Positions 1-64,000 of a stretch of 64,000 nucleotides of DNA are shown piece by piece. Position 1 is the stretch's first letter, and the number at the start of each line of letters is the position of its first letter. The stretch is taken from contig NZ_SDPO01000002.1 of NCBI RefSeq assembly GCF_004134865.1, positions 558,001 through 622,000 on the forward strand, read 5' to 3'. The translations under genes and the position numbers were made by a program. The notes beneath the pieces are model-generated. The model worked only from the letters and a program-made list of their open reading frames with translations, did not search any database and was not told where the DNA came from. This DNA is from Agromyces fucosus (lineage in GTDB: Bacteria > Actinomycetota > Actinomycetes > Actinomycetales > Microbacteriaceae).

Positions 1-1110
1 CTCGCGCAGCGGGCCTCCCAGAACTCCCCGGGCGGTGGCGGGCCGCGAATGGCTTCCGCGACGACCGTCGCCGCTCCGGGGCATCCGTCGACCGTCGCCT
101 TCGCAGCGGGCGCCACGGCCACCGGCGCTGCGCCCGCCGGCTCCGCAACCGACGCTGCTGCATCGGCAACCGACTCGGCCGTATCGGCCGATGACGGCGC
201 TGCGAGCGCGGCATCCGTGCCGACCGCCGAGCCGCCGGTGCCCCCCGAAGGCGCCGACGCCGCCGCGATCGCCGAGTGGCGCGCCCAGCACGAGGCCTGG
301 CGCGTCTCGCGCTCCGAGTGGAAGTCGAATCATCACAACGCCGAACGCGCCGCCCGGGCCCAGGCTGCAGCGGAGAACCGTGCGAAGGCGCGCGCACTCA
401 CGGCCCAAGCCGACGCCGCCCGGGCAGCACGCCGCGCCAGCCGCCCCAGGGCGAGCGCCGCGTTCGTGTTCACCGTGCTCGGCCTGGCGCTCGTGGTCGG
501 TTCCATCGCCGCGATCTGGGCGCTCGCGACGCCCGACGTCGCCGCCTTCGCCATCCCGATCGCCCTCGCCGCGGCGACGCTCCTGCTGTCGCTCGGCATG
601 ATCGTCGCGGCGCTCCGGCGCCGGCGCAGCGGCGCACTCGCCTTCCTGACGGCCCTCTCGACGACCGCGATGACGGTGGCCGTGATCGCGGCGTCGATCA
701 TGCCGCAGGGCATGCTGGTGCCGCCGGGTCACAGCGTCGCGCTCGATCGCTCGCAACGCCTCGTGCAGCCGTTCGGCGATGCGTACGTCTACGCGACCCC
801 GTGGTTCCGCGACGAAGCGCCGGTCGTCGAGCTCCGCCAGGGCAATGGAGACACCTGGATCACGATCCAACCCGACACCGAGATCCTCCTCGACGCCAGC
901 GATGCCGGCCAGATCGAGATCATCGCGTTCTCCGCCGACGGCTCGTCGCGATCGATGCCGCAGCTCGGCGGACTGGACCGAGGCGAGCTGCTGCTCGGCG
1001 GCGAGCAAGGAGTCCACGAACGAAGCGCCGACGACGTGCTCGTCGACGCGAAGATCGTGCTCGAGCAGGGCTCCGGCATGGTGCACATCGAGATCCGCGA
1101 AGGGGAATGA
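1..1110 (+). CDS. Membrane protein of unknown function, probably 5'-partial
   Basis: The frame is open from the first base of the window. The only ATG seen early is at 49, with no convincing ribosome binding site, so the true start probably lies upstream of the window. From 49 the product would be 353 residues. It has an Ala/Pro-rich head (to about 75), an alpha-helical charged stretch rich in Ala, Arg and Glu (about 80-130), three hydrophobic segments (about 141-163, 166-188 and 197-217), and a polar tail of about 130 residues with the look of an extracytoplasmic beta domain. The head resembles linkers behind PspC-type domains, but no PspC domain is visible here. The next gene follows directly, so the two are probably co-transcribed. 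Function unknown. Confidence 0.7.
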   Translation, partial: LAQRASQNSPGGGGPRMASATTVAAPGHPSTVAFAAGATATGAAPAGSATDAAASATDSAVSADDGAASAASVPTAEPPVPPEGADAAAIAEWRAQHEAWRVSRSEWKSNHHNAERAARAQAAAENRAKARALTAQADAARAARRASRPRASAAFVFTVLGLALVVGSIAAIWALATPDVAAFAIPIALAAATLLLSLGMIVAALRRRRSGALAFLTALSTTAMTVAVIAASIMPQGMLVPPGHSVALDRSQRLVQPFGDAYVYATPWFRDEAPVVELRQGNGDTWITIQPDTEILLDASDAGQIEIIAFSADGSSRSMPQLGGLDRGELLLGGEQGVHERSADDVLVDAKIVLEQGSGMVHIEIREGE

Positions 1111-1112
1111 CC

Positions 1113-1481
1113 ATGACCACGAACGCACCGGACTCCAGCGGGCCGTCCAACGCAGCGGATGCCGCGGTCACGGCGATCCTCGCCGACTGGGGCACGCCAC
1201 CGAGCGACGAGGCGACGGCGACGGCGCCGATCGGTCCCGCACCGGCACCACGCCCGACCGTGCGGTGGGGCGCCCTCGTCTGGGCGCTGCTCTTCGGGGC
1301 GATGGCCGCGACGACGCTCTGGGTCGTCGTCGATCCGGCCCGTCGCGATGCCGTCGGCGACTGGCTCATCACGCTGAACCCGCTCACCGGGACCCTCATC
1401 GGGGTCATCGTCGTGGGCGTCGTGGTGGCGCTCTTCGGCATCGTCGGACTCATCCGTCGCGGCGAGCGCGCCGGGCGCTGA
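1113..1481 (+). CDS. Small two-TM membrane protein, hypothetical
   Basis: A 122-residue product with a polar, Ala/Pro/Thr-rich N-terminus (about 50 residues), then two hydrophobic segments (about 52-70 and 92-115) and a short basic tail ending in RRGERAGR. Two ATGs are possible, at 1107 (overlapping the upstream stop) and 1113. The AAGGGG at 1100-1105 is well spaced only for 1113, which is why that start was chosen. It follows the previous membrane protein without a gap, so it is probably the second gene of the same operon. A perfect long hairpin lies 56 bases after its stop. No family was recognised. Confidence 0.75.
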   Translation: MTTNAPDSSGPSNAADAAVTAILADWGTPPSDEATATAPIGPAPAPRPTVRWGALVWALLFGAMAATTLWVVVDPARRDAVGDWLITLNPLTGTLIGVIVVGVVVALFGIVGLIRRGERAGR

Positions 1482-1536
1482 CCTGCGCCGCGCTCCCCGC
1501 ATCGCGCTGCCCTCTCCAGCTCACCCCTCCGCTCCG

Positions 1537-1594
1537 CGAGATGACAGCAGTCGTCGCCCGTCCGACACGACGGGCGACGACTGCTGTCATCTCG
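1537..1594. terminator. 26-bp perfect hairpin, bidirectional terminator
   Basis: Two 26-base arms (1537-1562 and 1569-1594) are perfect reverse complements around a 6-base loop (CGACAC). It sits between the end of a plus-strand gene (1481) and the end of minus-strand murB (1626), as expected for a shared terminator of convergent operons. No T-tract follows on either side, which is common for actinobacterial terminators. The arm length is far above what termination needs. Confidence 0.8.
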
Positions 1595-1625
1595 GCGGCA
1601 CGGGCGCCGCGGCGCGACCAGCCGG

Positions 1626-2828
1626 CTAGAGCTCGACGCCGACGAGCACGGGCTCGGGCCGCAGCACGATGCCGAACTCGGCCTGCACGCGCCCCTGCAC
1701 GAAGCGCGCGAGCGTCGCGATCTCTTCAGCCGTCGCCCCGCCTCGGTTGGTCAGGGCCAGCGTGTGCTTCGACGAGATCGCTGCGCGCGAGCCCGGCAGC
1801 GCGAAGCCGCGGCGGATGCCCGAGTGCTCGATGAGCCAGGCAGCCGAGAGCTTCACGAGCGACTCGGCGTCGACCGTTGCCGCCACGGCGACCTCGTCGC
1901 CGAACTCCTCGATCTCAGCCTGGTGCGCGAGGAACGCGTCGAGCGGCGACGCGGACGCGAGTGAGGCGAGTGGCGTCACCTCGTCGGGCACCTCGGGCTC
2001 GACGTACCAGCGGGGTGCCGTCGGCGGCAGGGTGCGGGCGACGTGCTCCCCCACGATCGGGTTGGTGAAGAACGAGCCGGCGCTCACCGAGTCGGCGTCG
2101 GCCGGGTCGAGCACCATGCCCTTCGAGGAGCGAAGGGCGAGCACGCTGCGCCGCACGTCGGCGATCGGGACCCGGTCGCCCTGCTGCACGTGCAGCGCGT
2201 CGGCGAGCTGCCCGTAGGCGATCGGCTGGCCCAGCGACTCACCGAGCACAGCGCGCTCGGCGGCGGTGTCGTGCAGGTCGAGCTCGATGGTCACGACGAT
2301 GCCGGCGAGCCCCTGCTTCAGCACCGAGGTGCGGTAGCCGAGCTCGAGCTCGGCGGCCGTCATTCGTCGCGGCGTCTGCGCACCCTCGTCGAGGAACTCG
2401 ATCGCGACGAGCGTCGCCGCGAGCTCCTGTCCGTAGGCGCCGATGTTCTGCACGGGGGCGGCCCCGACCGAACCCGGGATGCCCGAGAGCGCCTCGAGCC
2501 CGGCGTACCCGTGCTCGACGGTCCATGCGACGAGGTCGTCCCACGACTCGCCGGCCTGCACGCGCAGGCGAACGGATGCCTCGGCGCCCGGCGCCGCGGG
2601 GAGCACCTCGATGCCGCGCGTGGCGACCCTGATGACCGTTCCGGCGAAGCCCTCGTCGCCCACGAGGAGATTCGAGCCGCCGCCGAGCGCGAGCCACGCG
2701 TCATCCGTCGCCCAGGTCTCGACGGCGAGGTCGACGAGGTCGCGCTGCGTCGTCGCGGTGACGAGTCGGCCGATCGGTCCGCCGACCTGCAGCGTCGTGA
2801 GATCCGAGAAACGGATGTCGCCGCTCAT
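1626..2828 (-). CDS. murB: UDP-N-acetylmuramate dehydrogenase MurB
   Basis: FAD enzyme that reduces UDP-GlcNAc-enolpyruvate to UDP-MurNAc with NADPH, the second committed step of peptidoglycan precursor synthesis in the cytoplasm. Seen: a FAD-binding GGGSNLLV (about 49-56), SGIPGSVGAAPVQNIGAYG (115-133), the GSFFTNP motif (251-257) carrying the serine proton donor, and a C-terminal domain ending in LTNRGGATAEEI (about 359-370). This is the type I arrangement. At 400 residues it is longer than most MurB proteins. The excess lies at about 278-325, an Ala/Ser/Glu-rich insert between the substrate-binding motif and the last helices. The start ATG lies one base after the upstream dehydratase stop, so it is the last gene of a hadA-hadB-murB-like operon. 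Confidence 0.95.
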   Translation of the reverse strand: MSGDIRFSDLTTLQVGGPIGRLVTATTQRDLVDLAVETWATDDAWLALGGGSNLLVGDEGFAGTVIRVATRGIEVLPAAPGAEASVRLRVQAGESWDDLVAWTVEHGYAGLEALSGIPGSVGAAPVQNIGAYGQELAATLVAIEFLDEGAQTPRRMTAAELELGYRTSVLKQGLAGIVVTIELDLHDTAAERAVLGESLGQPIAYGQLADALHVQQGDRVPIADVRRSVLALRSSKGMVLDPADADSVSAGSFFTNPIVGEHVARTLPPTAPRWYVEPEVPDEVTPLASLASASPLDAFLAHQAEIEEFGDEVAVAATVDAESLVKLSAAWLIEHSGIRRGFALPGSRAAISSKHTLALTNRGGATAEEIATLARFVQGRVQAEFGIVLRPEPVLVGVEL

Positions 2829-2829
2829 G

Positions 2830-3258
2830 TCAGCCGAGGTGGACGCGCACTTGCGCCTTGCCGAGCACCGTGTCGTCGCCGAGCTTCACGGTCAGGTCGA
2901 TGCGGGCGACGGTCGCGGCCTCATCGAGCTGGCCGACCTTCGCCGCGACGGTGATGGTCGCGCCGCGCTGCGGGTCGACGACCACGGGGCGGGTGAAGCG
3001 CACCTGGTAGTCGGCGATACGGCCGGGGTCGCCGGCCCAGTCGACGACGGGCTGCACGGCGAGGCCCATGGTCAGCATGCCGTGGGCGAGCACGCCCGGC
3101 AGGCCGACCTCGGCGGCGACGTCGTCACGGTAGTGGATCGGGTTGAAGTCGCCCGAGGCCCCGGCGTACCGCACGAGGGAGTCGCGGGTCAGGGGGAACG
3201 ACCGCTCGGCGACGACGTCGCCGACGGTGAGGGATGCGAAGTCGGGAGCGGGCATCAT
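2830..3258 (-). CDS. MaoC-like dehydratase subunit (HadB-type)
   Basis: A 142-residue single hot-dog-fold protein of the MaoC/(R)-specific hydratase family. The hydratase signature is visible at about 31-60: YAGASGDFNPIH with Asp37 and His42 in the positions of the catalytic pair, then GLPGVLAHGML. In mycobacteria HadB supplies these catalytic residues in a heterodimer with HadA or HadC that dehydrates 3-hydroxyacyl-ACP. Here the partner is the upstream gene, whose stop overlaps this start (ATGA). The order hadA-hadB-murB is conserved in many actinobacteria, including lineages without mycolic acids, so the real acyl substrate is uncertain. The start could be either of two consecutive ATGs. 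Confidence 0.88.
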   Translation of the reverse strand: MMPAPDFASLTVGDVVAERSFPLTRDSLVRYAGASGDFNPIHYRDDVAAEVGLPGVLAHGMLTMGLAVQPVVDWAGDPGRIADYQVRFTRPVVVDPQRGATITVAAKVGQLDEAATVARIDLTVKLGDDTVLGKAQVRVHLG

Positions 3259-3701
3259 TCGTCTCCTCGCACGACGAGGGTGGACACGGCGGTGACGACG
3301 TGCGCGCCCTCGGCATCGGTGATGGCCGACTCGGCCGTGACCATGGAGTGGCCGCCCAGGCTCTTCACGCTCGCGACGGTGAGCGTCGCGGTGAGCAGGT
3401 CGCCGGCGACGATCGGCCGGGTCGAGGTGAAGCGCTGGTCGCCGTGCACGACCCGCGAAAAGTCGATGCCCGACTCGGGGTCGGCCAGCAGCTGGGCGAG
3501 CGTCTGCTCCTGCACGACGACCGCGAACGTCGGCGGAGCGACGACATCGGCGTATCCGGCCGCACGAGCGGCCTCGGGGTCGAGGTTGATCGGGTTCGTC
3601 GCGAACACGGCGCGGGCGAACTCGCGCACCTTCTCACGACCGACGAGGTAGGGCTCGGTGGGCGGGAAGGTCCGCCCCTGGAGCTCGGGGTTCACTGGCA
3701 C
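3255..3701 (-). CDS. FAS1-type dehydratase partner (HadA-like)
   Basis: A 148-residue hot-dog-fold protein resembling the N-terminal half of MaoC dehydratases (the HadA/HadC group). It has a conserved YLVGREKVREFARAV (about 19-33), NPINLDPEAARAAGY and a PTFAVVV stretch. It lacks the Asp/His hydratase pair found in the downstream subunit, as expected for the non-catalytic, substrate-holding partner. Its last bases overlap the start of the catalytic subunit, which implies translational coupling and a heterodimer. A dispersed inverted-repeat element lies just upstream. Confidence 0.87.
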   Translation of the reverse strand: MPVNPELQGRTFPPTEPYLVGREKVREFARAVFATNPINLDPEAARAAGYADVVAPPTFAVVVQEQTLAQLLADPESGIDFSRVVHGDQRFTSTRPIVAGDLLTATLTVASVKSLGGHSMVTAESAITDAEGAHVVTAVSTLVVRGDE

Positions 3702-3740
3702 CCCGCCAGTCTATGCGGGGGTGCATTCCCGACCATGGCC

Positions 3741-3822
3741 GGTCGAGGAGCGCCCGACGAAGGAGGACGCGTTCGAGACCCGTGAGAGGTCTCGATACGC
3801 TCGCTTCGCTCGCTACTCGACC
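3741..3822. repeat. Dispersed inverted-repeat element (REP-like)
   Basis: Two arms in inverse orientation: 3741-3780 begins GGTCGAG and ends TCGAGACC, and 3788-3822 begins GGTCTCGA and ends CTCGACC. The inner ends pair perfectly over 8 bases (TCGAGACC/GGTCTCGA) around a 6-base loop, and the outer ends pair with one mismatch. The right arm also holds a small self-complementary core (GCTCGCTTCGCTCGC). A related copy with the same outer ends lies at 12602-12634. It fills the gap between the DUF937 gene and the HadA-like gene. Confidence 0.7.
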
Positions 3823-3838
3823 GGCGGACGCGGATGGA

Positions 3839-4456
3839 TCAGCGCTTGCCGCCGCCGAGGAGGCCGCCGAGCAGGTCACCGAGGCCGCCGCCCGAGCTCG
3901 AGCCGCCCGAGCCGCCGCCGAGGAGGCCGCCCACGAGGCCGCCGAGGTCGATTCCGCCGCCGCCCGACGAGCCCGAGCCGCCGCCGAGGAGGCCGCCGAG
4001 CAGATCGCCGATGCCACCGCCACTCGACTCGTTCGATGCCGCAGCCGGCTCGGCCTGCTTCTTCGTGAACTGGGCCGCGAGGAAGCTGAGCACGATCGGC
4101 GCGAGGATCGGCAGGAGCTTGCCGATGAGGTCGCCCGCGCCGCCCTCCTTCTTGTCGAGCGCGGTGACGACCTTGTCGGTGTTGTCGCCGAAGACGTTCT
4201 TCACGATCTTCTTGCCGTCTTCCTCATCGACGTCGGCGAGGTTCACGCCGCCCTCGATGAGCTTCGGGTCGTGCTTCGCGACGGCCTTCTCGAGCGATGC
4301 GGCACCGGCGGGGTCGGAGGCGTTCGCGCCGAGCCCTGCGAGGAGCGCAGGCAACGCGTCATCGATCGCCTGCTTCGCGGTCGCCTCGTCGACGCCGAGC
4401 TTCGCGGCGATGTCGCCGATCGGGAGGTTGGCGACGATGTCGTCGAGAGCAGCCAT
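3839..4456 (-). CDS. DUF937-family protein with Gly-rich tail
   Basis: A 205-residue product. The first 120 or so residues match the DUF937 pattern: a helical start (MAALDDIVANLPIGDIAAKL), an ATAKQAIDDALPALL motif, and a second half with ILAPIVLSFLAAQF. The last 75 residues are low-complexity, with repeated units of the type GLGDLLGGLLGGG separated by Ser/Gly runs, seen three or four times. The family function is unknown. No signal peptide or clear membrane segment is seen. The start ATG at 4456 was chosen because the alternative open frame upstream reads as unrelated basic sequence overlapping the TetR gene. Confidence 0.85.
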   Translation of the reverse strand: MAALDDIVANLPIGDIAAKLGVDEATAKQAIDDALPALLAGLGANASDPAGAASLEKAVAKHDPKLIEGGVNLADVDEEDGKKIVKNVFGDNTDKVVTALDKKEGGAGDLIGKLLPILAPIVLSFLAAQFTKKQAEPAAASNESSGGGIGDLLGGLLGGGSGSSGGGGIDLGGLVGGLLGGGSGGSSSGGGLGDLLGGLLGGGKR

Positions 4457-4556
4457 TCGGGTTCCCCATTCCGGCGCCCGCGGTCGGGGCGTCCACGGTT
4501 CACCGTATCGATACGGATGCCCCGGTGGAAAGTGCCATCCGGACGGCGTCAGCGGC

Positions 4557-5171
4557 TCAATCGAGGTCGAGCCGGCCGAGGCGCAGCCGTAGGGCGTCGA
4601 GCAGGAACTCGAGCCCGATCTCGAAGACCCGGTCGGACCGCTCCGGCCCCTTCGCCGCCTGCTCGAGCAGGCGGGCGAGCGAGGTCGTGGGGGTCTCGGG
4701 CTTCCAGATGTCGTCGGGCGACGCCAGGTCGAGACCGAATCCGAGTGCGAAGGAGTCGAGGATCGCGATGACGGTGATGACCTCGTCGTCGGGGAACCCG
4801 GCGCCGAGCAGCGCGGTCGCGAGGCGGTCATAGCTCGCGATCACCACGGGGTGGGTGATCGTCTTGCCGACCAGGAGCGGCACGATCGCCGGATGCTCCG
4901 CGTACATGCGGCGGGAGGCGCGCATCGTCTGCGTGACGACCTCGACCCAGTCTCCGCTTGGCGACTCCGACAGGTAGGTCTCCCCGAGCCGGCCGCGCAT
5001 GAGCTCGATGATGCCGTCGCGGCCGTCGACGTGGTTGTAGAGCGACGAGGGCGTGACCCCGAGCCGGCGGGCGAGCGCGTTCACGCCGAACGCCTGCCCC
5101 GAGTCGACGAGCTCGATGGCCGCATCGGCGATGCGCTCGGTCGACAGCAGGGGCACTCTGGGCCTGGCCAT
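4557..5171 (-). CDS. TetR-family transcriptional regulator
   Basis: A 204-residue regulator. The N-terminal helix-turn-helix lies at about 10-55 (STERIADAAIELVD ... NALARRLGVTPSSLYNHV ... GRDGIIELMRG). The C-terminal region resembles TetR_C ligand-binding domains of the TetR/AcrR type (ILDSFALGFGLDLA). The start at 5171 has a strong GAGGAGG five to seven bases upstream. It is divergent from the MFS transporter gene across 174 bases and is probably its local repressor, also controlling the amidohydrolase gene behind it. The effector is unknown. Confidence 0.9.
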   Translation of the reverse strand: MARPRVPLLSTERIADAAIELVDSGQAFGVNALARRLGVTPSSLYNHVDGRDGIIELMRGRLGETYLSESPSGDWVEVVTQTMRASRRMYAEHPAIVPLLVGKTITHPVVIASYDRLATALLGAGFPDDEVITVIAILDSFALGFGLDLASPDDIWKPETPTTSLARLLEQAAKGPERSDRVFEIGLEFLLDALRLRLGRLDLD

Positions 5172-5345
5172 GGCACCTCCTCGTTCGATCGCCTGGTTCA
5201 GCCTACGGGCGGCCGTTCGAAATCCGCTCTTCCCATCGCGGGCACTCATATGCATAATAAACGAACACCATTCACTTATCGCGACGACACCCCTGCCGCG
5301 TCCGACCCCGGCACATCGACGTGCCCCAGCAACCCGGAGACCTCT
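5172..5345. promoter_or_regulatory. Divergent promoter region between tetR and MFS gene
   Basis: A 174-base spacer with the most AT-rich stretch for several kilobases at about 5247-5280 (CATATGCATAATAAACG, then AACACCATTCAC). TATTAT/CATAAT hexamers suitable as -10 boxes occur on both strands here, so both promoters probably overlap in this patch, where a TetR operator would be expected. I see no long perfect palindrome apart from ATATGCATAT-like symmetry. Confidence 0.5.
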
Positions 5346-6632
5346 GTGTCCAACGACCTCACCGTTCGCGTGCCGCTCCGCCTGCCGAGCGCGACCGCGA
5401 CCTTCACGATCGGCATCGCCGGCTACCTCGGCGTGAACCTCTCGCCCTACATGATCAGCGCGCTGCAACAGGCGATCGGCGCCGACGTGCTCACCGCGAG
5501 CTGGATCATCACCGCCACGCTGCTCGCCACCGCCGTCACGGGCCTCGCCATCGCGCCGCTCTGCGCCGGCCCGCGTCGCCTCGCCGTCGCCCGCGTCGGG
5601 CTCGCCCTGTCGGTGCTCGGCTTCGCCACCGCGGCGCTCGTGCCGATGCCCACGGCCGTCATCACCGGCCTCATCGTCGGCGGCATCGGCGCCGGCGGCG
5701 CGGTCGCCTCTGGCGGTGCCGCGATCGCCGCGTTCACGAACCCCGACCGCGTCGCGGGCTTCAACGGCCTCGCGAACCGCGCCGTCGTCACGGTGATCCT
5801 CGCGATCATCCCGCTGATCGGCCTCGCGCCGATCGACGTGTTCGGCGCGCTCGCGATCTTCTCGGTGATCGCTCTCGCCGTAAGCGGATGGCTCCCCGCC
5901 GCACCCGTCATCGCGCCGAAGTCGGCGGTCGCCGTCGCCGAGGCCGTGCCCGTCGAGGTGCCGCCGACGGCCGCAGTGCCGGCGCTCGAAGCAGCCGCCG
6001 CGACGTCGCGCTCTCTCCCCTCCCCGCGCGCCGTGCGCATCGCAGGTTTCACGCTGCTCGTCTCGTTCGCCCTGTGGGCCGTGAGCGAGGACTCGCTCTG
6101 GGCCATGGCCGGGGTCATGGGCGGCGCACAGGCATCGCTCACGCCCGAGGGTCTCGGCCTCGCGCTCAGCGGCGCGACCGCCGGTGGGCTCATCGGCTCG
6201 GTGCTGCTTATGATCGTCGGCAACCGCCTCGGCCGGGCAGTGCCCCTCGCCGTGCTGCTCGTCGGCGGCGGCATCCTCAAGATCGTCGAGGGCTTCGTGA
6301 CCGACCAGACCACCTTCATCGTGGTCTTCATCGCATGGAACACCCTCTACGCCCTCGCGTTCATGTACTTCGTCTCGACCTCGTCGGCCCTCGACGCCGA
6401 CGGCCGCTGGTCGGCACCGCTGCTCGCCGTGTACCTCGTCGGCTCAGCCCTCACCCCCGTCATCGGGGCCGCGCTCGTCGAGGCCTTCGGCTTCCAGGGC
6501 TTCGCCGTGGTGCTCGGCGTCGCGAGCTTCGTGCTCGCCGTGCCGGTGGCCGCCGTCGCCGCGTTCTCGACCCGGCGCGAGCGCGCCGAGGCATCCGCTG
6601 CCGCCGCCGAACTCCAGGAGGTCTCCGCATGA
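5346..6632 (+). CDS. MFS transporter
   Basis: A 428-residue polytopic membrane protein with about 12 hydrophobic segments, divided by a polar, Ala/Pro/Val-rich central loop (about residues 195-225). The first segments (FTIGIAGYLGVNLSPYMISAL, ITATLLATAVTGLAIAPL) and a glycine-rich GGIGAGGAVASGG stretch fit major facilitator exporters. The GTG at 5346 was chosen because a GGAGA lies about seven bases upstream and because the upstream extension of the frame crosses the promoter region. It overlaps the amidohydrolase gene by four bases (ATGA). The pairing with an amidohydrolase and a divergent TetR suggests uptake or export of a compound that the hydrolase acts on. The substrate is unknown. Confidence 0.85.
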   Translation: MSNDLTVRVPLRLPSATATFTIGIAGYLGVNLSPYMISALQQAIGADVLTASWIITATLLATAVTGLAIAPLCAGPRRLAVARVGLALSVLGFATAALVPMPTAVITGLIVGGIGAGGAVASGGAAIAAFTNPDRVAGFNGLANRAVVTVILAIIPLIGLAPIDVFGALAIFSVIALAVSGWLPAAPVIAPKSAVAVAEAVPVEVPPTAAVPALEAAAATSRSLPSPRAVRIAGFTLLVSFALWAVSEDSLWAMAGVMGGAQASLTPEGLGLALSGATAGGLIGSVLLMIVGNRLGRAVPLAVLLVGGGILKIVEGFVTDQTTFIVVFIAWNTLYALAFMYFVSTSSALDADGRWSAPLLAVYLVGSALTPVIGAALVEAFGFQGFAVVLGVASFVLAVPVAAVAAFSTRRERAEASAAAAELQEVSA

Positions 6633-8248
6633 CCCGCACGCTCGTCACCAATGCCCGTGTCTTCACGGCCGACCCGGCGAACGAGTGGGCCGAAGCACTC
6701 GTCGTCGATGACTCGACGCTCGCCTACGTCGGCGACGCGCAGGGTGCGCGGGCAGCTGCGGGCGCGGATGCCGCGACGCTCGACCTCGACGGCCGACTCG
6801 TGCTGCCCGGCTTCACCGACGCGCACACGCACCTCGTCATGATGGGCGAGGCGCTCGGTCGCGTCGGGCTCACGGATGCACGCTCGCTCGACGAGATCCA
6901 GGCACGACTCCGCGCCGCCCGCGAGGCCGCCCCCGATGCGCCGCGGCTGCTCGGTCGCGGCTGGCTGTTCGACTCCGTGCCGGGCGGCACCCCCGTCGCG
7001 GGGATGATCGACGCCGTCGTCGCCGACGTGCCGGTCTACCTCGACGCGAACGACTACCACTCCGTCTGGGTGAACTCGGCGGCGCTCGCCGAACTCTGCA
7101 TCACGCGCGACACCCCCGACCCGATCGGCGGCGCGATCGGGCGTGACGCCGACGGCGAGCCGAACGGCATGCTCTTCGAGACGGCCGCGCAGCAGTTCGT
7201 GTGGAGCCACCTCGCCTCCGTCACGAGCGACGCCGACCGCGACGCCGCGGTCGAGCGCACGATCGCCGCCTATCTCGCGACGGGCGTCACGGGCGTGGTC
7301 GACATGGCGTTCGACGAGCTCGGCCTCGCGGCCTTCCAGCGTGCAGCCGAGCGCCGGGGCGGCAGCCTCCCCATCCGCGTGGTCGGGCACTGGTTCGTCG
7401 CGAACACGGGCGATGACGCGGCGAACCTCGAGCAGGTGCGGCGTGCCTCCGAACTTGCCACGGAGGTCGACTCGCCCTGGCTCCGAGTCGCGGGCATCAA
7501 GCTCGTGCTCGACGGCGTCATCGATGCGTGCACGGCGGCCATGCGGCATCCGTACGCCGACGGCTCGAACGCCGACCCGATCTGGCCGCTCGACCGGCTG
7601 AAGCCGGTCGTCGCGGCGGCCGACGCGGCCGGCCTGCAGGTCGCGATGCACGCGATCGGCGACCTCGCGAGCGATCACGCACTCGACGCCCTCGAGCACG
7701 CGCACGAGGTCAACGGCGAGCGCGCCCGACGCCACCGCATCGAGCACCTCGAGTACGCGGCGCCGGGCACGGCCGAGCGGATGGCGCGGCTCGGCGTCAC
7801 CGCGTCGATGCAGCCCGTGCACGCCGACCCTGCGGTCTGGGCGAACTGGGCCGCGATGCTCGGCGACGAGCGCGCCGACCGCGGCTTCGCCTGGCCCGAG
7901 TACGTCGAGGCGGGCGCGCTGCTCGCGTTCTCGACCGACGCGCCGACAGCGCCCCACGAGGCACTGCCGAACATGTACGTCGCCGCGACCCGGCGCTCGG
8001 CGCTCGACCCGTCGTACGGAACGAACCAGCCCGAGTTCGCGCTGCCGCTCGCCGAGTCGATCGTCCATGCGACGCGGGATGCCGCGGCGTCCTGCGGCGA
8101 GGAGCACCTGCGCGGGAGTCTCGCCGCCGGGCTCGCCGCCGACTTCGTCGTGCTCGACACCGACGTGTTCACGGCGGGCGAGGAATCGCTGCTCAGCGCG
8201 AAGGTCGTGCGCACCGTGGTGGCGGGGGCCTCCGTCTACGGGTTGTGA
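6629..8248 (+). CDS. Amidohydrolase family 3 protein (YtcJ-like)
   Basis: A 539-residue metal-dependent hydrolase. Seen: an N-terminal beta-sandwich piece (TLVTNARVFTAD), the metal-binding DAHTHL (His66, His68), a central (beta/alpha)8 barrel with HRIEHLEY in the second half supplying a metal-ligand histidine, and FSTDAPTAPHEA as the late Asp motif. It closes with a returning beta-sandwich (AGLAADFVVLDTDVF). The family hydrolyses C-N bonds of amides or cyclic amides, but substrates of YtcJ-like members are largely unknown. The start overlaps the MFS stop, and a CAGGAGG sits eight bases before it. It is probably cytoplasmic and co-expressed with the transporter. Confidence 0.9.
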   Translation: MTRTLVTNARVFTADPANEWAEALVVDDSTLAYVGDAQGARAAAGADAATLDLDGRLVLPGFTDAHTHLVMMGEALGRVGLTDARSLDEIQARLRAAREAAPDAPRLLGRGWLFDSVPGGTPVAGMIDAVVADVPVYLDANDYHSVWVNSAALAELCITRDTPDPIGGAIGRDADGEPNGMLFETAAQQFVWSHLASVTSDADRDAAVERTIAAYLATGVTGVVDMAFDELGLAAFQRAAERRGGSLPIRVVGHWFVANTGDDAANLEQVRRASELATEVDSPWLRVAGIKLVLDGVIDACTAAMRHPYADGSNADPIWPLDRLKPVVAAADAAGLQVAMHAIGDLASDHALDALEHAHEVNGERARRHRIEHLEYAAPGTAERMARLGVTASMQPVHADPAVWANWAAMLGDERADRGFAWPEYVEAGALLAFSTDAPTAPHEALPNMYVAATRRSALDPSYGTNQPEFALPLAESIVHATRDAAASCGEEHLRGSLAAGLAADFVVLDTDVFTAGEESLLSAKVVRTVVAGASVYGL

Positions 8249-8258
8249 CGCCGGCGCA

Positions 8259-8348
8259 GCCTGCGTCGCCTGCGCCGCCTGCGCCGCCTGCGCCGCCTGC
8301 GCCGCCTGCGCCGCCTGCGCCGCGCGCGCCGCGCGCGCCGCGCGCGAT
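8259..8348. repeat. 9-bp tandem repeat array (10 units)
   Basis: Ten head-to-tail 9-base units start 11 bases after the amidohydrolase stop. Seven read GCCTGCGCC (the first has one change), followed by three variants reading GCGCGCGCC or close to it. The unit length is a multiple of three, so every frame stays open, but no start or binding site suggests translation. Such arrays change copy number by slippage. Confidence 0.85.
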
Positions 8349-8403
8349 CTATCGCACCCCCGACCCATCTGGAAAGCCGGGCTCAGCAGGCTCCCACCGG
8401 GCG

Positions 8404-8441
8404 CATGTGAGTTCCGCCTCATGTGAGGCAGAACTCACATG
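8404..8441 (-). terminator. Hairpin terminator after the 34-codon ORF
   Basis: Arms 8404-8421 and 8424-8441 pair over 18 positions with one exception and a 2-base spacer. In minus-strand RNA the exception becomes a G-U pair, while in plus-strand RNA it is a C-A mismatch. This points to function on minus-strand transcripts. It lies 33 bases beyond the stop of the small minus-strand ORF at 8475-8579. Confidence 0.65.
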
Positions 8442-8474
8442 AGGAATCCGGACGAATGCGGGAGCGGCTCTTCG

Positions 8475-8579
8475 CTATGCAGTTGCCTCATCTCGCGGGT
8501 CCGGCAGGTACGCCGTGATGTCGAGCGGCTGCGTGGGCGGCAGTTCGAGGTCGGCGGGGTGGATGAAGTCGTCGTTCAT
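8475..8579 (-). CDS. 34-residue peptide ORF, unknown
   Basis: A short ORF of 34 codons plus stop. It starts MNDDFIHPADLELPPTQP, has an acidic, proline-rich composition and ends PDPRDEATA. An AAGGGA lies eight bases before the ATG. It is flanked by a terminator hairpin for the upstream permease gene (8701-8734) and its own hairpin (8404-8441), so it looks like an independent small transcription unit. It contains no Cys, no hydrophobic segment and no recognised leader motif of ribosomally made peptides. It may be a small regulatory or accessory protein, a peptide precursor, or a chance ORF. Confidence 0.45.
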   Translation of the reverse strand: MNDDFIHPADLELPPTQPLDITAYLPDPRDEATA

Positions 8580-8700
8580 GTGTTCGTCCCTTCGGATGCA
8601 TGCCCTCACAGAAGACATGTCCGGCAACGGGTGATTCGTTGCAGTTCCGGCGCAAGAACGGTCGGAGTCTGTTTCGCAGCGCCGAGCAGCACGACGGAAC

Positions 8701-8734
8701 GAGGCCGCCCCCTGGTGTCGCAGGGGGCAGCCTC
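8701..8734 (-). terminator. Terminator downstream of the APC permease gene
   Basis: Arms GAGGCCGCCCCCTG and CAGGGGGCAGCCTC (8701-8714 and 8721-8734) pair at 13 of 14 positions. The exception is G-U in minus-strand RNA and C-A in plus-strand RNA, so it is matched to minus-strand transcription. It sits 20 bases after the permease stop codon. Confidence 0.75.
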
Positions 8735-8754
8735 GGCTGTACTGAACCTCGGGC

Positions 8755-10326
8755 TCAGTCCTCTGCGACCGCGCGCGAGAGCGTCTCGCCGCGGAAGAAG
8801 GCCGGGCGCTTGCGCCACTGCCACAGCATGATGACGACGCCCGAGAGCAGCACCACCATGCCGAGCACGAAGACGAGGCCGAGTCCGAAGACGTTCGAGC
8901 CGCTGCCGTAGGCCGGGTCCATGCTGTCGATCAGCGTCGTGAAGAACAGCACCGCGAGGATCACGCCGCCGATGAGCGGGAACAGCAGGGTGAAGAAGAC
9001 GTTCCGCACCGAGCGGAACCACACCGAGCGGAAGAACCACACGCACGCGAACGCCGTGATGCCGTAGTAGAAGCAGATCATCATGCCGAGGGCCGTGATC
9101 GTGTCCCACAGCACGTTCTCGCTCACGAAGCGCATGACCGCGTAGAAGACCGAGGCCACGATCGCCGACACGATCGTCGCGTACCCGGGCGTGAAGAAGC
9201 GGGGGCTGACCTTCGCGAACTTCTCGGGCAGCGCGCCGTAGTGACCCATCGCGAGCAGCGTGCGCGCGGGCGAGACGAACGTCGACTGCAGGCTCGACGC
9301 CGAGCTCGTGAGCACGGCGAGCGAGACGAGCACCGCGAGCGGTCCGAGGATCGGTCCGGCGAGGTGGAAGAAGACGTTGTCCTGGATGTCGGGATTGCCG
9401 AGGCCGTACTCCCCCGTGCCCACGCCCGCGAACGAGATGAGCGAGACCGCGATGAGCAGGTACAGGATCACGATCGTGACGACCGTGATGGTCGCCGCGC
9501 GGCCGGGCGTCTTCTCGGAACCGCGGGTCTCCTCGTTCATCGTGAGCGTGACGTCCCAGCCCCAGAAGATGAAGATCGAGAGAGACAGGCCCGCCGCGAA
9601 CGCCGAGAACGACTCGACGGCGAACGGGTTGAACCACGACAGCTCGATCGGCGTCGCGTCGAAGGCGTTGCCGTTCGCGACCTCGATGAGCGCTGCGACC
9701 GAGAAGACCACGAGCACGAGCACCTGGAAGCCCACGAGCCAGTACTGCAGCTTCTGCGTCGTCTGCATGTCGCGGTACGAGATCCAGGTCGCCCCGAGCA
9801 TGAACAGCAGGCACGTCACGACGTTCACGAACGGGTTCGCGGCGATGTCGGCGATCTCGGGATTGCCCGCGATCTGCGAGATCAGGAGGAACAGGAAGTC
9901 GACCGCGATGCCCGCGAGGTTCGACAGCACGAGGATCGTCGCGGCGACGAGCCCCCAGCCCGCGAGCCAGCCGACCCACGGCCCGAACGCGCGGGTCGCC
10001 CACGTGAACGAGGTGCCCGAGTCGGGCATGCGGCGGTTGAGCTCGCGGTAGCCGAAGGCGACGAGCAGCATCGGGATGAAGCCGACGAGGATGATCGCGG
10101 GCACCTGCACGCCGACCTCCGACACCGTCGGGCCGAGCGCAGCCGTCAGGGTGTACGCGGGGGCGATGCACGAGATGCCGATGACGATCGCGCCGATGAG
10201 GCCGACCGAGCCGGCCGAGAGGCCCTTCTTCGAGATGCCCCCCTCCTTGCCGTCGATCGCGGCGCTCGCCGTGGTCAGCGGCGCATGCGGCTCGGTGTGG
10301 TGCTGGACGGGTTCTTGCTGCGTCAT
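8755..10326 (-). CDS. APC-family amino acid/polyamine permease
   Basis: A 523-residue membrane protein with about 12-14 hydrophobic segments. It has a polar N-terminal tail of about 40 residues, then the first helix region (SVGLIGAIVIGISCIAPAYTLTAALGP), whose unwound GIxxxAP-type motif is typical of the APC superfamily. Later motifs fit too (WGWDVTLTMNEETRG, near residue 260). As the last gene behind putrescine oxidase and the stress protein, it is most likely a proton-coupled putrescine or GABA importer. The start was set at 10326, giving MTQQEPVQ. A minus-strand terminator follows. Confidence 0.9.
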   Translation of the reverse strand: MTQQEPVQHHTEPHAPLTTASAAIDGKEGGISKKGLSAGSVGLIGAIVIGISCIAPAYTLTAALGPTVSEVGVQVPAIILVGFIPMLLVAFGYRELNRRMPDSGTSFTWATRAFGPWVGWLAGWGLVAATILVLSNLAGIAVDFLFLLISQIAGNPEIADIAANPFVNVVTCLLFMLGATWISYRDMQTTQKLQYWLVGFQVLVLVVFSVAALIEVANGNAFDATPIELSWFNPFAVESFSAFAAGLSLSIFIFWGWDVTLTMNEETRGSEKTPGRAATITVVTIVILYLLIAVSLISFAGVGTGEYGLGNPDIQDNVFFHLAGPILGPLAVLVSLAVLTSSASSLQSTFVSPARTLLAMGHYGALPEKFAKVSPRFFTPGYATIVSAIVASVFYAVMRFVSENVLWDTITALGMMICFYYGITAFACVWFFRSVWFRSVRNVFFTLLFPLIGGVILAVLFFTTLIDSMDPAYGSGSNVFGLGLVFVLGMVVLLSGVVIMLWQWRKRPAFFRGETLSRAVAED

Positions 10327-10337
10327 TGCATGGTCCT

Positions 10338-11207
10338 TCAGGAGGTGGAGCGCGGCACGACGATCATCGGCACCGGCAGCTCGCGCAGCATCTTCGATGC
10401 CGTCGAGCCCAGGAAGAGGCGGCTGGAGGCCGCGAGGCGACTGGAACCGACGAGCACGACCTCGCCGGCGTGCCACTCGAGCGCCTTGACCGCCTGCTCG
10501 ATCGTGTCGCCGGTCGCGACGACCGCGGTGGCCGTCGTCCCGGCGGGCAGCGCACGTCGCGCCGCCTCGAGCACGTCGTCGGCGTGAGCGGTGCTCGCGA
10601 GGGACGCGAGCTCCTCGTCCATGCCGGCCGGGAGGTCGATCGAGACGAGCGACACGAGCCGCAGCGGCGCGTGCGTCAGGCGGGCGAGGCGCACCGAGAT
10701 GTCGAGCACCGACCCCGCTCCGGAGCGCGTGCCGACGGCACCGGTGATGCGGGTGACGCCGAGCGAGACGGGCACCTCGCGGGAACCCGCGGGAGCGAGC
10801 GCCACGGGCACGTCGGACGCGTGGAGCAGGTCGTTGGCCACCGAGCCGATGCGCGACCGGCCGAGCAGACCGCCGCGCGCGGCGCCGACGACGATGAGCG
10901 ACGCGTCGAACTCGTGCGCCGCCGCCACGAGGCCTTCGGCGAACGACTCGGCGTAGCGGATGTGCAGCGCCTGCTCGACACCGTCGCCCAGTCGAGCGGA
11001 TGCCTCGGCCAGCCAACCCCGCGAGCGCTCCTTCAGGTGGCGCTCGTATCCGGTGTCGGGCGGCACGACGGCGCCGCGCGCCTCGATGGGAAGCACCATC
11101 ACGACTTCGAGGAGCGCCTCACTGGCTGCCGCGAGTCGCCCGCCGAGGGCGAGCGCGTCGGCGCCGGATTCGTTCGCCGTGTAGCCGACGACGATGCGGG
11201 TGACCAT
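10338..11207 (-). CDS. Tandem-domain universal stress protein
   Basis: A 289-residue protein with two UspA domains (about 1-140 and 150-289). The first begins TRIVVGYTANESGADAL and ends with SLIVVGAARGGLLGRSRIGSVANDLLHASDVPVALAP, which carries the G-x2-G-x9-G(S/T)-like nucleotide-binding loop. The second ends VVLVGSSRLAASSRLFLGSTASKML...PMIVVP. Tandem UspA proteins usually bind ATP. It overlaps the putrescine oxidase stop by one base (TGATG) and precedes the permease, so it is part of the polyamine operon. A role in permease regulation or in coping with the oxidase's H2O2 is inference only. Confidence 0.9.
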   Translation of the reverse strand: MVTRIVVGYTANESGADALALGGRLAAASEALLEVVMVLPIEARGAVVPPDTGYERHLKERSRGWLAEASARLGDGVEQALHIRYAESFAEGLVAAAHEFDASLIVVGAARGGLLGRSRIGSVANDLLHASDVPVALAPAGSREVPVSLGVTRITGAVGTRSGAGSVLDISVRLARLTHAPLRLVSLVSIDLPAGMDEELASLASTAHADDVLEAARRALPAGTTATAVVATGDTIEQAVKALEWHAGEVVLVGSSRLAASSRLFLGSTASKMLRELPVPMIVVPRSTS

Positions 11208-12571
11208 CAGCTCGTGCCGAGGATCTCGTCGGCGACCTCGCGGCCGACGCGGATCGCGCCGTCGACGTGCTGGTAGCCCTTGCCCGCCATGTCGGAGCAC
11301 GAGAAGTGGATCGGTCCGACGGGGGCGCGGAGGTCCGCGCCGTACCGCGCGAGCCCGCCCATGTCGAAGCTCGCAGCGTACGCGCCGCGGGTCCACTCCT
11401 CGGAACCCCAGTCGCTCTCGTAGTAGACGACGGGGTTCAGGGCCTCGGGGCCGTAGTAGTGCGAGATCGACTCGAGGATGCGGGCCTTGCGCTCCTCGGC
11501 GGAGAGGCTGAAGACACCGTCGGCCTCCTCGTCGGAGACGAAGCCGACGAGGGTGCCGCGGGGGTCGTCGTGGTTGGTGTTGTCGTAGGCCTCGTGCACG
11601 AGCTCGTACGGGCTGAACGCGGTGCCCGAGAGGCCCTGCTCGCGCCAGAACGGCGTCTCGTACACCGCGTGCACCTTGATGACGAAGCCCATCGAGAGGT
11701 GCTGGTGCATCTGGTGCTGGCGACGGGGCAGCGGCGGCTCGTACGAGATGCGGCTGATCAGGATCGGCGGCAGCGCGAGCACGACGTGCTTCGCGTGCAC
11801 CTCGACGGAGTCGGTCACGACGACGACACCGGCGTCGGGGGCATCCGGCGTCCAGCGGATGGTGCGCACGGCCTGACCGGTGCGCACGGCGTCGCCGAGG
11901 CGCTCCGCGAGGAGCAGCGGCACCTGCTGGAGGCCGCCCACGACGCGCTTGTCGAGGATGAAGTCTGCGTCCACGAGGTTCGAGAACGAGCCGGCGGATG
12001 CCGCCATGAGCAGCGCCTGCAGCGCCGAGAACGCGTGGGCGGGCTTGGTGAGCATGGCACCGGCGATGAACATGCCGATGTTGAGCTTGGCCTCTTCGTC
12101 GTCGGTCTGGGTGCCGAGCCACTCGGCGAACGAGACCTCGTCGAGCTCCTTCGCGCGCGGGTGCGCCCACGGCGCGTCGGGGTCGATCTCGGCGACGAGC
12201 GCGTCGAGCTTCTCGATGAGGCCGACGATCTCGCCCTCGGTCTTGGCCGGCACCGGGAAGATGTCGCCCTCGAAGAGACGACGCTCGCCGTTCTCGGCGA
12301 TGTAGACGTTCTCGCCCTCGCGGTAGCGCTCGTACGTTGCGAGGCCGAGCTCTTCGAGGGTCTCGATGAGGGCGTCCTGGTCGGGCGAGACCCACTGGCC
12401 GCCGATCTCGAGCATGGCCCCGTCGATGTCGTCGGTCCAGAGGCGGCCGCCGATGCGGTCGCGCGCCTCGAGCACGACGACGGACTTGCCGGCGGCCCTC
12501 AGTTTGGTGGCGGCGGTGAGGCCCGAGGCCCCGGCGCCGACGATGACGACGTCGCAGTCGATGCGTTCCAT
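11207..12571 (-). CDS. puo: Flavin monoamine oxidase, probable putrescine oxidase
   Basis: A 454-residue FAD-dependent amine oxidase. It shows the dinucleotide-binding VVIVGAGASGLTAATKL (about 9-25), EARDRIGGRLWT (about 35-46), and a C-terminal FAD-contact region (DGAIRVGREVADEIL). It resembles actinobacterial putrescine oxidases (Kocuria/Rhodococcus Puo) in length and in lacking a signal peptide. The reaction is putrescine + O2 + H2O to 4-aminobutanal, NH3 and H2O2, in the cytoplasm. The neighbouring aldehyde dehydrogenase, GABA aminotransferase and permease genes support this substrate. A hairpin and a dispersed repeat separate it from the upstream aldehyde dehydrogenase gene, so its expression may be uncoupled in part. 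Confidence 0.88.
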   Translation of the reverse strand: MERIDCDVVIVGAGASGLTAATKLRAAGKSVVVLEARDRIGGRLWTDDIDGAMLEIGGQWVSPDQDALIETLEELGLATYERYREGENVYIAENGERRLFEGDIFPVPAKTEGEIVGLIEKLDALVAEIDPDAPWAHPRAKELDEVSFAEWLGTQTDDEEAKLNIGMFIAGAMLTKPAHAFSALQALLMAASAGSFSNLVDADFILDKRVVGGLQQVPLLLAERLGDAVRTGQAVRTIRWTPDAPDAGVVVVTDSVEVHAKHVVLALPPILISRISYEPPLPRRQHQMHQHLSMGFVIKVHAVYETPFWREQGLSGTAFSPYELVHEAYDNTNHDDPRGTLVGFVSDEEADGVFSLSAEERKARILESISHYYGPEALNPVVYYESDWGSEEWTRGAYAASFDMGGLARYGADLRAPVGPIHFSCSDMAGKGYQHVDGAIRVGREVADEILGTS

Positions 12572-12601
12572 GGTGTTCGTACTTCCTTCGGTTGTCCTGC
12601 T

Positions 12602-12634
12602 GGTCGAGTAGGCCTCCAGGGCCGTATCGAGACC
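12602..12634. repeat. Short copy of the dispersed GGTCGAG...TCGAGACC element
   Basis: A 33-base element begins GGTCGAGTAG and ends TATCGAGACC, the same outer ends as the element at 3741-3822. Its core GGCCTCCAGGGCC is self-complementary (GGCC/GGCC). It lies in the 111-base gap between aldehyde dehydrogenase and putrescine oxidase genes, directly beside a hairpin. Confidence 0.65.
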
Positions 12635-12638
12635 TGGG

Positions 12639-12676
12639 CGAGCGGATGCCGCAGCGCGAGCTGCGACATCCGCTCG
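12639..12676 (-). terminator. Intercistronic hairpin (attenuator or mRNA stabiliser)
   Basis: Seventeen-base arms (12639-12655 and 12660-12676) surround a GCGA tetraloop, with a single exception that is G-U in minus-strand RNA. The stem contains the recurrent word CGAGCGGATGCCGC. It lies 7 bases after the aldehyde dehydrogenase stop and upstream of the putrescine oxidase gene, so it can attenuate or separate the two halves of the operon. Confidence 0.65.
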
Positions 12677-12682
12677 GGTGGT

Positions 12683-14152
12683 TCAGCTCACGGGGATGAG
12701 CGTGTACTTCGTGTCGAGGTACTCGTGGATGCCTTCGAGCCCGCCCTCACGGCCGATGCCCGACTGCTTGATGCCGCCGAACGGCGCGGCGGCGTTCGAG
12801 ACGAGGCCGGTGTTCAGGCCCATCATTCCCGTGGCGAGGCGGTTGATCATGCGGTGGCCGCGCGCGAGGTCCTGCGTGAAGACGTAGGAGACGAGGCCGT
12901 ACTCGGTGTCGTTGGCGAGGCGCACAGCCTCGTCCTCCGTCGAGAACGTGGTGATGCCGAGCACCGGGCCGAAGATCTCCTCGCGGAGGAGGCGGGCGTC
13001 GGCCGGCACGGAACCGAGCACGGTCGGGGCGTAGAACGTGCCCTCGCCCTCGATCGCGGCGCCGCCGGTGAGCACCGTTGCGCCCTTGGAGACGGCGTCG
13101 TTGACGAGCTCGTCGGTCGAGGCGACCGCCTTCGCATCGATCAGCGGGCCGATCGCGATGCCGTCTTCGGTGCCGCGGCCGACGCGCATCGCCTGCACGC
13201 GCTCGGCGACGCGCTTGCCGAACTCGTGGGCGACCGACTCGTGCACGATGAAGCGGTTCGCGGCGGTGCAGGCCTGCCCGATGTTGCGGAACTTGGCGAG
13301 CATCGCGCCGTCGACCGCCTTGTCGAGGTCGGCATCCTCGAAGATGACGAACGGCGCGTTGCCGCCGAGCTCCATCGACGTGCGGAGGATGCCCTGCGCG
13401 GCCTCCTTCATGAGGCTGCGGCCGACCTCGGTCGAACCGGTGAAGCTGAGCTTGCGCAGGCGCGGGTCGGCGATGATCGGGCCCGAGACCTTCGACGAGG
13501 TCGACGTCGCGATGACGTTGACGACGCCGGCCGGGAGGCCCACCTCTTCGAGCAGCTGCACGAACGCGAGGGTCGTGAGCGGGGTGAGTGCCGGGGGCTT
13601 GATGACGACCGTGCAGCCTGCGGCGAGCGCGGGCGCGATCTTGCGGGTCGCCATCGCGAGCGGGAAGTTCCACGGCGTGATGAAGAACGACGGGCCGACG
13701 GGGCGCTGCGAGACGATCATGTTGCCGGTGCCCTCGGGGTTCAGCCCGTAGCGGCCCGAGATGCGCACGGCCTCCTCGCTGAACCAGCGCAGGAACTCGC
13801 CGCCGTAGGCGACCTCTCCGCGTGCCTCGGCGAGGGGCTTGCCCATCTCCATCGTCATGAGGAGGGCGAAGTCCTCCTTGCGCTCCTGCAGCAGGTCGAA
13901 CGCCCGGCGCAGCAGTTCGCCGCGCTCACGCGGAGCCGTCGCGGCCCACGCGTCCTGCGCGGCGACCGCGGCGTCGAGCGCCTTGGTGCCGTCGGCGACG
14001 GAGGCGTCGGCGATCTCCTTGATCGTCGCCCCGGTCGCGGGGTCGATGACGGCGAGCGTCTTGCCGCCCTCCGCGTCGACCCATTCGCCGCCGATGAAGA
14101 GCCCGCCGTTGATGCGGTCGAGCACGGTCGCTTCCTGTGTTGCGGTCGTCAT
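12683..14152 (-). CDS. NAD(P)-dependent aldehyde dehydrogenase (succinate-semialdehyde/aminobutanal type)
   Basis: A 489-residue aldehyde dehydrogenase. Seen: the FFITPWNFPLAM cofactor region (about 156-167), FTGSTEVGRSL (237-247), Glu261 in MELGGNAP and the nucleophile Cys295 in NIGQACTAANRF. The sequence is closest to succinate-semialdehyde dehydrogenases (GabD type: TMEMGKPLAEARGEV, IKQSGIGREGG). Next to GabT it should oxidise succinic semialdehyde to succinate. Because no second aldehyde dehydrogenase is present, it may also oxidise the 4-aminobutanal made by putrescine oxidase. The start at 14152 opens MTTATQEA. Confidence 0.92.
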   Translation of the reverse strand: MTTATQEATVLDRINGGLFIGGEWVDAEGGKTLAVIDPATGATIKEIADASVADGTKALDAAVAAQDAWAATAPRERGELLRRAFDLLQERKEDFALLMTMEMGKPLAEARGEVAYGGEFLRWFSEEAVRISGRYGLNPEGTGNMIVSQRPVGPSFFITPWNFPLAMATRKIAPALAAGCTVVIKPPALTPLTTLAFVQLLEEVGLPAGVVNVIATSTSSKVSGPIIADPRLRKLSFTGSTEVGRSLMKEAAQGILRTSMELGGNAPFVIFEDADLDKAVDGAMLAKFRNIGQACTAANRFIVHESVAHEFGKRVAERVQAMRVGRGTEDGIAIGPLIDAKAVASTDELVNDAVSKGATVLTGGAAIEGEGTFYAPTVLGSVPADARLLREEIFGPVLGITTFSTEDEAVRLANDTEYGLVSYVFTQDLARGHRMINRLATGMMGLNTGLVSNAAAPFGGIKQSGIGREGGLEGIHEYLDTKYTLIPVS

Positions 14153-14213
14153 GCGTGTGGTTTCCGTTCGATGATTCGGGGTGACGGGGTCGAGAGCGGT
14201 GCGGATGCCGCGA

Positions 14214-15560
14214 TCAGGGGTAGAGCCCGCGCAGCTTGTGCGCTTCGGCGACGCGTTCGACGGCGAGCGCCGTCGCGGCGGTGCGAAGCGAGAGCCCCCG
14301 TGTCTCGGCGTATCCCAGCACGTGCTGCCACGCGCTGAGCATCCGCTCCTCCAGTCTGGACTCCACTTCGTCGGCGCGCCACCAGTAGGCCTGGTTCGCC
14401 TGCACCCATTCGAAGTACGAGACGATGACGCCGCCCGCGTTCGCAAGGATGTCAGGCACGACGAGCACGCCGTTCTCGCGGAGGATGCGGTCGGCACCGG
14501 GCGTCGTCGGACCGTTCGCGCCCTCGACGATGACCGTGGCCTGCACCGAGGCCGCGTTGCCCTCGTGCAGCACGCCCTCGACGGCGGCCGGCACGAGCAG
14601 GTCGACGTCGAGCGTGATGAGCTGCGCGCCGTCGATCGCCTCGGCGCCGGCGAAGCCGACGACCGAACCCGTGGCGCGCACGTGGCCCCCGAGCGCCTCG
14701 ATGTCGAGGCCCGTCGCGTTGAACACGGCGCCGTACTGGTCGCTGACCCCGGCGACGGTGACGCCGGCCTCGGAGAGGAACCGTGCGGCGTCCGCACCGA
14801 CCTTGCCGAAGCCCTGCACCGCTGCGGTCGCGCGCGACGGCTCGATGCCGCGGTGCCGGAGCGCGGCGAGCGCGATGTGGGTCACCCCACGCGAGGTCGC
14901 GCTCGCCCGCCCCTGCGAACCGCCGAGCGCGATGGGCTTGCCGGTCACGACGCCGGGCACCGTGTAGCCGCTGGTCACGGAGTAGGTGTCCATGATCCAG
15001 GCCATCGTCTGCTCGTCGGTGCCGATGTCGGGCGCGGGGATGTCGCGCTCCGGGCCGATGATCGGCAGGATCTCGCTCGTGTAGCGGCGGGTCACGCGCT
15101 CGAGCTCGGCCTTGGAGTGCTCGCGGGGGTCGATCGCGATGCCGCCCTTCGCGCCGCCGTACGGCACGTCGAGCAGGGCGCACTTCCAGGTCATCCACAT
15201 CGCGAGCGCCCGCACCTCGTCGATGTTGACGTTCGGTGCGTAGCGCAGGCCGCCCTTGGCCGGGCCGCGTGAGAAGTTGTGCTGCACGCGGTGGCCGATG
15301 TAGAGCCGGCTCTCACCCGAGTCCATGCGCAGCGGCACGGCGACGGTCAGCTCGCGGCGCGGGGTCGCGAGCATCTGGTGCAGTCCGTCGGTGTAGCCGA
15401 GCAGGCCCACCGCCTCGGCGAGCTGGGAGCGCGCGTCGGTGAGGGGCGTCGCGATGTGCTGCGCGGCCGCGCCGGCTGCCTGAGCCTGTCGAAGGGCAGC
15501 GGATGCCGCGGCATCCGACGTTGCGGTCGACGTCGTCGTCGCCGCCAGGAGGTCGGTCAT
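14214..15560 (-). CDS. Glu/Leu/Phe/Val dehydrogenase (glutamate dehydrogenase)
   Basis: A 448-residue member of the Glu/Leu/Phe/Val dehydrogenase family. Substrate-site lysines are visible in GPAKGGLRY (Lys102) and the catalytic DVPYGGAKGGI (Lys138). The Rossmann domain carries AVQGFGKVGADAARFL. Length and motifs fit NAD-specific GDH. The first 40 residues are a non-conserved Ala/Thr-rich extension that includes an in-frame repeat (residues 15-29). The gene starts four bases inside the GabT stop (ATGA), with an AGGAGG upstream. In context it would oxidise the glutamate produced by GabT back to 2-oxoglutarate and ammonia, keeping the aminotransferase running. Confidence 0.93.
   Translation of the reverse strand: MTDLLAATTTSTATSDAAASAALRQAQAAGAAAQHIATPLTDARSQLAEAVGLLGYTDGLHQMLATPRRELTVAVPLRMDSGESRLYIGHRVQHNFSRGPAKGGLRYAPNVNIDEVRALAMWMTWKCALLDVPYGGAKGGIAIDPREHSKAELERVTRRYTSEILPIIGPERDIPAPDIGTDEQTMAWIMDTYSVTSGYTVPGVVTGKPIALGGSQGRASATSRGVTHIALAALRHRGIEPSRATAAVQGFGKVGADAARFLSEAGVTVAGVSDQYGAVFNATGLDIEALGGHVRATGSVVGFAGAEAIDGAQLITLDVDLLVPAAVEGVLHEGNAASVQATVIVEGANGPTTPGADRILRENGVLVVPDILANAGGVIVSYFEWVQANQAYWWRADEVESRLEERMLSAWQHVLGYAETRGLSLRTAATALAVERVAEAHKLRGLYP
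15475..15517. repeat. Palindromic repeat inserted in-frame in the GDH gene
   Basis: Two palindromes lie back to back. GCTGCC (15475-15480) and GGCAGC (15495-15500) flank a CCTGAGCCTGTCGAAGGG unit. This is followed directly by CGGATGCCGCGGCATCCG (15500-15517), a perfect 18-base palindrome. It encodes residues 15-29 of the dehydrogenase, in its non-conserved N-terminal extension. Confidence 0.7.
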
Positions 15561-16915
15561 GCGTTCTTCAGTCCTTCCGCGACGACCGAGAGGCCGTCGA
15601 TGAGCAGTTCGTCGGAGATGGTGAGCGGGGGCAGGAAGCGGATGACGTTGCCGTAGGTGCCGCAGGTCAGCAGCACGACGCCGTTGGCGTGCGCGTACTT
15701 CGCGACCGCGTTCGTGAGCGCGGCGTCGGGAGCCCCGGTGGCGGGGTCGACGAGCTCGATCGCGACCATGGCGCCGCGTCCGCGGACGTCGCCGATGCGG
15801 GGGTCGGCGGTGCGCAGCGCGTTCAGGCGGCCGATGAGCACGGAGCCGATCTCGCGGGCGCGCTCGATGAGGCCGTCCTGCTCGTACGTCTCGATCGTCG
15901 CGAGTGCGGCGGCGCAGGCGATGGGCGAACCCGCGTAGGTGCCGCCGAGGCCGCCGGCCATCGCGGAGTCCATGATCTCGGCACGGCCGGTGACCGCGGA
16001 GAGCGGCAGGCCGCCGGCGATGCCCTTGGCGGTGACGATGACGTCGGGAACGATGCCCTCGTGCTCGCTCGCGAACCAGGCACCGGTACGGGCGAAGCCG
16101 GTCTGCACCTCGTCGGCGATGAAGACGACGTCGTTCTCGCGGGCCCACTCGACGAGCGCGGAGAGGAAGCCCTGTGCCGGGACGATGAAGCCGCCCTCGC
16201 CCTGGATGGGCTCGATGATGATCGCGGCGAGGTTCTCGGCGCCGACCTGCTTCTCGATGACGGAGATGGCCTTGGCCGCCGCTTCGGCGCCCGAGAGGCC
16301 GCCGTCGCGGAAGGGGTAGCTGAGAGGTGCGCGGTACACCTCGGACGCGAACGGGCCGAAGCCGCTCTTGTACGGGATGTTCTTCGCCGTGAGGCCCATG
16401 GTGAGGTTCGTGCGTCCGTGGTACGCGTGGTCGAACGCGACGACGGCCTGCTTCTTCGTGAAGTGGCGGGCGATCTTGACGGCGTTCTCGACGGCCTCGG
16501 CACCCGAGTTGAAGAGGGCGGTGCGCTTGACGTGGTCGCCGGGGGTGAGCTCGTTGAGCTTCTCGGCGACGGCGACGTAGCCCTCGTACGGCGAGACGGT
16601 GAAGCACGTGTGCGTGAACGAGTTCAGCTGCGCGGTGACGGCCTCGACGACGCGGGGCGCCGAGTTGCCGACGCCGGTGACGGCGATGCCCGAGCCGAGG
16701 TCGATGAGCGAGTTGCCGTCGGCGTCGACGATGACGCCTCCGCCCGCTGCGACGACCGAGATCGGCAGGGTGTGGCCGACGCCCGCGGCGACGGCGGCCG
16801 CCTTGCGGGCCATGAGCTCCTGCGAGCGGGGGCCGGGGATGGCGGTGACGAGACGGCGCTCCTGGGCGAGCGAGGGTCCTCCGGTCAGGGTGGCCGGGGT
16901 GTCGACGAGAGTCAT
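15557..16915 (-). CDS. gabT: 4-aminobutyrate (GABA) aminotransferase
   Basis: A 452-residue class III PLP aminotransferase. It transfers the amino group of GABA to 2-oxoglutarate, giving succinic semialdehyde and glutamate. Seen: the pyridine-binding DEVQTGFARTG (Asp268), the Schiff-base Lys297 in VTAKGIAGGLPLS, the cofactor phosphate region FNSGAEAVENAVKIAR (135-150) and IIIEPIQGEGGF. Length and motifs fit actinobacterial GabT. It is the first gene of the minus-strand catabolic operon (gabT, gdh, aldehyde dehydrogenase, puo, usp, permease) and is divergent from a PucR regulator. Confidence 0.95.
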   Translation of the reverse strand: MTLVDTPATLTGGPSLAQERRLVTAIPGPRSQELMARKAAAVAAGVGHTLPISVVAAGGGVIVDADGNSLIDLGSGIAVTGVGNSAPRVVEAVTAQLNSFTHTCFTVSPYEGYVAVAEKLNELTPGDHVKRTALFNSGAEAVENAVKIARHFTKKQAVVAFDHAYHGRTNLTMGLTAKNIPYKSGFGPFASEVYRAPLSYPFRDGGLSGAEAAAKAISVIEKQVGAENLAAIIIEPIQGEGGFIVPAQGFLSALVEWARENDVVFIADEVQTGFARTGAWFASEHEGIVPDVIVTAKGIAGGLPLSAVTGRAEIMDSAMAGGLGGTYAGSPIACAAALATIETYEQDGLIERAREIGSVLIGRLNALRTADPRIGDVRGRGAMVAIELVDPATGAPDAALTNAVAKYAHANGVVLLTCGTYGNVIRFLPPLTISDELLIDGLSVVAEGLKNA

Positions 16916-16994
16916 GAGTGCTCCGATGCGGGGTGACGACGGTGGCTGATGCCGCCAATGCTAGGTCGGCCCGAGCGGATGCCTCAGCGCCCGC

Positions 16995-17002
16995 GTGTAC
17001 AC
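16995..17002. promoter_or_regulatory. GTGTACAC palindrome in gabT-pucR promoter region
   Basis: An 8-base perfect palindrome lies 60 bases before the pucR GTG, within a GTG/CAC-rich stretch that also holds GTGCATCC and ACACCACGTACA. It also supplies a TACACT hexamer that could be a -10 box for pucR. It is a candidate binding site for the PucR regulator. No T-tract or hairpin is present in this spacer. Confidence 0.35.
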
Positions 17003-17061
17003 TCAGGTGCATCCGTTTGGACACCACGTACATTCGATCCCCGCCGAGGAAGAGGAGCCCC

Positions 17062-18606
17062 GTGCAGCCGACCGTGCAGACCCTGCTCGACCGCCCCGAG
17101 CTCGCGCTCGGCCTGCGCACCCCCGCAGCCGAACTGCCCGAGGGGGCGCTCTCGGCGCGCGTGGTCTGGGCGCACAGCTCCGACCTCGCCGATCCCACGC
17201 CCTTCCTCGATGCCGGCCACGTGCTCCTGACGACCGGCACCCAGTTCGGCGACGACGCCGAGGTCGGCTTCGCCTCCGGCTACGTCGCGCGGCTCCGCGA
17301 GACGGGAGTCGCCGCCCTCGGATTCGGCACCGAGGTGATCCGCGAGGGCACGCCCGAGTCGCTCGTCGAGGCCTGCACTGCGCAGGGGCTCCCGCTCTTC
17401 GAGGTGCCCTACCGGGTGCCGTTCATCGCGATCGCCCGCACGGTCGCCGACCTCATCGCCGAAGACGCCTACGCACGGCAGGCCTGGGCGCTGAACGCAC
17501 AGCGTGCGATCTCGCTCGCCGCCCTCCGCCCCGACGGTCTGTCCGCGACGCTCGCCGAACTCTCCCACCGCCTGGGGGCATGGGTCGGACTCATCGACGC
17601 CACGGGGTCGCTCGACCGCGAAGCGCCCGACGACGGACTCGGCCAGCCGCTGCTCGGCGAGGTCGTCGGCGAGGCGCGCTCGATGCTCCGCCGCGGACAA
17701 CGCGCCAGCCGCACGGTGGTCGCCGGCGAGTCGACCGAGTCACCGCAGCGGATGACGCTGCAGACCCTCGGCGGTGGTGGCGCGCTCCGCGGCGTGCTCG
17801 CGATCGGCGACTCCCCCGAGCTCGACCAGGCCGGTCGCGAGGTCGTCACCTCGGTGATCGCCCTCGCCGGCCTCGCGCTCGAGCAGAACCGCGACCTCGA
17901 CCGAGCACGCGGCCACCTGCGTTCGGGGCTGCTCCGCGGCATCCTCGCGGGTGATCTGACGCTCGCCGAGCGGGTCGCGACTGAGATGTGGGGGCCGCTC
18001 CCGTCGGCGCCGATGCGCATCGCCGTGATGGATGCGCCGCTCACCGCTGTCGACCGCCTGACCGAGCTGCTCGAGCTGCGTGTCGAGGAGCGCGGCGGAC
18101 GCCTCTTCTTCGGCCGCGACGACGAGCAGTTCGTGCTGCTGCTCGAGGAGGTCGACACCGGGCTCGCCGATGAGCTCGCGACCGAGTTCGAACTGCCCGT
18201 CGGCCTCTCCGACCCGGTCGGCACGGGCGGCATCGCGCTCGCCCACGAGCAGGCGCTGCGAGCAGTCGAACGCGCCCGCGAATCGGGCTCGGGCGTCGTG
18301 CTGTTCGACGAGATCAGCCGGCAGGGCGTGCTCGCGTTCCTCGCCCGCACCGATGCCCGCGCCGTCGCGCTCGCGACGCTCGCCCCGCTCACCGAGCACG
18401 ACGCCGAGAACGGCACGACGCTGCTCACGACGACCCGCACGTGGCTCCAGCACGGCGGCCAGTTCGACGCCACCGCACAGGCGCTCGGGGTGCACCGTCA
18501 CACCGTGCGGAGCCGCATCGCGCTCGCCGAGCGCCTGCTCGGCCGCGACCTCTCGGGCTTCCACGCCCGGGCCGACCTGTGGGCCGCGCTCCTCGCGGTC
18601 GACTGA
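17062..18606 (+). CDS. PucR-family transcriptional regulator
   Basis: A 514-residue regulator. It has an N-terminal PucR-type purine-catabolism domain (about 1-125, with GHVLLTTGTQF), a middle region with a degenerate GGDEF/CdaR-like fold, and a C-terminal PucR helix-turn-helix (LGVHRHTVRSRIALAERLLGRDL, about 475-500). The GTG start at 17062 has an AGGAG five bases upstream. Being divergent from gabT across 146 bases, it is probably the activator of the putrescine/GABA operon. PucR-like proteins are known to activate GABA or amino-acid catabolism in other actinobacteria. Its stop lies 12 bases from the end of the convergent beta-glucosidase gene. Confidence 0.9.
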   Translation: MQPTVQTLLDRPELALGLRTPAAELPEGALSARVVWAHSSDLADPTPFLDAGHVLLTTGTQFGDDAEVGFASGYVARLRETGVAALGFGTEVIREGTPESLVEACTAQGLPLFEVPYRVPFIAIARTVADLIAEDAYARQAWALNAQRAISLAALRPDGLSATLAELSHRLGAWVGLIDATGSLDREAPDDGLGQPLLGEVVGEARSMLRRGQRASRTVVAGESTESPQRMTLQTLGGGGALRGVLAIGDSPELDQAGREVVTSVIALAGLALEQNRDLDRARGHLRSGLLRGILAGDLTLAERVATEMWGPLPSAPMRIAVMDAPLTAVDRLTELLELRVEERGGRLFFGRDDEQFVLLLEEVDTGLADELATEFELPVGLSDPVGTGGIALAHEQALRAVERARESGSGVVLFDEISRQGVLAFLARTDARAVALATLAPLTEHDAENGTTLLTTTRTWLQHGGQFDATAQALGVHRHTVRSRIALAERLLGRDLSGFHARADLWAALLAVD

Positions 18607-18618
18607 CGCCCCGAGACG

Positions 18619-20022
18619 TCAGCCGCGCGAGCTCGCGATGCGGTCGCGATACCAGGCGTACGAGTCCTTGGGCGTGCGCTCGCCGGTCTCGAAGTCGACG
18701 TGCACGAGCCCGAAGCGCTGCGTGTACCCCTCGGCCCACTCGAAGTTGTCGGTGAGCGACCACAGGTAGTAGCCCTGCACGTCGACGCCCTCGTCGATCG
18801 CCCGCCGCACCGCCGCGATGTGCTCGTCGAGGTAGCCGATGCGCCGCTCGTCGTGCACGGTGCACCGCACCCCGCCGTCGACGGCTTCCTCCACGACCTC
18901 GTCGGGGAACGACGCGCCGTTCTCGGTGATGACGACGGGCGGCAGCCGCTCGCCGTAGTCGCGCGCGAACGAGACGAGCAGCTCGGTGAACGTCTCGGGC
19001 ATGATCGGCCAGTCGAATCCCGTGGTCGCCACGTCCTCGAACTCGACGGGCTCGAACGGCAGGCCGGCCGCGGCGAACTCGGAGCCCTCGGCAGGCGCCG
19101 CAACGCGCGTCGGGTTGTAGAAGTTGATGCCGTAGAAGTCGAGCGGCGCGCCGATCAGCTCGAGGTCGCCGTCTTCGAGCCCGGGTATCGCCTCGAGGCC
19201 GAAGCCCGAGAGATCGGGGTAGGCGCCCGTGAGCACGGGGTCGGCGAAGATGCGGTTGTAGATGAGGTCGAAGGCTCCCGCGGCGAACAGGTCGGCCGGG
19301 GCATCCGTCGCCGGCACCATCAGGGTGTGGTTGTTCGTGATGCCGACCTCGGCGTCGCCCCGCTCGCGGATCGCGGCGACGGCGAGTCCGTGCGCGAGCA
19401 GCTGGTGGTGGGCGGTCGGCAAAGACCCCATCATGAGCGCGTGCCCCGGTGCCTGGCTGCCGAGCGCGTAGCCCTGCAGGGTCGTCATCGCGGGCTCGTT
19501 GAGGGTGATCCAGCGCTGCACGCGATCGCCGAGTCGGTCGACCACCAGGCCGGCGTACTCGGCGAGTCGGTAGGCGGTGTCGCGGTTCAGCCAGCCGCCG
19601 GCGGCCTCGAGCTCCTGCGGGAGGTCCCAATGGTAGAGCGTCGGCACGGGCGCGATGCCGGCGGCGAGCAGCTCGTCGACGAGGCGGTCGTAGTACGCGA
19701 GCCCGGCCTCGTTCGCCGGCCCCGTGCCACCGGGCTGCACCCGGGGCCACGAGATCGAGAACCGGTAGTCGTCGGCGTCGAGCCCGGCGAGCAGTGCGAC
19801 GTCGTCGCGGTACCGACGGTAGCTGTCGGCCGCGAGCTCGGCGTTCGAGCCGTCGATCACGAGGCCGGGCGTCCGCGTGAAGACGTCCCAGATCGACTCG
19901 CCGCGGCCGCCCTCGCGCGTCGAGCCCTCGATCTGGAAGGCCGCGGTGGCGGCGCCCCAGCGGAATCCCTGCGGGAACGTCAGCGCCTCGCCCGGGCGGT
20001 CGGGGGTGGCGGCATCGGCCAT
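18619..20022 (-). CDS. GH1 beta-glucosidase
   Basis: A 467-residue glycoside hydrolase family 1 enzyme, cytoplasmic (no signal peptide). Seen: the N-terminal signature FRWGAATAAFQIEGS (20-34), acid/base Glu176 in WITLNEPA, nucleophile Glu367 in VVITENGA, and YYLWSLTDNFEWAEGY near the C-terminus, whose residues contact the glycone. Length is normal for the family. It should hydrolyse beta-glucosides or cellobiose entering the cell. No transporter is adjacent. Two palindromes lie upstream (20056-20106) and one may be its operator. The ATG at 20022 gives MADAATPD. Confidence 0.95.
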   Translation of the reverse strand: MADAATPDRPGEALTFPQGFRWGAATAAFQIEGSTREGGRGESIWDVFTRTPGLVIDGSNAELAADSYRRYRDDVALLAGLDADDYRFSISWPRVQPGGTGPANEAGLAYYDRLVDELLAAGIAPVPTLYHWDLPQELEAAGGWLNRDTAYRLAEYAGLVVDRLGDRVQRWITLNEPAMTTLQGYALGSQAPGHALMMGSLPTAHHQLLAHGLAVAAIRERGDAEVGITNNHTLMVPATDAPADLFAAGAFDLIYNRIFADPVLTGAYPDLSGFGLEAIPGLEDGDLELIGAPLDFYGINFYNPTRVAAPAEGSEFAAAGLPFEPVEFEDVATTGFDWPIMPETFTELLVSFARDYGERLPPVVITENGASFPDEVVEEAVDGGVRCTVHDERRIGYLDEHIAAVRRAIDEGVDVQGYYLWSLTDNFEWAEGYTQRFGLVHVDFETGERTPKDSYAWYRDRIASSRG

Positions 20023-20055
20023 GGGGAACCTCGCTGTTCGTCGGCTGGCGGCGGT

Positions 20056-20079
20056 GAGCGGATGCCGCGGCATCCGCTC
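20056..20079. repeat. 24-bp perfect palindrome built on CGGATGCCG
   Basis: The 24 bases from 20056 to 20079 are their own reverse complement, with CGGATGCCG/CGGCATCCG at the centre and GAG/CTC at the ends. The position lies in the 133-base spacer between the beta-glucosidase start and the PadR stop. It could terminate padR, fold in the glucosidase leader, or simply be a copy of the palindrome also seen at 15500-15517. Confidence 0.7.
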
Positions 20080-20086
20080 GGCTCGA

Positions 20087-20106
20087 AGTGGGACATCTGA
20101 CCCACT
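20087..20106 (-). promoter_or_regulatory. Candidate operator upstream of GH1 gene
   Basis: A 20-base dyad with outer AGTGGG/CCCACT perfectly matched; 8 of 10 positions per half-site agree. It is centred about 75 bases before the beta-glucosidase ATG, a normal place for a repressor site. The factor is not encoded next to it unless the PadR protein is responsible. Confidence 0.4.
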
Positions 20107-20155
20107 CCGGCCACCCTATCCGTCGAGGCGGCGATCGGGAAGAGCCGGTCCAGAC

Positions 20156-20758
20156 TCACCAGCCAGGGGCCGGCACCTCGGAGAGGTCGGGCCACGGCAG
20201 GCCTCCGGACTCCAGCTCGACGATGAGCCCTGCCATCCATTCCTTCTCGGCAGTCAGCCGCGACTGCTCGAACTCGGCTTCGAGGAGCAGCAGACGCGGC
20301 ACCCCGGCAGCCTCGGCGAGATCATCCGCGAGCCGGGTGAGCTTCAACTCGATCATGGCGACGCGAGCACGCAACGCTGCCACCGTCTCACCCGGGCCGA
20401 GTGCACCGACGAACGAGAGCGCGGCGTAGGCGAGCGTGGCGTCGGGCTCGGGCGTCGCGAGCAGCAGTGCGACACGTCGTCGCAGCTCCGCTCGCCCGGC
20501 ATCGGTGATGGCATACCGCATTCGCTCGGGCCGGCCGGGAGTCTGCTCTGCGCCGGCCTCGATGACGAGACCGGACGCTTCGAGCCTGTCGACCGCGTGA
20601 TAGAGGCTGCGGGGCAGGCCCTCGACGAAGTCCTTGCGAGTGGCGACCATGAACCGGTGCATGTCGTAGGTATGTCGCGGCCCCAGGCTGAGCAGTGCCA
20701 GCACCGTCAGCGACGGCAAGTCTCGATCAGCTCGCTGCAGACGGTCCCGGGTGCTCAC
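20156..20758 (-). CDS. PadR-family transcriptional regulator
   Basis: A 200-residue protein. The N-terminal winged helix (about 14-90) shows LTVLALLSLGPRHTYDMHRF, then SLYHAVDRLEASGLV and RYAITDAGRAELRRRV, the usual PadR core with recognition helix and wing. The C-terminal half is helical and matches the dimerisation region of PadR subfamily members. It starts at a GTG (20758) with a weak binding site and is divergent from a SnoaL-like gene. A dyad in the intervening DNA (20785-20801) fits autoregulation and control of the neighbour. Confidence 0.88.
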   Translation of the reverse strand: MSTRDRLQRADRDLPSLTVLALLSLGPRHTYDMHRFMVATRKDFVEGLPRSLYHAVDRLEASGLVIEAGAEQTPGRPERMRYAITDAGRAELRRRVALLLATPEPDATLAYAALSFVGALGPGETVAALRARVAMIELKLTRLADDLAEAAGVPRLLLLEAEFEQSRLTAEKEWMAGLIVELESGGLPWPDLSEVPAPGW

Positions 20759-20784
20759 CAGACCAGCCTACCGGCGGACTTCAT

Positions 20785-20801
20785 TAGTGCAGATTGCATT
20801 A
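20785..20801. promoter_or_regulatory. Dyad operator between padR and SnoaL-like gene
   Basis: TAGTGCA (20785-20791) and TGCATTA (20795-20801) form an inverted repeat with a 3-base spacer and one mismatch, in the 71-base divergent spacer. This local stretch is AT-rich compared with its surroundings. It is probably a PadR binding site covering the promoters. Confidence 0.5.
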
Positions 20802-20829
20802 TGGCAGTGTGCATGCCAGGATGAGATTC

Positions 20830-21294
20830 ATGAAGAACACGACCACCACGACAATGACCACGGACGAGCAGGCGGAAGTGCTCGTTGCGCTCGACCGCAT
20901 CCGGGCGGCATGGGATGCCGGCGATGCCGACGCCTACGCGGCCGAGTTCACCGAGGACGCGAGCTACGTGATCTTCGCAGGACTGCACGACCTCGGGCAG
21001 GCGGCCATCCGTCGTGCGCACATCCCCGTCTTCGGCACGTGGCAGCGCGGCAGCCGCATGTCGATGCGAATGCTCGACCTGCGGTTCATCGCACCCGGTG
21101 TCGCAGTCGTGTTGACCGAGGGCGGCATCGGCAAGGGTGCCCGCATTCGACACGACAAGGTGCAGACGTTCGTCATGGTGCGAGACGGGGCGACCTGGCG
21201 TTGTGCCGCCTTCCAGAACACGAAGAAGAACCGCTTCTTCATCGCCATGAATCGGCGCGCGATCGACCGCATGCCCGACGCGCGCCACGACTGA
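20830..21294 (+). CDS. SnoaL/DUF4440-like protein (SgcJ/EcaC type)
   Basis: A 154-residue single-domain protein of the NTF2-like fold: VLVALDRIRAAWDAGDADAYAAEFTEDASYVIF is the typical opening helix-strand pattern, and VQTFVMVRDGATWRCAAFQNT the closing strands. Members described as SgcJ/EcaC family are often of unknown role. The start at 20830 was preferred over 20821 because an AGGATGAG lies five bases before it, whereas 20821 has none. It is divergent from padR and is probably its regulated target. Function is not inferable beyond small-molecule binding. Confidence 0.8.
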   Translation: MKNTTTTTMTTDEQAEVLVALDRIRAAWDAGDADAYAAEFTEDASYVIFAGLHDLGQAAIRRAHIPVFGTWQRGSRMSMRMLDLRFIAPGVAVVLTEGGIGKGARIRHDKVQTFVMVRDGATWRCAAFQNTKKNRFFIAMNRRAIDRMPDARHD

Positions 21295-21367
21295 CCTCCG
21301 GCAGCCTCCCGCACCTTCCACCTCGTGACCCACCGGCGTACGCTGGAAGGACTCGGAGGAGGACGCG

Positions 21368-21562
21368 ATGCACGCAACCGTCGGAGAACGCCTCATCATC
21401 CACGGCAAGCAGGTCGGCCAAGCCACCCGCCGCGGTGAGATCCTCGAGATCCGCGGCGAAGACGGCGGCCCGCCCTACCTCGTGCGGTTCGACGACGGCC
21501 ACGAGACCCTGCTCTACCCCGGCGCCGACTGCGAGATCGAGCCCAAGCAGACTGCGGGCTGA
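21368..21562 (+). CDS. DUF1918 small protein
   Basis: A 64-residue protein matching DUF1918 (MHATVGERLIIHGKQVGQ, then GEILEIRGEDGGPPYLVRFDDGHETLLYPG), a small SH3-like beta-barrel fold common in actinobacteria. A GGAGGAGGA lies before the ATG, and TACGCT about 25 bases further up could be a -10 box. Its function is unknown. It is not obviously tied to its neighbours. Confidence 0.9.
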   Translation: MHATVGERLIIHGKQVGQATRRGEILEIRGEDGGPPYLVRFDDGHETLLYPGADCEIEPKQTAG

Positions 21563-21651
21563 GCACCCGGCGATGCGGCGCTGCCGGCGCGGCGCCCCCG
21601 AAGCGGAGGCCGCGCGGCGACGCCGCCGGTGGCCCGCGATAGCGTGGAGGC

Positions 21652-22419
21652 ATGTTCCACTCCTACGCGGCGATCGGCGACAGCTTCACCGAGGGCGTCG
21701 GCGACGAGCTCCCCGACGGCTCCGTGCGCGGCTGGGCCGACTTCGTGGCGATCGGCCTCGCCGCCGCCGCGCGCGAGCCCATCGGATACGCGAACCTGGC
21801 GATCCGCGGCCGCAAGCTCGGCCCCATCATCGACGAGCAGCTCGACCCCGCGATCGCGCTGCGGCCCGAGCTCCTGAGCTTCAACGGCGGCGGCAACGAC
21901 ATGCTGCGCCCCCGCATGGACGAGCAGGTCACGGCCTCCCGCTTCCGCGACGCGATCGAGCGCATCCGCGCCGAGGGCATCCACGTGCTCATGCTGAGCG
22001 GCGCGAACCCGACCGACCACATCCCCATGGGCAAGGTGTTCGACGCACGCGGCGCGCGCCTCACCGCGGCGCTCGTCGACCTCGCCGACCGCCCCGGCGT
22101 CACCTTCGTCGACAACTTCAACGACGTGGGCCTCCGCGACATCCGCTACTGGTCGCCCGACAAGCTGCACCTGAACGCGCTCGGCCACGCGCGCGTCGCG
22201 AGCAACGTGCTGACCGGGCTGGGCGTCGCCGTCCCGGCCGAGTGGGGCGTCGAAGAGGTCGCCGCTGCGCCTGCAGGCCCCAAGAGCCGCAACACCGCCG
22301 CGTACTACCGCGAGTTCGTCCTGCCGTGGATCGGGCGGCGCCTCACCGGCCGTTCGTCGGGCGACGGGCGCGCGGCCAAGCGGCCGACGCTCGAGCCGGT
22401 TCCGGATGCCGCGGCCTGA
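21652..22419 (+). CDS. SGNH/GDSL-family hydrolase
   Basis: A 255-residue esterase/lipase of the SGNH fold. Block I is AAIGDSFTEGVGD (nucleophile Ser11), block III is FNGGGNDML (Gly and Asn of the oxyanion hole), and block V is DKLHLNALGH with the catalytic His. No signal peptide is present, so it acts in the cytoplasm. The C-terminal 50 residues form a Ser/Ala/Arg-rich tail beyond the fold. GGAGG lies just before the ATG. The convergent downstream gene ends 11 bases away. Confidence 0.9.
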   Translation: MFHSYAAIGDSFTEGVGDELPDGSVRGWADFVAIGLAAAAREPIGYANLAIRGRKLGPIIDEQLDPAIALRPELLSFNGGGNDMLRPRMDEQVTASRFRDAIERIRAEGIHVLMLSGANPTDHIPMGKVFDARGARLTAALVDLADRPGVTFVDNFNDVGLRDIRYWSPDKLHLNALGHARVASNVLTGLGVAVPAEWGVEEVAAAPAGPKSRNTAAYYREFVLPWIGRRLTGRSSGDGRAAKRPTLEPVPDAAA

Positions 22420-22430
22420 CGCCTGAGCGT

Positions 22431-22928
22431 TCAGGCGAGGCCGAGCACGTCGGCGACGAACGCCCGTGTGCGGCGCGCGAGCCCCTCGATGCGCTCGAGC
22501 TCGTGCACGCTCGGCAGCACCTCCGACGGCGCAGGCGGGCGGCCGAGCCGCACGGTCTCCTGGCAGGCGAGGTCGGCGCAGATGTAGGTGCCGATGCTGT
22601 CGCCGCGTTCGCCCGCAGCGCCCGCGCGCCGGGCCGAGAACAGCTCCACCTGGTCGCCGGGCTGATGCGTGTGGCAGAGGTTGCAGATCGCCGCGCGGTG
22701 GTGCGAGCCGGTGCGATCGGCGGCCCGGAGCACGATGCCGACCGGCATCCCCTCGATCTCGGTGACGAGGTAGCCGCGCGACGGGATGCGGGGGTCTCGC
22801 CAGCCGAAGGCGTCGAGCGGCGCCCACTCGGTCACGAAGAAGTGCACGGGCAGCGCGAGCTGCTCGACCTCGGCGGCGTTCGCATTGCCGAAGAGCGAGC
22901 GAACGACCTTCTCGTCGAGCGGCTGCAT
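22431..22928 (-). CDS. FBP-domain treble-clef zinc-finger protein
   Basis: A 165-residue protein resembling the FBP/FusB C-terminal zinc-finger family. Two Cys pairs bind zinc: CNLC in ICNLCHTHQPGDQ, and CADLAC in YICADLACQETVRLG. A preceding beta domain has PSRGYLVTEIEGMPVGIVLR. In FusB-type proteins this domain binds elongation factor G and clears stalled complexes. Whether this homologue confers fusidic acid tolerance is unknown. It is convergent with the SGNH hydrolase gene. Confidence 0.85.
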   Translation of the reverse strand: MQPLDEKVVRSLFGNANAAEVEQLALPVHFFVTEWAPLDAFGWRDPRIPSRGYLVTEIEGMPVGIVLRAADRTGSHHRAAICNLCHTHQPGDQVELFSARRAGAAGERGDSIGTYICADLACQETVRLGRPPAPSEVLPSVHELERIEGLARRTRAFVADVLGLA

Positions 22929-23008
22929 GCCGTCCCCTCCCTGCGTGACCCGCCCAGTCTACGAATCCGCGCGGGTCGCCGGCACCTCCGCACCGGCCGG
23001 CCGGGAGC

Positions 23009-23935
23009 TCAGCTCGCTGGCTCCCCGGCACCTCTGCTCTCGGCGGGCACGCCGTCGGCCGCGGCATCCGCTCGCTCGGGCGCCGGGCCCCGCCGGCGGA
23101 TCAGGAAGCCGAAGGCGAGCGCCACGAAGAACATCAGCACGCCGTAGACCGCGGCGGGCAGGCTCATCTCGACGCTGCCGATGACGGTCTGCGCGATGAC
23201 GATCGCGAGCGTCGCATTGTGGATGCCGATCTCGAACGAGCTCGCGATCGACTGGGCCGGCCCGACGCGCAGCAGCCGCGGCACGAGGTAGCCGATCGTG
23301 AGGCTCAGCACGCAGAAGAGCACCGTGATGGCGGCGAGGCTGCCGAAGTTCTCGAGCAGCAGCTCGAGGTTCGAGGCGATCGCCCCGGCGATGACGACCA
23401 CGAGGATGACGACGGACGCGATGCGCACGGGCTTGTCCATGCGGTCGGCGAAGCCCGGGCGCCACCAGCGCACGAGCATGCCGATCGCGACCGGCAGCAA
23501 TACGATCGCGAACACCTCGACGACCTTCGCGAGCTGCAGCCCGAGCCCGTCGTCGCCCGGCAGGAAGTACGTGATCGCGAGGTTCGTGATGAGGGGCAGC
23601 GTGAAGACCGCGAGCACCGAGTTGATCGCCGTGAGCGAGATGTTCAGGGCGACGTCGCCGCGGAACAGGTGGCTGTACAGGTTCGCCGTCGTGCCGCCGG
23701 GCGAGGCGGCGAGCAGCATCATGCCGACCGCGAGCACCGGCGGCAGCTGGAAGACGAGCACGAGGCCGAGGCAGAGCGCCGGCAGCACGAGCAGCTGGCA
23801 GACGAGGGCGATGATCACCGCCTTCGGATGCTTCGCCACGCGCGCGAAGTCGCCGGGGGCGAGTGAGAGTCCGAGCCCGAACATGATGATGCCGAGGGCG
23901 ACGGGGAGTCCGATGGTGGTCAACGCTGATCCCAT
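23009..23935 (-). CDS. Bile acid:sodium symporter family transporter
   Basis: A 308-residue membrane protein with about nine or ten hydrophobic segments. It matches the BASS family, with AASPGGTTANLYSHLFRGDVALNISLTAINSVLAVFTLPLI and SFEIGIHNATLAIVIAQTVIG as the two crossing-helix signatures that bind sodium. The C-terminus is a polar Ala/Glu/Arg tail. The start at 23935 follows a poor binding site. An in-frame GTG-type start at 23953 would add six residues. Substrates of bacterial members include organic acids and steroid-like compounds. Confidence 0.9.
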   Translation of the reverse strand: MGSALTTIGLPVALGIIMFGLGLSLAPGDFARVAKHPKAVIIALVCQLLVLPALCLGLVLVFQLPPVLAVGMMLLAASPGGTTANLYSHLFRGDVALNISLTAINSVLAVFTLPLITNLAITYFLPGDDGLGLQLAKVVEVFAIVLLPVAIGMLVRWWRPGFADRMDKPVRIASVVILVVVIAGAIASNLELLLENFGSLAAITVLFCVLSLTIGYLVPRLLRVGPAQSIASSFEIGIHNATLAIVIAQTVIGSVEMSLPAAVYGVLMFFVALAFGFLIRRRGPAPERADAAADGVPAESRGAGEPAS

Positions 23936-24058
23936 GCGCCAAGTGTGGACCACGACGAGCGGGCGTTGCGTATCGATTCGATGACGGATGGCCGCGCGAT
24001 GCCGCCTTCACACGGAAGCCCCCGCAGGCGTGGTCTCCGGCGAGGGCGGAGACCTGTC

Positions 24059-25444
24059 TCAGGCGAGGGCGAAGTCGGGGCGGGGGCGGTCGTCGACGCG
24101 CGGACACCAGCCCTCGGGCGAGTGGTCGTAGGCGTGGGCCGGGCCATCGGCGACGAGGCGGGCGAGCGCGTCGAGGAACCGGTCGACGTCGTCGGCAGAG
24201 CTGCCGGCGCCGAGGCTCGCCCGGAGGCCGTTCGACCGGGTGGCCGTGCGCTCGAAGAAGGGGTGGGCGCAGAATCGGCCGGCGCGCACCGAGACGCCGT
24301 GCTCCGCGCCGAGCGCCGCGGCGAGGAGGCCGACGGAGCCGCGCTCCAGTTCGATCGTCGCGATGCCGAGCCGGTCGCTCGGCCCGCCGTTCGAATCGAC
24401 CGGCTCGCTGAATCCACTGAGCACGCGCACGCCCTGCTGGCCGGCGAGGCCCGCGTGCAGTCGCTGCGTGAGCGCGTGCTCGTGGTCGCGTCGCGCGTCG
24501 TCGCCGAGCCGCTCGAGTTCGGCGAGCGCGCGGGCGATCGCGACCGCGCCGATGACGTTGGGGGTGCCGGCCTCGTGTCGTTCGACCCCGTGCTTCCAGT
24601 CGACCCCGTCGGCCCGCACCGCGGCGACGGCGCCGCCGCCCGCGAGGTAGGCGGGTGCCGCGTCGAGCCAGTCGGCCCGGCCCACGAGGGCGCCGGCGCC
24701 GAATGGCGCATACGCCTTGTGGCCCGAGAAGGCGAGGTAGTCGATGCCCGACGCCGTGACGTCGACCCGGCGGTGCGGCAGCAGCTGCGCCGCGTCGACG
24801 GCGATGCGGGCGCCGCGTGCGTGGGCGATCTCGGCGAGCCGGTCGATCGGCAGCACCTCGCCGGTGACGTTCGATGCGCCGGTCACCGACAGCAGCGCGG
24901 CCGGCGTGCGGGCGAGCTCGGCGTCGAGGGCCTCGAGGGTCGCGGCGATGGTCGCCCGCCCCTCGACGAGCCGGCGCGAACGCCAGGGCAGCAGGTTGGC
25001 GTGGTGCTCGAGGTCGAGCACCACCGTGTCGCCGGGCACGGCACCGGCGAGCAGGTTCAGTGCGTCGGTCGTGTTGCGGGTGAAGACGACGAGGTCGTCG
25101 TCTCGGGCGCCGACATGCCGGGCCACCGCGAGTCGGGCGTCTTCGACGAGCGAGGTCGACAGCTGCGACGGGTACCCCGACCCGCGGTGCACGCTCGCGT
25201 AGTACGGCAGCACGCGCGTCACCTGCTGCGCCACGACGTCGAACGCGGGCGCCGAGGCCGCGACATCGAGGTTCACGTGTCGCACGAACCCACCGCCGAG
25301 CACGGGCACCTCGAGGCCGGCGTCGGCGAGCACCGCGAGCGGGCCGGGCCCGCCGGATCGGGGTCGCGCCGCGGCATCCGTCGCCTGAGCGGCCGGTGCA
25401 CGGCGCGCGGTGTCGCGCGTCGCGAACTGCTCGGTGACCGTCAC
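24059..25444 (-). CDS. Class V aminotransferase (cysteine desulfurase-like)
   Basis: A 461-residue PLP enzyme of aminotransferase class V, with an Ala/Arg-rich N-terminal extension of about 35 residues. Seen: VFTRNTTDALNLLAG, the cofactor-binding IAVDAAQLLPHRRVDV (Asp with the pyridine), and the Schiff-base lysine in DYLAFSGHKAYAPFGAGAL. Family members include SufS-like desulfurases and related lyases. The mobile-loop Cys of a desulfurase is not evident: FCAHPFFERT has a Cys but in a different context. The upstream gene encodes an NtaA-type FMN monooxygenase in the same direction, suggesting sulfur or amine metabolism, but this is inference. Confidence 0.88.
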   Translation of the reverse strand: MTVTEQFATRDTARRAPAAQATDAAARPRSGGPGPLAVLADAGLEVPVLGGGFVRHVNLDVAASAPAFDVVAQQVTRVLPYYASVHRGSGYPSQLSTSLVEDARLAVARHVGARDDDLVVFTRNTTDALNLLAGAVPGDTVVLDLEHHANLLPWRSRRLVEGRATIAATLEALDAELARTPAALLSVTGASNVTGEVLPIDRLAEIAHARGARIAVDAAQLLPHRRVDVTASGIDYLAFSGHKAYAPFGAGALVGRADWLDAAPAYLAGGGAVAAVRADGVDWKHGVERHEAGTPNVIGAVAIARALAELERLGDDARRDHEHALTQRLHAGLAGQQGVRVLSGFSEPVDSNGGPSDRLGIATIELERGSVGLLAAALGAEHGVSVRAGRFCAHPFFERTATRSNGLRASLGAGSSADDVDRFLDALARLVADGPAHAYDHSPEGWCPRVDDRPRPDFALA

Positions 25445-25565
25445 GGATGCTCCTCGATTGCGGGTGTCCGCGACAGGTTACGGATCGCCGGAATCGCCCT
25501 CAACCACGCTCGCCGCGAAGGGTCACACCGCGACACATTGCGACACACAGTTGCCCGCCCTTGCG

Positions 25566-27020
25566 CTACGGATGCCGCCGCGTCGACGCGAGTCGTCCGC
25601 GCGACCCCTGCCCGTGGCCGTGCTGGACAACGCCTCCCGGATCGCCGATCGTGGCATGAACGCTCTCGGGGCGCGCGAGTCCGAGGTGGTCGCGCAGCGT
25701 GTCGCCCGTGTACTCGGTCGGCAGGATTCCCCGCCGCTGCAGCTCGGGCACGACCTGGAACGCGAACGCCTCGAACTGCTGCGGCTGCACCGCCGAGAGC
25801 ACGTTGAACCCGTCGACCGCGCCGGCGGCGCCCCACGCCTCGAACTCGGCGGCGATGTCGTCGGCGGTGCCGACGATCATCGACGCGTTGACGGATGCCG
25901 CGACGACGAGGTGCCGCAGGGTCGGCGGCCGATCGCCCGACGGGCTGCGCCCCGTGCGCTCGGCGACGATCTCGACGAGCTCCTGTCCGGCGGCGCTGAA
26001 CTCGGCCACGAGCGCGGGCGTGACCGCGCGGTCGGGCGAGAGCCCGCCGAGGTCGACCCCCACGAGAAGCGAGAGCTGCGCAAGCGAGCGGTTCGACGGG
26101 AACGCCGCGGGCGGGCCGCTGGGCCAGTCCTCGGCGATCTGCACGAGCTCGCTGAGCTCGTCGGCGATCGACTGGGCGTGCTCGCGCGTCTCCCCCACGA
26201 TCGGCAGCACGGGCGCGATGACCTTCAGCGTGCGGTCGTCGCGACCCGACTCGAAGGCCAGCGAACGCAACTCCTCGCGGATCGCGATCGCCTGCTCGCG
26301 GTCGCCGACGGCGACGAGCGCGAGGTCGGCGCTCTGCGCGGCGAAGAGTCGCGACCGCGGCGAGATGCCGGCGTGCACGATCGGCAGGTGGCCCTGCACC
26401 GGGCGCGGCACGTTGAGCGGACCCGTCACGCTGAGATGCTCGCCGTGGAAGTCGGTGGCGTGCAGCTTCTGCGGGTCGAGGTACACGCCGCTCGCGGCAT
26501 CCGCGACGATCGCGTCGTCGTCGAAGGAGTCCCAGAGCCGCCGCAGCACGATCTCGAACTCGACCGCGCGATCGAACCGCGACTCGTTCGCGGTGTGGAA
26601 GTCGACGCCGTGATTGGCTGCTGCGCGCGGCTCGGCGCCCGTCACGAGGTTGAGGCCGGCACGGCCGCCAGAGAGCAGATCGGCAGAGGCCGTCGCACGG
26701 GCCAGGGTGTACGGATCGGAGTAGCTCGTGTTCGCGGTCGCGATCAGCCCGATGCGGCTCGTGACGCCCGCGAGGTAGGTGATCGCCGCGATCGGGTCGA
26801 CGCGGGCGACGAGGTACGGATCCTGGAACTCGAGGTCGTGGCCCGTGGCGAGCCAGTCGCCGAAGAAGAGGTAGTCGAGTCGCGCGGCCTCGGCCACCTC
26901 GGCGGCTCGCCGCAGCACGGCCGCGTCGCCGCGCGGGTCGCGATGAGCGCCCGGGTATCGCCACCCCGAGGGGTAGGCGCCGATCGCCCTGACCATCGCG
27001 CCGATGATGAGTCGTGTCAT
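25566..27020 (-). CDS. NtaA/SnaA/DszA-type FMN-dependent monooxygenase
   Basis: A 484-residue bacterial-luciferase-like flavin monooxygenase of the nitrilotriacetate/DszA group. Seen: an N-terminal TIM-barrel with EAARLDYLFFGDWLATG, TYLAGVTSRIGLIATANTSY (80-99), and SGGRAGLNLVTG near 120, which is the FMN phosphate region. Such enzymes oxidise organosulfur or amine compounds using FMNH2 delivered by a separate reductase, and no reductase is in the window. A GGAGG just before the ATG supports the start at 27020. The C-terminal 30 residues are polar and not conserved. The downstream aminotransferase gene may share its pathway. Confidence 0.88.
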   Translation of the reverse strand: MTRLIIGAMVRAIGAYPSGWRYPGAHRDPRGDAAVLRRAAEVAEAARLDYLFFGDWLATGHDLEFQDPYLVARVDPIAAITYLAGVTSRIGLIATANTSYSDPYTLARATASADLLSGGRAGLNLVTGAEPRAAANHGVDFHTANESRFDRAVEFEIVLRRLWDSFDDDAIVADAASGVYLDPQKLHATDFHGEHLSVTGPLNVPRPVQGHLPIVHAGISPRSRLFAAQSADLALVAVGDREQAIAIREELRSLAFESGRDDRTLKVIAPVLPIVGETREHAQSIADELSELVQIAEDWPSGPPAAFPSNRSLAQLSLLVGVDLGGLSPDRAVTPALVAEFSAAGQELVEIVAERTGRSPSGDRPPTLRHLVVAASVNASMIVGTADDIAAEFEAWGAAGAVDGFNVLSAVQPQQFEAFAFQVVPELQRRGILPTEYTGDTLRDHLGLARPESVHATIGDPGGVVQHGHGQGSRGRLASTRRHP

Positions 27021-27187
27021 GTCGACCTCCTGAACACGACGGTAGAGAGCACGAGCGGATGCCGCGAGGCACCCTGTCACACGTGTCAACGCGAGGTCAC
27101 GCGGCGTCACCCAGCGGTTGCCGGGGCGACCCGCGGCGACTCGCGGGGACACACGATGCGCTGCCCGCGCATGAGGTCGGAGCGCCT

Positions 27188-27268
27188 GCGATTCCGAGGA
27201 GATCCGCGATTCCGAGGATCATCGGCCTCTCACCCACCCTCGAAATCGTCGATCCCCTCGAAATCGCG
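27188..27268. repeat. Long imperfect inverted repeat with 18-bp-spaced boxes
   Basis: Box CGATTCCGAGGA occurs at 27189-27200 and 27207-27218, 18 bases apart. The complementary box CCCTCGAAATCG occurs at 27237-27248 and 27255-27266, also 18 bases apart. Together they make an inverted repeat matching at 25 of 30 positions around an 18-base loop. Both dyad symmetry and equal spacing suggest either a stable RNA stem or an array of protein sites. Confidence 0.65.
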
Positions 27269-27353
27269 GATGATCGCCGCCGACATCAGCGCCGCCGCAC
27301 CCTGCGGCATCCATCAGCCCCGGCATCTCCGGAAACTTGCACCACGGTGATGA

Positions 27354-27381
27354 CACAACTTGTGCTAACTTGGCGACACAA
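27354..27381 (+). promoter_or_regulatory. GntR-type operator upstream of membrane protein gene
   Basis: CACAA-C-TTGTG (27354-27364) is a perfect dyad, and a second CACAA lies at 27377-27381, so TTGTG and CACAA also form a wider dyad. Interleaved hexamers (TTGTGC, TAACTT) could be promoter elements. The downstream operon encodes a GntR regulator, so autoregulation through this site is likely. Confidence 0.5.
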
Positions 27382-27401
27382 TCCGATGGGAGAGCACCGA
27401 C

Positions 27402-28439
27402 ATGCCGCAGATCACGATCCCACCGATCCCCGCTGGCGAACTCTTCGGGCTGCTCCTGCACCTTCCGCTCTTCTCCCTCGTCGTCGCGGCCGTCATCGCC
27501 GCCGCCGTGCTCGTGATCCGTCGCAGTCGCGCGTCGGGTGTCGATCGGCGTCGTGAGCGCTCGGCCGATCCCGCCACGGCGCTGCGGTATCGACCCGAGC
27601 ATCTTGCTCTGGCCGTTGGCGCAATCCTCGTCATCGCGGCGTTCGCCACCGAGAACATCGTGCGCGGCTACTTGCTCCGCCTCGCAAACGTCGTCGAGTG
27701 GTGGCAGTACGCGACGCCGGTCTTCGCGGCTCTGGTCGTCGTCGCCGCGGCGTTCGTGCTCATCGTCGCGAGGAAGCGGACGCCGGAACAACCGGCGCCG
27801 TCGAACGTGCGACGTACGTGGGCGACGTTCGGCCCCCGTGCCGGCATCGCCGGCGCCCTCCTCGCGCTCCTGGCCCTCGTCACCACGACAATCGCCGCAG
27901 GGCTCGCGTCGTCGCCCGACGCCGACGGCCGGTGGATCCACCTCGTGCTCACCGCGCCGAACGCGACGATCGACGATGTGCGCCCGTGGTTCTACGGCTG
28001 GGCGTTCGGCGTGCCCGTGCTCGTCTGCACGGCAGCCCTCGTGCTCGCGACCTGGCTGACACTCCGGAGCAATGCGGCGCGGCCGTTCCTCCGGCCCGAC
28101 ACGATCGCCGCCGAGACGATCGCCCGCGCAGAGGTGGCGAACGGCACGGTCTCCGTCGCGGCGGCGGGCATGCTGCTCGCACTCGGCGGAGCGTGGCGCT
28201 TCATCGCGCGGTCCGGGTCGATCGGGAGCCTCGAGATCGAGGGGGTCTCCGGCTCCTTCGACATCACCTGGAGATACGCCGAGTTCGCGGTCGTCGGAGG
28301 CTGGCTCGCTCCCGCCGTCGAGGTCGTCGCATTCGTGCTGCTCCTGCTCGTGGCGAGCAGATTGCGGCGGCGCCCCGCTGGAACCGCCGCGATCAGCCGC
28401 CCCTCCTCGCCTACTCACGAGACCGCGAGCGCCCGATGA
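27402..28439 (+). CDS. Multi-pass membrane protein, unknown function
   Basis: A 345-residue protein with about seven hydrophobic segments (about 20-40, 69-87, 103-121, 147-167, 198-218, 248-263 and 296-316) and a Ser/Arg-rich cytoplasmic tail. No conserved transporter motif was recognised. It overlaps the GntR gene by four bases (ATGA). This arrangement resembles YtrA-type loci, in which the regulator controls a membrane or ABC export system. Here no ATPase gene is present. Translation is supported by a GGGAG before the ATG. Confidence 0.8.
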   Translation: MPQITIPPIPAGELFGLLLHLPLFSLVVAAVIAAAVLVIRRSRASGVDRRRERSADPATALRYRPEHLALAVGAILVIAAFATENIVRGYLLRLANVVEWWQYATPVFAALVVVAAAFVLIVARKRTPEQPAPSNVRRTWATFGPRAGIAGALLALLALVTTTIAAGLASSPDADGRWIHLVLTAPNATIDDVRPWFYGWAFGVPVLVCTAALVLATWLTLRSNAARPFLRPDTIAAETIARAEVANGTVSVAAAGMLLALGGAWRFIARSGSIGSLEIEGVSGSFDITWRYAEFAVVGGWLAPAVEVVAFVLLLLVASRLRRRPAGTAAISRPSSPTHETASAR

Positions 28440-28798
28440 ATGCCCCGAGTACCCCTGGTCCCGCAGCAGACGGCGGCCCGGCGATGGACATCTATCACCA
28501 GTTCCGGGGGCTGATCGTCTCCGGCCAGCTCGGCGCGGGCGAACGGCTGCCGACCGTACGACAGACGGCTGCCGACCTCGGCGTCGCCGCCGGCACCGCG
28601 GCGAAGGCCTACAAATTGCTCGAGCACGACGGATTCGTGGTGACCCGCACCGCCGCCGGCACGCGAGTGGCGGAGTCGGCGGCCGTGCTCCCGGGAACGA
28701 TCGTGCGGCGCATCCGCGACCTCGCTGCCGAAGCCGAGGCCTCTGGGAGCGGACTCGACGATGTCGTGAACGCGCTGCGCGCCGTCTGGCGCTCCTGA
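28436..28798 (+). CDS. GntR-family regulator (YtrA subfamily)
   Basis: A 120-residue short GntR protein. It has the winged helix at about 18-85 (MDIYHQFRGLIVSGQLGAGERLPTVRQTAADLGVAAGTAAKAYKLLEHDGFV) and only a short C-terminal helix (RRIRDLAAEAEASG), which defines the YtrA subfamily without an effector-binding domain. Its start overlaps the stop of the membrane protein gene, so the two are translationally coupled. It probably represses its own operon through the CACAA/TTGTG site at 27354-27381. Confidence 0.9.
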   Translation: MNAPSTPGPAADGGPAMDIYHQFRGLIVSGQLGAGERLPTVRQTAADLGVAAGTAAKAYKLLEHDGFVVTRTAAGTRVAESAAVLPGTIVRRIRDLAAEAEASGSGLDDVVNALRAVWRS

Positions 28799-28902
28799 CG
28801 CACGATCCTGCGCAGCGCGCGGGCGAACGCCCACCGGGCGCTGCGTACAATCGGAACACCGCGCAACTCGCGCCCCGCCCACCCCCTGGAGGCCACTGCT
28901 TC

Positions 28903-30615
28903 GTGACGAGACCCGACCGCGATCGAACCCCTGACCGGCAGCAGCACGACGGACACGCGTTCGCGAGGAGGGAAGCGCCGCCCGCCCCGCCGATGCGGCT
29001 CTCCGATGCGTCCGAACTCGTGCTCGTGGCATCCGCCGGTCGTGCCCTCCGCTTCGATCGCGACGATCTCGTGTTGCGCAAGGGCCAGTACGCCTTGCGC
29101 AACGGGCACATGACGCCGCAGGAGTCGATGGTGGAGGACCTGCTCGCGCTCGGCACGGCGCTCGACGAGGCCGACATCCCGTTCCTGCTCGTGCGCGGCA
29201 ACGACGACCGCCCGATCATCGCGATCGACCGCGCCATGCGCAAGGCCGTCGCGAGCGCCTTCGCCGAGGCGTTCGCCGACGAGCCGTTCTACGCCGCCAC
29301 GCTCGCCCCGAAGCGCGCCGCCGAGACGCACCCCGTGCTGCTGGCCGACGGCCGCCTCTCCGCCGGGCGCAAGCCCACGCTGCTTCGCGTCTACCGTCCG
29401 CGCGTCGAGCCCATCGGGCGCCTGCGCTACGGCAGCGAGACCGGCGTGCAGCTCGAGTTCTGGCGCTTCGGCGACGAGACGATCGAGGCTCCGGCCGAGA
29501 ACGTGCTGATGCGCCGCACGCTGCAGCGCTCCGAGACGACCGACGACGTGGTGCACCTGCACGGCCGCGACTGGCCGACCCTCGAGCACATGTGGGAACC
29601 GCTCGCGAGCGACGTCGACTTCGAGATCGACATGGTCTTCTCCTGGGTCGACGGCTCGAGCGACGAGTTCATCCGCGAGCGGGCGAAGCGCATGCAGAGC
29701 TACGTCGTCGGCGAGGGCGACGACTCCGAGGCCCGTTACCGGCAGATCGACGAGCTCAAGTACGCCCTGCGCTCGGTGCACCTCTTCGCGCCGTGGGTGC
29801 GCCGCATCTTCATCGCGACCGACTCGGGTGCGCCGGCCTGGCTCGCGAAGCACCCGAAGGTCACGATCGTGCCGAGCGAGGCCATGTTCGCCGACACCTC
29901 GGTGCTCCCGACGCACAACTCGCACGCCGTCGAGAGCCAGCTGCACCGCATCGAGGGGCTCGCCGAGCACTTCCTCTACTCGAACGACGACATGTTCTTC
30001 GGTCGCCCGCTGAGCCCGTCGCTGTTCTTCTCCCCCGGCGGCATCACGAAGTTCGTCGAGGCGGCGACCCGTATCGGGCTCGGTTCGACGCACCCGGGCC
30101 GCAGCGGGTTCGAGAACGCCGCCCGGGTCAACCGGGCCCTCCTCCGCGAACGGTTCGGCAAAGTCACGACCCGGCACCTCGAGCACTGCGCCGCGCCGCT
30201 GCGCAAGAGCGTCATGGCCGAGTTGGAGGCCGCCTTCCCCGAGGAGTTCCGCCGCACCGCGGCGAGCCGCTTCCGCTCGGCGACCGACATCTCGGTGACG
30301 AACTCGCTGTACCACTACTACTCGCTGCTCGCCGGGCACGCCGTCGTGCAGACCGATGCCCGCGTCAAGTACGTCGAGACGACGCTGCGCCAGGCGCTGC
30401 CCGCGATGAAGGAGCTCCTGAAGCATCGCGACCACGACATGTTCTGCCTGAACGACGGCAGCTTCCCCGAGATCTCGGTCGAGGAGCGCACGGCGGCCGT
30501 GATCGACTTCCTCGAGCGCTACTTCCCGTTCCCGGCTCCGTGGGAGAAGGAAGCGACGGATGCCTCGGCGCAGGCGGGCGCCGCGACATCCGCTGCCCCC
30601 GGCCGCTCCGCCTGA
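28903..30615 (+). CDS. Stealth-family sugar-phosphate transferase
   Basis: A 570-residue protein of the Stealth family (relatives: bacterial capsule hexose-1-phosphate transferases and the catalytic region of GlcNAc-1-phosphotransferase). Conserved regions are in order. CR1 is DMVFSWVDGSSDEF at about 243-256. CR2 is IDELKYALRSVHLFAPWVRRIF at about 285-307. CR3 is THNSHAVESQLHRIEGLAEHFLYSNDDMFFG at about 341-371. CR4 lies near 485-500. The first 230 residues are a family-typical variable domain. It transfers sugar phosphate from a nucleotide sugar onto a glycan, probably of the cell wall or capsule. The GTG start has a GGAGG ten bases upstream. No capsule cluster surrounds it. Confidence 0.9.
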   Translation: MTRPDRDRTPDRQQHDGHAFARREAPPAPPMRLSDASELVLVASAGRALRFDRDDLVLRKGQYALRNGHMTPQESMVEDLLALGTALDEADIPFLLVRGNDDRPIIAIDRAMRKAVASAFAEAFADEPFYAATLAPKRAAETHPVLLADGRLSAGRKPTLLRVYRPRVEPIGRLRYGSETGVQLEFWRFGDETIEAPAENVLMRRTLQRSETTDDVVHLHGRDWPTLEHMWEPLASDVDFEIDMVFSWVDGSSDEFIRERAKRMQSYVVGEGDDSEARYRQIDELKYALRSVHLFAPWVRRIFIATDSGAPAWLAKHPKVTIVPSEAMFADTSVLPTHNSHAVESQLHRIEGLAEHFLYSNDDMFFGRPLSPSLFFSPGGITKFVEAATRIGLGSTHPGRSGFENAARVNRALLRERFGKVTTRHLEHCAAPLRKSVMAELEAAFPEEFRRTAASRFRSATDISVTNSLYHYYSLLAGHAVVQTDARVKYVETTLRQALPAMKELLKHRDHDMFCLNDGSFPEISVEERTAAVIDFLERYFPFPAPWEKEATDASAQAGAATSAAPGRSA

Positions 30616-30630
30616 CGCGGGTCGCTGCGC

Positions 30631-32103
30631 CTACTGCAGCGCGGAGGTGAGTCGCGCCACGCCGTCGAGGAACGTCGCCGACGTGGGCTCGCGGTTCCAC
30701 TCCTCGAGCGTGAGCTGGCGACCGGCGTCGCGATAGCCCTGCTCGACGGCTCGCATCTGCTCGACGAACGACGCGCCGCGCACGAGCAGCATCATCTCGG
30801 AGTTCAGGCTGAACGAGCGGATGTCCATGTTGCTCGAGCCGATGACGGCGACGTCGTCGTCGATGGACAGGTGCTTCGCGTGCAGGATGTACGGGGCGGG
30901 GTAGAGCCAGATCTTCACGCCGGCCTCGAGCAGGTCGCGGTAGTACGACCGCTGCGCGTGCCAGACCGAACCCTGGTCGCCGATCTCCGAGACGAAGAGC
31001 TGCACGTCGAGTCCGCGGTAGCACGCCGAGGTGATCGCGTAGAGCATCGCCTCGTCGGGCACGAAGTACGGGCTCGTGATGATGGCCCGCTTCTGCGCCG
31101 AGTTGATGAGCGCGAGGAAGAGCCGCAGGTTGTTCTCGGCGTCGTAGCCGGGACCGCTCGGCACGACCTGGCAGACGAGCGCGTCGGGCGAGTGGTGGGC
31201 GGGCACCGCGACGGCGGGCACGTTCTCCTCCTCGGTGAGCAGCTCGTCGGTCTCGAGGTACCAGTCGGAGAGGAACACGGTGTTGACGCCCGTGACGATC
31301 GGGCCGGTGACCCGCGTGACGAGCTCCTGCCACTGCAGGCCGCGCTTGATGTTCTTCTTCGAGTTGTAGCTGCGGTCGATGAGGTTCTGCGAGCCCATGA
31401 ATCCGACCAGCCCGTCGACGACGACGAGCTTTCGGTGGTTGCGCAGGTCGGGACGCTGGTACTGGCCCTTCAGCGGGCGCACCGGCAGCATGAAGCTCCA
31501 CTTCGCGCCGATCCGGTCGAGCTCCGCGTAGGTCTCCTTGGCCCCGGCTGCCTTGCCCGAGGCGATGTGGTCGAGGAGCACGCGAACGGTCACGCCCCGC
31601 TGGACGGCGCGCTCCATCGCGGCGAAGAACCCCTTCGTGGTCTCGTCGAACGAGACGATGAAGAATTCGACGTGGACGAATCGCGCGGCCGTGTCGATCT
31701 CGGCGGCCATGGCGTCGATCGACCCGTTGTAGTCGCCGATGAGGGTCGCCGTGTTGCCTCCCATCGCGGGCAGTGCTCCGAGCAGCCGGTTCTGCCGGGC
31801 GATCGCCGCGAACCAGTCGGGCCACGTGTCACGATCGGGCGCGAGTTCGACATGCTCGGCACGGTCGGCGATCATCCGGTTGATCTCGAGCTGCTTCTCG
31901 CGCCGCTTCTTCGGCAGCTTCACGCTGCCGATCAGCAGGAAGAAGAGGATGCCGACGAAGGGGATGAGGAAGATCGCGAGCAACCACGCCATGGCCGCGG
32001 TGGGCTTGCGATCGCGCGGCACGATGATCAGCGCCGCGATGCGGATCGTCCAATCCGCGAGAACCAGCACCACTCCGATGATCGCGGCGAGCTCCGTGCT
32101 CAT
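30631..32103 (-). CDS. cls: Cardiolipin synthase
   Basis: A 490-residue membrane enzyme of the phospholipase D superfamily that makes cardiolipin from two phosphatidylglycerols. Two N-terminal transmembrane segments (about 5-27 and 38-60) are followed by two HKD motifs: NHRKLVVVDGLVGFMGSQN near 220 and LHAKHLSIDDDVAVIGSSN near 425. Length and layout match ClsA-type enzymes. It acts at the inner face of the cytoplasmic membrane. It is convergent with the Stealth gene. Confidence 0.94.
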   Translation of the reverse strand: MSTELAAIIGVVLVLADWTIRIAALIIVPRDRKPTAAMAWLLAIFLIPFVGILFFLLIGSVKLPKKRREKQLEINRMIADRAEHVELAPDRDTWPDWFAAIARQNRLLGALPAMGGNTATLIGDYNGSIDAMAAEIDTAARFVHVEFFIVSFDETTKGFFAAMERAVQRGVTVRVLLDHIASGKAAGAKETYAELDRIGAKWSFMLPVRPLKGQYQRPDLRNHRKLVVVDGLVGFMGSQNLIDRSYNSKKNIKRGLQWQELVTRVTGPIVTGVNTVFLSDWYLETDELLTEEENVPAVAVPAHHSPDALVCQVVPSGPGYDAENNLRLFLALINSAQKRAIITSPYFVPDEAMLYAITSACYRGLDVQLFVSEIGDQGSVWHAQRSYYRDLLEAGVKIWLYPAPYILHAKHLSIDDDVAVIGSSNMDIRSFSLNSEMMLLVRGASFVEQMRAVEQGYRDAGRQLTLEEWNREPTSATFLDGVARLTSALQ

Positions 32104-32263
32104 ACGCCACCTCCCCAGGTCGTCTGCTCGCCTCGCGCGCGTGGAAGGCCGCTGCGGTCGGGAGAAGTGGTCTGAGTATGGCAGTTCGCTCGAACCGCGA
32201 GGAAGGGCGCGCGGGCGAACCGCCGAGGCTGATCAGGTGACGGCCTCGGCGAGCGCAACGGCG

Positions 32264-33232
32264 TCAGCCCGCGAGCACGGGGATCGGCATGGTGAACGGC
32301 GGATCCTTCGGCACCGGCGGGGTCGCGGCATCCGCGATGCCGATGCCCGATGCCGCGAGCCGCCGCGAGCTCTCCTCCGCGTCGATCCAGTCGAGCGCGG
32401 CGTAGGACCCGAGCGGCACGACGGAATGCAGCACCGTGTTCGGGTAGACGTGCACGAGGTTGAAGGCGCGCGCGCCGTCGCGGCCTCGGGTGCCGCCCAC
32501 TGGCACGTTCAGGTCCTGCGTGTAGCAACTTGCCGAGGCCACCGAGACCGGCACGCCCGCGAACGTCGCGGTCGACGAGTAGTGCAGGTGTCCGGCGATG
32601 ATCGAGCGGATGTCGCTGCCCTCGACCACCTCGGCGAGGCCGCCCTGATCGCGCAGTTCGACGGCGGCCGCGAGGTCGAGCACGCTCGGCACCGGCGGGT
32701 GGTGCATGGCGAGGATCGTGCCGTGCGGCGCCGGCATCGAGAGCTCCTCCGCGAGCCAGTCGAGCTGTTCGGGCGCGATCTCGCCGTGATGGTGGCCGGG
32801 CACGGTGGAGTCGAGCGTGATGACGCGGAGCCCGCCGACGTCGTCGACCCGGTCGACCGGGCGCACCCCGCCTTCGGCGCTCACGCCCCGCTCGCCGAGG
32901 AGCCCGCGCCGGAACGCGCCCCGCTCGTCGTGGTTGCCCATGACCCAGATCACCTGGGCGCCGAGTCGTTCGGCGACGGGGTCGACGATGCCGCGGATGC
33001 GGTCGTACGCGTCGGGCTCGCCCTTGTCGGCCAGGTCACCCGTGAAGACGATCGCCTCGGGCCTGCCGCCGGATGCCTCGAACTCCTCGAAGAGGGTCTG
33101 CAGGTGCCGCTCGCTCTCGACCCGGTCGTAGAGCTTGCCGCCGCCGGCGAGCACGTGCGTGTCGCTGATGTGGAGGAGGAAGTGGTCCGGCCGGGGGTAC
33201 TCGGCCGTACGGCTCGTCACGATTGGTCCCAT
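32264..33232 (-). CDS. Metallophosphoesterase (CpdA-like phosphodiesterase)
   Basis: A 322-residue calcineurin-like phosphoesterase. Metal-binding motifs are in the usual order: ISDTHVLAG (D-x-H), FTGDLADKG (GD), VMGNHDERG (GNHD), MHHPPVP, and GHLHYSS (GHxH). The family hydrolyses phosphodiesters, such as 3',5'-cyclic AMP in CpdA. The substrate here is not fixed by sequence. No signal peptide is visible, so it is cytoplasmic. The start at 33232 gives MGPIVTSR. Confidence 0.9.
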   Translation of the reverse strand: MGPIVTSRTAEYPRPDHFLLHISDTHVLAGGGKLYDRVESERHLQTLFEEFEASGGRPEAIVFTGDLADKGEPDAYDRIRGIVDPVAERLGAQVIWVMGNHDERGAFRRGLLGERGVSAEGGVRPVDRVDDVGGLRVITLDSTVPGHHHGEIAPEQLDWLAEELSMPAPHGTILAMHHPPVPSVLDLAAAVELRDQGGLAEVVEGSDIRSIIAGHLHYSSTATFAGVPVSVASASCYTQDLNVPVGGTRGRDGARAFNLVHVYPNTVLHSVVPLGSYAALDWIDAEESSRRLAASGIGIADAATPPVPKDPPFTMPIPVLAG

Positions 33233-33427
33233 CGATCGGTGGAGACGCGCAACCTCGGGCGTCTGGCATGGACACTAGCCGACCATGCCCGTCTGAACGG
33301 CGCATGAACGCGGCCTGTGTCGAAGCCGGGTCGGAGCGGTGCCGGAGCCGCGGGCCAGCGGTGCGTCAAGCCGTCTCACGACGCGAACTCCGACAGGATG
33401 ACCGGGAACGAGGTCGAGGGGGAACGA

Positions 33428-34504
33428 GTGTCGTCGAAGAACACGCGTGATGATGCGCTGCCGTCGTGGGGCAACGAGCTGTGGCTGAGCCGGCGCCAGC
33501 GCCGCTTCATCGGAACGGTGGCGGTGATCGCCGTCGCCGGGTTCCTGGTCACGTGGGTGGTGACGCTCACGCCGTGGCCCTCGGCGATGGCGATCCGCGC
33601 CGTCTTCGAGAAGGGCGGCGACGACACCGCCGCCGAGATGGACCGGTACGTGACCGATGCACCGCTCACCGAGCACCTCGCGGTGCCGGTCGGCGGCGAC
33701 GCCGATGACGACGCCGCCATGACCTTCGACGTGTTCTCGCCCGACGACGGCGGCGACGACCCGCTGCCCACGATCGTGTGGGTGCACGGCGGCGCGTGGA
33801 TCTCGGGCGACTCGGCGAACGTCGACCCCTACCTGCGCATCCTCGCCGCCGAGGGCTACACGACGGTGGGGCTGAACTACACGCTCGGTCCCGAGGGCAC
33901 CTATCCGACGGCCGTGCACGAGCTGAACGACGCGCTGACGACGCTCGAGGCGGACGCCGAGGAGTACCGCATCGATCCCGACCGCATCGTGATCGCGGGC
34001 GACTCCGCCGGCGCCCAGCTCGCGAGCCAGATGGCGACGCTGTCCACCAACCCCGACTACGCCCGGCTCATGGGCATCGATCCGGCACTCGACGCCGACC
34101 AGGTCGTGGGGGTCGTGCTGAACTGCGGCGTCTACGACCTCGCGGCGATGTCGGAGCTGACCGGCATCGGCGCGTGGGGGTTCAAGATCGCACTGTGGGG
34201 CTACACGGGCAGTCAGGACTGGTCGCAGCAGTCGTCGGGCGCGACCATGTCGACGATCGACTTCGTGACGTCCGATTTCCCGGCCACCTACATCTCGGGC
34301 GGCAACGGCGACGCGCTCACCTGGATCCAGTCGCTGCCGATGGAGGCGCGGCTCGATGACCTCGGCGTCGACGTCACCTCGCTGTTCTGGCCCGCCGACC
34401 ACGAGCCCGCCCTGCCGCACGAATACCAGTTCCACCTTGACTTCGACGAGGCGCAGGCGGCACTCGTCGAGACCCTCGACTTCCTCGAGGGAGTCACCGG
34501 CTGA
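33428..34504 (+). CDS. Membrane-anchored alpha/beta hydrolase (esterase)
   Basis: A 358-residue protein with one N-terminal transmembrane segment (about 25-45) followed by an alpha/beta hydrolase domain facing outward. Seen: the oxyanion motif VWVHGGAWISG near 115, the nucleophile Ser in VIAGDSAGAQLAS near 195, and late Asp/His candidates in FWPADHEPALPHEYQF. It fits the BD-FAE/HSL-type esterases that remove acyl groups from cell-surface or dietary glycans. The GTG at 33428 was chosen because GAGGGGGA lies just upstream. Further in-frame starts upstream have no binding site. Confidence 0.86.
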   Translation: MSSKNTRDDALPSWGNELWLSRRQRRFIGTVAVIAVAGFLVTWVVTLTPWPSAMAIRAVFEKGGDDTAAEMDRYVTDAPLTEHLAVPVGGDADDDAAMTFDVFSPDDGGDDPLPTIVWVHGGAWISGDSANVDPYLRILAAEGYTTVGLNYTLGPEGTYPTAVHELNDALTTLEADAEEYRIDPDRIVIAGDSAGAQLASQMATLSTNPDYARLMGIDPALDADQVVGVVLNCGVYDLAAMSELTGIGAWGFKIALWGYTGSQDWSQQSSGATMSTIDFVTSDFPATYISGGNGDALTWIQSLPMEARLDDLGVDVTSLFWPADHEPALPHEYQFHLDFDEAQAALVETLDFLEGVTG

Positions 34505-34579
34505 AGTGCTGCGGCCTCCGAGACGCCCCGGCTAGGCTTGACGGATGTCTGTTCGGCTCGCACGGCTCGAGGGTGCGCG

Positions 34580-36172
34580 GTGACCGGCGTGCGGATGCCC
34601 GAGGGGCGCCACTTCGCGCTCACCTGGTCGATTCCCGACACCTTCGGGGGCATGACGGATGCGCTGCTGCGACGCTCAGCGGCGTTCCACCGGATCGGGG
34701 GCGCGACGGTCGACGTGCTGACGTTCGACGCGCGCCCCGACACCCCTGAGATCGAGCTCGAGCTGCGACGGCGCGGGGTGCTCGTCGACGGGGTGCGCAT
34801 CACGAACCTCTACGACTGGCTTCGGACGCATCCGCTGCCCGGGGGCACGCTGCGGCTCGAGCGCGACGTGTTCACTCCGCTCCGCGCGAGCGACGATGCC
34901 GGCGACGGCACCGGCGCGCTCGAGACCCGGCTGCGCGGTGACGTGGTCATGAGTCGCAGCCGAGTCGACGCCGACGGCCGCACGCTCCAGGTCGACCACT
35001 ACCGTGCCGACGGCACGCTGCTCCTCAGCGATCGGCGCGACACCCGGCTGCCCGGCGTGATCGGCGGCCGCTCGGTCGTGCTGTGCGATGCCGACGGCCG
35101 CCCGGTGCGATCGTGGCGAGGCATCCGCCCGCTGTACCGGGCCTGGCTCGACGCGCTGACCGAGGGCCGCCCGAGCCACCTGATCATCGACAGCAAGACC
35201 GTGGCGCCGTTGCTGATCGGCTACCGTCGACCGCATGTCGTGACCGCGCACGTCGTGCACGCCTCGCATCGCTCCGCGGACTCCGAGCCGCACCCGATCC
35301 GCCGGTCGCGGCGCGAGGTGTTCGAGCAGCTCGACGGCTTCGACCTCGTGGTGCTGCTCTCACGGCGGCAGCGCGATGACGTCGAGCGCATCGTGGGCCA
35401 CCACGACCACCTCACGGTGATTCCGAACTCCCGGCCGCTGCCGTCTCGGGCGACGTCGATGGACGAGCCGCGCGATCCCGGCCGAGGCGTCGTGCTCGCC
35501 GCGCTGACCCGCCGGAAGCGGGTCTCGCATGCCATCGAGGCCGTGCAGCGCGCGAACGCCGCCCTCGGCGCGGGCAGTCGCGCCGATCCGCCCGTGCACC
35601 TCGACGTCTACGGCGACGGCGAGAGTCGCACCGCGCTCGAACGACGCATCACCGATCGGGCCGCGGTACGACTGCACGGATTCCAGCCCGACGCGCGAAG
35701 CCGGCTTCCCGGCGCCTCGTTCCTGCTGCTGACCTCGCACTCCGAGGGCTTCCCGCTCGTGCTCGTCGAGGCGATGGCCGCCGGTTGCCTGCCGATCGCC
35801 TACGACATCCCCTACGGCCCCGCCGACCTCATCCGAGACGGCCGCAACGGCTTCCTCGTGCCGGCCGGCGACGTCGAAGCACTCGCCGGCGCGATCGTCA
35901 GACTGCAGCGGATGTCTCCGCGCCGCGTCGCCCGCATGCGGGCCCACGCCATGCGCACCGCCACGCGGTTCGACGAGGCACGGGTCACGCAACTCTGGGC
36001 ACAGGCGTTCAGCCAGGCGGCCATGCGTCGTGCCGCGCACGGCTCCGGGCGATTCCGCGCGATCCGCTCGATCGCCGCGAAACTCCCCCTGCCGCGGCCC
36101 GTGCGCGCGTTCGGCGCTCGCCTCGTCGTGGGCGCCGACCGGGTGTTCCGGGCTCCCGGGCGCGTCGGCTAG
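34580..36172 (+). CDS. Glycosyltransferase family 4 (TagE-like)
   Basis: A 530-residue GT-B glycosyltransferase. The C-terminal half carries the family pattern: LAALTRRKRVSHAIEAV near 310, LDVYGDGESRTALERRI near 340, LHGFQPDARS, then LLTSHSEGFPLVLVEAMAAGCLPIAYDIPYGPADLIRDGRNGFLV with the nucleotide-sugar-binding Glu. The N-terminal domain, with HFALTWSIPDTFGGMTDALLRR, is close to poly(glycerol-phosphate) alpha-glucosyltransferases that decorate teichoic-acid-like polymers. The GTG at 34580 has GAGGG seven bases upstream; an ATG at 34595 is the alternative. Its partners in polymer synthesis are not in the window. Confidence 0.87.
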   Translation: MTGVRMPEGRHFALTWSIPDTFGGMTDALLRRSAAFHRIGGATVDVLTFDARPDTPEIELELRRRGVLVDGVRITNLYDWLRTHPLPGGTLRLERDVFTPLRASDDAGDGTGALETRLRGDVVMSRSRVDADGRTLQVDHYRADGTLLLSDRRDTRLPGVIGGRSVVLCDADGRPVRSWRGIRPLYRAWLDALTEGRPSHLIIDSKTVAPLLIGYRRPHVVTAHVVHASHRSADSEPHPIRRSRREVFEQLDGFDLVVLLSRRQRDDVERIVGHHDHLTVIPNSRPLPSRATSMDEPRDPGRGVVLAALTRRKRVSHAIEAVQRANAALGAGSRADPPVHLDVYGDGESRTALERRITDRAAVRLHGFQPDARSRLPGASFLLLTSHSEGFPLVLVEAMAAGCLPIAYDIPYGPADLIRDGRNGFLVPAGDVEALAGAIVRLQRMSPRRVARMRAHAMRTATRFDEARVTQLWAQAFSQAAMRRAAHGSGRFRAIRSIAAKLPLPRPVRAFGARLVVGADRVFRAPGRVG

Positions 36173-36406
36173 ACTCTGCCGTCGGGCCGCCATCGAGCAG
36201 CCCCTGAATGCGAAGGGCGGTGAGGGCGATGGCCGATCATAGTACCGACGCCGCCGGCCCCGCTGCGTCGCATTCCCGTTCCCGCCTTCGCTGAGCTTCG
36301 CTCCGCCGGCGCGAACGCGTTCCGATCCGCGCGCGGTCTGCGGCGACATCCGCTCACCTGCCGAAGACCGGCGCGCTGTCGCGCGCCCTGCGAGAACGGA
36401 TCGCTC

Positions 36407-37411
36407 ATGTCACCTCTGGTCGACAACGGCGTCTACGTCGACGGACGTCGCGTCGAGACGCCCACGAACCTCGACGACACCTACCGCCTCATGGACGACC
36501 ATGACGGCCTCGCCTGGATCGGGCTGTACCGGCCGAGTCCCCGCGAGGTCGCCTCGGTCGCGCGCGAGTTCGACCTGCACCCGCTCGCGGTCGAAGATGC
36601 ATTGACCGGCCACCAGCGATCGAAGCTCGAGCGCTACGGCGAGACGCTCTTCGCCGTGCTGCGGCCGGCCCGCTACCGCGACGAGCTCGAGACGGTCGAG
36701 TTCGGCGAGCTCCACCTCTTCGTCGGCCCCGACTTCGTCGTCACCATCCGCCACGCGGAGTCGCCCGACCTCGCGGCCGTGCGGAGGCGCATGGAGTCGA
36801 GCCCCGCGCTGCTCGCCATGGGCCCCGAAGCGGTGCTCTACGCGATCCTCGACGAGGTCGTCGACGAGTACGAGCCGGTCGTCGCCGGCCTGGAGAACGA
36901 CATCGACGAGATCGAGGACCAGCTCTTCGGCGACAGCGACGACGACGCCCTCTCCCGGCGCATCTACGAGCTCTCGCGCGAGGTGATCAACTTCCAGCGC
37001 GCGGTGCAGCCGCTCGCACCGATGCTCGAGTGGTTGCGCCGGGGCTCGGAGAAGTACCGCGTCGACGTCGAGCTGCAGCGGTCGCTGCGCGACGTGCTCG
37101 ACCACGCCATCCGCATCAACGAGCGCGTCGCGTCGTTCCGCGCCATCCTCGACAACGCCCTCACCGTGCACTCGGCGCTCGTGGCACGCCGGCAGACCGA
37201 CACGAGCCTGCAGCAGAACGAGGAGATCAAGAAGATCTCGTCGTGGGCCGCGATCATCTTCGCGCCGACCCTCATCGGCACCGTCTACGGCATGAACTTC
37301 GACGACATGCCCGAGACCCACTGGGACTTCGGGTACCCGACGGCGCTCGCCGCCATGGTGCTGTTCGGCGTCGGCCTCTACGCCGTGTTCAAGTACAGGA
37401 AGTGGCTCTGA
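36407..37411 (+). CDS. corA: Magnesium/cobalt transporter CorA
   Basis: A 334-residue CorA channel. A cytoplasmic funnel domain (about 1-240, with FGELHLFVGPDFVVTIRH and a long helix) is followed by two C-terminal transmembrane segments, with the invariant YGMNF at the end of TM1 (about 290-294) and a short positively charged tail. It carries Mg2+ or related divalent ions as a homopentamer. A TAGACT hexamer at the end of the preceding gene is a possible -10 box. The 234-base leader is long. It holds a short ORF (about 20 codons, ATG near 36230) that could not be supported as a leader peptide. Confidence 0.95.
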   Translation: MSPLVDNGVYVDGRRVETPTNLDDTYRLMDDHDGLAWIGLYRPSPREVASVAREFDLHPLAVEDALTGHQRSKLERYGETLFAVLRPARYRDELETVEFGELHLFVGPDFVVTIRHAESPDLAAVRRRMESSPALLAMGPEAVLYAILDEVVDEYEPVVAGLENDIDEIEDQLFGDSDDDALSRRIYELSREVINFQRAVQPLAPMLEWLRRGSEKYRVDVELQRSLRDVLDHAIRINERVASFRAILDNALTVHSALVARRQTDTSLQQNEEIKKISSWAAIIFAPTLIGTVYGMNFDDMPETHWDFGYPTALAAMVLFGVGLYAVFKYRKWL

Positions 37412-37432
37412 CGCGGATCACGAACCGCGACG

Positions 37433-37915
37433 TCACTTGGGCTTCTTCGGCCCTCTGCCCTGACCGGGGTGGTCGTCGGGCGCGTCGGGTGCCGCCGTCG
37501 GCTCCACCGGCTCGTCGCCGTCGAGGGGCGGCTCGACGACGTCGTCGGGGACCGGCGTCGGCGTGGGCGTCGAGATCGGTCGCGGAGGCGCAGGGGTCGG
37601 CAGCACCGGGCCGTAGTGGCTGGGCGCCGCGGGGGTCGTCGACGTCGGTCGCGGCTCTTCGAGCGGCGTCGACGCCTCGTTGCCCGGCCCGCCCGCGGGC
37701 GCCTGCATGAGGGCGATGCCCGACGCGCCCATGCCGACGACGGCGAGGGCCGTGACGGCGATCACCGCGCCGAGGCGATGGCGGGCGAGCCACGCGACGG
37801 AGGCCGCCGCGAACGGCAGCGCCGGTTCGAGCATCGCGCCGAGGCGTGACGGGGGCGCGGCACGGCGACCGCGAGGTCGACGCGAGGGGTCGTCGGGCTC
37901 ATCATGTTCGGACAT
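37433..37915 (-). CDS. Anchored Pro/Thr-rich protein, hypothetical
   Basis: A 160-residue protein. It has a charged, Arg/Pro-rich N-terminus (about 40 residues), one hydrophobic segment (about 48-70, VIAVTALAVVGMGASGIALM), then a low-complexity Pro/Thr/Asp tail with PTPAPPRPISTPTPTPVPDD-like stretches and a basic end (RGPKKPK). The topology suggests N-in, with a wall-spanning disordered exterior. No domain was recognised. The start at 37915 is preferred over 37948 because an AGGCGG is well placed before it. Confidence 0.7.
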   Translation of the reverse strand: MSEHDEPDDPSRRPRGRRAAPPSRLGAMLEPALPFAAASVAWLARHRLGAVIAVTALAVVGMGASGIALMQAPAGGPGNEASTPLEEPRPTSTTPAAPSHYGPVLPTPAPPRPISTPTPTPVPDDVVEPPLDGDEPVEPTAAPDAPDDHPGQGRGPKKPK

Positions 37916-37993
37916 GGTCACCCGCCTCTCGGTCTCGTTCGAGGACATCGTCCGTCATCGAGGGTACCCAACCGGCGCACGTCGCGGGATGCG

Positions 37994-38419
37994 TCAGTCT
38001 CCGGCCACGGCCGACGGCGCGGCCACGCGGGCCCTGCCGACCAGCGCGACGTGCACGAGGAACGCGAGCACGGCCCCTCCTGCGTAGGCGAACATGTCGA
38101 TCGGGTCGAACGCGCTGCCGAGCAGCAGTCGTGACGGCGGGAAGGCGTCGACCACGCGCTGCGGCAACTCGGTCAGTTGCGACAGCTCGACGAGCGTCGC
38201 GAACCCGAACGCCGTCGCCGAGCAGGCCACGGCACCGAGCGACGGCCAGATCGCGCGCAGCGCGGACGCGATGAACACGATGTAGACGACGCTGCCGAGC
38301 ACGTCGACGACGGGCGTGCGCTCGAGGAGCTGCAGCCCGAGGCCGAGCGCGAGGCTGACCGCCGCGACCAGCCCGCTTCGCACCCGGATGCCTCGCGAGA
38401 CGCCCGCCGGCAGCGCCAT
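37994..38419 (-). CDS. DUF2809-family membrane protein
   Basis: A 141-residue protein with four hydrophobic segments. The family signature is visible: FATLVELSQL, then LLLGSAFDPIDMFAYAGGAVLAFLV. DUF2809 proteins are distantly VanZ-like and of unknown function. The ATG lies six bases after the stop of the DEAD-box helicase gene and in the same direction, so it is probably co-transcribed as a weakly expressed distal gene. Confidence 0.85.
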   Translation of the reverse strand: MALPAGVSRGIRVRSGLVAAVSLALGLGLQLLERTPVVDVLGSVVYIVFIASALRAIWPSLGAVACSATAFGFATLVELSQLTELPQRVVDAFPPSRLLLGSAFDPIDMFAYAGGAVLAFLVHVALVGRARVAAPSAVAGD

Positions 38420-38425
38420 CCGCCG

Positions 38426-40258
38426 CTAGCCCTTGTGGCGCGGCTTCCGGAACGACTTGTCGCCGTCGCCGCCACCGTCGCGGTCGTTCGACCGCCGCGT
38501 GGGCCCGCCGCGATCGGGGCGCAGCTCGATGAGCCGGCCCGAGATGCGGGTGCCGTCGAGTCGTTCGAGGGTCTCGCGGGGCAGGTTCGCCGGCAGCTCG
38601 ACGAGCGAGAACTCCGGACGGATCTGGATCGAGCCGAAGTCCTCCCGGCTGAGCCCGCCCTCGTTCGCGAGCGCGCCGACGATCTGGCGCGGCTCGACCT
38701 TGTGGCGCTTGCCCACCGCGATGCGGTACGTCGCCATGGGACCGCTGCTCGGGCGCTGGCGCCGCTCGGGGCGGTCGCCCCGGTCGCCGCCGCGGTCGAA
38801 GCGGTCGCCGCGGTCGCGGCTGCCCCGGTCGCCGCGCTCGGGCTTGTCGCCGCGGGGCGGACGGTCGCTCCACTCGCGCTCGGCACGGCGCGCAGCCTCG
38901 GGCTCGAGCAGCAGCGGGGCCTCGCCCTGCGCCACCACGGCGAGAGCCGCCGCGACATCCGCTTCGGGCACGTCGTGGTTGCGCACGTAGTGGGCGATGA
39001 TGTCGCGGAAGCCGTCGATGCGCTCGTTCTGGCCGAGTGCCGCGGTGATGCGGTCGTCGAAGCGGGCGAGACGCGTGACGTTGACGTCGTCGACGCTCGG
39101 CAGCTGCATCTGCACGATCGGCTGGCGCGTAGCCTTCTCGATGCGGGCGAGCAGGCTGCGCTCGCGCGGCGTGACGAAGCTGATCGCGTCACCCGTGCGA
39201 CCGGCGCGGCCCGTGCGACCGATGCGGTGCACGTAGGGCTCGCTGTCGGTGGGGATGTCGAAGTTCACCACGTGGCTGATGCGCTCGACGTCGAGGCCGC
39301 GAGCCGCGACATCCGTGGCCACCAGGATGTCGAGCTTGCCCGACTTCAACTGGTTGACCGTGCGCTCGCGCTGCACCTGGGCGATGTCGCCGTTGATCGC
39401 GGCGGCGGAGTATCCGCGTGCGCGCAGCTTCTCGGCGAGCTCCTCGGTGACGCTCTTCGTGCGCACGAAGACGATCATGCCCTCGAAGTTCTCGACCTCG
39501 AGGATGCGGGTGAGGGCGTCGACCTTCTGCTGGTACGAGACGATGAGGTAGCGCTGGCTGATGTTCGCCGACGTCTGGGTCTTCGTCTTGACGGTGATCT
39601 CTTCGGGGTCGTGCAGGTACTGCTTCGACATGCGGCGGATCGCCGCGGGCATGGTCGCCGAGAACAGGGCGACCTGCTTGGTGTCGGGAGTGTCGGCGAG
39701 GATCGTCTCGACGTCTTCGGCGAAGCCCATCTTGAGCATCTCGTCGGCCTCGTCGAGCACGAGGTACTTGAGCTCCGAGAGGTCGAGGGTGCGCTTCTCG
39801 AGGTGGTCCATGATGCGGCCCGGGGTGCCCACCACGATGTGCACGCCGCGGCGGAGCGCCGAGAGCTGCACGCCGTAGCCCTGACCGCCGTACACGGGGA
39901 GGATGTGCACGCCCTTGAGGTGCGAGGCGTACTTCTCGAACGCCTCGCAGACCTGCAGCGCGAGCTCACGGGTCGGAGCGAGCACGAGGGCTTGCGGGGT
40001 CTTCTGGGAGAGGTCGAGGCGCGCGAGGATCGGCAGCGCGAAGGCGGCCGTCTTGCCGGTGCCGGTCTGGGCCAGGCCCACCACGTCGCGTCCGGCGAGG
40101 AGTGATGGGATCGTCGCGGCCTGGATCGCGGAAGGGGTCTCGTAGCCGACGTCGGAGAGGGCTTTCAGGACGGCGCCATCGAGTCCGAGGTCGGAGAATG
40201 TCGTCGCGGCGGGCTCTTCTGGAGCCTCCACCTCGACCGGAGCTTCGTCAGCAGTCAC
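38426..40258 (-). CDS. deaD: DEAD-box RNA helicase (DeaD/CsdA type)
   Basis: A 610-residue ATP-dependent RNA helicase. The Q motif (about 20-45) precedes AQTGTGKTAAF (motif I), PTRELALQ (Ia), DEADEML (II), SATMP (III), VATDVAARGLD (V) and HRIGRTGRAG (VI). After the helicase core come an acidic/helical region, an RGD/RGG-rich basic stretch (RGDRGSRDRGDRFDRGG) and a DbpA-like RNA-binding domain (YRIAVGKRHKVEPRQIVGAL, ending in SLVELP). A basic tail ends the protein. It probably acts in ribosome assembly and cold-adaptive RNA unwinding. It is divergent from the DHA2 transporter across 135 bases. Confidence 0.95.
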   Translation of the reverse strand: MTADEAPVEVEAPEEPAATTFSDLGLDGAVLKALSDVGYETPSAIQAATIPSLLAGRDVVGLAQTGTGKTAAFALPILARLDLSQKTPQALVLAPTRELALQVCEAFEKYASHLKGVHILPVYGGQGYGVQLSALRRGVHIVVGTPGRIMDHLEKRTLDLSELKYLVLDEADEMLKMGFAEDVETILADTPDTKQVALFSATMPAAIRRMSKQYLHDPEEITVKTKTQTSANISQRYLIVSYQQKVDALTRILEVENFEGMIVFVRTKSVTEELAEKLRARGYSAAAINGDIAQVQRERTVNQLKSGKLDILVATDVAARGLDVERISHVVNFDIPTDSEPYVHRIGRTGRAGRTGDAISFVTPRERSLLARIEKATRQPIVQMQLPSVDDVNVTRLARFDDRITAALGQNERIDGFRDIIAHYVRNHDVPEADVAAALAVVAQGEAPLLLEPEAARRAEREWSDRPPRGDKPERGDRGSRDRGDRFDRGGDRGDRPERRQRPSSGPMATYRIAVGKRHKVEPRQIVGALANEGGLSREDFGSIQIRPEFSLVELPANLPRETLERLDGTRISGRLIELRPDRGGPTRRSNDRDGGGDGDKSFRKPRHKG

Positions 40259-40393
40259 GCTTCAGGGTAGTCCGTCCAGCTGGGAGAACGCAGTTCCGCC
40301 GTCGCGGCGGATCAATCGAACGTCGGATTGGCAACCGGTTCCGCCGAGCATACGGTGGGAACCGACGGGGCGACCCGACCGGGGGGATGGACG

Positions 40394-42073
40394 ATGGACG
40401 GCACTGCTACGGCGCCCGAGAGCACCGGCGCACGGCGATGGGTGGGCCTCGGCGTGCTCGCCGCGGCACTCTCGATGATCGTGCTCGACGGCACGATCGT
40501 GGGCATCGCGCTGCCGACGATCATCACCGACCTGCAGCTCGACTTCAGCGAGGCCCAGTGGGTCAACGGCATCTACTCGGTGGTCTTCGCCGCGCTGCTG
40601 CTCACCGCCGGGCGCCTCGGCGATCGACTCGGCCGGCGCCGCGCGATGGTGGCGGGCATCCTCGTCTTCCTGGCCGGCAGCGTCCTCGCGGCGCTCGCCA
40701 CCGGCGGCACCTCGCTCATCCTCGCCAGGCTCGTGCAGGGCATCGGCGGCGCATTCATCCTCCCGACGACGTTGTCGACGGTCAACGCCACGTTCCGCGG
40801 CCGCGACCGAGCAGTGGCATTCGGCGTCTGGGGTGCCGCGATCTCGGGCGTCGCCGCGCTCGGGCCCCTGCTCGGCGGCTGGCTGACCCAGTCGTTCGGG
40901 TGGGAGTGGATCTTCCTCGTCAACCTGCCGTTCGGCGCGATCATCCTCGTCGGCGCGTTCCTCACGGTGCCCGAGACTCGGGCGGTCATCACGGCGAAGG
41001 GGCTCGACGTCGACGGCCTGCTCCTGTCGGCGATCGGCTTCGGCGCGCTCGTGTTCGGCCTCATCGAGGGCGGCTCCCTCGGCTGGTGGGCGCCGAAGCA
41101 GCCGTTCGAGCTGTTCGGCTGGACCTGGCCGACGTCGTGGCCGATCTCCCCCGTGCCGGTGGCGATCGCGATCGGCATCGTCGCCCTCGTGCTCTTCTTC
41201 CTCTGGGAGCGGCATCGCGCACGGAACGGCCGCTCCGCGATCCTCGACGTGCACCTCTTCTCCGTGCCCACCTTCACGTGGGGCAACCTCGTCGCGATGT
41301 GCGTCGCGATCGGCGAGTTCGGCATCCTGTTCGTCCTCCCCCTCTTCATCGTGAACGCGCTCGGCCTCTCGACGCTCGCGGCCGGGTTCGTGCTCGCGGC
41401 CATGGGTCTCGGCGCGTTCGTCTCGGGAGCCATGGCCCGCCACGTCGCCGAGCGGTTCGGCGCCCCCACGGTCGTCGTGATCGGCCTCGCGCTCGAGGTC
41501 GTCGGCGCCGTGCTCGCCGCGGTGCTGCTCTCGTCGGAGATCAACGCGTGGCTCCTGGCCGGCGTGCTGGCCCTCTACGGACTCGGACTCGGCCTCGCCT
41601 CGGCGCAGCTCACGGGCACCGTGCTCGCCGACATCCCGCCCGAGGAGTCGGGCCAGGGCTCCGCGACCCAGAGCACCGGGCGTCAGGTCGGCTCCGCGCT
41701 CGGCACTGCCATCATCGGCGCCGTGCTCGCCGCTGGACTCGCCGTCGCTCTGCCGGCGCAGGTCGATACCGTTGAGGGCATGCCCGCCGCGGCATCCGAG
41801 CAGATCGTCTCCGCCACCGAGCAGTCGGCCGGCGGAACCATCCCTCAGGTACGGGCCGAGGGCGAGGACGGCGAGCTCGGTTCGGCCGGGCCGGCGGTCG
41901 CCGACGCGCTCGCCGAGGGCATGGCGGATGCCTCGCGCTGGGCGCTCCTCGCGGCCGCCGCGTTCCTCGTGCTCGGCGGGGCGTTCGCGCTGCGGCTCCG
42001 TGCCGTTGCACGGCGTTCGAGCGCGGCATCCGGAAGCACTGCCGAGCCGATTCAGGTCGATCCCGCGTCATGA
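40394..42073 (+). CDS. DHA2-family MFS multidrug exporter
   Basis: A 559-residue exporter with about 14 hydrophobic segments (DHA2, EmrB/QacA-like). Seen: the first-helix ALSMIVLDGTIVGIALPTI, GRLGDRLGRRRAM (motif A), LILARLVQGIGGAFILPTTLS, and WGAAISGVAALGPLLGGWL (motif C, antiporter signature). A soluble extracellular loop lies near 470-520. It should export toxic compounds using the proton gradient. The ATG at 40394 was chosen for the GGGGGGA six bases upstream. No regulator gene is adjacent. Confidence 0.92.
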   Translation: MDGTATAPESTGARRWVGLGVLAAALSMIVLDGTIVGIALPTIITDLQLDFSEAQWVNGIYSVVFAALLLTAGRLGDRLGRRRAMVAGILVFLAGSVLAALATGGTSLILARLVQGIGGAFILPTTLSTVNATFRGRDRAVAFGVWGAAISGVAALGPLLGGWLTQSFGWEWIFLVNLPFGAIILVGAFLTVPETRAVITAKGLDVDGLLLSAIGFGALVFGLIEGGSLGWWAPKQPFELFGWTWPTSWPISPVPVAIAIGIVALVLFFLWERHRARNGRSAILDVHLFSVPTFTWGNLVAMCVAIGEFGILFVLPLFIVNALGLSTLAAGFVLAAMGLGAFVSGAMARHVAERFGAPTVVVIGLALEVVGAVLAAVLLSSEINAWLLAGVLALYGLGLGLASAQLTGTVLADIPPEESGQGSATQSTGRQVGSALGTAIIGAVLAAGLAVALPAQVDTVEGMPAAASEQIVSATEQSAGGTIPQVRAEGEDGELGSAGPAVADALAEGMADASRWALLAAAAFLVLGGAFALRLRAVARRSSAASGSTAEPIQVDPAS

Positions 42074-42113
42074 ATCGGCGCCCCCTGCATCTCTCAGGTG
42101 AAGGGGGTCGGAC

Positions 42114-42293
42114 ATGTGGGGCAGGCGCAAGCAGCAGGGTCACGTCGAGCACGTCGAGTTCGTGACCTCGGTCGACGGCGGCCGGATGCCGGTGCGATGC
42201 GCGTGCCATCGCGATGCCGACCACGATCGGCCGACGTCCGGCGTGCTGGCTGCAGCGGGATCCGCCGTCGACGCCTACGCGTTCGCCGCCTGA
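42114..42293 (+). CDS. 59-residue small protein, hypothetical
   Basis: A short ORF with a strong AAGGGGG upstream of ATG 42114. The product starts MWGRRKQQGHVEHVEFVTS, has a CACH pair (about residues 30-33) and an Ala-rich end. It shows neither a hydrophobic segment nor a recognised domain. Codon third positions are mostly G or C, as in real genes here. It follows the exporter by 40 bases in the same direction. Confidence 0.5.
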   Translation: MWGRRKQQGHVEHVEFVTSVDGGRMPVRCACHRDADHDRPTSGVLAAAGSAVDAYAFAA

Positions 42294-42396
42294 CGGCGCG
42301 CGCCGATCTCCGGGCGCCGGCCGCTCGGCTCCGATATCGTGTGCTCAGCGACGCTGCGAGCGCCGCGGGTTGCCACCAGGCAGGGGGTGCAGCGGA

Positions 42397-43062
42397 ATGC
42401 TGCAGGCGATAGGGCACATCCTTCCGATCGCGCTCGCGGTCGCGATCAGTTCGGTGCCGATCATGGCGACGATCGTGATCCTGCTCTCGCCGAAGCGCGA
42501 GTCGGCCGCCCCGTTCCTCGTCGGCTGGGTGCTCGGCATGGTGCTGCTGGTCGTCATCTGCACCCTCTCGACGCAAGCCGTCCCGACGCCCCGGTCGGCG
42601 CGACAGCCCGACGTGGCGGTCGGCGTGGGCGAGATGATCGTCGGCGCAGGACTCATCGTCATCGCGATCGTCTCCTGGCGTCGTGCCCGCCGGAATCCCG
42701 TCGAGGGCATGCCGGCGTGGCTCGGCAAGGTGGAGTCGATCGGCCCGTGGAGCGCCTTCGGGCTCGGGGTGGCCCTGAACATCCGCCCCAAGGAGATCCT
42801 GCTGGCCATCGCAGCCGGCCTGGCCGTGCGCGGCGCGGGGCTCTCGGGATCCGACGCGGCGATCGTGATCGCCGTCTACACGATCATCGGCGCGTCGACC
42901 GTGGCGGTGCCCGTCGTCGCGACGCTCATCGATGCGAAGGGCATGCAGCCGAAGCTGCTGCGGATGAAGGAATGGCTGACCCGCAACAGCCGCGTGGTGA
43001 CGTCGCTCATCCTGCTGATGGTCGGCGTGTTCATCATCGGAACCGGCATCGGGCGGTTGTGA
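42397..43062 (+). CDS. GAP-family (LysE-superfamily) membrane protein
   Basis: A 221-residue protein with six hydrophobic segments. It opens LPIALAVAISSVPIMATIVILLSPKRESAAPFLVGWVLGM, a pattern of the GAP/Sap family within the LysE superfamily, and has LGVALNIRPKEILLAIAAGLA in the second half. Related mycobacterial Gap proteins help move glycopeptidolipids to the cell surface, but here the substrate is unknown. GGGGG lies before the ATG at 42397. The convergent AraC gene ends 22 bases away. Confidence 0.85.
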   Translation: MLQAIGHILPIALAVAISSVPIMATIVILLSPKRESAAPFLVGWVLGMVLLVVICTLSTQAVPTPRSARQPDVAVGVGEMIVGAGLIVIAIVSWRRARRNPVEGMPAWLGKVESIGPWSAFGLGVALNIRPKEILLAIAAGLAVRGAGLSGSDAAIVIAVYTIIGASTVAVPVVATLIDAKGMQPKLLRMKEWLTRNSRVVTSLILLMVGVFIIGTGIGRL

Positions 43063-43084
43063 CGCGCCCGGCCCCTCATCGGCA

Positions 43085-43924
43085 TCAGCGGTCGGGCGGG
43101 CGCCTCGCGTGCTGGGCGCGGAACTCCGTGGGCGGAGCCCCCGCCTTGCGCGCGAACAGCCGCGAGAAGAACGCCGGGTCGTCGTACCCCACGGCGGCAC
43201 CGATGGCGTTCACCGGCAGCTCGGTGCTCGCGAGCAGGAACTGGGCGCGCTCGATGCGCGTCGTGACGATGAACTCGTGCGGCGAGCGTCCGGTGGCCTC
43301 CTGCACGAGCGCGCGGAGCCTGCCCGGCGAGAGGCCGAGGCGCCGGGCGCGCTCGGCGACGTCGAGGTGATCGGCGGCGGTCTCGCGCAGGGCGGCGACC
43401 ACGCGGTCGGCCGCGCGATCCGCTCCCTCCTCCTGGATCTCGGCGTCGGCGGCCAGCCCGATGAGCTGCAGGCAGAGGGCCGACGCGGTGGCGCGCGCCG
43501 AGCCGCGAGGCGACTCGAGCACGGCGTTCAGCTCGGCGAAGAGCTCGGGCACGCGTTCGGGCATGCGTCGCAGCGGCGCCACGGGGCGCCGGGCGTCGAA
43601 CGCCCCGAGCTCCACGAGCGCGCGCACCGTGACCCCGTCGAACAGCAGCCAGTGCTCGGTCCAGCCGTCTCGGGCGGGGCCGTAGCCGTGCAACCGACCG
43701 GGCGGCACGCGGATGACGGCGGGTCCGCGCACCGCGACGCGGCCGACCCGGTGATCGTGGTACTCGCCGTCACCGCTGCTGACGAACACGAGGGCGTGGC
43801 TGTCGAGACGGCGGCCCGAGAACCCCGTTCGCGCGTCGGACTGCTCGCCGGCGCCGAGGCAGTCGAGGCCGTGGTCTCGCAGCAGCGGCGTCGGGGCGGC
43901 GTATCGCGCCCAGCTCGTCACCAT
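43085..43924 (-). CDS. AraC-family transcriptional regulator
   Basis: A 279-residue regulator. The N-terminal cupin-like sensor domain (about 1-150; VFVSSGDGEYHDHRVGRVAV, VIRVPPGRLHGYGP) resembles AraC-type sugar sensors. The C-terminal double helix-turn-helix lies at about 185-275 (ERARRLGLSPGRLRALVQEATGRSPHEFI, then AIGAAVGYDDPAFFSRLFARKAGAPP). It is divergent from the PhyH-type dioxygenase across 74 bases and is probably its activator. The ATG at 43924 is preferred over a TTG 18 bases upstream. Confidence 0.9.
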   Translation of the reverse strand: MVTSWARYAAPTPLLRDHGLDCLGAGEQSDARTGFSGRRLDSHALVFVSSGDGEYHDHRVGRVAVRGPAVIRVPPGRLHGYGPARDGWTEHWLLFDGVTVRALVELGAFDARRPVAPLRRMPERVPELFAELNAVLESPRGSARATASALCLQLIGLAADAEIQEEGADRAADRVVAALRETAADHLDVAERARRLGLSPGRLRALVQEATGRSPHEFIVTTRIERAQFLLASTELPVNAIGAAVGYDDPAFFSRLFARKAGAPPTEFRAQHARRPPDR

Positions 43925-43998
43925 GTCGCCACGATAGTCCAAGGGCTCTTTCCACCGGATCCATGGAGGTCCGGAATCGACTCGCCGAGGATGATTCC

Positions 43999-44850
43999 AT
44001 GCTCACCTCGAACGGCTACGTGCTCGACGACTCCCCCTCCCGCCTGGCACGGCTCGAGCCGACGCCCATGGAGGAACGGGACGACCGCGACGCGCTCTGG
44101 GCTCGACTGCGTCGCGACGGCTACCTGTACCTGACCGGCCATCTCGACCCGGCAGAGGTGCTCGACTTCCGCCGCTACTACTTCCAGTCGCTCACCCCGA
44201 CCGGACTCGTCGCCGAGGGCAGCGACCCGGTCGAGGGCATCGCGGCCGACGGCGACCTCGACCGCGGCTCCTACCGCCGCATCCTCTTCGACGACGTGGT
44301 GCCCGGCGCCGAGTACCAGGCGCTCTGCGCCGCGCCTCGCGTCGCCGACTGGTTCGCCTGGCTCCTCGAAGACGAGGTGCACCTGCACAAGCGCAAGATC
44401 ATCAGGCACACGAAGCCAGGCGAGCGAGGCATCGGAACCGCGACGCAGGCGCACTACGACCTCGTCTACCTGCGGGAGGGCAGCGACCGGGTGCTGTCGA
44501 TGTGGATCCCGCTCGGCGACATCCCCCTCGAGCGCGGCGGCCTCGCCTACCTCGAAGGCAGCCACCACCGGGTGATGGCGCAGGAGGCCGCCGGCACGCT
44601 GCGCCGCCCGGCCGCGTCGATGACGGCCGACCTGCCCGGCCTCGCCGACGAGTACGACTCGCGATGGCTCGTCACCGACTATACGGCCGGCGACGTCATG
44701 GTGCACTCGGCGCACATCGTGCACGCGGGCCTCGACAACGTGGATGCCGGCGGCCGGATGCGGCTCTCGACCGACATCCGCTACCAGCGGGCCACCGAGC
44801 CGATCGACTGGCGCTGGCAGGAGCACTGGCACGACCAGGACGGACTCTGA
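43999..44850 (+). CDS. Phytanoyl-CoA dioxygenase family (PhyH) protein
   Basis: A 283-residue Fe(II)/2-oxoglutarate-dependent oxygenase. The HxD half of the iron triad is in TQAHYDLVYL (about 150), the distal His in VHSAHIVHAGLDN near 245, and the 2-oxoglutarate-binding Arg follows in MRLSTDIRYQ. PhyH-family enzymes hydroxylate varied small molecules, so the substrate is unknown. GAGGATG precedes ATG 43999. The 43963 ATG has no convincing binding site. The AraC gene upstream probably regulates it, and a beta-propeller gene follows convergently. Confidence 0.88.
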   Translation: MLTSNGYVLDDSPSRLARLEPTPMEERDDRDALWARLRRDGYLYLTGHLDPAEVLDFRRYYFQSLTPTGLVAEGSDPVEGIAADGDLDRGSYRRILFDDVVPGAEYQALCAAPRVADWFAWLLEDEVHLHKRKIIRHTKPGERGIGTATQAHYDLVYLREGSDRVLSMWIPLGDIPLERGGLAYLEGSHHRVMAQEAAGTLRRPAASMTADLPGLADEYDSRWLVTDYTAGDVMVHSAHIVHAGLDNVDAGGRMRLSTDIRYQRATEPIDWRWQEHWHDQDGL

Positions 44851-44865
44851 ACGCGTCGCCTGGCG

Positions 44866-45837
44866 CTAGGCGGGGAGCTGCGGCACCAGGCGGGTGACCC
44901 GGCCGCCGATGAGCCACTCCGTCACGATGATGTCGCCCTCGCCTGTGACCGCGATGCCGTGGGGCGCGCGGAAGACGCCGACCGAGCGGGGTCGCTCGAT
45001 CGCGCCGTCGCGCAGCACGTTCGGCCAGGCCTCCGGGGTGCGGCGGAGCGGGGTGCCGATGCTGCCGATCGCCTCGTCGTCGGGCCCGAAGGCGACGATC
45101 CGTCCGTCGAGCTCGGTGACGAGCAACCGGTCGCCGTCGAGGGCGAATCCCGACGGGCTCGTGAGCGCCGATCGTCCGAACTCGCCGAGGAACTCCCCCT
45201 CGAGGGTGAGCCGGACGATGCGCTGGTTCGCGCGGTCGGCGACGAGCAGGGTCGGGGTCGTCGAGCGCGAGTCCACGATGATCGCGTGAGGTTGGCGGAA
45301 CCGCTTCCCGGTCTCCTCGCCATCGGTCTTCCAGAGCAGCGTGCCGTCGACGTCGAACGCGTACACGATGCTGTCGCCGTACCCGTCGGCGACCCAGACC
45401 CGGTCGTCGAGAGTGCCGAAGTCCGACAGTGCGACGTCGCACGGACGCCAGGTCTCGGACCCGAACAGCTCGGCGGTGACCACGCCGTCGGCGCGCAGGC
45501 GCAGCACCCGCCCGCGCAGCCGTTCGCCCTCGTACGTGCCCTCTGCCGTGCGCTCGGCCTTGTGCCCGGGATCGGCGGCCCAGGTCTCGCCGTGGTGATC
45601 GACCGCGAGGCCGTGCAGCTCGGTGCCGGGGAACGGCACGCGTTCGACCGTCTCGCCGCGGAGGATCACGAGATGGCGAGCCGAGGCATCCGCTGTGTGG
45701 ATCGCGCCGTCGGGCGCGATGGCGACGCCGTGATGCGCCCAGGCCGTCTCGCCGGGCTCATCGATGATGACGGGCTCCTGGCGGTACTCGGTGCGGTCGA
45801 AGACGGTCTGGACGCCGAGGGCGGGAGATGGGGTCAT
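44866..45837 (-). CDS. NHL-repeat beta-propeller protein
   Basis: A 323-residue protein with repeated blades of the NHL type: HGVAIAPDGAIHTADASARHLVIL, FGTLDDRVWVADGYGDSIVYAFD, HAIIVDSRSTTPTLLVADRANQRIVRL, SGFALDGDRLLVTELDGRIVAF, and HGIAVTGEGDIIVTEWLIGGRV. Six blades can be counted roughly. No signal peptide is present. Relatives include peptidyl-alpha-hydroxyglycine lyases and sugar-lactonase-like enzymes. The sequence alone does not show catalysis. The start at 45837 follows AGGGTGAG. It is convergent with the dioxygenase. Confidence 0.82.
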   Translation of the reverse strand: MTPSPALGVQTVFDRTEYRQEPVIIDEPGETAWAHHGVAIAPDGAIHTADASARHLVILRGETVERVPFPGTELHGLAVDHHGETWAADPGHKAERTAEGTYEGERLRGRVLRLRADGVVTAELFGSETWRPCDVALSDFGTLDDRVWVADGYGDSIVYAFDVDGTLLWKTDGEETGKRFRQPHAIIVDSRSTTPTLLVADRANQRIVRLTLEGEFLGEFGRSALTSPSGFALDGDRLLVTELDGRIVAFGPDDEAIGSIGTPLRRTPEAWPNVLRDGAIERPRSVGVFRAPHGIAVTGEGDIIVTEWLIGGRVTRLVPQLPA

Positions 45838-45926
45838 GGTCTCACCCTGCGGCACCCGTCCGAGAAGCTCCATGGACTCGGTAGCGCGCCCGCTTGGACT
45901 TTCGCACGACGCCGCCGGTCCGGGCA

Positions 45927-45966
45927 CACGAATGGCCCCGCGGTGAGGAACGCGAGGCCATTCGTG
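45927..45966. terminator. Hairpin upstream of the beta-propeller gene
   Basis: CACGAATGGCC (45927-45937) pairs perfectly with GGCCATTCGTG (45956-45966), with an inner CGCG/CGCG pair. It stands 90 bases upstream of the propeller ATG and just beyond the stronger terminator of the GH101 gene. It is read as a second terminator in tandem. Confidence 0.55.
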
Positions 45967-45968
45967 CC

Positions 45969-45998
45969 GTGCCGGGGCGGCCCCCACCGCCCCGGCAC
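45969..45998 (-). terminator. Terminator of the GH101 gene
   Basis: A perfect 12-base stem (GTGCCGGGGCGG at 45969-45980, CCGCCCCGGCAC at 45987-45998) with a 6-base loop (CCCCCA), eight bases beyond the GH101 stop. It is GC-rich and without a T-tract. Confidence 0.75.
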
Positions 45999-46005
45999 CG
46001 GTCGA

Positions 46006-49000
46006 TCAGTCGGTGCCGAAGAACTCCAGCTCCGCGATCGAGGCGAACGGCTGGCCGTTGTGCGAACTCGTCGCGACGACCTTGACGAAGCCGGCCGTCG
46101 CCGGCGTCGCGAACATCACCGTCTGCGCTGCGGTGCCCGCGCCGAGCTCACCGGTTGCGACCGGCGAACCCCAGTCCGTGCCGTCGGCGCTCACGTACAC
46201 CTCGTATCCCTTGATGCGGCCGTTGGGCTCGGTGCCCGGTCGCTGCTGGATCGAGATGCCGCGCAGCTCGTGCGAGCCGCCGAGGTCGACGGCCACGTGG
46301 TGCGGATACGCCGGCGAAGCGTTCAGCCATTCGCTGTGCCAGCAGCTCGCGGCGTCGCCGTCGAGCACGTTCGTCGCGGCGCCGTCCTCTCCCTCGGTCT
46401 CCTCGGAGTCGACGTCGGAGATCGACATGGCGTCCTTCGGCAACGGTGTCGGTGCCGCCTCACGGGTGCCCCAGACGTTGATCTCGTTCGCGCCGGCGAA
46501 GGCCGCGCCGTTGATCGCGTTGAGGCCGACGAGCTTCACGAAGCGTGCGTTCGCCGCCGGGAACGACAGGTGCTGCACCTCCGTCGCGCTCGCGAACTCA
46601 CCCGTCTTCACGGGCGTGCCCCAGTTCGTGCCGTCGGTGCTCAGGTAGAGCTCGTACTTCTTGATCGAACCGTTGCCCCTCCGAACCTGGTAGTCGAACC
46701 CGTCGACGGCGTACGTGTCGCCGAGGTCGAGCGCGATCCAGTGGGGGTAGGGCGTGTCGGGGTTCACCTGCGACCAGGCCGAGTGCCACATCGTGGCCGC
46801 GTTGCCGTCGATCGCGGCGCGCGCACTGCCGTCACCGGTGCCCGGCTCGGCATCGCTCACGCCCGCGATCGACAGTCGCGACTGCGGGATCAGCCCCGGC
46901 GGCAGGGTCGCCACCGAGACGGATGCCTCGACCGCGCGCGTTCCGCCGCCGACGCCGTAGCTCGTGGCCGCCGAGACCTCGTAGCTGCCCTGAGCGATGT
47001 CGGCCGGTGCCGACACTCGCCACGTGGTCTTCACCGTGGCGCCGGGCGCGACCGACGCGAATGCCGCGGCGCCCGACGGCTCGGCCGTCCAGCCCTCGGG
47101 TACCGCGAGCGTGGTCGTGACCTCGGTCGCCGCCTCCGCCTCGTGGTTCGTGAAGCTCGTGGTGAAGGCGTTCGCCTCGCCCGGCACGATGCCGCTGGCC
47201 GGTGCCGCGAGCGTGAGCCGCGCGCAGGCGCCCGGCTCTTCGCTCTCGCCGAGGTCGACGATGCGGAGGTCGTCGAGGATCAGGTCGGCGCCCGTGCTGC
47301 CGACCGCGTTGCGGCGCAGGCCGACGAAGGTGTCGCCGCACGCCGGTGCGTCGAACTCGTGCACGAACTCGGTGGTCTCGTGCACGGCTCCGAACTCCGT
47401 GGCCGTGAGGTCCGTCGGCGTCGAGGCGCCGTCCGCCATCTGGTCGATGCCGGTCACGAACGAGTAGGCGCCCGCGACTCCGCTCTGGTAGTCGAACGAG
47501 ACCCGATAGCGATGTCCGGCCTCGACCGGCACGGTGTACTCGGACGTGCGGTACACGAGACCGCGGTTCTCCTCGTGCGCCATGAGCGAGTAGTCGCCCG
47601 AGAGCACCATGTCGAACTTGCGTCCTCTCCAGCCCTGCTGGGTGTAGGGCTCGTTGCGCTTCGCGATGTGCGTACGCGGGTCGGTGGCACCGCCGGAGTC
47701 GCCCTTGAAGAACGGTCCCCAGCCCTGGTCGACCCGCTCGAAGTCCTCGTCGATCAGCACGTCGTCGCCGATCGTCGGGTCGTCGGTGGCGACCACCCGC
47801 ACGTTGTCGATGTGCACCGCGGCGTCGCCGTCGCCCGCGGCGATCGTGAGGGTCGGGAGGGTCTCGTCCGTCACGGTGAGGAAGGTTCGCAGGCGCTGCA
47901 GGTTGGTGCCGTGCCAACTGTCGGAGCCGACGAGGTTGGCCGCACCCGAGCTGTCGACCGTGATCGAGGCATCCTCTCCGTCGTCGTCGCGCACGTCGAC
48001 CGAGAGCGTCGTCTCGCGTGTCTGGCCCGCCGCGATGCCGACGTCCGCCGAGACCGCGTAGGTGCCGGGCTTCAGCAGGTCGAGGCGCTGGCTGATCGAG
48101 GCCTCACCCGCCCCGAGCAGCGCGGAGCGCCGTCCGAGCTCGTCGCTCACCGCGGTCGCGGCTCCGGTCGGGTTCCACGCGTCCAGGTCGCCCGCGTTGA
48201 AGCCGGGGTCGTCGACGGTCGTCCCCTGGCCGAACGAGACCTTCGTCGGCAACGCCTGGGCGGCCGTCGCCTCCTCGCCGGCGGCCAGCAGGTACGGCTG
48301 ACCCGCCACGGCGTCGATCGTCACGGTGCCGTCGACGACCGGCACGTCGGCGAGCTTCTCGCGGCCCGTGTCGCTGAGCTCGAACAGCTGCAGCGACTCG
48401 AGCCCGGCGAACTCATCGGTCAGGGTCCACGTGGTCGCTCCGCCGGCGGGGTTGTAGTGGTAGAGCTTGTCGGCCACCTCATCGGCGGTCGACGACCAGG
48501 GCAGCAGGTAGGTGCCACCGCGCAGCACCTCGGCGCCGTCCACGGTGATCGAGCGATCGGCGGCGGTGGTCCCCGTGACGCTCACGCCGTCCTCGAGGTC
48601 GATGCGCTCGGGCGTCCAGCGCATGATCTCGTGGTGCTGCAGGAACTTCGTCGGCACGTTCGCGACCCACACGTTCTCGAGGAACGCGGTGAAGTCGTTC
48701 TGATTCGTCCAGCCCTCGAACTCGACGATGTGGCTCGTGCCCAACTTCGGGTCGGGGTTCCACACATCGGCTTTCGTGTTGTTGACGAACCGCAGGATCT
48801 GCGAGTTCACGCCCTTGTTGGTCGCGCCGCCGTAGTTCTCGTCGTTCGCCCAGTGCGACCACGTGTTGTTCTCGGACAGCTTGTCGGCCCACTCGGAGCC
48901 GACCCGGAACCCGTGCTTCACGAGCGAGTCCTGGATCTTCTGCGCGAGCCATCCGTGCTGGTAGTACACGTCGACGTAGGCGAAGTCGAGGTTGTCGTCG

Positions 49001-50370
49001 GTCGCGTCGGCGAGCTGCCCGATGCGCTTGTCGAGGTCACCCGAGACGATGTCGTGGCGCTGGTCCATGTAGTACGACTGGTCGAGCCAGTTCCACCCGT
49101 TCGACGTCGTGGCGACCTCGTCGCTCATCGAGTTCGCCTCGGGATAGATCTCGGTCGCGTTGATGTGCACGCCGAACGAGGCGTTCCACTTCGCGCCTTC
49201 CTTCGCGAGCCGGTTCAGGTCGTTCAGTCCGCCCGCCCGCTCGTTGAAGTTGTCGCCGTAGTCGGTGTTGGCCGAGTCGTGTCCCTCGCTCGTGAAGCCC
49301 TTGAGCATGGCGACCTGGCCGAGGCCGTCGGTCGCGAGCGCGATGCGCTTCACGTCGTCGAGGGTGCGCAGGAACGGATGCGTCGCCTGCGACGCGAAGT
49401 TGAACGGGATGTGGGTGATCACGTTCTCGGGAGTCTGGCCGCCCTTGAACGGGGCGACGCGGATGCCGCGCATCGCGATCGCGCCGTCCTGCCAGTCGAC
49501 CACGTCGTCGTCGTTGGCGTCGGGAGTGATCGCGACCTTGACCCACGGCAGCTCCTCCGCGACATCCGACCCCTGTGCACGGTAGAGCCACGGGCCGCTC
49601 GCGACGCCCACCTCGACGCCGCCGTCACCGTCGGCGACGGCCTGGCGCCAGAAGTTGCCTGCATCCTTGCTGCTCGGTCCCGACGAGGTGTCGTAGAGCG
49701 CGTTCGTCGCGAACGCCGCGGCGAGCTCGCCCGTGTTCGCGATGATCGCCGTCGAACCCTTCGGGGCGGCGTCGATCGGGGTGTCGACCGTGACGGGGAG
49801 GAACGCATCGCCCGAGACGCCGCGGTCGACCGAGAGGTTCGCCGCAGCGACGGCCGCGCCGGGCTCGTCGGAGGAGACGGTGACCAGGCGGTGATCGGGA
49901 ATCTGCAGACTCTTCACCACTCCCTGGGGGTCGACGATCTTCGTCACCTTGATCGTCACGACACGGTGCGAGACCGAGAGACGCACGGCGATCGAGACGC
50001 CCGGAAGCGCGGTCGGCTTGAGCACGTAGTCGACCGCTGCGCGGCCGCTCGGCTTCGACACCACGCCCACGGGCTGGGCCTCGCCGTTGATGGTGATCGT
50101 CGTGATCGTCGTGTCGTTGCCGTGCAGGACGGCACCGGACTCACGATCGGTGTACGTGACGACCTGAGGGAACCCGGCGTCGGCCGCGACGGTCAACTCC
50201 TCGCTCCGAAGGTTGAGCGCTGCGCCGGCCGTGGAGGCGGCGAACGGTTGGATGGCCAGGTCCGGGGCGGCCGTCGCCGGCGCGGCCGCGAACGGCACGA
50301 GTGCGCCGCTGACGATCGCGCAGCCGAGGCCGAGCCGCCAGAGGCGGCCCGCTGGGCGAGGTGAAGGCAT
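46006..50370 (-). CDS. Secreted GH101 endo-alpha-N-acetylgalactosaminidase
   Basis: A 1454-residue secreted enzyme that releases the core-1 disaccharide (Gal-beta-1,3-GalNAc) from mucin-type O-glycans. A signal peptide (about 1-35) ends ATAA-PD. A beta domain is followed by the catalytic barrel, with the probable nucleophile Asp467 in DFAYVDVYYQHGW and the acid/base Glu493 in GSEWADKLSE, by analogy with family motifs. Residues 620-960 hold beta-sandwich and carbohydrate-binding folds. Two F5/8-type galactose-binding domains occupy the last 300 residues (ARAAIDGNAATMWHS and NVLDGDAASCWHSEW). No LPXTG anchor is present, so it is released. ATG 50370 has GGAGACGAAG before it. A LacI-like site lies upstream. 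No sugar transporter is adjacent. Confidence 0.93.
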   Translation of the reverse strand: MPSPRPAGRLWRLGLGCAIVSGALVPFAAAPATAAPDLAIQPFAASTAGAALNLRSEELTVAADAGFPQVVTYTDRESGAVLHGNDTTITTITINGEAQPVGVVSKPSGRAAVDYVLKPTALPGVSIAVRLSVSHRVVTIKVTKIVDPQGVVKSLQIPDHRLVTVSSDEPGAAVAAANLSVDRGVSGDAFLPVTVDTPIDAAPKGSTAIIANTGELAAAFATNALYDTSSGPSSKDAGNFWRQAVADGDGGVEVGVASGPWLYRAQGSDVAEELPWVKVAITPDANDDDVVDWQDGAIAMRGIRVAPFKGGQTPENVITHIPFNFASQATHPFLRTLDDVKRIALATDGLGQVAMLKGFTSEGHDSANTDYGDNFNERAGGLNDLNRLAKEGAKWNASFGVHINATEIYPEANSMSDEVATTSNGWNWLDQSYYMDQRHDIVSGDLDKRIGQLADATDDNLDFAYVDVYYQHGWLAQKIQDSLVKHGFRVGSEWADKLSENNTWSHWANDENYGGATNKGVNSQILRFVNNTKADVWNPDPKLGTSHIVEFEGWTNQNDFTAFLENVWVANVPTKFLQHHEIMRWTPERIDLEDGVSVTGTTAADRSITVDGAEVLRGGTYLLPWSSTADEVADKLYHYNPAGGATTWTLTDEFAGLESLQLFELSDTGREKLADVPVVDGTVTIDAVAGQPYLLAAGEEATAAQALPTKVSFGQGTTVDDPGFNAGDLDAWNPTGAATAVSDELGRRSALLGAGEASISQRLDLLKPGTYAVSADVGIAAGQTRETTLSVDVRDDDGEDASITVDSSGAANLVGSDSWHGTNLQRLRTFLTVTDETLPTLTIAAGDGDAAVHIDNVRVVATDDPTIGDDVLIDEDFERVDQGWGPFFKGDSGGATDPRTHIAKRNEPYTQQGWRGRKFDMVLSGDYSLMAHEENRGLVYRTSEYTVPVEAGHRYRVSFDYQSGVAGAYSFVTGIDQMADGASTPTDLTATEFGAVHETTEFVHEFDAPACGDTFVGLRRNAVGSTGADLILDDLRIVDLGESEEPGACARLTLAAPASGIVPGEANAFTTSFTNHEAEAATEVTTTLAVPEGWTAEPSGAAAFASVAPGATVKTTWRVSAPADIAQGSYEVSAATSYGVGGGTRAVEASVSVATLPPGLIPQSRLSIAGVSDAEPGTGDGSARAAIDGNAATMWHSAWSQVNPDTPYPHWIALDLGDTYAVDGFDYQVRRGNGSIKKYELYLSTDGTNWGTPVKTGEFASATEVQHLSFPAANARFVKLVGLNAINGAAFAGANEINVWGTREAAPTPLPKDAMSISDVDSEETEGEDGAATNVLDGDAASCWHSEWLNASPAYPHHVAVDLGGSHELRGISIQQRPGTEPNGRIKGYEVYVSADGTDWGSPVATGELGAGTAAQTVMFATPATAGFVKVVATSSHNGQPFASIAELEFFGTD

Positions 50371-50750
50371 CTTCGTCTCCAATTTCCTGCGTCACCGGGG
50401 GCAACGCATCCGTCGACCCGCACCGTCGGTGCGATCGGATCCAGTCCCGGCGCAGCCTCGAACGGGGCTCCGTGGGGGTGGTCCGATCGTGCCACAATTT
50501 GTTACCGATACCAAGGACTATTTCCGCACGAACGCTGGATTCTCGACGAGATCGGGTCGCATGCTTGTTCTCGGTAGCATCGATGCTCCCGCCCAAGGCG
50601 GTCGCCCGAGACCGTGAGCGGTCGCCGTTCTGCGGGGTCGACGACGTAGCACTGGCATGACCAGGACGGGCTCTGACTCCAGCCGGCAGGCGCGCCAAAG
50701 GTCCTGTCAAGCCGCTGACCGCATGAATCGCATCGGCGTAGCATCCCGGC
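50371..50750. promoter_or_regulatory. 380-base divergent promoter region of GH101 gene
   Basis: No credible gene was seen; short overlapping ORFs here read as unrelated low-quality sequence. It holds a LacI-like operator at 50499-50514 and AT-rich patches (TTGTTACCG, CTATTTCCG) that probably form the GH101 promoter on the minus strand. On the plus strand it leads into the acidic 99-residue protein. Confidence 0.55.
50499..50514 (-). promoter_or_regulatory. LacI-type operator for the GH101 gene
   Basis: TTGTTACCGATACCAA is an imperfect 16-base dyad with a central CG (6 of 8 positions per half symmetric), the signature of LacI/GalR-family sites. It lies about 130 bases before the start. No LacI gene is in the window. 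Confidence 0.55.
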
Positions 50751-51050
50751 ATGCGAGTCAATGATGAGAACCGAGCGCCCGGGAATCCGGAAGTCGCGAA
50801 GTCCGAGCCCGCACCACTGAACGACACCCAGCAGATACGGAAGGATGTCGCCTACAGCCCGTCGAGCGAGGCCGAGACGGCAGCGAAGCAGGACGGCGTC
50901 GACCCGGAGGACCTCGACGACGGCATCGATCCCGACGACGTGCGCGCTGTTCCGGGAACGGGCGGGCCCGACGATACGGGCGACGTCGACGTCGACCCCG
51001 ATGATCTGAACCTTCCGTCCCGAGAACCGGGTAGCCGCGGGCCGAACTGA
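50751..51050 (+). CDS. Acidic 99-residue protein, hypothetical
   Basis: A 99-residue, strongly acidic protein with no hydrophobic segment. It is rich in Asp, Glu, Pro and Gly, with a repeated DPDD motif (DPEDLDDGIDPDDV and DVDVDPDDLN), and is probably disordered. The composition resembles small stress or chaperone-like acidic proteins, but no family was recognised. The binding site before the ATG is weak. A bidirectional hairpin follows the stop. Confidence 0.6.
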   Translation: MRVNDENRAPGNPEVAKSEPAPLNDTQQIRKDVAYSPSSEAETAAKQDGVDPEDLDDGIDPDDVRAVPGTGGPDDTGDVDVDPDDLNLPSREPGSRGPN

Positions 51051-51089
51051 GGGGAGGCTGCTAGCCGAAGCGGAGAAAGGAGGTCCCCA

Positions 51090-51129
51090 GCCCCACCCGT
51101 CGAGCAGGCGATGAACGGGCGGGTGGGGC
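51090..51129. terminator. Bidirectional hairpin terminator
   Basis: GCCCCACCCG (51090-51099) pairs perfectly with CGGGTGGGGC (51120-51129) across a 20-base loop. It lies between the convergent ends of the acidic-protein gene (51050) and the esterase gene (51165). Confidence 0.65.
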
Positions 51130-51164
51130 GGAGTCAGAGGCGAAGCGATGTCGAGCGCGAAGGC

Positions 51165-52127
51165 CTACAGCGCTGCGAGCACGCGGCATCGCTCCGCGAG
51201 CGTTCGGCGTGACACGTCGATCTCCACGCTGACGCGGTCGTGACCGTGGGTGACGCCGGGCAGCACATGGAGTTCGCACGGTATGCCGGCCGCGAGCAGG
51301 CGCTGGGCGTAGCTGATCGATTCGTCCCGGAAGATGTCGAGATCGCCGACCTCGATGTACGCCGGCGCCAGGCCGGTGAAATCGGCGAGCCGTGCGGGAG
51401 CCGCGATCGGCGACACGGTGTCGCCGCCGACGTCGGCTCCGAGCACGGCACTCCAGCAGGTCCAGTTGGAGTCCCAGTCCCACGCGGCGTAGGGGGCGAT
51501 GTTGGGGTCGGGAACCGTGGTGCGATCGTCGAGCATCGGGTAGATGAGGACCTGTTTCGCGAGCGCGATGCCCCGGTCTCGAGCGAGGATCGCCGCTCCG
51601 GCGGCCACGCCGCCCCCGCCACTGTCACCCATGACGGCGATTCGCTCGATGTCGACACCGAGCTCGTCGGCGTGCTCGATGAGCCACTCCATGGCGTCGA
51701 CGGCGTCGGTGGCCATGCCCGTGCCCGGGTTCTCGGGTGCCAGGCGGTAGTCCACCGAGGCGAAGGCAACTCGCGATTCCTGCACGTAGTACCGGACGAG
51801 GCCGTCGTAGTACTCCGCCTTTCCGGCGACCATGCCGCCGCCGTGCAAGTAGACGACTGCGGGCCGGAGCTCGTCGTCCTGCCGGGTCTCGGGCTCGTAC
51901 CAGCGGAGGTCGAACCGTCCCTGCCGCGACGACGTGATCGTGTGCTCTCGCACGGAGACGCCCGTCGACAGCGGGGCGGGACATGCGGGCATCGACCCAT
52001 CGATCATGGCGCGCAGCCCGTGCACGTCGCCGCGCACAGGGGGCGTGAAGTCTCCGAGCGATTGCAGATTCTCGGCCAGGGCTCGGTACATGGCGGCGAT
52101 CTGTGGATCGAGCATCATCGTTGACAT
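51165..52127 (-). CDS. HSL-type alpha/beta hydrolase (esterase)
   Basis: A 320-residue esterase of the hormone-sensitive-lipase group. The oxyanion motif HGGGMVAG lies near 95, the nucleophile Ser in VMGDSGGGGVAAG near 168, and a late Asp (DLDIFRDESI) and His (GVTHGHDR) complete the triad. No signal peptide is present. A GAAAGGACG sits six bases before the ATG. It is divergent from a TetR gene with a perfect dyad between them, so it is probably induced by a substrate of the esterase or a related ligand. Confidence 0.92.
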   Translation of the reverse strand: MSTMMLDPQIAAMYRALAENLQSLGDFTPPVRGDVHGLRAMIDGSMPACPAPLSTGVSVREHTITSSRQGRFDLRWYEPETRQDDELRPAVVYLHGGGMVAGKAEYYDGLVRYYVQESRVAFASVDYRLAPENPGTGMATDAVDAMEWLIEHADELGVDIERIAVMGDSGGGGVAAGAAILARDRGIALAKQVLIYPMLDDRTTVPDPNIAPYAAWDWDSNWTCWSAVLGADVGGDTVSPIAAPARLADFTGLAPAYIEVGDLDIFRDESISYAQRLLAAGIPCELHVLPGVTHGHDRVSVEIDVSRRTLAERCRVLAAL

Positions 52128-52167
52128 CTCGACGTCCTTTCAGCGGAAGTGGTGCGGATCACACTAA

Positions 52168-52181
52168 CGGACATCTGTCCG
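52168..52181. promoter_or_regulatory. TetR operator CGGACA-TC-TGTCCG
   Basis: A perfect 6-base inverted repeat with a 2-base spacer, in the 92-base spacer between the divergent esterase and tetR genes. The position suits control of both promoters by the adjacent TetR protein. Confidence 0.65.
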
Positions 52182-52219
52182 ATTGTCATCCGATACGCTC
52201 ATGCTGAGGAGGCGGACCG

Positions 52220-52870
52220 ATGGGGCTGACAGGCATTCCACCCGCGGCGTTCATGCGCGACGGCGATCCGACCGACCCGAGGTCGGTGCGAACACGGAGT
52301 CAGTTGCTGTCCGCGTACGAGCGACTCCTCGCCTCGTCGAGTTCACCCACGGTCGCCGACCTCGTGCGTGCAGCCGGGGTGAGCAGGAGTTCGTTCTACA
52401 CCCATTTCGCGGGCATCGAGGAAGTGGGCGTCGCCGCACTCCGTTCGATTCTCGATTCCTTCGACCCGGTCGACGACGAACGCGAGCACAGGGGGCAGGT
52501 CGCGCCGACGGCGGCGAGTTTCCAGGACCTCTTCGACCACCTCGCCGCACATCGGGACCTGTGCGTCGCGGTGCTGGTTTCGGATGAGCAGATGCCCGCG
52601 CTTGCAGAGCTCCACGCCGCGCTGGTGACGCACGTCACCACCGCGATCGAACGCTCGCCGGCCATGCCCGTCGGCTTCGACGTCGACCGCGGGGCGCGGT
52701 TCCTCGTCGGCGGGATCCTCTCACTGCTGCACGAGGACCTGCAGACCGGCGCGGACGTCGACGGGGCGGGAAAGCTCGTCTCGGCGATGCTCCCCGAATG
52801 GCTGGCGCGCGACAACCTGCTCGACGCACCGCTGTCGGTGGCGCCCGGTGGCCTGACACCGACCCGCTGA
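52220..52870 (+). CDS. TetR-family transcriptional regulator
   Basis: A 216-residue regulator. The helix-turn-helix lies at about 26-70 (RSQLLSAYERLLA...TVADLVRAAGVSRSSFYTHFAGIEEV). The C-terminal part resembles TetR_C domains, with SVAPGG at the end. A GGAGG seven bases before the ATG supports the start at 52220. It is the probable repressor of the divergent esterase, binding the dyad at 52168-52181. Confidence 0.9.
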   Translation: MGLTGIPPAAFMRDGDPTDPRSVRTRSQLLSAYERLLASSSSPTVADLVRAAGVSRSSFYTHFAGIEEVGVAALRSILDSFDPVDDEREHRGQVAPTAASFQDLFDHLAAHRDLCVAVLVSDEQMPALAELHAALVTHVTTAIERSPAMPVGFDVDRGARFLVGGILSLLHEDLQTGADVDGAGKLVSAMLPEWLARDNLLDAPLSVAPGGLTPTR

Positions 52871-52975
52871 TGTGTCGGAAGCCCGTCGATGAGCGGGCGG
52901 GGCATACCGTCACCGGCTGCCAGGCTGGTCGCATGCCAACGGACCGATTCCGCGACAAGCCGGGTCCTGATGTTG

Positions 52976-53049
52976 TAGCGAGGGCGGGACTCGAACCCGC
53001 GACACCACGATTATGAGCCGTGTGCTCTAACCACCTGAGCTACCCCGCC
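52976..53049 (-). tRNA. tRNA-Met (anticodon CAT)
   Basis: A 74-base cloverleaf. Acceptor GGCGGGG pairs with CCTCGCT using G-U pairs, then a D-arm with GCTC...GAGC, an anticodon stem-loop CACGG-CTCATAA-TCGTG, and a T-arm GCGGG-TTCGAAT-CCCGC. The discriminator base is A. The CAT anticodon could also belong to a tRNA-Ile2 after modification. The stem sequences fit an elongator Met tRNA. CCA is not encoded. Confidence 0.93.
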
Positions 53050-53096
53050 GGGTAGGCTTCCCCCGCCCAGCCGAACGGCCGAACGAAGTGAACCAG

Positions 53097-53168
<72 letters not shown>

Positions 53169-53246
53169 ATGTTGCCGCACTTGGCAACCGTACGAGGATA
53201 TCACCTCTCGGCGGCACCTCCGAACCAGCGCGACCATGCCCTGCAA

Positions 53247-53576
53247 CTAGCCTTCTGCGAGTCCCCAGAGCAGGTACGGCCAGAGAATCACCAGTGCGAT
53301 GAGCACGAACCCGACCACGAACCACACCGCGGTCATCACATAGCCACCGATGATGCCGGTGAGGGCGAGCCCTCGCCCGCGTTGGGGAACTCGCCGCAAC
53401 TGCGCCCACGCGAGATGGCCGAAGATGACGGCGGTGATCGAGGCGTTCAGTCCCAACACGAGGGTCCCGGCGAGCAGCGCCACACTCACCTTTGCGAAGG
53501 CGTTCGTCGCGTTCGGATCCGGCGACGGCGCGTGTCCGAGCCTCATGGGCGCCGGGGGCGTCGCGGGAGGCTGCAT
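53247..53576 (-). CDS. DUF4190-like small membrane protein
   Basis: A 109-residue protein. A Pro-rich N-terminus is followed by two hydrophobic segments. Motifs fit DUF4190 (FGHLAWAQLRR, then GRGLALTGIIGGYVMTAVWFVVGFVL). Function unknown. GAGAGGA seven bases before ATG 53576 supports the start. It lies between the maltose locus and the tRNA genes, in the same direction as both. Confidence 0.85.
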   Translation of the reverse strand: MQPPATPPAPMRLGHAPSPDPNATNAFAKVSVALLAGTLVLGLNASITAVIFGHLAWAQLRRVPQRGRGLALTGIIGGYVMTAVWFVVGFVLIALVILWPYLLWGLAEG

Positions 53577-53635
53577 GAATGGTCCTCTCGGTCGGGGAAT
53601 CCGACAGTAGCCATCCGCCCGCGACTTCGTCGAAA

Positions 53636-55600
53636 CTATCCCCAGGACGGCGCCGAGACGCCCGGCAGGCTCCACGCGGCGAAGCCGGCTTCGTCGGCCT
53701 GAAGGGTCACGAGACCAGCGGATGCCTCGACTCGCGCCGTCCCGAAGAGTCGCGCCGCGACATCCGCTGAGCCGAGCTCGCCGAGCTCGCCGAGTCGACC
53801 GAGCGCGCCGAGCGCGACCGAGTCGATCGCGAGCGTGGCTGCCGAACGCGCGGCGAACACGAGCACCGACTCCTCGACCGACTCGCGCACGAACGCCACG
53901 GCGTCGTCGGCGATCGCGAGCCAGCGGATGCCGCCGGTCGCGAGCACCGGGCGCTCGCGGCGCAACCGAAGCAGCGAGCGGTACGTCTCGAGCACGGGCG
54001 CGACCTCGGGCGAGGTCTCGCTCCCCCACGGCATCGGCGTGCGCGAGGCCTCGCCGTCGACGCCGGTGAGCCCGAACTCGTCGCCGGCCCAGACCACGGG
54101 GATGCCGGGGAGCGAGATCGCGAGGCCGAGGGCCACGGGCAGAGCCCCGGGTCGCGCATGCGTCGCGAAGCGCGGGGTGTCGTGGGTGTCGAGCGCGTTC
54201 ATGGTCGCGAGGCGCGTGCGCCACGGGAAGCCCGCGGCGAACCGCAGGTGCGCCGCGTGGAAGTCATCGCCCGTGAAGGCAGGCACCTGTTGCAGCGCGA
54301 AGCCGAGGCCGCCGCCGGCCGGGCTGCCCGGTTCCAGCAGCCAGCTCCACAGCGGGCGGGTGAACGGCGTGTAGGTCATCGCCCCGTGCCACGCATCGCC
54401 CTGGAAGTCGCTCGCGGCGTCGTTCGTCGACTCCCCCAGCAGCAGCGTGTCGGGCTTCACGTCGAGCATCGTGCGGCGGATCGTCCGGCGCACCTCGGCG
54501 TTCAGGTCGGCTGAGCCCAGCCGGCCGGTCATGTTGGCGACGTCGATGCGCCATCCGTCGAGGTGGAACGGCGCTCCGAGGAACCGAGCCACGACCGAGT
54601 CGGGGCCCTCGATGAAGCGGCGGCGCAGTTCGTCGGAGCTCCAGTCGAACTTCGGCAGGCTCGGCACCCCGAGCCACGACTCGTAGCCGCCGCCGTCGGC
54701 CTCGTCGCGGAAGAAGTAGAACTGGCGCTCCGGCGTCTCTGCGTCGGCCTGCGCCGCGCGGAACCACTCGTGCGCATCGCCCGAGTGGTTCGAGGTCAGG
54801 TCGCCGATGACGCGGATGCCTCGGGCGTGCGCCGCCTCGACGAGCCGCACGAGCGCCTCGTCGCCGCCGAGCAGCGGGTCGACGAGGTCGAAGGTCGTGG
54901 CGTCGTAGCGATGGTTCGAGCGCGCCGGGAAGACGGGCGTCAGGTAGAGCAGGTCGACGCCGAGCGATGCCAGGTGGTCGAGCTTCTCACGCACGCCGTC
55001 GAGGTCGCCGCCGAACAGCTGCTTCGACCGGCCTGGGTACACGGGGTCGACGGGGTCGCCCCAGTCGGCCGCGATCGCCCATTCGGGCAGCTCGCCCGCC
55101 GCACGGAGCGCATCGAAGGGCGCCGCCGCCGACTTCGCGAAGCGATCGGGGAACACCTGGTACATCACGCTCGACGCCGCCCAGTCGGGCGCGGGCTCGT
55201 ACGCGACGAGCCTGAAGTCGTCGTGGTCGCGGGTCTCCACCGTCGACAGGCCGAGCTGGTTCAGCCAGTGCTGGCGGCCGTCGCCGCCGACGAGCAACCA
55301 TCGGTACCCGTGCACCGGGTTCTCGACCTCGACGGATGCCTCCCACCACTGCCAGCCGTCAGCCGAACCGTCGCTGCCCGAGCCCGTCGAAGGCAGCAGC
55401 ACGGCCTCGTCGAACCGCGGCTCCCGGTTCGGGTTCGACCGGGTGCCGACCCACGAGAGCGGCCCGAACGACTCGGGTACGCGCAGGCGCAGCCGCACCG
55501 TCTCGCCGAGCGCGGGCGTCTGCGTCGAGACGTGCAGCGGTGATCCGTCGTGGTGCGGAGCCAGTGGAGCCAGTTGGGCGAGTACGGTCGGCGGGGTCAT
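53636..55600 (-). CDS. GH13 maltodextrin hydrolase (neopullulanase/cyclomaltodextrinase-like)
   Basis: A 654-residue GH13 enzyme with an N-terminal beta-sandwich (about 1-130) of the type found in cyclomaltodextrinases and maltogenic amylases. Catalytic motifs are visible: GWRIDVANM (nucleophile Asp), LLLGESTND (acid/base Glu), LDTHDTPR (transition-state stabiliser Asp), and SNHRYDATTF (region I). It should cut malto-oligosaccharides or cyclodextrins in the cytoplasm. No signal peptide is seen. It is the last gene of the malE-malF-malG operon. The start at 55600 follows AAAGGTGATGGA. Confidence 0.93.
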   Translation of the reverse strand: MTPPTVLAQLAPLAPHHDGSPLHVSTQTPALGETVRLRLRVPESFGPLSWVGTRSNPNREPRFDEAVLLPSTGSGSDGSADGWQWWEASVEVENPVHGYRWLLVGGDGRQHWLNQLGLSTVETRDHDDFRLVAYEPAPDWAASSVMYQVFPDRFAKSAAAPFDALRAAGELPEWAIAADWGDPVDPVYPGRSKQLFGGDLDGVREKLDHLASLGVDLLYLTPVFPARSNHRYDATTFDLVDPLLGGDEALVRLVEAAHARGIRVIGDLTSNHSGDAHEWFRAAQADAETPERQFYFFRDEADGGGYESWLGVPSLPKFDWSSDELRRRFIEGPDSVVARFLGAPFHLDGWRIDVANMTGRLGSADLNAEVRRTIRRTMLDVKPDTLLLGESTNDAASDFQGDAWHGAMTYTPFTRPLWSWLLEPGSPAGGGLGFALQQVPAFTGDDFHAAHLRFAAGFPWRTRLATMNALDTHDTPRFATHARPGALPVALGLAISLPGIPVVWAGDEFGLTGVDGEASRTPMPWGSETSPEVAPVLETYRSLLRLRRERPVLATGGIRWLAIADDAVAFVRESVEESVLVFAARSAATLAIDSVALGALGRLGELGELGSADVAARLFGTARVEASAGLVTLQADEAGFAAWSLPGVSAPSWG

Positions 55601-55666
55601 TCCATCACCTTTCCACCTGCGCATGACACGCAGGTGACATGGCCGCACCGTCCGGGCGGGCGGCTG

Positions 55667-56670
55667 CTACTTCACGGCGCCGGCGGTCAGCCCGCCGACG
55701 ATGTACTTCTGCAGGAAGAGGAAGAGCGCCACGACCGGCAGCGCCGCGATGACGGCACCCGCCGAGAAGGCGCTCCAGTCGGCGTAGCGCGGGTTCGACA
55801 CGAGCTTCGTGAGGCCGACGGCGAGCGTCTGCTTGTCGGTGTCGATGAGCAGCACGGATGCCACGACGAACTCGTTGACCGAGGCGATGAACGACAGCAG
55901 TGCGACGACCGCGAGGATCGGGGCGACGAGCCGCAGGATGATCGTGAAGAAGATGCGGGCGTGACCGGCACCGTCGATCTTCGCGGCCTCGTCGATCGAC
56001 GCCGGCACCGTGTTGAAGAAGCCGTACATGAGGTACGTGTTCACCCCGAGCGCGCCGCCGAGGTACACCATGATCAGGCCGATGTGCGTGTTCAGGCCGA
56101 TCGCCGGGAACCAGTCTCCGATCGCGCTCATCAGCAGGAAGATCGCGACGACGGCGAGCAGCTGCGGGAACATCTGCACGACGACGATCGAGATCAGGCC
56201 GAAGCGACGGCCGGTGAAGCGCATTCGCGAGAACGAGTACGCGGCGAGCGCCCCGAGGAAGACCGTCAGCACCGCCGTGATGCCGGCGATCATGAGCGTG
56301 TTGCCGAACCAGGTGAGGAACGGCACCTGCGGGTCGGTGAGGATGCGCACGTAGCTCTCGAGGCCGATCGCCGAGAAGAGGGCGTTCGAGCCGGTGAGCG
56401 TGCCGTGCGGGTTCAGCGACGACGAGATCACGAAGACGATCGGGAAGAGCGAGAACACGACCATCACGATGCCGACGATGTGGCGCCACCCGGTCGCAGC
56501 GAACCAGCGACGAAGGTTGAACGGCCGGCGCGCGATCTCACGGCCGGGGCCGCCGTCGCCGCCGTCGCGTGCGATCGAGACGCTCGCACGCGTCGAGGCA
56601 TCCGCGAACTCCGCCGCCTCGCCGATGACGAGGCCGGTCTGGGTTCCGGGAACGGGCTGCTGGGCGGCCA

Positions 56671-56671
<1 letters not shown>
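55667..56671 (-). CDS. malG: Maltose/maltodextrin ABC permease MalG-like
   Basis: A 334-residue permease with six hydrophobic segments and a polar N-terminal tail of about 55 residues. The EAA loop that docks the ATPase lies in ASIDEAAKIDGAGHARIFFTI. The sequence pattern fits the MalG family (VVQMFPQLLAVVAIFLL, YADWSAFSAGAVIAALPV). It forms the channel with MalF and imports maltodextrins. It overlaps the malF stop by one base (TGATG). No malK gene is nearby, so a shared MsiK-type ATPase elsewhere is likely. Confidence 0.95.
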
Positions 56672-58290
<1,619 letters not shown>

Positions 58291-58319
58291 CCTGCTCGCT
58301 CTTCTCGTCGAACGTGAGT

Positions 58320-58358
58320 GCTCCGGGCCGGATGCCGCAGCGGCATCCGGCCCGGAGC
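58320..58358 (-). terminator. Intercistronic hairpin between malE and malF
   Basis: Arms 58320-58337 and 58341-58358 are perfect 18-base complements around a 3-base loop. The stem is built on CCGGATGCCG/CGGCATCCGG. It lies ten bases beyond the malE stop and before malF, so it can stop or slow part of the transcript and protect the malE message, as REP sequences do between malE and malF of Escherichia coli. Confidence 0.75.
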
Positions 58359-58368
58359 TTCTCAGTCG

Positions 58369-59601
58369 TTACTTGCTGATCGCGGCCTGCACGTCGGCGG
58401 CGAGCTTCTGCCACGTCGCGACGGGGTCGGCACCGTTGATGATGTCGGCCTCGGCGATGCCCCAGTACTGCCACACGGCGCCCATCGCGGGGATCGCGGG
58501 CATCGGCACTGCCTCGGCGCCGACGGCGGCGAAGCCGGCGACGATCGGGTCGCTCGACGCGGTCTCAGCGGCAGCCGAGAGCGCGGGGAGCACGTTGCCG
58601 GCCTTGAACAGCTCGAGCTGAACGTCTTCGGTGCCGATGTAGTTGACGAGGAAGTCGTTCGCGGCGACCTTGTTCTTCGACTCGGACGAGACGAAGAAGC
58701 CCTTGACGCCGGCGAACGGCGACGCGACCTCGGCGGTCGGGCTCGGCACGGAGTCGATCGCGACGTTGATGCCGGCGTCGGTCGCGGCGCCGACGTTCCA
58801 CGGGCCGGTCAGCCAGAAGGCCGCGGTGCCGTCGATGAAGGCCTGCTTGGCGATGTCGCCGTCGATGTCGGTGTTGAAGACGCCGGTGCCGTTCTTGCCC
58901 TGGCTGCCGAGCCACGTGGCGAACTGCTCGCCGCCCGCGTTGCCGAGCTGCAGGTCGGTGGGGTCGTAGCCCTCTGCGCCGCTGCCGAAGACGGGAGCGC
59001 CGAACGCGGTCTGGAACGGGTACAGGTGGTAGGGGTTGCCCTCTGCGCCCTGCTCGACCACGAACGGCTGGGTGAGGCCGGCGGCCTGGCCCTTGGCGAT
59101 CATGTCGTCGAAGCTCGTGGCGGCCTCGGGAACGAGGTCGGCGTTGCGGAGCACCGCGATGTTCTCCACCGCGTAGGGGAGCATGTAGGTCGTGCCCTCG
59201 TAGGTCGACGCGTCGATCGCGACCGGGAGGTAGTCGGCGGCGGAGTCGCCGAGTTCGATGGGGGCGACGACGCCGTTGGTCGAGAGCTCGCCCAGCCAGT
59301 CGTGGGCGCCCATGGTGATGTCGGGGCCCTTGCCGGTCGGAACCTGCTGGATGAAGTCGTCCTTGATGTCGGCGTTGTCCTTGCCGACGAGGTCGACCTT
59401 GACGCCGGTCTTCTCGGTGTATGCGTCAGCCGCGCCCTTCAGCGCGTCGACGCGCTCGGCGTCGACCCAGACCGTCAGCGTGCTGCTCGCCGAGGCTTCG
59501 CCCTCGGAGCCGCTGTCGCCGGCGGAGCAGCTCGCGAGCCCGAGCGTCGCGACAACCGCGACGGCCCCGGCAGCAAGGAGGCTCTTCGTGTTCACCCTCA
59601 T
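58369..59601 (-). CDS. malE: Maltose/maltodextrin-binding lipoprotein MalE-like
   Basis: A 410-residue solute-binding protein. A lipobox (LASC with Cys25) follows a signal peptide, so it is membrane-anchored. The mature part fits family 1 extracellular sugar-binding proteins (TLTVWVDAERVDALKGAADAYTEKTGVKV, DITMGAHDWLGEL, FWLTGPWNV). It captures maltodextrins for MalFG. AGAAGGG precedes the ATG at 59601. The promoter (TTGGTA, 17 bases, TATACC) overlaps a LacI-type operator. First gene of the minus-strand mal operon. Confidence 0.95.
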   Translation of the reverse strand: MRVNTKSLLAAGAVAVVATLGLASCSAGDSGSEGEASASSTLTVWVDAERVDALKGAADAYTEKTGVKVDLVGKDNADIKDDFIQQVPTGKGPDITMGAHDWLGELSTNGVVAPIELGDSAADYLPVAIDASTYEGTTYMLPYAVENIAVLRNADLVPEAATSFDDMIAKGQAAGLTQPFVVEQGAEGNPYHLYPFQTAFGAPVFGSGAEGYDPTDLQLGNAGGEQFATWLGSQGKNGTGVFNTDIDGDIAKQAFIDGTAAFWLTGPWNVGAATDAGINVAIDSVPSPTAEVASPFAGVKGFFVSSESKNKVAANDFLVNYIGTEDVQLELFKAGNVLPALSAAAETASSDPIVAGFAAVGAEAVPMPAIPAMGAVWQYWGIAEADIINGADPVATWQKLAADVQAAISK

Positions 59602-59721
59602 TGGTGTGCCCTTCTCAGTGTGCGTGAGACGGCGCCTTCGCCTGGTGAGAGTCGCCCGTTCCGCTGTGAAACGGGGCACCGCGCCCGAAAGGCCGTTCTT
59701 CCGTATGGAGTGCTCGCTTGG

Positions 59722-59735
59722 TGCAAGCGATTACA
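59722..59735. promoter_or_regulatory. LacI-type operator at the malE promoter
   Basis: TGCAAGCGATTACA, next to the malE -10 box, is a LacI/GalR-family half-dyad with the core GCAAGCG. An identical core recurs at 59819-59832. The regulator (MalR-like) is not in the window. Confidence 0.6.
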
Positions 59736-59764
59736 GGTATACCTTGCCTCGTCCCCTTTACCAA
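59736..59764 (-). promoter_or_regulatory. malE promoter
   Basis: On the minus strand, TTGGTA (59764-59759) and TATACC (59741-59736) are separated by 17 bases, a sigma-70-like arrangement. The LacI-type operator sits immediately downstream, so repression by blocking initiation is expected. Confidence 0.55.
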
Positions 59765-59818
59765 ATGAGGTAGCGCGTATTGATACCGGTTTGTAACCAT
59801 CGTGCGACGAGTAGAAAC

Positions 59819-59832
59819 TGCAAGCGTTTCCA
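59819..59832. promoter_or_regulatory. LacI-type operator at the alpha-glucosidase promoter
   Basis: TGCAAGCGTTTCCA, 31 bases before the alpha-glucosidase ATG, shares TGCAAGCG with the malE operator and resembles MalR-type sites. It overlaps the position of a -35 box for the alpha-glucosidase promoter. Confidence 0.6.
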
Positions 59833-59850
59833 TCAGGTATCGAGATGACG

Positions 59851-59856
59851 TACAGT
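59851..59856 (+). promoter_or_regulatory. -10 box of alpha-glucosidase gene (leaderless transcript)
   Basis: TACAGT ends seven bases before the ATG at 59863, so transcription would start at or next to the A of the start codon. No ribosome binding site is present before that ATG, which supports leaderless translation. Confidence 0.45.
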
Positions 59857-59862
59857 TTCCGC

Positions 59863-61539
59863 ATGACTTCCGAATGGTGGCGCACCGCCGCGATCTACCA
59901 GATCTACCCCCGGTCGTTCGCCGACGCGAACGGCGACGGCATGGGCGACCTCGCCGGCATCACCTCGCGCCTCGGTGCGCTGCAGGAGCTCGGCATCGAC
60001 GCGATCTGGCTCTCCCCCTTCTACACGTCGCCCCAGCGGGACGCCGGCTACGACGTCGCCGACTACTGCGACGTCGACCCGCTCTTCGGCACCCTCGCCG
60101 ACTTCGACGCGATGGTCGCCGAGGCGCATGCCCGCGGCATCCGCGTCATCGTCGACCTCGTGCCGAACCACTCCTCCGACGAGCACGAGTGGTTCCAGGC
60201 AGCACTCGCCGCAGCGCCGGGCAGCGCGGAGCGCGCCCGCTACCTGTTCCGCGACGGCCGCGGCGCCGACGGCTCCGAGGCACCCAACAACTGGGAGTCC
60301 GTCTTCGGCGGGCCGGCATGGACCCGCGTCGTCGAAGCCGACGGCACGCCCGGCCAGTGGTACCTGCACCTCTTCGACAGCTCGCAGCCCGACTTCGACT
60401 GGACGAACCCCGAGGTCCGCGAGGAGTTCCGCAGCATCCTGCGCTTCTGGCTCGACCGCGGGGTCGACGGCTTCCGCGTCGACGTCGCCCACGGCATGAT
60501 CAAGGCCGAGGGACTCCCCGACTTCACGCCCCCGGCCGAGGGCGGCAGCATGGGCGGCGCGGCGACCACCGGTGTGCCGCTCGAGCCCGAGATCTCGGCG
60601 GAGCCCGGCGACGGCGCTCCGTACTGGGGTCAGGACGGCGTGCACGAGATCTACCGCGACTGGCGGAAGCTGCTCGACGAGTACCCCGACGACCGCGTGC
60701 TCGCGGCCGAGGCCTGGGTCGATCCGCTGCCCCGACTCGCGAAGTGGGTGCGCCCCGACGAGATGCACCAGGCGTTCAACTTCGCCTACCTCGAGACGCC
60801 GTGGAACGCCGAGGCGCTGCGCCACGTCATCGACGACTCGCTCGCCGCGTTCGCCGCGGTCGGCGCGCCCTCGACCTGGGTGCTCTCGAACCACGACGTC
60901 GTGCGCCACGCCACTCGACTGTCGGTCACCGAGGCGAACCCGCAGGGCCACGGCCTCGGCCCGCGCTCGAAGGGCCTGCCCGAGTACGCGCCCGGCCTCC
61001 GCCGCGCCCGCGCCGCGACCGCGCTCATGCTCGCGCTGCCCGGTTCGGTCTACCTCTACCAGGGCGAGGAGCTCGGTCTGCCCGAGGTCATCGACCTGCC
61101 CGACGACGCCCGTCAGGACCCGACGTGGTTCCGCACGAACCACGAGCGCTACGGGCGAGACGGATGCCGCGTGCCCCTGCCCTGGGAATCGGCGGCGCCC
61201 TCGTACGGCTTCGGCCCGACGGATGCCGCGTGGCTCCCGCAGCCCGAGCAGTGGGCCGCGCTCGCGCGCGACGTGCAGCGCGGCGACGCCTCATCGACCC
61301 TCTCGCTCTACCGCGACGCCCTCGCGCGGCGCCGGGCGCACGACCTCGGTGCGGGCACGCTCGAGTGGCTGCCCGGCTACCCCGAGTCGACCGTCGCGTT
61401 CCGCAACGGCGACCTCGTCGTGATCGCGAACGCCGGGGACTCCCCCGTCGACCTGCCCGACGGCGACGTGCTGCTCTCGAGCGAGCCGATCGACGGCCGC
61501 ACGCTGCCCGCCGACACCACGGTGTGGCTCTCGGCGTAA
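59863..61539 (+). CDS. GH13 alpha-glucosidase
   Basis: A 558-residue GH13 exo-enzyme. Catalytic motifs are in order: DGFRVDVAHGM (nucleophile Asp), VLAAEAWV (acid/base Glu), and LSNHDVVRH (Asp). The N-terminal region opens with AIYQIYPRSFADANGDGMGDL, the usual alpha-glucosidase/maltase start. It splits maltose or maltodextrins to glucose in the cytoplasm. It is divergent from malE and shares the operator pair. ATG 59863 is preferred over 59845 because of a -10 box seven bases before it. A strong terminator follows. Confidence 0.93.
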   Translation: MTSEWWRTAAIYQIYPRSFADANGDGMGDLAGITSRLGALQELGIDAIWLSPFYTSPQRDAGYDVADYCDVDPLFGTLADFDAMVAEAHARGIRVIVDLVPNHSSDEHEWFQAALAAAPGSAERARYLFRDGRGADGSEAPNNWESVFGGPAWTRVVEADGTPGQWYLHLFDSSQPDFDWTNPEVREEFRSILRFWLDRGVDGFRVDVAHGMIKAEGLPDFTPPAEGGSMGGAATTGVPLEPEISAEPGDGAPYWGQDGVHEIYRDWRKLLDEYPDDRVLAAEAWVDPLPRLAKWVRPDEMHQAFNFAYLETPWNAEALRHVIDDSLAAFAAVGAPSTWVLSNHDVVRHATRLSVTEANPQGHGLGPRSKGLPEYAPGLRRARAATALMLALPGSVYLYQGEELGLPEVIDLPDDARQDPTWFRTNHERYGRDGCRVPLPWESAAPSYGFGPTDAAWLPQPEQWAALARDVQRGDASSTLSLYRDALARRRAHDLGAGTLEWLPGYPESTVAFRNGDLVVIANAGDSPVDLPDGDVLLSSEPIDGRTLPADTTVWLSA

Positions 61540-61555
61540 CCTCACGCGTCACCTG

Positions 61556-61589
61556 CGGCGCCGTTCCCGTCTCGACGGGGGCGGCGCCG
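61556..61589 (+). terminator. Terminator of the alpha-glucosidase gene
   Basis: Arms 61556-61571 and 61574-61589 pair around a TC loop. Two T-G pairs are wobble-compatible in plus-strand RNA, while the minus strand would have A-C mismatches. It is therefore suited to the plus-strand gene, 16 bases after its stop. Confidence 0.7.
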
Positions 61590-61641
61590 TCGTCGTTCGT
61601 GCTGCGCGCACCGGGGCCCGGGCGCGCGCCTGCGCCTACGC

Positions 61642-61959
61642 CTACGCCTCGAAGTAGAGATCCCAGTGCAGGCGGCAGCGCGGGTTGAAGTCGGCGGCGC
61701 AGGCGGGGCAGGAATCGGTTGACCGGTACGCGGTCACCGAGAGCTCGGTGCCGCACGCTCCGCACAGGATGCCGGGTTCGTCCCACTCGGCGCGCGGCCG
61801 GACCACGACCGGGTGCGACTCGGCCTCGGCATGACAGGCGTGGCACGGGTAGTAACGATCGCAGCACGCGAAGCGGATGGCGATGATGTCGACGTCGGTC
61901 GCGTAGTGCACGCACCGGGTCACACCGTCGACGGTGCGCCCGTGGACGTGCGGTCGCAT
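61642..61959 (-). CDS. CHY zinc-finger protein
   Basis: A 105-residue protein of the CHY zinc-finger type. Cys and His residues are spread in the family pattern: CVHY, FACCDRYYPCHACHAE, ILCGACGTEL, SCPACAADFNPRCRLHW. These would bind two or three zinc ions. No further domain is present. Its role is unknown; homologues in other proteins join E3 ligase or chaperone-like modules. It follows the M23 peptidase gene by one base, so it is translated from the same message. Confidence 0.88.
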   Translation of the reverse strand: MRPHVHGRTVDGVTRCVHYATDVDIIAIRFACCDRYYPCHACHAEAESHPVVVRPRAEWDEPGILCGACGTELSVTAYRSTDSCPACAADFNPRCRLHWDLYFEA

Positions 61960-61960
61960 G

Positions 61961-63865
61961 TCAGTTCGTGTTGGCGTACAGCCAGTCGAGCGGGTCGACC
62001 TTGGTGCCGCTCATGCCGCCGAGGCGGATCTCGAAGTGGAGGTGCGGGCCGGTCGACATGCCGGTGTCGCCGGTCTGGCCGATCACGTCGCCGACCTTGA
62101 CGGTGTCGCCCGTCTCGAAGCGGCGGGAGTTGTACTCCATGTGCGCGTAGACGCTCGTGACGAGCTCGCCGTCGATGATGTGGTCGATCATCATCACGAC
62201 GCCGAGCGATCCGCCGGAGTCCGTCGAGTTGGCGACGACGCCGTCGGCGATGGACTGGATCTCGGCGCCGAGTCCAGGGTTGAAGTCCTGGCCGCCGTGG
62301 TCGCTCGAGCAACCGGCGCAGTCGCGGTACCCGAACCGGTCGCCGATGTGGACGCCGACCGCGAACGGCCACTGGATGGTGCCCGACGGGTTGTTCGTGA
62401 ACGTCGCCTCGGGCCGGATGCCGGCTGCGCGCGCGTACTCGTCGATGGTCTGCGTCTCGTAGCCGTCGCGCTGGACGGTCTGCGCGAGCGTGCCGCCGGT
62501 GATCTCGACCTGCTGGCCGGGCTCGCTGCCGATCGTCGCCTGCTCGAGCGCCATGGCCTGCACGTCGGCGGGTGAGAGGAGCGAGAGCGAGGGCACGGAT
62601 GTCGCGACGGCGAGCAGTGCCGCGAAGCTCATGGCGACGAAGCCGCTGGACATGCGGGCGACTCGCCCTGCGCGCGTCACCCGGCGCTTCGCCGTGGGCT
62701 TCGGGGAGCCGGTCGTGGCCCGGGGAGCCGACGACCCCTCGCGAGCCGTGGAACGTCGCGCACCGACGGCGTCGGGACCCGCGGAACGACGAGGCCGTTC
62801 CTGCGCCGCGGCGACGCCGTTGGACGGCTGCCAGACCGCGGTGGGCACGAACTGCTCGGCGGACTGCGAATCGGGCGCGGGCGCCTCGGCGCTGCTCGGG
62901 ATGCGCGTCATCGCAGAGGCGGCGATCACCGCGGCGAAGTCGGCGGTCGCCGACGGAGCCGCCTCGGGCGCTGCGACCGGAACCGCTGGGGTCGTGGCCA
63001 CGGCGGCGGAACGGGAGGACTTGGCGGCCTTGGCGCCCTTCGGCGCCTTCTCGGCCTTCGCGGCCTTGCGCTCGGCGCGCGAGGGCCGAGCCGAGCGAGC
63101 GGATGCGTCGGCACGGCGCCCGCCGGACGCCGACGCGTCGGGCTCGTCTCCGAGGTCGGCGAAGAGGTCGTCGAAGGCGGCGCCCGCGTCGGAACCGGCC
63201 CGTGACACGGAGAAGGCCGAGTTCCTGTCGACCGGGAGGTCGACCGGCTCGGCCTGGGGGGTCGGAGCGGGGGCTGCGATGACGACGGGGACTGCGGGAG
63301 CTGCGGGGACTGCGTGTGTTGCGGGGGCGACGGGCGCGAACGGTTCCGACTGCGCCTGCGATGCCGGGATCTCGGCCGCCGATCGCCTCGGCCTCAAGGC
63401 CCCGGGAACCGGAACGTCGGGGGCCGCGGCGAAGGCCGGAGCGGGAGACGCCGGAGCCGGAGTATGCACCGGGGCCGCGGGAGCGGCGGGAGCGGTGAAC
63501 GCAGGAGCGTCATACACGGGAGCCGTGGGATACGCCGGTGCGGTGAACGCGGGGGCCGGCGGCGCCGGCTCGGCCGCAGCGGCGGGGGTGAAGACCGCCT
63601 GCCACGAGGCATCCGTCTGCCGCTCGAACGGAGCGCCCTGTGCGGCCGCCGGGGCCGTCTGCTGCTGCCCGAAGGCCGCGGCACGCTGCGCCGCGGCGGT
63701 CTCGGCCGACTCGCGCTCACGCAGTTCACGACGAGTCAGGGGTCGCTCGGGCCGCGAAAGGGCCTGGGTGCCTGGCGTGGAATCGTCGGGCACGAGGGGG
63801 GACTCGAGCACGTGGGGGAAAACTCTCGGCTTCGTGGAAAACGGACAACGCGGGGAGGTGGACAT
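61961..63865 (-). CDS. M23 peptidase with long disordered N-terminus
   Basis: A 634-residue protein. Residues 1-400 are low-complexity, rich in Ala, Pro and Arg, with RREL(R)ERESAE near the start and KAAKAEKAPKGAKAAK further on. One hydrophobic segment lies near 408-432 (GFVAMSFAALLAVATSVPSLSLL). Residues 500-634 form an M23 (lysostaphin-type) metallopeptidase domain, with zinc ligands in DHGGQDF and GPHLHFEIRLG. It is expected to be a peptidoglycan hydrolase outside the membrane, with an unusually long cytoplasmic tail. Start at 63865; a GTG at 63811 is also possible. Confidence 0.87.
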   Translation of the reverse strand: MSTSPRCPFSTKPRVFPHVLESPLVPDDSTPGTQALSRPERPLTRRELRERESAETAAAQRAAAFGQQQTAPAAAQGAPFERQTDASWQAVFTPAAAAEPAPPAPAFTAPAYPTAPVYDAPAFTAPAAPAAPVHTPAPASPAPAFAAAPDVPVPGALRPRRSAAEIPASQAQSEPFAPVAPATHAVPAAPAVPVVIAAPAPTPQAEPVDLPVDRNSAFSVSRAGSDAGAAFDDLFADLGDEPDASASGGRRADASARSARPSRAERKAAKAEKAPKGAKAAKSSRSAAVATTPAVPVAAPEAAPSATADFAAVIAASAMTRIPSSAEAPAPDSQSAEQFVPTAVWQPSNGVAAAQERPRRSAGPDAVGARRSTAREGSSAPRATTGSPKPTAKRRVTRAGRVARMSSGFVAMSFAALLAVATSVPSLSLLSPADVQAMALEQATIGSEPGQQVEITGGTLAQTVQRDGYETQTIDEYARAAGIRPEATFTNNPSGTIQWPFAVGVHIGDRFGYRDCAGCSSDHGGQDFNPGLGAEIQSIADGVVANSTDSGGSLGVVMMIDHIIDGELVTSVYAHMEYNSRRFETGDTVKVGDVIGQTGDTGMSTGPHLHFEIRLGGMSGTKVDPLDWLYANTN

Positions 63866-64000
63866 CCCGACGGGGCCGAGATAACAGGTTGGTAAAGACT
63901 ACCCGTTCTCAGTCGCTCATGCCACGTCGAACCGCGAACTCCGCCTGTCAGAACGCTGCACGTCCACGAGATCCGCGGCGATCGCGGGAGATGCGTCAGG
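63866..64000. other. Upstream region of the M23 peptidase gene
   Basis: The remaining 135 bases hold no ORF that I can support. They contain the probable promoter of the M23 gene, including TAGTCT and TTATCT hexamers on the minus strand near 63875-63905. No riboswitch-like fold was recognised. Confidence 0.4.

Follow-up and report, generated by a model that had tools for sequence, protein, structure and literature searches.

In the 64,000-nt stretch of Agromyces fucosus DNA that we analyzed (the window), the 34-codon ORF at 8475–8579 is, judging by comparison with related genomes, a selected protein-coding gene that belongs to a lineage-specific family of micropeptides, which we will term the LPPT family. 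The most likely role of the peptide is in trans-acting regulation: it would be a cytoplasmic micropeptide, induced with its host operon, that docks via its conserved core on one conserved partner and adjusts that partner's activity. We give this reading, which is drawn from sequence comparisons, a probability of about one half.

A selected gene family of the Microbacteriaceae

With the 34 residues as the query, tblastn found matches in 25 of 398 Microbacteriaceae genomes at E ≤ 0.01. A 25-member profile extended this to 68 of 398 genomes at the same threshold, and a 77-member profile matched 67 of 398 genomes, from 28 of 85 genera, at E ≤ 0.001 (in the weakest of these matches, only about half of the core is covered). 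A scan of genomes that bear a name turned up 37 loci, with the genera Agromyces, Curtobacterium, Cryobacterium, Microbacterium, Leifsonia, Herbiconiux, Naasia, Glaciibacter, and Frigoribacterium represented; three of the records are named just to the level of Microbacteriaceae. In a search of 20 relatives that was extended to E = 5, there was a gap between 5.5 × 10−5 and 0.045. We found no credible member outside the Microbacteriaceae in samples of the order (347 genomes) and the class (394 genomes). All 10 matches in the order sample were from Microbacteriaceae, and the one match outside the family in the class sample (G783, E = 4.6 × 10−4) was judged to be a chance match because it lies within a long continuous frame that is, by eye, the exonuclease VII large subunit.

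The preliminary description of this DNA saw an acidic peptide of no recognized family, and database searches agree: three members had no match in Pfam, NCBIfam, or PHROGs at E ≤ 10, in scans where the HMMER filters lose most weak matches. A phage collection gave no match to the family, and a plasmid collection gave one Frondihabitans plasmid (E = 0.4). In the PDB profile search, the best match was to mitochondrial uL15m (PTQPIDLTQLVN, E = 0.23), which we regard as chance.

Conservation of the frame across the Microbacteriaceae and a bias toward synonymous changes had both been suggested as checks on the ORF. The frame is kept in other genera, which leaves the gene reading standing, and the bias is present (pS of 0.38 versus pN of 0.16, pooled over 32 related pairs that we picked ourselves and that share sequences, so that they are not independent). 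The bias is also seen within one genome: two copies from A. humatus (L083 and L084) have 10 synonymous differences and no non-synonymous ones. In three pairs, pN was near or above pS (L142/L159, L142/L144, and L106/L113). The gene is dispensable for the genus: about half or more of the same-genus genomes had no match at E ≤ 0.001 (5 of 10 in the family sample and 9 of 13 in an overlapping sample).

The peptide

The product of the ORF is MNDDFIHPADLELPPTQPLDITAYLPDPRDEATA, 34 amino acids and then a stop. We defined the family by the core P-x(4)-L-P-x-T-x-x-[ILV]-D-[ILVM] within an ORF of about 25–70 codons, and the window peptide contains this core (PADLELPPTQPLDI). The consensus core is I-D-P-A-x-[ILV]-x-L-P-P-T-x-P-[ILV]-D-[IL]-[TS]-x-[LWY]-[LIV]. 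In an alignment of 77 rows (some rows were dropped), Thr16 is present in 77 of 77, Leu13 and Pro14 in 76, and Pro8 and Asp20 in 74, and positions 19 and 21 (+3 and +5 from the threonine) are hydrophobic in all 77; these counts are flattered because the rows were gathered in part with a pattern that demands the threonine and a hydrophobic residue at +3.

For the 92 called starts, the median length of the full peptide is 39 residues, and in 83 of the 92 it is no more than 50. The net charge is negative in 93 of 99 rows, with a median of −4 (duplicates included). By eye, there is no signal peptide and no membrane stretch. The conserved part is central and the C-terminal tails vary. In an AlphaFold prediction made with 28 sequences, the chain is extended apart from three short turns (pLDDT 83, pTM 0.29); as modeled, the peptide would have no fold of its own. 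Agromyces copies in different neighborhoods have the tail AYLPDPxDE in common. Identity was 0.53 for copies from the same genus with different upstream families versus 0.28 for copies from different genera with the same upstream family, and none of 1000 label shuffles was as high; without Agromyces, the tail identities were 0.30 versus 0.28, so the genus signal was nearly gone.

The locus in the window

The peptide gene lies downstream of a universal-stress-protein/permease pair (Table 1). The ORF was originally said to have a good ribosome binding site, and it does; GAAGGGAC likewise precedes the orthologues in L081 and L082. The 24-nt block further upstream is less conserved in L082.

Table 1. 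Coordinates of the peptide gene and of the features around it in the window.
Feature	Position	Strand	Basis or remark
LPPT micropeptide family gene, 34 codons	8475..8579	-	translation and family conservation
Shine-Dalgarno GAAGGG	8588..8593	-	direct sequence reading; 8-nt spacer to ATG
24-nt block CGGACATGTCTTCTGTGAGGGCAT	8600..8623	-	same 24 nt in A. cerinus; putative promoter or operator
Hairpin 1, terminator-like stem of the permease/amidohydrolase junction	8701..8734	-	folding and compensatory changes
Hairpin 2, palindrome 3' of the peptide gene	8404..8441	-	folding; dispersed repeat
Amino acid permease (AA_permease_2)	8755..10326	-	stop 175 nt ahead of the peptide start
Universal stress protein gene	10338..11207	-	upstream of the permease, 11-nt gap
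Amidohydrolase (Amidohydro_3)	6629..8248	+	convergent to the peptide gene

On the other side of the universal stress protein gene from the permease, 11207–12571 encodes what is by eye an amine-oxidase-like FAD protein, and 10338–12571 together with the permease is possibly an operon for amine or amino acid use with a stress protein. Directly past the stop codon of the amidohydrolase is a GC-rich tandem repeat (8262–8346; GCGCCGCCT and then GCGCGCCGC units), which was not seen at the same junction in A. cerinus or Root81. Rfam at the gathering threshold found two tRNAs and nothing else in the whole window.

The gene had been portrayed as boxed in by two strand-specific terminators. As that account noted, each hairpin has one exception that is paired only in minus-strand RNA, where it is a U-G pair, and that is a mismatch in the plus strand. 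Hairpin 1 folds with −30.8 kcal/mol in minus-strand RNA (14 pairs, one of them U-G; z = −6.4) and −28.3 kcal/mol in plus-strand RNA (one mismatch). The corresponding values for hairpin 2 are −30.2 kcal/mol (17 pairs, one of them U-G; z = −9.4) and −26.2 kcal/mol (one mismatch). Thus, the preference for the minus strand is real but small (2.5–4 kcal/mol). No run of U follows either stem, and a scan of 8200–9000 for terminators with a consensus U-tract found none. There are minus-preferring hairpins on both sides, but they lack the U tract and are not a matched pair.

The two hairpins differ in kind. Hairpin 1 is a conserved stem of its junction, because changes on both sides keep the pairing (in the five distinct sequences compared, 3 of the 14 pairs have both-side changes, and 100% of cells are paired), and it is also found in relatives without the peptide at that junction. 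The palindrome of hairpin 2, around CTCACATGAGGC, occurs at five sites in the genome (at most 3 mismatches; 0 for the reversed control) and may be a REP-like element or an operator. (The copies of the palindrome, around GTGAGWTCTGCCTCACATGAGGCAGAWCTCAC, are at 8404–8441 and at C3:406024, C2:994349, C2:1014768, and C4:301263 of G000, L163–L169; in the window copy, an alternative stem of CCTCATGTGAG and CTCACATGAGG is also possible.) Hairpin 2 is shorter in A. cerinus, and no hairpin 2 follows the peptide gene in Agromyces sp. Root81. Across the family, matched hairpins on both sides are weak (z < −3 downstream at 14 of 91 loci and upstream at 6 of 91), so being boxed in is not a family trait. 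Since hairpin 1 belongs to the junction and hairpin 2 is a dispersed palindrome, the boxing is a property of the landing place.

Because the peptide gene lies 3' of hairpin 1, its expression requires either read-through or a promoter of its own. The separate transcription unit that was originally proposed is unproven: a scan for sigma-70 promoters found none in 8200–9000, and the usual place of the gene in relatives is at the end of an operon, but the 24-nt block is identical in A. cerinus. On sequence grounds, we consider this block (8600–8623) to be the best candidate for a putative promoter.

Family genes typically sit at the ends of diverse operons

We examined the context of 98 loci, after removing nine duplicates. 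(Neighboring genes were called by a codon-usage script, and single calls may be wrong.) The nearest upstream gene within 400 nt was co-oriented with the peptide gene at 76 of 85 loci (P = 2 × 10−14, two-sided binomial test, which ignores kinship), while the downstream genes were evenly split (42 co-oriented and 42 opposed). At 20 of the 76 co-oriented loci, the upstream gene overlaps the start of the peptide gene, by four bases in 10 cases and by one base in 5. An SD-like 4-mer precedes 71 of 92 called starts, although the choice of starts favored SDs. The peptide gene is typically the terminal gene of an operon. An operon host is not universal, as 9 of 85 upstream genes point the opposite way.

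The hosts are diverse: the upstream proteins fall into 32 clusters (for the 72 of 76 loci with a genus label), of which 13 have at least two members and 19 are singles. Pfam's sigma-70 region 2 was found in 6 first-upstream and 11 second-upstream proteins, the LuxR-type HTH in 5 and 1, and PadR in 8 second-upstream proteins. (We set aside the counts for sigma region 4 because LuxR-type regulators match it too.) At 32 of 76 loci, the first or second upstream gene encodes a sigma factor, response regulator, or PadR (23 + 9, with no overlap), as counted with profiles that were built from the neighbors themselves and that merge the sigma and LuxR-type kinds. The sigma/response-regulator profile had 1 match among 89 downstream neighbors. 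Other hosts include histidinol-phosphatase-like genes in Frigoribacterium, GlsB-like membrane proteins, MMPL transporters, and amino acid permeases. Several members in Microbacterium are, by eye, clustered with GAF sensor kinases, DevR-like regulators, flavodoxins, and universal stress proteins. These clusters may resemble dormancy regulons.

Copies and empty sites

Between Agromyces copies at different locations, the similarity begins about 16 nt upstream of the ATG and ends with the stop codon. For example, L083 and L084 share 127 nt at 90.6% identity, and there is no similarity beyond this at E = 0.001. A. humatus has at least three members, two of which are 1.5 kb apart. The arrangement in the window, with the peptide gene behind the permease, also occurs in A. 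cerinus and Agromyces sp. Root81 (in Root81, the amidohydrolase is matched by a fragment only). A. cerinus DSM 8595 carries two copies, L081 and L090, one of them at this locus. Among nine other genomes of the genus, the permease has a close copy in six (74–93% identity) and a distant one in three, and the core motif is absent from the 377–620 nt behind the close copies in all six. Two of the six, G393 and G142, have an empty site: opposite the permease stands the same amidohydrolase (68% and 80% identity), with the hairpin and a short spacer in between. Both genomes have the peptide gene elsewhere.

Among larger proteins with the motif, we found one case, an in-frame join to a partial DUF4279 (L030 in G285, at about 9.6–10.1 kb on the minus strand). 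There is no match to the first 32 of 116 positions of the DUF4279 profile, which looks as though the mini-gene had taken the place of the start of the protein.

On the Frondihabitans plasmid NZ_CP014514.1, two members flank genes for a pyridoxamine-phosphate oxidase and a universal stress protein (L201, 5929–7375). WP_157887864.1 and WP_157887866.1 are apparently these members, as their genes cover the coordinates of two profile matches; they adjoin pyridoxamine-phosphate-oxidase, universal-stress, and slipin genes and are annotated singly as hypothetical. A plasmid is a possible route for the spread of the family. ORFs of about 30 codons at the tails of operons are easily omitted or filed singly as hypothetical, and therefore the family and its pattern would stay hidden.

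A trans-acting regulatory peptide?

A target in trans is suggested because one core occurs behind many kinds of genes and because the Agromyces tails follow the genus rather than the neighbor. We propose that the peptide stays in the cytoplasm and is made whenever the host operon is switched on. For the window copy, expression would come either from transcription of the stress-protein/permease unit that reads through hairpin 1 or from a promoter of its own at 8580–8700. Two parts of the peptide, the extended LPPT-x-P-I-D loop and the short hydrophobic segment that follows, would then dock onto one conserved partner elsewhere in the cell, and the docking would adjust the partner's activity. Several observations weigh against this reading: the genus signal of the tails is nearly gone without Agromyces, the gene is dispensable for the genus, some pairs have pN near or above pS, the modeled peptide has no fold, and 9 of 85 upstream genes point the opposite way. 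A fuller version, which we offer tentatively and would not bet on, is that a nomadic micropeptide gene of about 30 codons, little more than a ribosome site plus ORF as it moves, joins the tails of stress, sigma-factor, and two-component operons that are unrelated to one another, across one bacterial family. Many stress inputs would then yield the same peptide, whose target would be a single conserved hub protein, possibly a kinase/FHA switch.

A second possibility is that the partner is local, so that the peptide binds the product of the adjoining upstream gene (a sigma factor, anti-sigma-like membrane protein, response regulator, or permease). The overlapping starts at 20 of 76 loci and the regulators that are common upstream and rare downstream are as this predicts. 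Nevertheless, it seems unlikely because one conserved core would need about 32 unrelated protein clusters as its targets and because the Agromyces tails track the genus instead of the neighbor.

Third, a PknB-like Ser/Thr kinase could phosphorylate the conserved threonine, after which the peptide could bind an FHA-domain protein as a stress-made decoy or switch. The pattern fits, with the threonine and hydrophobic residues at +3 and +5 in 77 of 77 rows (which were partly selected for the threonine and +3). Mycobacterial kinases are said to have a preference, reportedly described by Prisic et al. in 2010, that resembles threonine with hydrophobic residues at +3 and +5. TTSVF of Rv1827 is given as the preferred target sequence of PknB, and FHA proteins as binders of phosphothreonine (PMC6151718). 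However, this proposal does not explain the invariant L-P before the threonine or the proline eight residues earlier, and an excerpt of another paper cites Prisic et al. without stating the motif (PMC4393303). We consider it improbable as the main explanation, and a kinase/FHA partner for the peptide is a guess.

Fourth, the peptide could be the precursor of a secreted or modified peptide (a RiPP, signal, or bacteriocin) whose processing enzymes are encoded elsewhere. The precursor reading would suit a short product with a variable C-terminal tail and several copies in some genomes, but the conserved part is the middle and there is no Cys-rich or Ser/Thr-rich core. We rejected a RiPP precursor in particular because the expected neighborhood was not found: no modification enzyme is among the best 25 Pfam families of each set of neighbors (76 first-upstream, 51 second-upstream, and 89 downstream). 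Overall, we regard a precursor as very doubtful.

Equally doubtful is a mini-gene without a role in the cell, either selfish or neutral, that takes its ribosome site along as it spreads. It would account for the patchy presence, the roaming, and the empty sites, but not for the synonymous-biased divergence, even within one genome, or for the frequency of regulatory and stress operons as hosts.

Finally, the preliminary description allowed for a small RNA with an incidental ORF, which the flanking hairpins might suggest; this fails because the reading frame is conserved in other genera, with conservation at the protein level across 28 genera and unrelated contexts, and the 259 nt between the hairpins fold no better than shuffles (z = −0.31), so we give it almost no weight.

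We also rejected three more specific roles. For a cis-acting leader or arrest peptide, the downstream gene is co-oriented at just 42 of 84 loci, and the conservation is central, with variable tails. A type I toxin peptide would be hydrophobic and membrane-spanning, but this family is acidic and proline-rich (93 of 99 rows are negative). A sortase (LPXTG) substrate does not fit an acidic peptide of 34 amino acids without a hydrophobic stretch (by eye), from a family with a median charge of −4.

Comparison with known systems

LPXTG sortase substrates have the letters L-P-x-T in common with the peptide, but unlike them, the peptide has no signal peptide or membrane anchor (by eye), and its consensus has no glycine after the threonine. 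GarA/OdhI-type FHA regulators and kinases have a threonine with a hydrophobic residue at +3, as in the peptide. Unlike these regulators, the peptide has no FHA domain, and its phosphorylation is a prediction. The ECF sigma/anti-sigma-like and PadR-HAAS operons of actinobacteria are frequent hosts, with the peptide gene as their last ORF. However, the gene is no fixed part of either system, as it is also found behind permeases, phosphatases, MMPL transporters, and GlsB-like genes, among others.

Bacterial micropeptides are a known kind of gene product. A narrow search of the open-licence literature found no description of this family, and as far as our searches show, both the family and its habit of joining unrelated operons are undescribed. 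If the peptide is indeed a trans-acting regulator, then many stress and regulatory operons, though unrelated, would have one small peptide as their common output. To our knowledge, such wiring is not known from elsewhere. The conserved LPxT core gives a direct handle for finding the target.
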